A stretch of 16,516 bases of DNA, from contig VBJR01000372.1 of NCBI GenBank assembly GCA_005880175.1, forward strand, positions 1 through 16,516. The letters are read 5' to 3'. Source of the DNA: Chloroflexota bacterium. Lineage in GTDB: Bacteria; Chloroflexota; Dormibacteria; Dormibacterales; Dormibacteraceae. Shown here piece after piece: positions 1-16,516 of this stretch (its first letter is position 1; each line of letters opens with the position of its first letter). A model generated the notes under the pieces. That model saw only the letters and a program-made list of their open reading frames with translations, ran no database searches and had not been told where the DNA came from. The translations under genes and the position numbers were made by a program.

Positions 1-445
1 GCCGCTGCTCATCCTCTACGCGGCCCTCCTGCTCACGCACACGCACTCGGCGTCCGACGTGCTGAACGAGAGCGGACGGCTGGCGATCGGCCTGGCCGGC
101 GTGGCGGTGGATTCCCTGCTGCTGGCCGCGATCGGCATGGCGATCAGCGCGTTCACGCGGGTCCGCGCGTTCGCGGTGGTCGGCATCATCGGCCTGTACC
201 TGGTCACCAGCTCCGTCGCGGCGATCGTCGGCGGCGTCGCGCACGGCTCGGACGTCGGGGCGGCGTTCGGGATGGTCAGCCCGTTCTCGCTGCTCGACGG
301 CTTCCAGGCCTGGGCGCTCCGCGTCCCGGCGGCGTCGCCGCTGGAGCCCGGCCGGCTGGGCTGGCTGTACGCGATCGTGGTCGCCGCCGACCTGGCGCTC
401 GCCGCCGCCGTCCTGCACTGGCGCTATCGGAGGATCGAGTCTTGA
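1..445 (+). CDS. ABC-2 type transporter permease, C-terminal part (5' end outside window)
   Basis: The frame is open from base 2 to the TGA at 443-445 and has no start in the window, so this is the last ~147 residues of a longer protein. It shows alternating hydrophobic segments: LLILYAALLL at the left edge, a stretch around bases 95-150, one around 165-240 and a final helix at 370-420 followed by the basic tail WRYRRIES. That is how an ABC-2 membrane subunit ends. The ATPase gene follows with a 4-bp TTGA overlap, so the two are translationally coupled. The family call rests mainly on this context, because the visible part has no catalytic motif. The substrate cannot be told. Confidence 0.8.
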   Translation, partial: PLLILYAALLLTHTHSASDVLNESGRLAIGLAGVAVDSLLLAAIGMAISAFTRVRAFAVVGIIGLYLVTSSVAAIVGGVAHGSDVGAAFGMVSPFSLLDGFQAWALRVPAASPLEPGRLGWLYAIVVAADLALAAAVLHWRYRRIES

Positions 446-1353
446 GCACCATCGAGGTCGAGCACGCATCCCGGTGGTACGGGAACGTGGTCGCGGTCAA
501 CGACGTCACGATGGACGTCGGCCCGGGCGTCACCGGCCTGCTCGGGCCCAACGGCGCGGGCAAGTCCACGCTGCTGCACATGATGTCGGGCTTCCTGGCC
601 CCGTCCATCGGCGCCGTGCGGGTGGATGGCCAGCCGGTCTGGCACGACCACGAGCTGTACCGCACGATCGGCCTGGTGCCGGAGCGGGACGCGGTGTACG
701 GCTACCTGACCGCCCGCCAGCTGGCGGTGGCCAGCGCCCGCCTGCACGGGCTGTCGCGGCCGGAGGAGGCGGCGGACCGCGCGCTGGCCATGGTCGAGCT
801 CACCGACGCCGCGGACCGGCGCATCGACACGTACTCCAAGGGCATGCGCCAGCGCGCCAAGGTGGCGGCGGCGCTCGTGCACGAGCCGGAGGTCCTGCTG
901 CTGGACGAGCCGTTCAACGGCATGGACCCGCGCCAGCGCCTGCACATGATGGAGCTGGTGCAGACAATGGGCCAGGAGGGCCGCACCGTGCTGTTCAGCT
1001 CGCACATCCTGGAGGAGGTCGAGCGGGTCGCCGAGCACATCCAGGTGATCATCGCCGGCCGGCTCGCGGCGTCCGGCGACTTCCGGGAGATCCGCCGGCT
1101 GATGACCGACCGGCCGCACGTGTTCACCATCCGCTCCAGCGACGACCGCCGGCTCGCCACGGCGCTGATCGCCGACCGCTCGACGACCAGCGTCGAGGTG
1201 GGGGGCGAGGGCCTGCGCGTCCTCGCGGCCGACTTCGGGCGGTTCACGTGGCTGCTGCCCCGGGTCGCGCGCGACCTGACGGTCCGGCTGCGCGAGGTGC
1301 GCCCGGCCGACGAGTCCCTGGAGTCCGTGTTCTCGTACCTGGTGATGCCATGA
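442..1353 (+). CDS. ABC transporter ATP-binding protein (ABC-2/DrrA-CcmA type)
   Basis: A 303-residue ATPase that would power the flanking membrane subunits. Walker A is GPNGAGKST at residues 35-43, the signature is YSKGMRQR at 131-138, Walker B is LLLDEP at 152-157, and the H-switch histidine is H188 in SSHILEEVE. The Q-loop position reads VPERD, with Glu instead of Gln, which is common in DrrA-like exporters. Residues ~215-303 form the usual C-terminal extension of drug/polymer exporters. The TTG start is chosen because GGAGGA (429-434) sits 7 nt upstream and the start overlaps the preceding stop. The stop overlaps the next gene's ATG. The substrate is unknown; export of a lipid, drug or peptide is the family norm. 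Confidence 0.95.
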   Translation: MSTIEVEHASRWYGNVVAVNDVTMDVGPGVTGLLGPNGAGKSTLLHMMSGFLAPSIGAVRVDGQPVWHDHELYRTIGLVPERDAVYGYLTARQLAVASARLHGLSRPEEAADRALAMVELTDAADRRIDTYSKGMRQRAKVAAALVHEPEVLLLDEPFNGMDPRQRLHMMELVQTMGQEGRTVLFSSHILEEVERVAEHIQVIIAGRLAASGDFREIRRLMTDRPHVFTIRSSDDRRLATALIADRSTTSVEVGGEGLRVLAADFGRFTWLLPRVARDLTVRLREVRPADESLESVFSYLVMP

Positions 1354-2072
1354 ACGGGGTCATCGCCGGCATCACGCTGCGCGGCATGCTGGGCCGGCGG
1401 CGGGCGCTCCTGTTGATCCTGCTGCCCGTCACCCTGCTCGTGCTGGCCGTCGCGATCAGCCTGTTCGTCCACGGCCCCACCCGCAGCTCGGCCGCCGCGG
1501 TGCTGCTCGACCGCTTCGGGCTGGGGACGCTGCTGCCGCTGGTCGCGCTGATCGTGACCACGGGCGTGCTGGGCACCGAGATCGACGACGGCTCGATCGT
1601 GTTCCTGCTGTCGAAGCCGATCTCGCGCCCGGTGATCCTGAACACGAAGCTGGCGATCGCGATCGGCCTGTCGATCGTGTTCGCGGCCGTGCCCGTCCTG
1701 ATCGCGGGGCTGGTCATGGTCGGCGGCGCGGAGGGCATCGCGGTCGGGTTCGGCGCCGGCGCGCTGGCCGGCGTGGTGGCGTACAGCGCGATCTTCCTGC
1801 TGATCAACGTGCTGACCCGGCACGCGGTCGTGGCCGGCCTCCTCTACGCGCTGGTCTGGGAGAGCCTGGTCGGCGGGTTCGTGCCCGGGGCCCGGGAGCT
1901 GAGCGTGCAGCAGTGGGCGCTGTCCCTGGCCAACTGGGTGATGTCCACGACGTACGTGCCCTCGGACGTCGCCCCGATGGCGGCGCTGGGCCTGCTGGCG
2001 GCGGCGACGGTGGTGGCGGCGGCGTTCGCCGGCCAGCGCCTGCGCTCGCTGACCATCGCGGGCGAGTCGTAG
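1350..2072 (+). CDS. ABC-2 type transporter permease
   Basis: A 240-residue polytopic membrane protein starting at the ATG that overlaps the ATPase stop (ATGA). Probable helices lie near residues 19-40, 57-76, 98-123, 134-155, 160-176 and 209-228. The segment after helix 2, GTEIDDGSIVFLLSKPISR (residues 75-93), is the classic ABC-2 permease loop (acidic-x-G-S/T ... L-x-x-P-I-S-R), which gives the family. With the ATPase and the upstream permease it makes a heteromeric exporter of the permease-ATPase-permease kind. A much longer open frame runs through it from base 474, but the part before 1350 is only the out-of-frame reading of the ATPase gene. A strong hairpin follows the stop by 8 nt. Confidence 0.92.
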   Translation: MNGVIAGITLRGMLGRRRALLLILLPVTLLVLAVAISLFVHGPTRSSAAAVLLDRFGLGTLLPLVALIVTTGVLGTEIDDGSIVFLLSKPISRPVILNTKLAIAIGLSIVFAAVPVLIAGLVMVGGAEGIAVGFGAGALAGVVAYSAIFLLINVLTRHAVVAGLLYALVWESLVGGFVPGARELSVQQWALSLANWVMSTTYVPSDVAPMAALGLLAAATVVAAAFAGQRLRSLTIAGES

Positions 2073-2080
2073 TCGAAGCC

Positions 2081-2107
2081 AGGCCCTCCCCGTGGAGGGG
2101 AGGGCCT
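2081..2107. terminator. Bidirectional hairpin terminator between convergent genes
   Basis: AGGCCCTCCCC (2081-2091) and GGGGAGGGCCT (2097-2107) form a perfect 11-bp stem with a 5-nt loop (GTGGA). It lies between the ABC operon stop (2072) and the converging TMEM175-like gene, and its last base is the first base of that gene's stop codon. There is no long T-run on either side, as is usual in high-G+C actinobacteria. Confidence 0.85.
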
Positions 2108-2616
2108 CACCCCTGCGGGGTTCGCTCGAACACGTAGTACACGGCGACGAGGCCCACGATCGCCAGCGCCGCCGGGGCGCTGACGAACGCCACCCCGATC
2201 GCCGCCAGGTACGCCAGCATGCCGGGGGAGAAGCGCAGCCATGCCGCCCGCTGCGCCTCCCGCGGCACCTCCTGGATCGTGCGGCCCTCGCCCATGGTCC
2301 ACGCGAACATCGCCGCGAAGCTGAGGCCCATCGCCTCGAACACGGCAGCGTACACGGCCATCGAGACGTGCGCGTCCTGGCCCCCGGTGGTCACGTACTC
2401 GGCGGCCACGTTGCGCAGCAGCGCGTGGTGGTTGACCCAGATCACGCCGATCGTGAAGAAGCTGATCAGGTAGGCCAGGAACGACGGCCACCGCTCGCCC
2501 AGCTGCTCGAGGAGCGACCCGTGGCCCGGCCCCGCCACCACGAGGTCCAGCGCCAGCAGCGTGATCGCCACCGCGAACACCCCGTCGCTGAACGCCTCCA
2601 GCCGGCTCCGCTCCAT
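2107..2616 (-). CDS. TMEM175-family (DUF1211) potassium-channel-like membrane protein, apparently missing TM3
   Basis: The N-terminus carries the family signature R-x-x-x-F-S-D-G-V-F-A (F9-S-D-G-V-F-A15), known as the K+ selectivity-forming start of TM1 in bacterial TMEM175 channels. WVNHH (60-64) closes TM2. In homologues I remember, WVNHH is followed by a basic turn, a leucine-rich TM3 ending in a P-F-P/A-T-type motif, then AEY. Here LLRNV (66-70) runs straight into AAEYVTTGG (71-79), so about 27-30 residues are absent without loss of frame. The protein is 169 residues against about 195-200 usual. Later helices remain near 86-107, 131-148 and 150-163. The ATG start has a TAGGAT box 6 nt upstream. 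It may be non-functional, a natural variant, or a sequence artefact. Confidence 0.85.
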   Translation of the reverse strand: MERSRLEAFSDGVFAVAITLLALDLVVAGPGHGSLLEQLGERWPSFLAYLISFFTIGVIWVNHHALLRNVAAEYVTTGGQDAHVSMAVYAAVFEAMGLSFAAMFAWTMGEGRTIQEVPREAQRAAWLRFSPGMLAYLAAIGVAFVSAPAALAIVGLVAVYYVFERTPQG

Positions 2617-2622
2617 CGCGCC

Positions 2623-2628
2623 ATCCTA
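2623..2628 (-). promoter_or_regulatory. -10 box of the TMEM175-like gene, leaderless spacing
   Basis: On the minus strand TAGGAT is followed by 6 nt and then the ATG at 2616. This TANNNT-N6-ATG arrangement fits leaderless transcription. No Shine-Dalgarno is seen between them. The whole divergent gap is only 17 bp. Confidence 0.45.
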
Positions 2629-2633
2629 GAGGC

Positions 2634-3560
2634 ATGCCAGCGTTCGATTACGAGGTGGTCATCATCGGCAGCGGCCCGGCCGGTCTCACCGCCGGCCTGC
2701 ACCTGAGCCGCGCCGGCCGCCGCGCCCTGCTCCTGGAGCGCGGCACGTACGGCGGCAGCCTGGAGGACGTGGACGTGGTCGACGACTACCCCGGCGTCCC
2801 GGACGGCACGACCGGCGCCCAGCTCGGCTCCCGCATGGCCGAGCAGGCGGTGGCCGCCGGGCTGGACCTCCAGCAGGGCGAGGTGACCGCGATCGAGCTG
2901 TTCTCCAGCGGCCGCTGGGTGGTCCGCGACGACGGTCGCAGCCACTCCGCGGGCGTGGTGATCGTGGCCGCCGGCACCCGCTTCCGCAAGCTGGGCGTGC
3001 CCGGCGAGGACCGGCTGCGCGGCCGCGGGGTGATCGACTGCACGCCCTGCGACGCGGGGCTGTTCCGGGGCCGGACGGTGGCCGTGTACGGCTCGGACGA
3101 CCACGCGCTCGCCGACGCGCTGTACCTGGCCGGGCTGCTGGGCCGCGTCCAGGTGCTGACGCCGGGCGCGGCGCTGGACGCCGGCCGGCCGCTGCGCGAC
3201 CGGGCCGCGGCCGACCCGCGCGTCGAGGTCCGGTGCGGGGTGCGCGTCGGCGAGATCCTGGGCGGCGACCGGGTCGAGGGCCTGTCGCTCACCGACCTCG
3301 CCACGGGGGTGGTCGAGACGCTGCCGGTGGACGGCGTCGTGGTCCGCGTGGGCAGCGACCCGAACAGCGACGGCGTGGGCGACGTCCTGGACCTGGACGC
3401 CGGGGGCCGGATCCTCGTCGACGGCGCGCTGGAGACCAGCGCGCCGTACGTGCTCGCTGCCGGCGACGTCCGGGCCGGCTCCCGACCGCGCATTGCCGCG
3501 GCCGCCGGCGACGGCGCGGCGGCCGCCGCGCGCGCGGAGGAGCTGCTGGCGACCCTCTAG
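2634..3560 (+). CDS. Thioredoxin-reductase-like FAD-dependent oxidoreductase with a CxxC pair
   Basis: A 308-residue class-II (low molecular weight TrxR-type) flavoprotein. The FAD-binding site is IIGSGPAG at 10-17. The redox-active pair is C136-T-P-C139 followed by D-A-G, in the position of CATCDG. The C-terminal FAD motif is VLAAGDVRAGS (273-283) with AAAAGDGAAAAA (288-299). The second nucleotide site is degenerate: VAVYGSDDHALADALYLAG (149-167), where TrxR has GGGDSA. The basic residues that read the NADPH 2'-phosphate are missing downstream (LTPGAALDAGR, 176-185). The electron donor and partner are therefore uncertain, and it may be a ferredoxin/NADH-linked or other TrxR paralogue. It starts 17 bp from the divergent TMEM175-like gene. 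AGAGG lies only 1 nt before the ATG, so ribosome-binding evidence for the start is poor; GTG 21 nt downstream is an alternative. Confidence 0.9.
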   Translation: MPAFDYEVVIIGSGPAGLTAGLHLSRAGRRALLLERGTYGGSLEDVDVVDDYPGVPDGTTGAQLGSRMAEQAVAAGLDLQQGEVTAIELFSSGRWVVRDDGRSHSAGVVIVAAGTRFRKLGVPGEDRLRGRGVIDCTPCDAGLFRGRTVAVYGSDDHALADALYLAGLLGRVQVLTPGAALDAGRPLRDRAAADPRVEVRCGVRVGEILGGDRVEGLSLTDLATGVVETLPVDGVVVRVGSDPNSDGVGDVLDLDAGGRILVDGALETSAPYVLAAGDVRAGSRPRIAAAAGDGAAAAARAEELLATL

Positions 3561-3750
3561 GCTGAAGTTCCCTGCTTGCGGTGAACTTGGTTGAACTCGG
3601 ATTCGCGGTGCATGGTCTGGCTACAGCGCCCGGAACGACCTCCAGTGGCGCCGTTGGGAGCGAGTCGGGATGCGCGATCGGGTCTGACCACATCTGCACG
3701 GCCGTCGCGGGATCGGCCCAATACGATCGCCCTCAGGAACTTCGGTCTAG
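3557..3750. repeat. Inverted repeat bounding the gap between two convergent genes
   Basis: CTAGGCTGAAGTTCCCTG (3557-3574) and, read on the minus strand, CTAGACCGAAGTTCCTGAG (3750-3732) match except for two substitutions and one base gap. The core is GAAGTTCC/GGAACTTC (3564-3571, 3736-3743). Each copy includes the TAG stop codon of the gene next to it. The ~160 bp between look less G+C-rich than the surroundings and contain a short direct repeat, GAACTTGG-TT-GAACTCGG (3583-3600). I see no gene in it. It could be a miniature transposable element, a long-range terminator structure, or duplicated gene ends. Confidence 0.5.
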
Positions 3751-4896
3751 GGCCGGCGCGCCCCGCGGTCCAGGCGCACGCCGCGCCGCCACACCGCGAC
3801 GATCTCGCGGGTGGCCGTGACGTCGCGCGTGGGGTCGCCCGCGACCAGCAGCAGGTCCGCCCGCGCGCCGGGGGCGATCCGGCCCCGGTCGCCGAGCCCG
3901 AAGCAGCGCGCGGCAACGGACGTCGCCGCGGCCAGCGCCCGGGCCGGCGCCAGGCCGGCCTGGACGAGCAGCTCCAGCTCGTGGTGCAGCGCGACGCCCT
4001 GGCCCGTGAGCGCGTTCACGACCGGGTTGGGCCGGGCGGGATCCGTCGGCGGCGCGTCCGTGCCCGCCACGACCGGGACTCCGGCGTCCAGCATCGCCCG
4101 GGTGGCGCGCCCGGCGCCGTCCAGGTCGAACCGATCCGTCGCGGGGGGCGAGGGCGGCGGCGGCGCCTCCAGCGCCGCGCGCGCCACCGGGTCGAGGTAC
4201 GGGCCCACCCGCGGGTGCGCGAGCAGGCACCGCCGCGCCTCGTCGGCCGCACCGGCCGACGAGGGCGAGAGCACCGCCGCCACCCGCAGCGTGGTCACGA
4301 CGAACGCCCCGGCGGCGGTGAGGCGGGCGAGGAACGCCGCGTCGAGGTCGAGGCCGTTGAGCACGTGGGCCAGCGCATCGCCCCCGGCGTCGATGAACAT
4401 GCGGGCCTCGTCGCCGGTCTCCGCGTGGACGAGCGCGATGCGGCCGTGCGCGTGCGCGGCCGCGACCACCGCCCTGACCGTCGCCCCGGACAGCCGGGGT
4501 CCTCGGTCGCCGAGGAACACCTTGACGTAGTCGGCGCCCTCGGCCACGCGGGCGGCCACGAACGCGGCTCGACAGGCGGACGTCCGCCGCGTCCCGGCAC
4601 AGCGCGGCCCGGCGCAGCCGGGGCACCAGCGCCGGGCCGCAGAACATGTGCAGCACGGTCGTGACGCCGAACGTCAGCGCCCGCCCGAGGTCGGCGGGGG
4701 AGGGATGGGCGTGGCCGTCGATCAGGCCGGGCAGCAGCGTGCCCCCGCGCCCGTCCACGACCTCGTCGCCCGGACCGGCCGGACCAGGGCCGACCTCGGC
4801 GATCAGCCCCTCGCGCACCAGCACGGCGTCCGCCTCGACCACCCGCTCGCCGTCGAAGACGCGGACGTCCCGGATCAGCGTGCCGCCGGCCGTCAC
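3747..4896 (-). pseudogene. Amidohydrolase (metal-dependent hydrolase, imidazolonepropionase-like), broken by internal deletion and frameshift
   Basis: Two frames together make one amidohydrolase. The upstream part starts at GTG 4896 (GTGA overlap with the previous stop) and has the entry metal pair D-G-H62-A-H64-P. The downstream part, from about 4570 to the stop at 3747, keeps the DYVKVF lysine, LVHAET and ALAHVL histidines, the GTDAPP aspartate and a normal ending (GRIAPGARADLLLVAGDPTRD). Between RDAADVRLSS and AAFVAARVAEG, homologues carry a stretch of about 25-30 residues (often with APGGH). Here the two blocks are almost adjacent and in different frames, with the junction near 4564-4573. 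Thus a deletion, not a single-base slip, separates them. It is last in the TetR-VC0807-amidohydrolase operon. It is non-functional if the sequence is correct. The substrate is unknown. Confidence 0.85.
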
Positions 4897-5483
4897 GCCG
4901 CCGCCTGCCGGCGCAGGCTCCGGATCAGGACGAGGGCGCCGGCCGCGTAGATCGGCAGGCCGACCACGCGGGAGACGATGACGTACGAGCTCGTCGGCAG
5001 CGTCAGCGCGACGAGCGTGTGCGCCGCCGCGTGCACGATCAGGGTGACCCCGGCGATCGCGGTGCCGGCGGCCAGCGCGTGCGGGGTGCCCAGCCGCCGG
5101 CCGAGCAGCCCGAGCAGCGGCCGCCGGATCGCGATGGAGACCACGCAGGCCAGCCCGAGCGCGCCGGTCACCACGGCGTCGTGCAGCTTCAGCGGCAGCG
5201 AGCTGCCGCCCGTCAGCACCGACACGACGGCGGCGCCGGCGAACGCGGCGGTCCCCGCGAGCGCGACGGGGTCCACCCGGCGCCAGACGGCGAGCCGGAG
5301 GACCGTCCAGGCCGCGGGGACCGCGCCCCCGATCGCCAGGGCCGCGGCGTCGCCGCCGGCGTGGGGCCGGACCAGCCAGTACACGACGGCCGGCAGGAGG
5401 AAGCCGGCCAGCAGGCCCGGCGCCAGCTCGCGCATCCGGCCCGCCATGCCCGGTCCCGTGGCGCCGCGGGTCACGGCGCTCAC
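4893..5483 (-). CDS. VC0807-like integral membrane protein
   Basis: A 196-residue protein with about six membrane segments. Its features recall the VC0807 family: an N-terminal helix pair around LLAGFLLPAVVYWLV, a middle block SSLPLKLHDAVVTGALGLA followed by IRRPLLGLLGRRLG, and the closing helix after LTLPTSSYVIVSRVVG. The family has no firmly established function that I know. The GTG at 5483 is chosen because it overlaps the TetR stop (GTGA); ATG codons 12 and 16 residues further on are alternatives. Its stop overlaps the amidohydrolase start in the same way, so the three genes are one translationally coupled operon, presumably under the TetR regulator. A role in expelling or sensing the regulator's ligand is only a guess from context. 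Confidence 0.75.
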   Translation of the reverse strand: MSAVTRGATGPGMAGRMRELAPGLLAGFLLPAVVYWLVRPHAGGDAAALAIGGAVPAAWTVLRLAVWRRVDPVALAGTAAFAGAAVVSVLTGGSSLPLKLHDAVVTGALGLACVVSIAIRRPLLGLLGRRLGTPHALAAGTAIAGVTLIVHAAAHTLVALTLPTSSYVIVSRVVGLPIYAAGALVLIRSLRRQAAA

Positions 5484-6091
5484 CGGTCCGCTCCGGCGTC
5501 GCCCACGACCTGCCGGATGGCCTCCCGGATCACGTCGGCCAGGCTGCCCGTGCCCCCCGACTGCACCCAGTGCGCGGTCGCGACCCGCGTCGCGCTGGTG
5601 ACGGCCGCCGCGACCACCCTGGGGTGGAGGCCGGCCGCGTCGGCCTCGGTGCGCTCGGCGATCGCCCGGGCCAGCGGGCGCTCCGAGGCCACGATCGCCT
5701 TCAGGTACTCGCCCCGCAGGGCTGGCGAGGAGATCACGAGGCGGATGCGTTCGACGTGGTCCCGGTCCACGCGGTCCGCGGCGAGGTGCTGGCCGGCGAC
5801 CGCGTGGCACAGCGACTCGACGAGCGGCTCGTCCGCCGGCCGCCGGAGCAGCGCCTCGGCCGTCGCCGCGGCGCGGTCCACGCCGATGGAGACGATCGCC
5901 TCCTCCTTGCTCGCGAAGTAGTTGTTGAACGTCCGCGCCGACACGCCCGCCTCGGCGGCGACGTCCTCGACGCGCACGTGCTCCAGCCCGCGCTCCAGGG
6001 CCAGCCGCAGGGCCGCCTGCGCCAGCGCCTCGCGCGTGGCCAGCTTCTTCCGCTCCCGCAGGCCGACGGGAGCCGGTGTCCCGGCGCTCAC
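5480..6091 (-). CDS. TetR/AcrR-family transcriptional regulator
   Basis: A 203-residue regulator. The N-terminal DNA-binding domain (about residues 12-62) has LRERKKLATREALAQAALRLALERG followed by the helix-turn-helix VEDVAAEAGVSARTFNNYFASKEE, a textbook TetR sequence. The rest is a helical ligand domain of normal length with no recognisable specificity. The GTG at 6091 is chosen because TAGAGT stands 7 nt before it with a TTGCGC -35 at 17-bp spacing, which would put the mRNA start at the codon itself. The frame stays open to a TTG at 6127, but that lies within the -35 and operator. It is first gene of an operon with the VC0807-like and amidohydrolase genes and very likely represses itself through the double operator at 6110-6147. 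Confidence 0.93.
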   Translation of the reverse strand: MSAGTPAPVGLRERKKLATREALAQAALRLALERGLEHVRVEDVAAEAGVSARTFNNYFASKEEAIVSIGVDRAAATAEALLRRPADEPLVESLCHAVAGQHLAADRVDRDHVERIRLVISSPALRGEYLKAIVASERPLARAIAERTEADAAGLHPRVVAAAVTSATRVATAHWVQSGGTGSLADVIREAIRQVVGDAGADR

Positions 6092-6098
6092 CCGGCCG

Positions 6099-6127
6099 AC
6101 TCTAACACGATCTTGCGTATCGCGCAA
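6099..6127 (-). promoter_or_regulatory. Promoter of the TetR operon (leaderless)
   Basis: On the minus strand the -35 TTGCGC (6127-6122) is followed by 17 nt and the -10 TAGAGT (6104-6099). Seven nucleotides later comes the GTG start at 6091, so transcription should begin at or next to the start codon. The -35 overlaps the operator palindrome. Confidence 0.65.
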
Positions 6128-6147
6128 AATTGCGCGATACGCAAGAT
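6110..6147. promoter_or_regulatory. Double TetR-type operator: 38-bp palindrome
   Basis: Two 18-bp arms (6110-6127 and 6130-6147) are perfect inverted copies around a central AA. Each arm itself contains an interrupted palindrome TTGCG-N5-CGCAA (6113-6127 and 6130-6144), with centres 17 bp apart. This is what two side-by-side TetR-family dimers would bind. It covers the -35 of the tetR promoter and lies 8 bp after the stop of the UGSC gene, so on the upstream transcript it would also fold as a hairpin and might help end it. Confidence 0.8.
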
Positions 6148-6154
6148 GTCGGGG

Positions 6155-7807
6155 TCAGTAGCGGAGGTGGTTCGGGACGAGGCCGCGGTACTTGCGGACC
6201 AGCGCGTCCCACCCGGCGGGCAGCGTCACCGGCTTCGTCACCCACGTGCTGGAGCCGTACGCCATGCCCATGAACGCGCCGGCGCCGCCCGACACGATGA
6301 TCCGGAGCGAGGCGGGGCTGCGCAGCAGCGGGGTCGGGTCCTCCGCGTTGAGCGGCGGCCGCACCCGCTGCATCCCCGGCGTGCCCCAGAACTCGGGCGT
6401 GCGGTAGGCCGGGACGCGCGCGTACTCGTACAGGTACGAGGCCAGCTCGGACTTCGTCCAGCCGGCGTCGGCCAGCGTCTGCGCGTGGCCGGGCGGCAGC
6501 AGCAGGGTCAGCTGGCGCCATCGCGGCACCATGTTCGACATGATCGCGCGCAGGATGCCCTTGTCGTCCGACCCGTACGGCCAGATCTGCAGGTACGAGT
6601 TGGGGAACGAGACGGTCAGGCAGCTCTCGTCGCGCTGAAAGCCGTGCTGGACGTGCAGCGGCTCCCAGTCCGCGATCGCCTCCTCGTTCTCGGCGGTGAC
6701 CATCGAGTACTTGCCCGGGTTGCCCTGGACGCCCATGTCCTCCAGGCCCTTGCGGGCCCCGCCCAGGTTCTTGACGATCAGGCCCATCGCGCGCCCGATC
6801 GCGGCGTTGGCGATGTCGCCGGGGCTCAGCGCGCCCTGGCCGCCGTTGACGTGAAGCTGCTCGCGGAGCGGCCCGTTGACGATCCAGAACGGCGCCCAGG
6901 AGCCGGTGCTCACCTCGAACGTGCCGAACGCCGCCCTGGGGTCGAGCAGCGCCTCGACGCCCGCGATCAGCAGCGGCAGGTACGTCGGCAGCGCCCCCGC
7001 CATCACGGCGTTGACCGCGATCTTCTCGACCGTGACCTTGCCCAGGCGCGGGATCATCTTGCCGACCAGGTGGTCGCGGGGCAGGTCGGTCCCGGTCAGC
7101 ATCTCCTCGACGGCCGCCTGGGTGGGCGGGACGATCGGGAGGCCGTCGGTCCAGCCCCGGCGGTAGAAGAACCGCTGCACCTCGGCCAGGTCGCCCGCGA
7201 AGACGATGCCCTCGGTGCCGATGGTCTCGGGCGGCGGCGGCGACTGCTCGTCCGACGTGAGGGGGGCGGTCAGCGCCGCGACGATGTCGTCGATGACGGC
7301 GTGGACGCCGGAGGCGATCCGGTCGGGCTCGGTGCACTCACAGGGCACCGTCTCGGTGACGACACGGACGCCGGGCATGCCCTTCCCGGAGGCGGCGGAC
7401 CGGGCGTCCAGCGCGAACCCCGCGTTGACCAGCGCGACGGCCGGCCTGCGGAGGCGCTCGGTGAAGACTGCGTCGTACAAACTGTACTTGGTGCAGGACC
7501 CTCAATCGCCCACGGCGTGGATGACCGCGTCGACCTCCTTCACCCACTCCTCGTAGCGCGCCCGGTCCGCGGTCTCGGCGACCTCGAGGTTGGCCGTCCT
7601 GCCGAACCGCGCGATCGTCACCTCGTCGCCGAATCGGGCGCGGAGCTCGACCTCGACGGCGTCGTTGATCGGCTTGCCGGCGACCTTCCCGTTGTGGAAC
7701 AGGCCGATCCGGCGGCCGCGCAGGTCCGGGAGCCGGGGGTTGATGCCCTCCAGCGCTATCGGATCCACCTCGGCCCACGGGCTCATGACCTCGTAGCTTC
7801 CGCCCAT
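6155..7807 (-). CDS. UGSC-family selenoprotein (in-frame TGA read as selenocysteine at codon 102)
   Basis: Reading through the TGA at 7504-7502 gives a continuous 550-residue protein in which the TGA falls exactly at the first position of U-G-S-C: AVGD-U102-G-S-C105-TKYSLYDAVF. UGSC proteins are a known family with Sec or Cys at this place, first noticed in metagenomic selenoproteome surveys. Residues ~20-100 form a Rossmann-like first half (LRGRRIGLFHNGK, then VDAVIHAVGD). The UGSC domain continues to ~175 (CECTEPDRIASGV). A second domain (~195-550) begins AEVQRFFYRRGWTDGLPIVPPTQAAVEEML, a motif I associate with the same uncharacterised reductase-like group. The ATG at 7807 is preceded by GGGAGGG with good spacing. 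It sits 41 bp after the FAD oxidoreductase stop, so co-transcription is likely. The reaction is unknown; a selenol/thiol redox or reductive role is inferred from the U-x-x-C pair. Confidence 0.88.
7468..7504 (-). promoter_or_regulatory. Selenocysteine UGA codon and candidate bacterial SECIS hairpin
   Basis: The UGA is at 7504-7502. Eighteen nucleotides downstream on the mRNA there is a 5-nt loop AGUUU (7483-7479) closed by GUAC/GUAC (7487-7484, 7478-7475). Below it lie an internal loop (ACCAA/GAC) and a second stem CUGC/GCAG (7496-7493, 7471-7468). The loop-to-UGA distance and the G at the second loop position agree with the general bacterial SECIS description. The stems are short, so the structure is only a candidate; the protein motif is the stronger evidence. 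Confidence 0.5.
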
Positions 7808-7848
7808 CGTCCAGGACCCTCCCAACTGCCGTACTAGTGTTCCAGCTG

Positions 7849-9417
7849 TCAGGGTAGCGGGCTTCGGCCGTCTCCGGGAGACCGGCCCAGGTCGGCCAGC
7901 ACCGCGCGGGCCGCGTTGTGGCCGGCGCAGCCGATGACGCTGCCGGCCGGGTGGCAGCCGGCGCCCGCCGCGTACACGCCGTCCACGCCGAGGCGGTAGG
8001 GCAGCCGGCCGGCGAGCGCGACGGCGTTGTCCACGTGGTCGATGTTGCCGTGGGTGATGCCGAAGTGGCGCTCGATGTCCGCCGGGGCGAGCGCGTGCAC
8101 GTCCACCACCAGGTCGCGGAGGCCGGGCGCGAACCGCTCCGCGAACGCGAGCAGGCGCTCGACGTAGCGCTCCCGCTCAGCGTCCCACGTGGAGCCGGCG
8201 GGGACATGGGGTACCCCCTGGACGAAGAACGCCGACGAGTGGCGGCCGGCCTCGTCCCGCAGCGACGGGTCGAGCAGCGAGTGCAGGTACCACTCGACGG
8301 GCGGCAGCGGGTCGAGCCGGCCCGCGCCGGCCGCGTCGAACGCCGCCCGCACCGCGGTCAGCACGCTGCCGTCCGCGGCGGGCTCGGGCAGGAGGTGCAC
8401 GGTGGTCGAGTGCTGGCCGCGGGGCTCCGGGAGCGCCGCGAACGTGGGCAGGTCCGCGAGCGCCAGGTTGACCTTCATCGTCTGGCCCCGCGACCCCTCG
8501 ACGTAGCCGTCGATGCGCTCGCGGAGCGCCGGTGGGCAGGCGTCGCCGAGCAGCGCGGGGATGCGGAACGGGTCGGTGGCGACGACGACCGCCTTCGCTG
8601 GCACCTCCTCGCCGGCGGCGGTCACCACCCCGGCGGCGGCGGCACCGTGCACCGAGACGCGGTCCACGGCGATCCCGGTCCGGATCGCCGCCCCGGCCGC
8701 CGCGGCGCGGTCCGCGATCGACCGGGTGACGGTGCCCATGCCGCCGCGCACGACCATCCACGTGCCGCCGGCGCCCGGCAGCCGGCACATGTTGTGGACG
8801 AGCAGGTTGTGGCCGCTGCCCGGCCGCCACGGCGAGCCGCTCAGACCGGGCATCCCGTCCGTGACCGCGTACATCGCGACCAGCAGCTCGCTCTCGAACC
8901 CGAACCGCGACAGGTAGTCCACCGCCGAGCCGGTGACCAGGCGGACGAACGTCTCCCGCAGGGCCGGCCGGACGTACCGCTCGGCGGTCTCCTCGACGCC
9001 GCCCGGCTCGGCCAGCCAGGCGCCGGCCAGGTCGTCGCGGAGCGCCCCCAGCTCGGCGCCCAGCGCTGCGTTGGCGCGCCAGTCGCGCTCGCTGAACTGG
9101 GCGTGCGCGGCGGCGGGATCGGCGCCGAGGAGCAGGAAGCGGCCGTCCAGCGCGGGCAGGAAGTAGTGCGGGTCGCGGCGGACCAGGGGCAGGTCGAGGT
9201 CGAGCGCGGCCAGCAGCTCGGGCGGCATCAGGCCGAGCAGGTACGCGCCGGTCGAGGCGGCGAGCCCCGGCGCCCGGGCGAACGGCCGCTCGGTGCGGCA
9301 GGCCCCGCCGACCACGTCCGCCCGCTCCAGGACCTCGACCGACAGCCCGGCCCGCGCCAGCAGCGCGGCCGCGACCAGCCCGTTGTGGCCCGCGCCCACG
9401 ACGACGACATCGCGCAT
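7849..9417 (-). CDS. FAD-dependent oxidoreductase, PYROXD2/phytoene-desaturase-like (NAD(P)/FAD amine-oxidase superfamily)
   Basis: A 522-residue flavoprotein, normal for the PYROXD2/CrtI-like branch. The N-terminus is the dinucleotide-binding motif VVVGAGHNGLVAAALLARAG (5-24), followed by VEVLERADVVGGACRTE, which has the ribose-binding Glu and the family's GG. The C-terminus carries the second FAD motif GVYAAGAGCHPAGSVIGCAGHNAARAVL, again typical of this branch. It is not a certain carotenoid enzyme: no carotenoid biosynthesis neighbours are present, and proteins of this type have varied or unknown substrates. It precedes the UGSC selenoprotein by 41 bp on the same strand, so the two may act together. 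It diverges from the phosphoesterase gene across 72 bp. The ATG start has AAGGG immediately before it, too close for a normal ribosome site. Confidence 0.9.
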   Translation of the reverse strand: MRDVVVVGAGHNGLVAAALLARAGLSVEVLERADVVGGACRTERPFARAPGLAASTGAYLLGLMPPELLAALDLDLPLVRRDPHYFLPALDGRFLLLGADPAAAHAQFSERDWRANAALGAELGALRDDLAGAWLAEPGGVEETAERYVRPALRETFVRLVTGSAVDYLSRFGFESELLVAMYAVTDGMPGLSGSPWRPGSGHNLLVHNMCRLPGAGGTWMVVRGGMGTVTRSIADRAAAAGAAIRTGIAVDRVSVHGAAAAGVVTAAGEEVPAKAVVVATDPFRIPALLGDACPPALRERIDGYVEGSRGQTMKVNLALADLPTFAALPEPRGQHSTTVHLLPEPAADGSVLTAVRAAFDAAGAGRLDPLPPVEWYLHSLLDPSLRDEAGRHSSAFFVQGVPHVPAGSTWDAERERYVERLLAFAERFAPGLRDLVVDVHALAPADIERHFGITHGNIDHVDNAVALAGRLPYRLGVDGVYAAGAGCHPAGSVIGCAGHNAARAVLADLGRSPGDGRSPLP

Positions 9418-9475
9418 CCCTTAACCATGCGGCGTGGCACCATGGACGCGTCCAGTCGGTCCGTCGAGACGAAGA

Positions 9476-9492
9476 GGGGAGGACCTGGGTTG
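9476..9492 (+). promoter_or_regulatory. Ribosome binding site that selects the TTG start of the phosphoesterase gene
   Basis: GGGGAGG (9476-9482) lies 7 nt before TTG 9490-9492. In-frame ATGs at 9427 and 9442 have no such sequence. Starting at TTG puts the twin-arginine motif at residues 12-17, the usual place in a Tat signal peptide. Confidence 0.6.
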
Positions 9493-10968
9493 GGTGCACC
9501 GCTGAACGATCGCTCATGGCTGACGCGCCGCCGCTTCCTGCAGGGCGCGAGCGCCGTCGCCCTGGGCGCGGCCGCGGCAGCGACGCCGCTGTCCCTGGTG
9601 GCGGCCGGCGACGACCACGGCCGGCTGCGGCAGCCGGGTAGCCTGCCGTTCCCGAACCGGCCGGCCGGCCAGCCGCAGCCCGACCTGGCCCCGGAGCTGG
9701 CCCCGATCGACCACATCGTCCTGGTCATGCAGGAGAACCACTCGTTCGACAGCTACTTCGGGATGCTGCCGCACCGGGTGCGCGGCCGGCGCCACGTGGA
9801 CGGGTTCCCGCGGCTGGGCCGCGACGGCCGCCCGCTCGTCTTCCAGGAGGACGCCCAGGGCCAGGTCTTCCAGGCGTTCCCGATGCCGAACGCGTGCCAG
9901 CTCGTCGGCCATCCCGGCCAGAACTGGATCGCCAGCCACACCGCGTTCGACAGCGGCCGCCTGGACGGCTTCGTGCGGGCCAGCGGCGAGGTGGCGGTCG
10001 GCTTCTGGGACGACCGGACCATGCCGTTCTACTACTCGCTGGCGACGCACTTCCCGGTGTGCGACCGGTTCTTCTGCTCGACGCTGTGCCAGACGTACCC
10101 GAACCGCGTGTTCGCGATGGCGGCGACCGCGGCCGGCCTGATCGCGACGACCAACCCGCCGCCCGAGGTGCACCCGGCCAACGGCCACCTCTTCGACCTG
10201 CTGGAGGGCCATGGCATCCCGTGGGTGGACTTCTTCACCGACCTGCCGTCGCCGGGCCTGTTCGGCCGCGCGTGGGCGCTGCAGCGGCTGGGCCGCAACC
10301 TGCTCGGCCCGTTCGGCACGATCCAGGCCACGATCGCCGCGTTCGGGCAGGCGGTGCAGGCCGGGACGCTGCCGCCGGTCGTGATGGTCGAGACGGACTA
10401 CGGGCACGCCAGCGAGGAGGACCCGCAGAACGTGCAGGCGGGCGAGACGTTCGTCGCCGGGATCGTCCAGGCGCTGATGGCGAACCCGAAGGTCTGGGAG
10501 CGGACGCTGCTGCTGTACTACTACGACGAGCACGGCGGCTACTTCGACCACGTGCCGCCGCCGCGGGCGCTCAACCCGGGCGACGGCAGCCACCCGCAGC
10601 TGCCGGACGGCGTGCCCTCGTTCGGCGACGACTACACGCGGCTGGGCTTCCGGGTCCCGGCGGTCGTGGTGTCGCCGTGGGCCCGGCGGGACTTCGTGTC
10701 GCACACGGTGTTCGACCACACGTCGGTGCTGCGCACGATCGAGGTCAAGTGGAACCTGCCGGCGCTGACGCTCCGGGACGCGAACGCGAACGACCTGCGC
10801 TCGTGCCTGGTGCGGCGCGGACCGGCGCCGTTCCTGGAGCCGCCTGCGCTGGCCGCCGCGCCGCCGACGCAGCCGACGGGCGACCCCGTGGCCGACTCCA
10901 ACTTCTGCGCGACGACGCCGGGCGCCGCGGGGCAGCTGCCGCCGCCGGTGTCCGGGCACGACCGCTGA
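9490..10968 (+). CDS. Tat-exported phosphoesterase (phospholipase C / acid phosphatase AcpA family)
   Basis: A 492-residue secreted enzyme of the phosphoesterase family (PF04185-type). The N-terminus is a twin-arginine signal: TRRRFLQ at 12-18, a hydrophobic alanine-rich core at ~19-38, and likely cleavage after LVAA (~39). The mature part opens with DHIVLVMQENHSFDSYFG (74-91), the family's metal-site signature E-N-x-S-F-D. Further family blocks are DRFFCSTLCQTYPNRVFA, the metal-binding YYYDEHGGYFDHV (343-355), VVVSPWARRDFVSH and HTSVLRTIE. It would hydrolyse phosphate mono- or diesters, such as phospholipid head groups, outside the membrane; the exact substrate cannot be read from sequence. 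The start choice is described at the preceding ribosome-site entry. The gene stands alone between a divergent gene and the next gene's own promoter. Confidence 0.93.
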   Translation: MGAPLNDRSWLTRRRFLQGASAVALGAAAAATPLSLVAAGDDHGRLRQPGSLPFPNRPAGQPQPDLAPELAPIDHIVLVMQENHSFDSYFGMLPHRVRGRRHVDGFPRLGRDGRPLVFQEDAQGQVFQAFPMPNACQLVGHPGQNWIASHTAFDSGRLDGFVRASGEVAVGFWDDRTMPFYYSLATHFPVCDRFFCSTLCQTYPNRVFAMAATAAGLIATTNPPPEVHPANGHLFDLLEGHGIPWVDFFTDLPSPGLFGRAWALQRLGRNLLGPFGTIQATIAAFGQAVQAGTLPPVVMVETDYGHASEEDPQNVQAGETFVAGIVQALMANPKVWERTLLLYYYDEHGGYFDHVPPPRALNPGDGSHPQLPDGVPSFGDDYTRLGFRVPAVVVSPWARRDFVSHTVFDHTSVLRTIEVKWNLPALTLRDANANDLRSCLVRRGPAPFLEPPALAAAPPTQPTGDPVADSNFCATTPGAAGQLPPPVSGHDR

Positions 10969-10981
10969 GGGTCGCGCCAGC

Positions 10982-11011
10982 TTGACAGCCGCGGACGCCG
11001 GGCGTTAGAAC
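10982..11011 (+). promoter_or_regulatory. Promoter of the alpha/beta hydrolase gene
   Basis: A consensus -35 TTGACA (10982-10987) is followed, 18 nt later, by TAGAAC (11006-11011); TTAGAA at 17-nt spacing overlaps it. The ATG is at 11021, so the 5' leader would be only a few bases. A GGAG at 11013-11016 is present but may lie at the transcript start. Confidence 0.6.
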
Positions 11012-11020
11012 CGGAGCACC

Positions 11021-12076
11021 ATGCTCCTCCCCGGCGTCCGCGCCCGCATCGTCCAGACCGACCGCCTCCGCGTCCAGCTCATCGAGTCGGGACCGGAGGA
11101 CGGCGTCCCCGTGCTGCTGATCCACGGCAACCTCTCGACCGGCCGCTTCTACGAGCACCTGCTGCCCGGCGCGCCCGGGCGGTACCGGTTCCTGGCGCCC
11201 GACATGCGCGGGTTCGGGGACACCGAGCCGCTGGCCATCGACGCCACGCGCGGCCTGCGCGACTGGGCCGACGACGCGTACGCGCTGGTGCGGGCGCTGG
11301 GCATCTCGCGGCCGGTGCACCTGGCCGGGTGGTCGACGGGCGGCGCGGCGATCGCGGCGTACGCGGAGGACCGGCCTTCGGAGGTGGCGTCGCTGACGTT
11401 CATCGACCCGGTGTCGCCGTACGGGTTCGGGGGCGTGCGGGCGGACGGGACGCCGTGCTTCCCCGACTACGCCGGGTCGGGCGGGGGCACGGCGGCGCCG
11501 GACTTCGTCGAGCGGCTCCGGGCGGGGGATCGGTCGGCGGACACGCCGTTCTCGCCGCGGAACGTCCTGAACGCGGCGTACTGGGCCGCCGGGCACCGGG
11601 AGCCGCCCGAGCGCGAGGACGTGCTGGTGGACGAGGTGCTGAAGACGCAGGTCGGGGACGGCGGGTACCCGGGCGACTCGGTGCCGTCGGCCAACTGGCC
11701 GGGCATGGCGCCCGGCACTCGCGGGCTGCTGAACGCGCTGTCGGGCAGGTACTGCGACTGGTCGGGGATCGTCTCGCTGTCGCCGAAGCCGCCGGTGCTG
11801 TGGACGCACGGGACGGCGGACATCGTGGTGGCGGACGGGTCGGCGTTCGACCTGGCGACGCTGGGAAAGGGGGGCGCGGTGCCGGGGTGGCCCGGCGACG
11901 ACGTGTGCCCGCCGCAGCCGATGGTCGCGCAGATCCGGGCGGTGCTGGAGCGGTACCGGGACGCGGGCGGCCGGGTCCGGATGGAGCTGTTCGAGGGCTC
12001 GGGCCACGGGCCGATGTTCGACGCGGCGGAGCGGTGGCGGGGGCTGTTCTTCGAGTTCCTCGACTCGGCTGAGTAG
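11021..12076 (+). CDS. Alpha/beta-fold hydrolase
   Basis: A 351-residue alpha/beta hydrolase. The oxyanion-hole motif is LLIHGNLS at 32-39. The nucleophile elbow is G103-W-S105-T-G with Ser105, and the likely acid and base are D267 (HGTADIVV) and H329 (GSGHGP). APDMRGFGDTE (59-69) is the family's second conserved block. The lid region (~132-250) is long and rich in Gly, Pro and charged residues, including two or three cysteines. There is no signal peptide. The family covers esterases, lipases, epoxide hydrolases and C-C hydrolases, and nothing here fixes the substrate. It has its own promoter and is followed by a long non-coding stretch, so it appears monocistronic. Confidence 0.9.
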   Translation: MLLPGVRARIVQTDRLRVQLIESGPEDGVPVLLIHGNLSTGRFYEHLLPGAPGRYRFLAPDMRGFGDTEPLAIDATRGLRDWADDAYALVRALGISRPVHLAGWSTGGAAIAAYAEDRPSEVASLTFIDPVSPYGFGGVRADGTPCFPDYAGSGGGTAAPDFVERLRAGDRSADTPFSPRNVLNAAYWAAGHREPPEREDVLVDEVLKTQVGDGGYPGDSVPSANWPGMAPGTRGLLNALSGRYCDWSGIVSLSPKPPVLWTHGTADIVVADGSAFDLATLGKGGAVPGWPGDDVCPPQPMVAQIRAVLERYRDAGGRVRMELFEGSGHGPMFDAAERWRGLFFEFLDSAE

Positions 12077-12108
12077 ACGCGCGCGGGTCGGCGGTCGGCT
12101 GGTCCGAG

Positions 12109-12193
12109 GTCTCGAGGAGCTGCGGATGCGTTGAACTGTCGACACTTGCACGTCTCGGGAGCCGCTGAGACGTTCAACTGTCGACAGTTCAAC
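12109..12193 (+). repeat. Two-copy imperfect tandem repeat (43 + 42 bp) with TGTCGACA cores
   Basis: Copy 1 (12109-12151) and copy 2 (12152-12193) both start GTCTCG and both contain AACTGTCGACA after CGTT. Copy 2 completes the core to the perfect palindrome AACTGTCGACAGTT. They lie in the 252-bp gap between convergent genes, where neither gene's promoter should be. CTGTCGACAG resembles operators of GntR-type regulators, but no target promoter is evident. The unit could equally be a dispersed intergenic repeat of this genome. Confidence 0.65.
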
Positions 12194-12242
12194 GTCACCC
12201 CCTCGGCAAAACCCGCTGGCCGGCCGTTAACGGGTTAGATTG

Positions 12243-12299
12243 ACGCACCCCCACCCCCGGCCGTACTGTGGGCCCGCCCCCCTGGGCGGGTGGGGGCGT
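12243..12299. terminator. G+C-rich hairpin between convergent genes
   Basis: CCCGCCC (12273-12279) and GGGCGGG (12284-12290) form a 7-bp stem with a 4-nt loop. The arms can extend outward, ACGCACCCCCA (12243-12253) against TGGGGGCGT (12291-12299) with bulges. It may end transcription from either side. A second weaker stem, AACCCG/CGGGTT (12210-12215, 12231-12236), lies just left of it. Confidence 0.55.
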
Positions 12300-12300
12300 T

Positions 12301-12328
12301 GGGTCGGGTGGGGGTGGGGCGGGGCGGG
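12301..12328 (+). other. G-run tract, potential G-quadruplex
   Basis: Six runs of three to five G are separated by only 1-2 nt (GGG-TC-GGG-T-GGGGG-T-GGGG-C-GGGG-C-GGG). This easily meets the usual G3+ N1-7 quadruplex pattern on the plus strand. It abuts the stop codon of the aldo/keto reductase gene. Read-through RNA from the alpha/beta hydrolase would carry the G-rich form. Confidence 0.6.
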
Positions 12329-13244
12329 TTACCTCAGGGCTTGCTCGATCTCGGCCAGGTCCTCCGCGCTGAACACTCGGTTGTCCAGCGCGGCCAGGTT
12401 CTCGTCCAGCTGCTCGACGCTGCTGACGCCCACCAGTGCCGACGTCACCACCGGGTCGCGCAGGACCCACGCCAGCGCCATCTGGGCCAGCGTCTGGCCC
12501 CGCCGCCGCGCGATCGCGTCCAGCGCCCGCACCTTCTGCCGCGTCGACTGCACCTGCGCCGCCGGCAGCGTCGAGTCCGCCTGGCTCGCCCGCGACCCCT
12601 CCGGCACCCCCTCCAGGTACCGCCCACCCAGCAGCCCCTGCGCCAGCGGCGAGAACACCACGCAGCCCACGCCCTCCTCGCGCAGCACGCCCAGCAGGTC
12701 CGGCTCGATCCAGCGGTCCAGCATCGAGTACGACGGCTGGTGCACGACCGCGGGCGTCCCCAACTCACGCAGGATCCGGACCGCCTCCCGCGTCTGCGCC
12801 GCCGGGTACGACGAGATGCCCACGTACAGCGCCTTCCCCTGCCGCACCGCCGCGTCCAGCGCCCCCATCGTCTCCTCCAGCGGCGTCTCCGGGTCCAGCC
12901 GGTGCGAGTAGAAGATGTCCACGTAGTCCACGCCCAGCCGCCGCAGGCTCGCGTCCAAGCTCGCCAGCAGGTACTTGCGCGACCCCCAGTCGCCGTACGG
13001 CCCCTCCCACATGCCCCACCCGGCCTTCGTCGAGACGCGGCCCGTAGTTGTTGGCCAGGTCGAAGTGGGTGACGCCCCGGTCGAACGCCCGCCGGACGAT
13101 GGCCCGACTGCCCTCCAGCGGCCTCGAGTGCCCGAATCCCTGCCACAGGCCCACCGCGATCGGCGGCAGCAGCAGACCGCTCTTGCCGCAGCGCTGGTAC
13201 GGAACCTGTTCGTAACGGTCCTCCGCGGCGACGTACGGCGGCAT
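12329..13244 (-). pseudogene. Aldo/keto reductase (YghZ/AKR14-like), broken by internal deletion and frameshift
   Basis: The first frame, from ATG 13244, gives 69 residues ending VTHFDLANNYGP, with catalytic D62 and Y67. The second frame resumes with VSTKAGWGMWEGPYGDWGSRKYLLASLDASLRRLGVDYVDIFYSHR, with the catalytic Lys and His, and runs to a normal end at 12329. In E. coli YghZ about 26 residues (PPGSAEENFGRLLREDF... to ELII) separate NNYGP from STKAG; here only 4 bases do. So roughly 74 bp seem lost at 13034-13038, which also shifts the frame. YghZ-type enzymes reduce L-glyceraldehyde 3-phosphate and methylglyoxal using NADPH. The start overlaps the FMN reductase stop by one base (TGATG), so it is last in that operon. 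Confidence 0.88.
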
Positions 13245-13819
13245 CACCGCAGCGCGCCCGCGCGCAGCGGCCGCAGCAGCTCCTCGTACCGCTCCAGCGC
13301 CTGGAGCATCGCCGTCGCCGCGGTCTCCAGCTCCGGCGTCGACTGGAACCGTCGCTCCTCGTCCAGGTGCCGCTGGACGAACGGGATGTAGACCGCGTCG
13401 GACATCGGCGTCATCCGCAGCACGACGCACACCGGCTTGAGCTGCTGCACGGCCCGCGTCCCCGCCGCCACCCCGCCGTAGCTCACGAAGCCCACCGGCT
13501 TGTGCTCCCACTCGTGGTGCAGGAAGTCGATCGCGTTCTTGAGCGGCGCGTTGTAGCCGTGGTTGTACTCCGGCGTCACGAACACGAACGCGTCGGCCGC
13601 CTTCACCCGCGCGCTCCACCGCTTGGTGTGGTCGTGCACGTACCGCGCGAACCGCGGGTGCTCCGGCTCGTCCATGAACGGCAGGTCGACCTCCGCGAGG
13701 TCCGCCAGGTCCACGTCGAACGCGGGGTGCTCCGTGGCGTGGTCCACGAACCAGCGTCCGACGGCCATCCCGACGCGGGTCGGGCGAGTGCTGGCGACGA
13801 TGACCATCAGGTTCGGCAT
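13244..13819 (-). CDS. NADPH-dependent FMN reductase (NAD(P)H:quinone oxidoreductase type flavoprotein)
   Basis: A 191-residue flavodoxin-like enzyme of the NADPH-dependent FMN reductase family. The FMN-phosphate loop is VASTRPTRVG at the N-terminus. The conserved TPEYNHGYNAPLKNAIDFL block binds flavin and nucleotide, and KPVGFVSYGGVAAGTRAVQQLK is the usual third block. It would reduce FMN, quinones or similar small electrophiles in the cytosol. The ATG at 13819 is chosen because GAGGAG lies 8 nt upstream; the longer open frame begins inside the previous gene. It follows the DUF1349 gene by 16 bp and touches the aldo/keto reductase start. Confidence 0.93.
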   Translation of the reverse strand: MPNLMVIVASTRPTRVGMAVGRWFVDHATEHPAFDVDLADLAEVDLPFMDEPEHPRFARYVHDHTKRWSARVKAADAFVFVTPEYNHGYNAPLKNAIDFLHHEWEHKPVGFVSYGGVAAGTRAVQQLKPVCVVLRMTPMSDAVYIPFVQRHLDEERRFQSTPELETAATAMLQALERYEELLRPLRAGALR

Positions 13820-13835
13820 GCGCTCGTCTCCTCGG

Positions 13836-14390
13836 TCAGATTCCGCTGCGAAGGTCTGTGAGTCGTTCGGGACGGTAGGCGATCTCGTCGAACGTGACGG
13901 CACAGCCCGACCCCTCCGGCGACTGGGCCAGGAAGCCGACCGCGAGGCCGTCCGCCGGCTCCAGCGCGAAGTGCCGGACGAACTGCCAGCGAGCGCCGTC
14001 GGTGGAGGCGTGGAACGCGTGGGCGGCGCCCAGCCGCGACACCCGCAGCCAGACCCGCCGGCCCGCGACCGGGAACGCGTTGGCGTCGTCCGACACGCCC
14101 CGCGTCACGACCGACACCACCATCGGCTCGCGCTGCGGCGAGAACTCGAAGCACAGCTTGGCCCACGCACCGTCGTCCGCGTACAGGACCAGGACGCCGG
14201 CGTCGAACGTCGCCGCGAAGTCCACCGTGACGCGGGCGCTGAGCTGGTAGTCGCGGTCCGGCCGGGCGATGACGCGCGGCGCGTTGAGCGCCGCCGGTCC
14301 GCCCTCCGGGTCCACGAAGAGGTCGGTCCGGGCGCCGGCCGTCAGCGACAGCGAGGCGGGCAGGCGGGCGAGGTCGAGCGGCTGATCCAT
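13836..14390 (-). CDS. DUF1349 (concanavalin-A-like fold) protein
   Basis: A 184-residue protein with the DUF1349 pattern: TDLFVDPEGG near the start, then beta-strand-rich blocks DYQLSARVTVDFAATFDAGVLVLYADDGAWAKLCFEFS, VVSVVTRGVSDDANAF, VWLRVSRLGAAHAFHASTDGARWQFVRHF and AVGFLAQSPEGSGCAVTFDEI. The fold is a jelly-roll (ConA-like) domain. Homologues are small cytosolic proteins of unclear role, some annotated as regulators or sugar-binding. There is no signal peptide. It lies between the HAAS-domain gene (31-bp gap) and the FMN reductase on the same strand. Confidence 0.88.
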   Translation of the reverse strand: MDQPLDLARLPASLSLTAGARTDLFVDPEGGPAALNAPRVIARPDRDYQLSARVTVDFAATFDAGVLVLYADDGAWAKLCFEFSPQREPMVVSVVTRGVSDDANAFPVAGRRVWLRVSRLGAAHAFHASTDGARWQFVRHFALEPADGLAVGFLAQSPEGSGCAVTFDEIAYRPERLTDLRSGI

Positions 14391-14421
14391 CTGCAGCCCT
14401 ACATGATGACCAGCGCGAGCG

Positions 14422-15120
14422 TCACGACGCGGCCGGCCGGCCGAGCCGGCGGTACAGACGCCACAGCACGCCGATCACGAGCAGGACGACGACCGTCGGG
14501 ACGCCGAGATACAGCAGCAGGGCCAGCACCCAGAAGACGTGCAGCGGGAGCACGGGCCCGTTCGACTGCGGGACGTAGGAGACGTCCACGTTGTCGCTGA
14601 CGAGCGTGCCGGCCAGGTCGCTCGTGGAGTCGGGGACGGTCACCGGGTGCCGCGTCCCCGACTGGTCGGTCGCGATGCCGGAGCCGTTGCCCCGGAACTC
14701 CATGCGCGACACGTGGCCGGCCGCGGCCTCGCTCTGGAGCCGCGAGACCGACCACGCATCGCCGCCGGGGTGCTCCGAGGCGGACCGGACGTCCCAGGCC
14801 ACCGCGCCCGCGACGGCGACGAGCAGCACCGCGCCGATCGCCAGGGTCCGCCGCCGGCGCCACCAGGGGCGGGCGTCGACCGGCCGCCGGCTGGAGCGGG
14901 GCGGCGCCGCCCCGTACGCCGCCCGGAGCTCGGCGGCGTACGCCTCCGGCGGCCCCAGCCGCTCGGTCAGGGAGCCGCCGCCCTCCGCGGCCACCTCCTC
15001 GAGGTGCGCCTCCAGGTCGCCGAGCAGCTGGACGCGCTCCTCGGGACCGAGGTCCGCGACGGCGGCCCGAACCGCCGCGGCGTAGCGCGCGACCGCATCG
15101 GTCTCGTGCGGAGTGGTCAT
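14422..15120 (-). CDS. HAAS-domain membrane protein with an FtsH-like extracellular module
   Basis: A 232-residue protein coupled to padR by an ATGA overlap. Residues ~10-68 are a HAAS/DUF1700-type cytosolic domain (AAVADLGPEERVQLLGDLEAHLEEVAAE, then LTERLGPPEAYAAELRAAYG), the usual partner of PadR-like regulators. TM1 is ~92-109. Residues ~121-190 resemble the FtsH extracellular domain: WSVSRLQSEAAAGHVSRMEFRGN, then GTRHPVTVPDSTSDLAGTL, then NVDVSYVPQSNGP. TM2 is ~194-221, with a basic tail. TM-ext-TM is exactly the FtsH N-terminal module, but no AAA+ or protease part follows. It probably senses an envelope signal and controls PadR, or interacts with FtsH; both are inference. Confidence 0.85.
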   Translation of the reverse strand: MTTPHETDAVARYAAAVRAAVADLGPEERVQLLGDLEAHLEEVAAEGGGSLTERLGPPEAYAAELRAAYGAAPPRSSRRPVDARPWWRRRRTLAIGAVLLVAVAGAVAWDVRSASEHPGGDAWSVSRLQSEAAAGHVSRMEFRGNGSGIATDQSGTRHPVTVPDSTSDLAGTLVSDNVDVSYVPQSNGPVLPLHVFWVLALLLYLGVPTVVVLLVIGVLWRLYRRLGRPAAS

Positions 15121-15479
15121 CGATGAACCTCCCTCCTCCCGTCGAGCAGGCCGTCCACGGCCCTTGTCACGGTGAACCATGCGTCTGCCGACCGGGCCAT
15201 CAGGGCGCGGCCCTCCCCGGTGAGGCAGTAGTACTTGCGGTGCGGCCCCTCGGCGGAGGGGACCGAGTACGAGGCGAGGGCGCCGGCCTGGTGCAGCCGG
15301 CGCAGCGTGCCGTAGACGGAGGCGTCGCCGAGGCCGTCCAGGCCGCGCTCGCGCAGCCGCCGCACCACGTCGTAGCCATAGCTCTCCCGCTCCGCGAGGA
15401 CGGCCAGGACCGCGAGGTCGAGCACGCCCTTGAGGAGCTGGGTCAGGTCGCCGGCGCCGTCTCCGCTCATGTGCGCCAT
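15117..15479 (-). CDS. PadR-family transcriptional regulator
   Basis: A 120-residue winged-helix regulator of the short PadR type. LKGVLDLAVLAVLAERESYGYDVVRRLRERG (17-47) is the family opening. GLGDASVYGTLRRLHQAGALASY is the recognition-helix segment. GPHRKYYCLTGEGRALM is the wing with the typical RKYY/LT-x-x-G motif. The ATG at 15479 is used; an ATG 9 nt downstream is possible. It heads a minus-strand operon with the HAAS membrane protein (4-bp overlap) and probably the DUF1349, FMN reductase and aldo/keto reductase genes. Such pairs usually repress their own operon. Upstream are CTAC-N10-GTAG and a LacI-type operator. Confidence 0.94.
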   Translation of the reverse strand: MAHMSGDGAGDLTQLLKGVLDLAVLAVLAERESYGYDVVRRLRERGLDGLGDASVYGTLRRLHQAGALASYSVPSAEGPHRKYYCLTGEGRALMARSADAWFTVTRAVDGLLDGRREVHR

Positions 15480-15484
15480 GCATG

Positions 15485-15505
15485 GTACTACGGATTGCGC
15501 AGTAG
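15485..15505 (-). promoter_or_regulatory. Possible padR -10 box and small inverted repeat
   Basis: On the minus strand TAGTAC (15490-15485) stands 5 nt before the ATG at 15479. Overlapping it is CTAC-N10-GTAG (15488-15491, 15502-15505), which could be a PadR self-operator. No good -35 is seen. The arms are short and the call is weak. Confidence 0.3.
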
Positions 15506-15529
15506 CGTCGAGAACGCGTGCTCGGATAG

Positions 15530-15543
15530 TGGGAGCGTTCCCA
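15530..15543. promoter_or_regulatory. LacI-family operator (CebR-like), site 1
   Basis: TGGGAGCGTTCCCA is a 14-bp palindrome with one mismatched pair. It differs by one base from TGGGAGCGCTCCCA, the published operator of the cellobiose regulator CebR of streptomycetes. It lies 10 bp before the -35 of the plus-strand promoter and about 50 bp upstream of padR on the other strand. Confidence 0.65.
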
Positions 15544-15552
15544 TGTGAGTGG

Positions 15553-15581
15553 TTGACTTACCGGTAGATCGGGCGTATATC
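15553..15581 (+). promoter_or_regulatory. Strong-looking promoter pointing right, without a recognised gene
   Basis: TTGACT (15553-15558), 17 nt, TATATC (15576-15581) is the best promoter match in the window. Predicted transcription starts near 15588, at the edge of LacI-type site 2. Downstream on this strand there is only a G+C-rich hairpin and then the antisense of the PPOX gene. Confidence 0.6.
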
Positions 15582-15588
15582 CGAATGT

Positions 15589-15600
15589 GAGAGCGCTCTC
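15589..15600. promoter_or_regulatory. LacI-family operator, site 2
   Basis: GAGAGCGCTCTC is a perfect 12-bp palindrome of the LacI-family type (central CG, as in TGAGAGCGCTCTCA sites of actinobacterial sugar regulators). It sits on the predicted start point of the plus-strand promoter. Its centre is 58 bp from that of site 1, a spacing that could permit looping by a tetramer. Confidence 0.6.
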
Positions 15601-15667
15601 TTCGAGCCGGTCAGGGTGAAGGGGAAAACGACCCGATCGGCGCCACCGGAGGTCGCGCTCGAGCGGC

Positions 15668-15696
15668 CGGTGGGCGGCGCGAGGCGCCGCCCACCG
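15668..15696. terminator. Strong hairpin, probable terminator of the PPOX gene
   Basis: CGGTGGGCGGCGC (15668-15680) and GCGCCGCCCACCG (15684-15696) make a perfect 13-bp stem with a 3-nt loop (GAG), 4 bp after the PPOX stop on the minus strand. It would also stop a transcript coming from the plus-strand promoter at 15553-15581. Confidence 0.8.
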
Positions 15697-15700
15697 CGAC

Positions 15701-16135
15701 TCACCCGACCTCCTCCGACCGCCACGGGCCGACCCCGTAGATCCTGTCCACCGCGACCCGGATCACCGCCCTGTCGGGCACGTTGCGCATCGGGAACTGC
15801 TGGCCCGGGCCGATGTAGTGCTCGGACAGCCGGTCCATCAGCGGCAGCGCCCCGCCGTCCACGATCGCGGCGCGTCCGCTGACCACCAGGTACGGGTGCA
15901 GGCCCTGGCCCGTGTGCTCGTTGGCCTGGAACGACACCGTCACGCGCGGGTCGCGCCGCAGGTTCCGGATCTTGTGCTGGTCCGGATAGAACGTGGCGAA
16001 GACCAGGTCGTCCCCGTCGCACCCGGCCCACGCCAGCGAGACGTGCGGGGTGCCCTCCGGCGCCAGCGTCACGACGTGGGCCAGCGGGCCGGTGGCGAGG
16101 AACTCGCGGACGGAGTCCGGGATGGTGGAGGTCAT
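15701..16135 (-). CDS. PPOX-class F420-dependent oxidoreductase (pyridoxamine-5'-phosphate-oxidase-like split barrel)
   Basis: A 144-residue split-beta-barrel flavin/F420 protein. Typical blocks are VREFLATGPLAHVVTLAPEGTPHVSLAWAGCDGDDLVFATF (strands 1-3), KIRNLRRDPRVTVSFQ (conserved K-x-R-N-L-x-R-D-P-R-V), PYLVVSGRAAI and MRNVPDRAVIRVAVDRIYGVGPW. This resembles the actinobacterial PPOX/F420 group more than PNPOx, but cofactor choice cannot be settled from sequence. It would carry out cytosolic reduction of small molecules or cofactor storage. The ATG at 16135 has TAGACT 7 nt upstream, suggesting a leaderless mRNA. A 20-bp palindrome overlaps its -35. It appears monocistronic, ending in a strong hairpin. 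Confidence 0.9.
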   Translation of the reverse strand: MTSTIPDSVREFLATGPLAHVVTLAPEGTPHVSLAWAGCDGDDLVFATFYPDQHKIRNLRRDPRVTVSFQANEHTGQGLHPYLVVSGRAAIVDGGALPLMDRLSEHYIGPGQQFPMRNVPDRAVIRVAVDRIYGVGPWRSEEVG

Positions 16136-16142
16136 CCCGAGC

Positions 16143-16171
16143 AGTCTATGGACGGGTCCGGCGCCGCGGAA
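16143..16171 (-). promoter_or_regulatory. Promoter of the PPOX gene (leaderless)
   Basis: On the minus strand TTCCGC (16171-16166), 17 nt, TAGACT (16148-16143), then 7 nt to the ATG at 16135. The -35 is poor, but spacing and the -10-to-start distance match the TetR operon promoter in this window. Confidence 0.45.
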
Positions 16172-16188
16172 GCGGAACGTTCCGCTTC
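16169..16188. promoter_or_regulatory. 20-bp perfect palindromic operator at the PPOX promoter
   Basis: GAAGCGGAAC followed by its exact inverse complement GTTCCGCTTC. It overlaps the proposed -35 of the PPOX gene, so a dimeric repressor (TetR- or MarR-like) bound here would block transcription. No regulator gene is next to it. The same sequence could fold as a stem in RNA, but it has no loop. Confidence 0.65.
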
Positions 16189-16201
16189 GCGAAACGAGAG
16201 C

Positions 16202-16241
16202 GGCCCCCGCCGCGGTCTCCGGAGAGACCGCGACAGGGGCC
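16202..16241. terminator. Two-part hairpin terminator after the cellulase gene
   Basis: The inner stem CGCGGTCTC/GAGACCGCG (16211-16219, 16224-16232) has a 4-nt loop. The outer stem GGCCCC/GGGGCC (16202-16207, 16236-16241) is separated by a 3x3 internal loop. It lies 15 bp beyond the stop of the minus-strand GH6 gene. Confidence 0.75.
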
Positions 16242-16256
16242 TGGCAACCGGTGTGA

Positions 16257-16516
16257 CTACTGGATCTTCGGGAACGAGTTGGCGACGAGCTGCTGGAACT
16301 GGAAGGGGAAGAACTGGCCGGCGGGGATGTCGAACCCGGGGATCGAGTTCACCGGGAACTGGTTGCCGTTGCCGTCCGAGTTCGTGAGGCTCGGGTCGCA
16401 GTGCGGGTCGCCGTGCGAGTGCGTGGAGGTCGGGTAGTCGCCGTCCGACTCACCGGGCGGCTTGACCCACACGAACGCGAAGATGTGCGGGTTCACGCCC
16501 GACGGGTTGGCCTGCG
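16257..16516 (-). CDS. Glycoside hydrolase family 6 cellulase/cellobiohydrolase, C-terminal part (5' end outside window)
   Basis: The frame is open from the right edge to TAG 16259-16257, giving the last ~85 residues. NPHIFAFVWVKPPGESDGDY matches the GH6 C-terminal signature (W-V-K-P-P-G-E-S-D-G), the loop that holds the conserved Lys/Glu/Asp of the active-site tunnel. The ending FDIPAGQFFPFQFQQLVANSFPKI matches the usual GH6 close (P-E-A-G-x-W-F ... L-x-x-N-A-x-P). A cysteine (HCDP) in between may join a disulfide, fitting an exported enzyme. It would cut beta-1,4-glucan. The LacI/CebR-like operators about 700 bp away suit a cellulose-responsive host, though they are at the wrong end of this gene. 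The start, signal peptide and any binding module are not visible. Confidence 0.88.
   Translation of the reverse strand, partial: QANPSGVNPHIFAFVWVKPPGESDGDYPTSTHSHGDPHCDPSLTNSDGNGNQFPVNSIPGFDIPAGQFFPFQFQQLVANSFPKIQ

Follow-up and report, generated by a model that had tools for sequence, protein, structure and literature searches.

When a reading frame is interrupted by a single TGA, does that codon end the gene or is it read as selenocysteine (Sec), and what might the resulting protein do? The question is raised by a locus in the 16,516-nt stretch of DNA analyzed here (the window), in which the TGA falls at the U of a UGSC motif. UGSC-containing selenoproteins were published in 2008 (PMC2398784), in a paper whose table lists 255 Sec forms and 21 Cys forms, whose Figure S1A includes a selenoprotein in which UGSC is fused to a domain named Unknown_1, and in which a thioredoxin (Trx)-like fold is proposed for UGSC. 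Reviews of 2022 and 2026 also include the family, which their entries give without a function (PMC9312934, PMC13188914), and it appears in PMC7539508, PMC5029168, PMC5330540, PMC9402790, and PMC7435645 as well.

Results

The frame is open on both sides of one TGA

As originally predicted, the frame running from 7807 to 6155 on the minus strand is open except for one TGA. It comprises 551 codons (101 sense codons, the TGA at 7504-7502, 448 further sense codons, and a terminal TGA), and the translation around codon 102 reads AVGD-(TGA)-GSC-TKYSLYDAVF. The motif is encoded by TGA-GGG-TCC-TGC, which puts the Sec position at U and a Cys at +3. Since third-position GC is similar on the two sides of the TGA (0.95 on the 5' side and 0.984 on the 3' side), both halves appear to be coding. 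Each half separately matches the UGSC domain family PF24696 (35.8 and 40.4 bits), and the whole fusion matches it with 99.1 bits over residues 7-180, the gathering score being 25. The score against the equivalog NF041046 is 76.9 bits, under its curated cut-off of 125, and the gene is therefore assigned to the Pfam family, not to the equivalog. It resembles the PF24696/NF041046 selenoproteins in its domain match, its U-G-S-C motif, and the TGA at U, and differs from NF041046 members in scoring below the cut-off and in being fused to a 350-residue domain. Coordinates of the main features are collected in Table 1.

The split at the TGA held, but the two apparent ORFs had been placed at 7807-7502 and 7501-6155, whereas those called mechanically run from 7825 to 7502 (107 aa) and from 7480 to 6155 (441 aa), both from TTG starts. 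The start codon of the full-length gene is either the ATG at 7807 or the TTG at 7825. That standard callers split such genes is illustrated by a relative on the Paracoccus plasmid pFER4, which is annotated as two hypothetical proteins.

Table 1. Features of the window, in order of position
Feature	Position	Strand	Basis or remark
Thioredoxin-reductase-like (TrxB-like) flavoprotein with CTPC motif; proposed electron donor	2634..3560	+	TIGR01292
TetR regulator resembling MftR	5480..6127	-	TIGR03968, 83.8 bits, below cut-off
UGSC fusion selenoprotein gene (predicted)	6155..7807	-	550 residues, Sec at 102; alternative TTG start at 7825
C-terminal domain, residues 202-550, without Pfam family	6158..7204	-	profile search
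UGSC domain PF24696, residues 7-180	7268..7789	-	profile match, AlphaFold2 model
SECIS-like apical hairpin GUACA-GUU-UGUAC	7475..7487	-	+17 to +29, where 0 is the U of UGA
In-frame TGA, predicted Sec codon 102, UGSC motif	7502..7504	-	translation, TGA in relatives
FAD-dependent oxidoreductase, phytoene-desaturase type, directly upstream of the UGSC gene	7849..9417	-	profile match

The TGA is conserved in relatives from many bacterial groups

Among the best 120 of 4112 homologues (P0002 being the window's own ORF), 118 proteins begin 3' of the Sec position, the outcome expected of gene callers, their stop being inferred from these protein starts and not from the DNA of their contigs; the larger half is therefore filed under hypothetical proteins whose start is wrong. 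Two others among these 120, P0079 and P0093, are full length and, when aligned, place a Cys exactly where the window has its TGA, as the original prediction had anticipated for Cys-bearing homologues. Because fetched DNA of relatives shows the TGA directly at this position, a local sequencing error is unlikely.

A contig scan with alignment A1 gave at least 571 relatives, of which the best 80 loci were retained, and a genome search added a further set (L097-L131). The UGSC profile was then run on 115 loci in six frames and gave 148 domain matches in 109 loci, with TGA at the Sec position in 134, TGC in 1, and another residue in 13 (A in 4, T, M, and V in 2 each, and N, L, and Q). These counts cover UGSC fused or adjacent to the C-terminal domain, since loci were picked by likeness to the fusion, chiefly to that domain. 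The TGA-bearing domains span many bacterial groups, and Cys forms are found in Sphingomonas (L036), on haloarchaeal plasmids (L002, L083-L085), and on Variovorax and Arthrobacter plasmids (L086, L090, L092). The claim that UGSC proteins carry Sec or Cys exactly there was thus too strict: it describes the 134 TGA matches and the single Cys match, but not the 13 with A, T, M, N, L, V, or Q.

Several relatives are worth recording in their own right. Clostridial, spirochaete, and deltaproteobacterial UGSC fusions (L009, L010, L012, L024, L026, L042) carry Ala, Met, or Val in place of Sec. A Chloroflexota genome (G177) gives 27 fusion matches, corresponding to many copies of the pair of UGSC and C-terminal domains, and each of its listed UGSC pieces contains at least one TGA. 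On the IncP plasmid p2-T1 of Acidovorax sp. T1, typed as conjugative, a TGA-form UGSC fusion (L087 7929-10424) is accompanied by IS1071 and IS91-like transposases, with a gene of the PEP-mutase family upstream; this selenoprotein gene is possibly mobile.

A compensated hairpin lies 3' of the UGA

In relatives, a hairpin occupies +14 to +32 from the U of the UGA (position 0), with the typical form GUCGUGGA-GUG-UCCACGAC. Of 117 distinct TGA loci (3 of 120 were dropped as duplicates or for short ends), 62 have a perfect inner 5-bp stem, whereas 500 redealings of the 3' stem sides gave 23.7 on average and never more than 34. This shuffle does not give a strict probability, because the loci are mutually related and the encoded residues covary. 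Fourteen distinct perfect stems occur at this position, one of them that of the window, whose hairpin has the family's position and loop start but different stem bases. It lies directly 3' of the UGA, with GU present in the apical loop, while its outer stem has a standard pair at 1 of 4 positions. Together with the retention of the TGA in 134 of 148 domain matches, these compensated stems support the original proposal that the two halves form one 550-residue protein.

In L097 and L098 (64-65% protein identity), 18 bases at this place are unchanged from the window, and identical residues encoded just 3' of the UGA share their codons with the window in 9/10 cases for L097, versus 171/313 in the rest of the gene (p 0.024), and in 10/10 for L098, versus 145/269 (p 0.0025). 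The same test gave 7/8 for L003 (p 0.064), 7/9 for L005 (p 0.11), and 8/9 for L006 (p 0.015). Taken together, 11 window genes have 153 Ser codons, of which 1 is AGT, and 310 Leu codons, of which 3 are TTG (2 of them start codons); the sole AGT and sole internal TTG adjoin in the hairpin loop, a coincidence seen post hoc. Folding stability is a less clean signal. RNA after the UGA is more stable than synonymous shuffles (mean z -0.91, SEM 0.14, in 63 genes, window included), whereas values at six other offsets lie between -0.25 and +0.22. Five Cys-form genes, for which a SECIS is superfluous, are also negative at the same place (mean z -0.65, SEM 0.25), and the window's own RNA 3' of the UGA is less stable than its shuffles (z +1.1).

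Most relatives' genomes with the TGA form encode Sec machinery

We examined 40 genomes, the sources of 40 of the 80 retained loci (34 with the TGA form and 6 without TGA), using a tRNA-Sec threshold of 60 bits set for this analysis and, for SelB, its own cut-off. At least one of the two was found in 33/34 TGA genomes versus 2/6 without TGA (Fisher p 0.0008), the exception being G023, with neither a tRNA-Sec of 60 bits nor a SelB over the cut-off. The corresponding figures are 28/34 versus 2/6 for tRNA-Sec alone (p 0.026), 31/34 versus 2/6 for SelB alone (p 0.005), and 26/34 versus 2/6 for both together (p 0.055). In 14 control genomes, tRNA-Sec matches occurred in 14/14 at E <=0.001 and in 5/14 above the family's 47 bits, and SelB exceeded its cut-off in 2/14. 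The clostridial genomes G008, G010, and G020, which carry non-Sec fusions, have neither a tRNA-Sec of at least 60 bits nor a SelB over the cut-off.

The two nearest genomes found (G201 and G185) each have a tRNA-Sec of 66 bits and a full SelB. In the class of G201, 7 of 29 genomes have no tRNA-Sec of at least 60 bits, including two with the TGA form (G281 and G273). The window itself contains no Sec gene that we could find and no tRNA gene detectable by ARAGORN; the Sec machinery originally ascribed to the host is a putative one, expected indirectly. Linkage is close in three loci (L003, L004, and L027), where the UGSC fusion has selB, tRNA-Sec, and a TrxB-like gene no more than about 8 kb away; L027 is arranged as selB, trxB-like, tRNA-Sec, transporter binding protein, UGSC fusion. 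Among the remaining loci, a selB match was present only in Paracoccus (L001). There, plasmid pTAV4 (L138/L001) carries a TGA-form UGSC gene, a separate gene for the C-terminal domain, selB, and tRNA-Sec. Plasmid pFER4 (L139 1542-18143) carries annotated trxB, selA, selB, and cysteine-desulfurase genes, a separate C-terminal-domain gene, and the split UGSC gene, whose stop is at the same place as the window's TGA; no tRNA was found in this stretch. Judged by gene content, pFER4 and pTAV4 carry a plasmid-borne selenium island.

Two other readings of the codon have to be set against these data. Were the TGA a true stop, the locus would contain either a decaying gene or two separate genes encoding proteins of 101 and 441 aa, and it is true that the C-terminal domain is a separate gene in relatives, that the window's hairpin is of ordinary stability, and that in 13 of 148 UGSC domains the position is filled by a residue other than Sec or Cys. 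Yet the break falls within the UGSC domain, not at a domain boundary, third-position GC is maintained on either side of it, the TGA is kept in 134/148 matches across many bacterial groups, and the hairpin stems are compensated, which makes a true stop very improbable. A frame that remains open through one TGA also fits UGA being an ordinary sense codon (Trp or Gly, for example), but of 16 ORFs checked in the window TGA terminates the UGSC gene and 11 others, none of the 15 apart from the UGSC gene has an internal TGA, and the residue aligned with it is the Sec/Cys of UGSC, so that the chance of this is practically negligible. The original reading, selenocysteine, has in its favor the conserved TGA, the compensated hairpin, and the presence of tRNA-Sec, SelB, or both in 33 of 34 TGA-form genomes of relatives examined, and on this comparative sequence evidence UGA codon 102 is almost certainly decoded as Sec.

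The UGSC profile has a remote likeness to GrdB/PrdB

AlphaFold2 gave a model of the whole protein (from 79 sequences) with a pLDDT of 94.4 and a pTM of 0.93. In this model the UGSC domain consists of alternating strands and helices, in the order E33-38 H44-62 E64-69 H82-90 E94-100 H103-118 E123-128 H129-141 E148-152 H161-180; Sec102 is flanked by strand 94-100 and helix 103-118. This order differs from what we take to be that of Trx. Matches of the model to solved structures are generic, with no Trx among those shown, an absence that excludes nothing there.

A search with GRDB (PF07355), the family of the selenoprotein subunits of glycine and D-proline reductases (GrdB/PrdB), gave matches in 10 of 19 genomes, and 16 loci were fetched. 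In 15 of them a TGA stands right after the open frame, and UxxC is present in 13 of the 15 read through. When the alignment of these 15 loci was compared to the UGSC profile, hhalign superposed the Sec columns and returned a probability of 90.6 (E 1.3e-6), whereas nine controls (a reversed template, five column shuffles, and three other families) gave at most 0.9. PF07355 itself had no match at E <=1 in 24 members of A1, and the likeness is therefore remote and not one of family membership. Shared ancestry of the UGSC domain with GrdB/PrdB is, on these profile comparisons, the possibility toward which we lean. The PrdB/GrdB-like (PF07355) genes themselves (L143-L156 and L158), for example in SAR202, Binatia, and Gammaproteobacteria MAGs, are TGA-interrupted, mostly at UxxC.

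For the C-terminal domain, profile search found no Pfam family, no similarity to GrdE was detected (probability 0.1), and Foldseek gave no match at E <=0.001. It occurs in many bacterial groups and in haloarchaea, either fused or as an adjacent gene.

A TrxB-like gene accompanies the fusion in the window and in some relatives

The window's TrxB-like protein scores 246 bits against TIGR01292, below the cut-off of 343. Of 128 sequences, made up of the window and 127 loci, 19 gave TrxB-like matches; once the 6 that were query sources are left aside the count is only 13 of 122, which weighs against the TrxB link, many of the loci having short flanks. When the best 120 UGSC homologues and the 117 TrxB-like homologues with a stated contig size were compared, 16 contigs were shared, sharing being defined as equal size in bases, where jittered sizes gave 1.3 on average and 6 at most; the shared ones include contigs of 371,024, 168,323, 105,062, and 61,421 bases. 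This suggests that a TrxB-like gene tracks the UGSC fusion across relatives, the window included, as far as gene association can indicate.

The FAD oxidoreductase gene is likely to be in the same operon as the UGSC fusion; its homologues (118 with a stated size) have 6 contigs in common with the UGSC list. With query-source loci included, binding proteins of tripartite tricarboxylate transporters were found in 23/128 sequences, PEP-mutase-type proteins in 4/128, and aconitase X in 3/128. The nearest named homologues are from Candidatus Dormibacteraeota (UGSC part 74-79%, FAD gene 80-82%), and a single match to the UGSC part, at 89%, carries the label Terriglobales; the host is probably a soil bacterium of Dormibacterota-like affiliation. 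Two further genes showed interruptions of their own. An amidohydrolase-like gene at 3733-4896 on the minus strand of the window appears to lie in two frames with a break near 4559, possibly a frameshift or an assembly error, and the FAD oxidoreductase of L132 (61% identical to the window's, and its best relative in the Chloroflexota sample) has one in-frame TGA within the match.

Discussion

The gene belongs to an already published kind of selenoprotein. Like the UGSC/Unknown_1 fusion of 2008, it joins UGSC to a conserved domain of unknown function, and its C-terminal domain is probably Unknown_1, likened by description and found here in many bacterial groups and haloarchaea. What may be new is the relation to GrdB/PrdB and the dedicated TrxB partner: in the treatments of UGSC that we found in the literature there is no profile likeness to GrdB/PrdB and no tracking TrxB-like gene, although a statement of function elsewhere in these papers is possible. 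The literature search returned no paper joining Dormibacter and selenocysteine.

We propose that UGA 102, directed by the hairpin just 3' of it, would be read as Sec to give one 550-residue two-domain selenoenzyme, a step that is supported and that is predicted for this host. Sec102 and Cys105, placed where a helix begins, would make up a redox-active pair, and the domain around them, with its alternating strands and helices, would be remotely related to the Sec-bearing part of GrdB/PrdB. Electrons from NADPH might then pass through the TrxB-like flavoprotein, directly or via thioredoxin, to the oxidized Sec/Cys pair, much as glycine reductase is said to be reduced by Trx (PMC13188914). The enzyme might in turn reduce a small organic substrate, perhaps a carboxylic one, which the C-terminal domain could help to bind. 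We consider the explanation as a whole, from hairpin-directed decoding to a TrxB-fed two-domain reductase, highly probable. A redox enzyme coupled to TrxB is, taken separately, a probable assignment, and an organic acid as its substrate a tentative one.

The chief alternative at the level of function is that the selenoprotein is a thioredoxin-fold thiol oxidoreductase serving in peroxide or disulfide defence, rather than a catabolic reductase of the GrdB/PrdB sort. A UxxC at the start of a helix and TrxB partners fit that idea too. The predicted domain, with its alternating strands and helices, appears unlike the thioredoxin fold that has been proposed. We find the thioredoxin-fold option unlikely. 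The reductase reading has to accommodate differences from GrdB/PrdB as well: UGSC has no PF07355 match, the C-terminal domain is not GrdE-like, and UGSC hosts include taxa that we take to be aerobic.

In its broadest form, which we offer as a conjecture with less than even prospects, UGSC selenoproteins would be a separate branch of a GrdB/PrdB superfamily, not thioredoxin-fold proteins. With the Unknown_1-type domain, whether fused or encoded next door, and with a TrxB-like reductase dedicated to them, they would make up a reductase system that is widespread, present in multiple copies, and carried on plasmids among many soil and water bacteria presumed to be aerobic, one that performs chemistry like that of glycine and proline reductases on organic acids outside Stickland fermentation. 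Reading through the TGA reveals a common two-domain selenoenzyme and a recognizable candidate electron donor. If the link to GrdB/PrdB is true, a large uncharacterized set of selenoproteins would gain a testable chemistry, and the use of selenium by such soil bacteria would have a metabolic reason.
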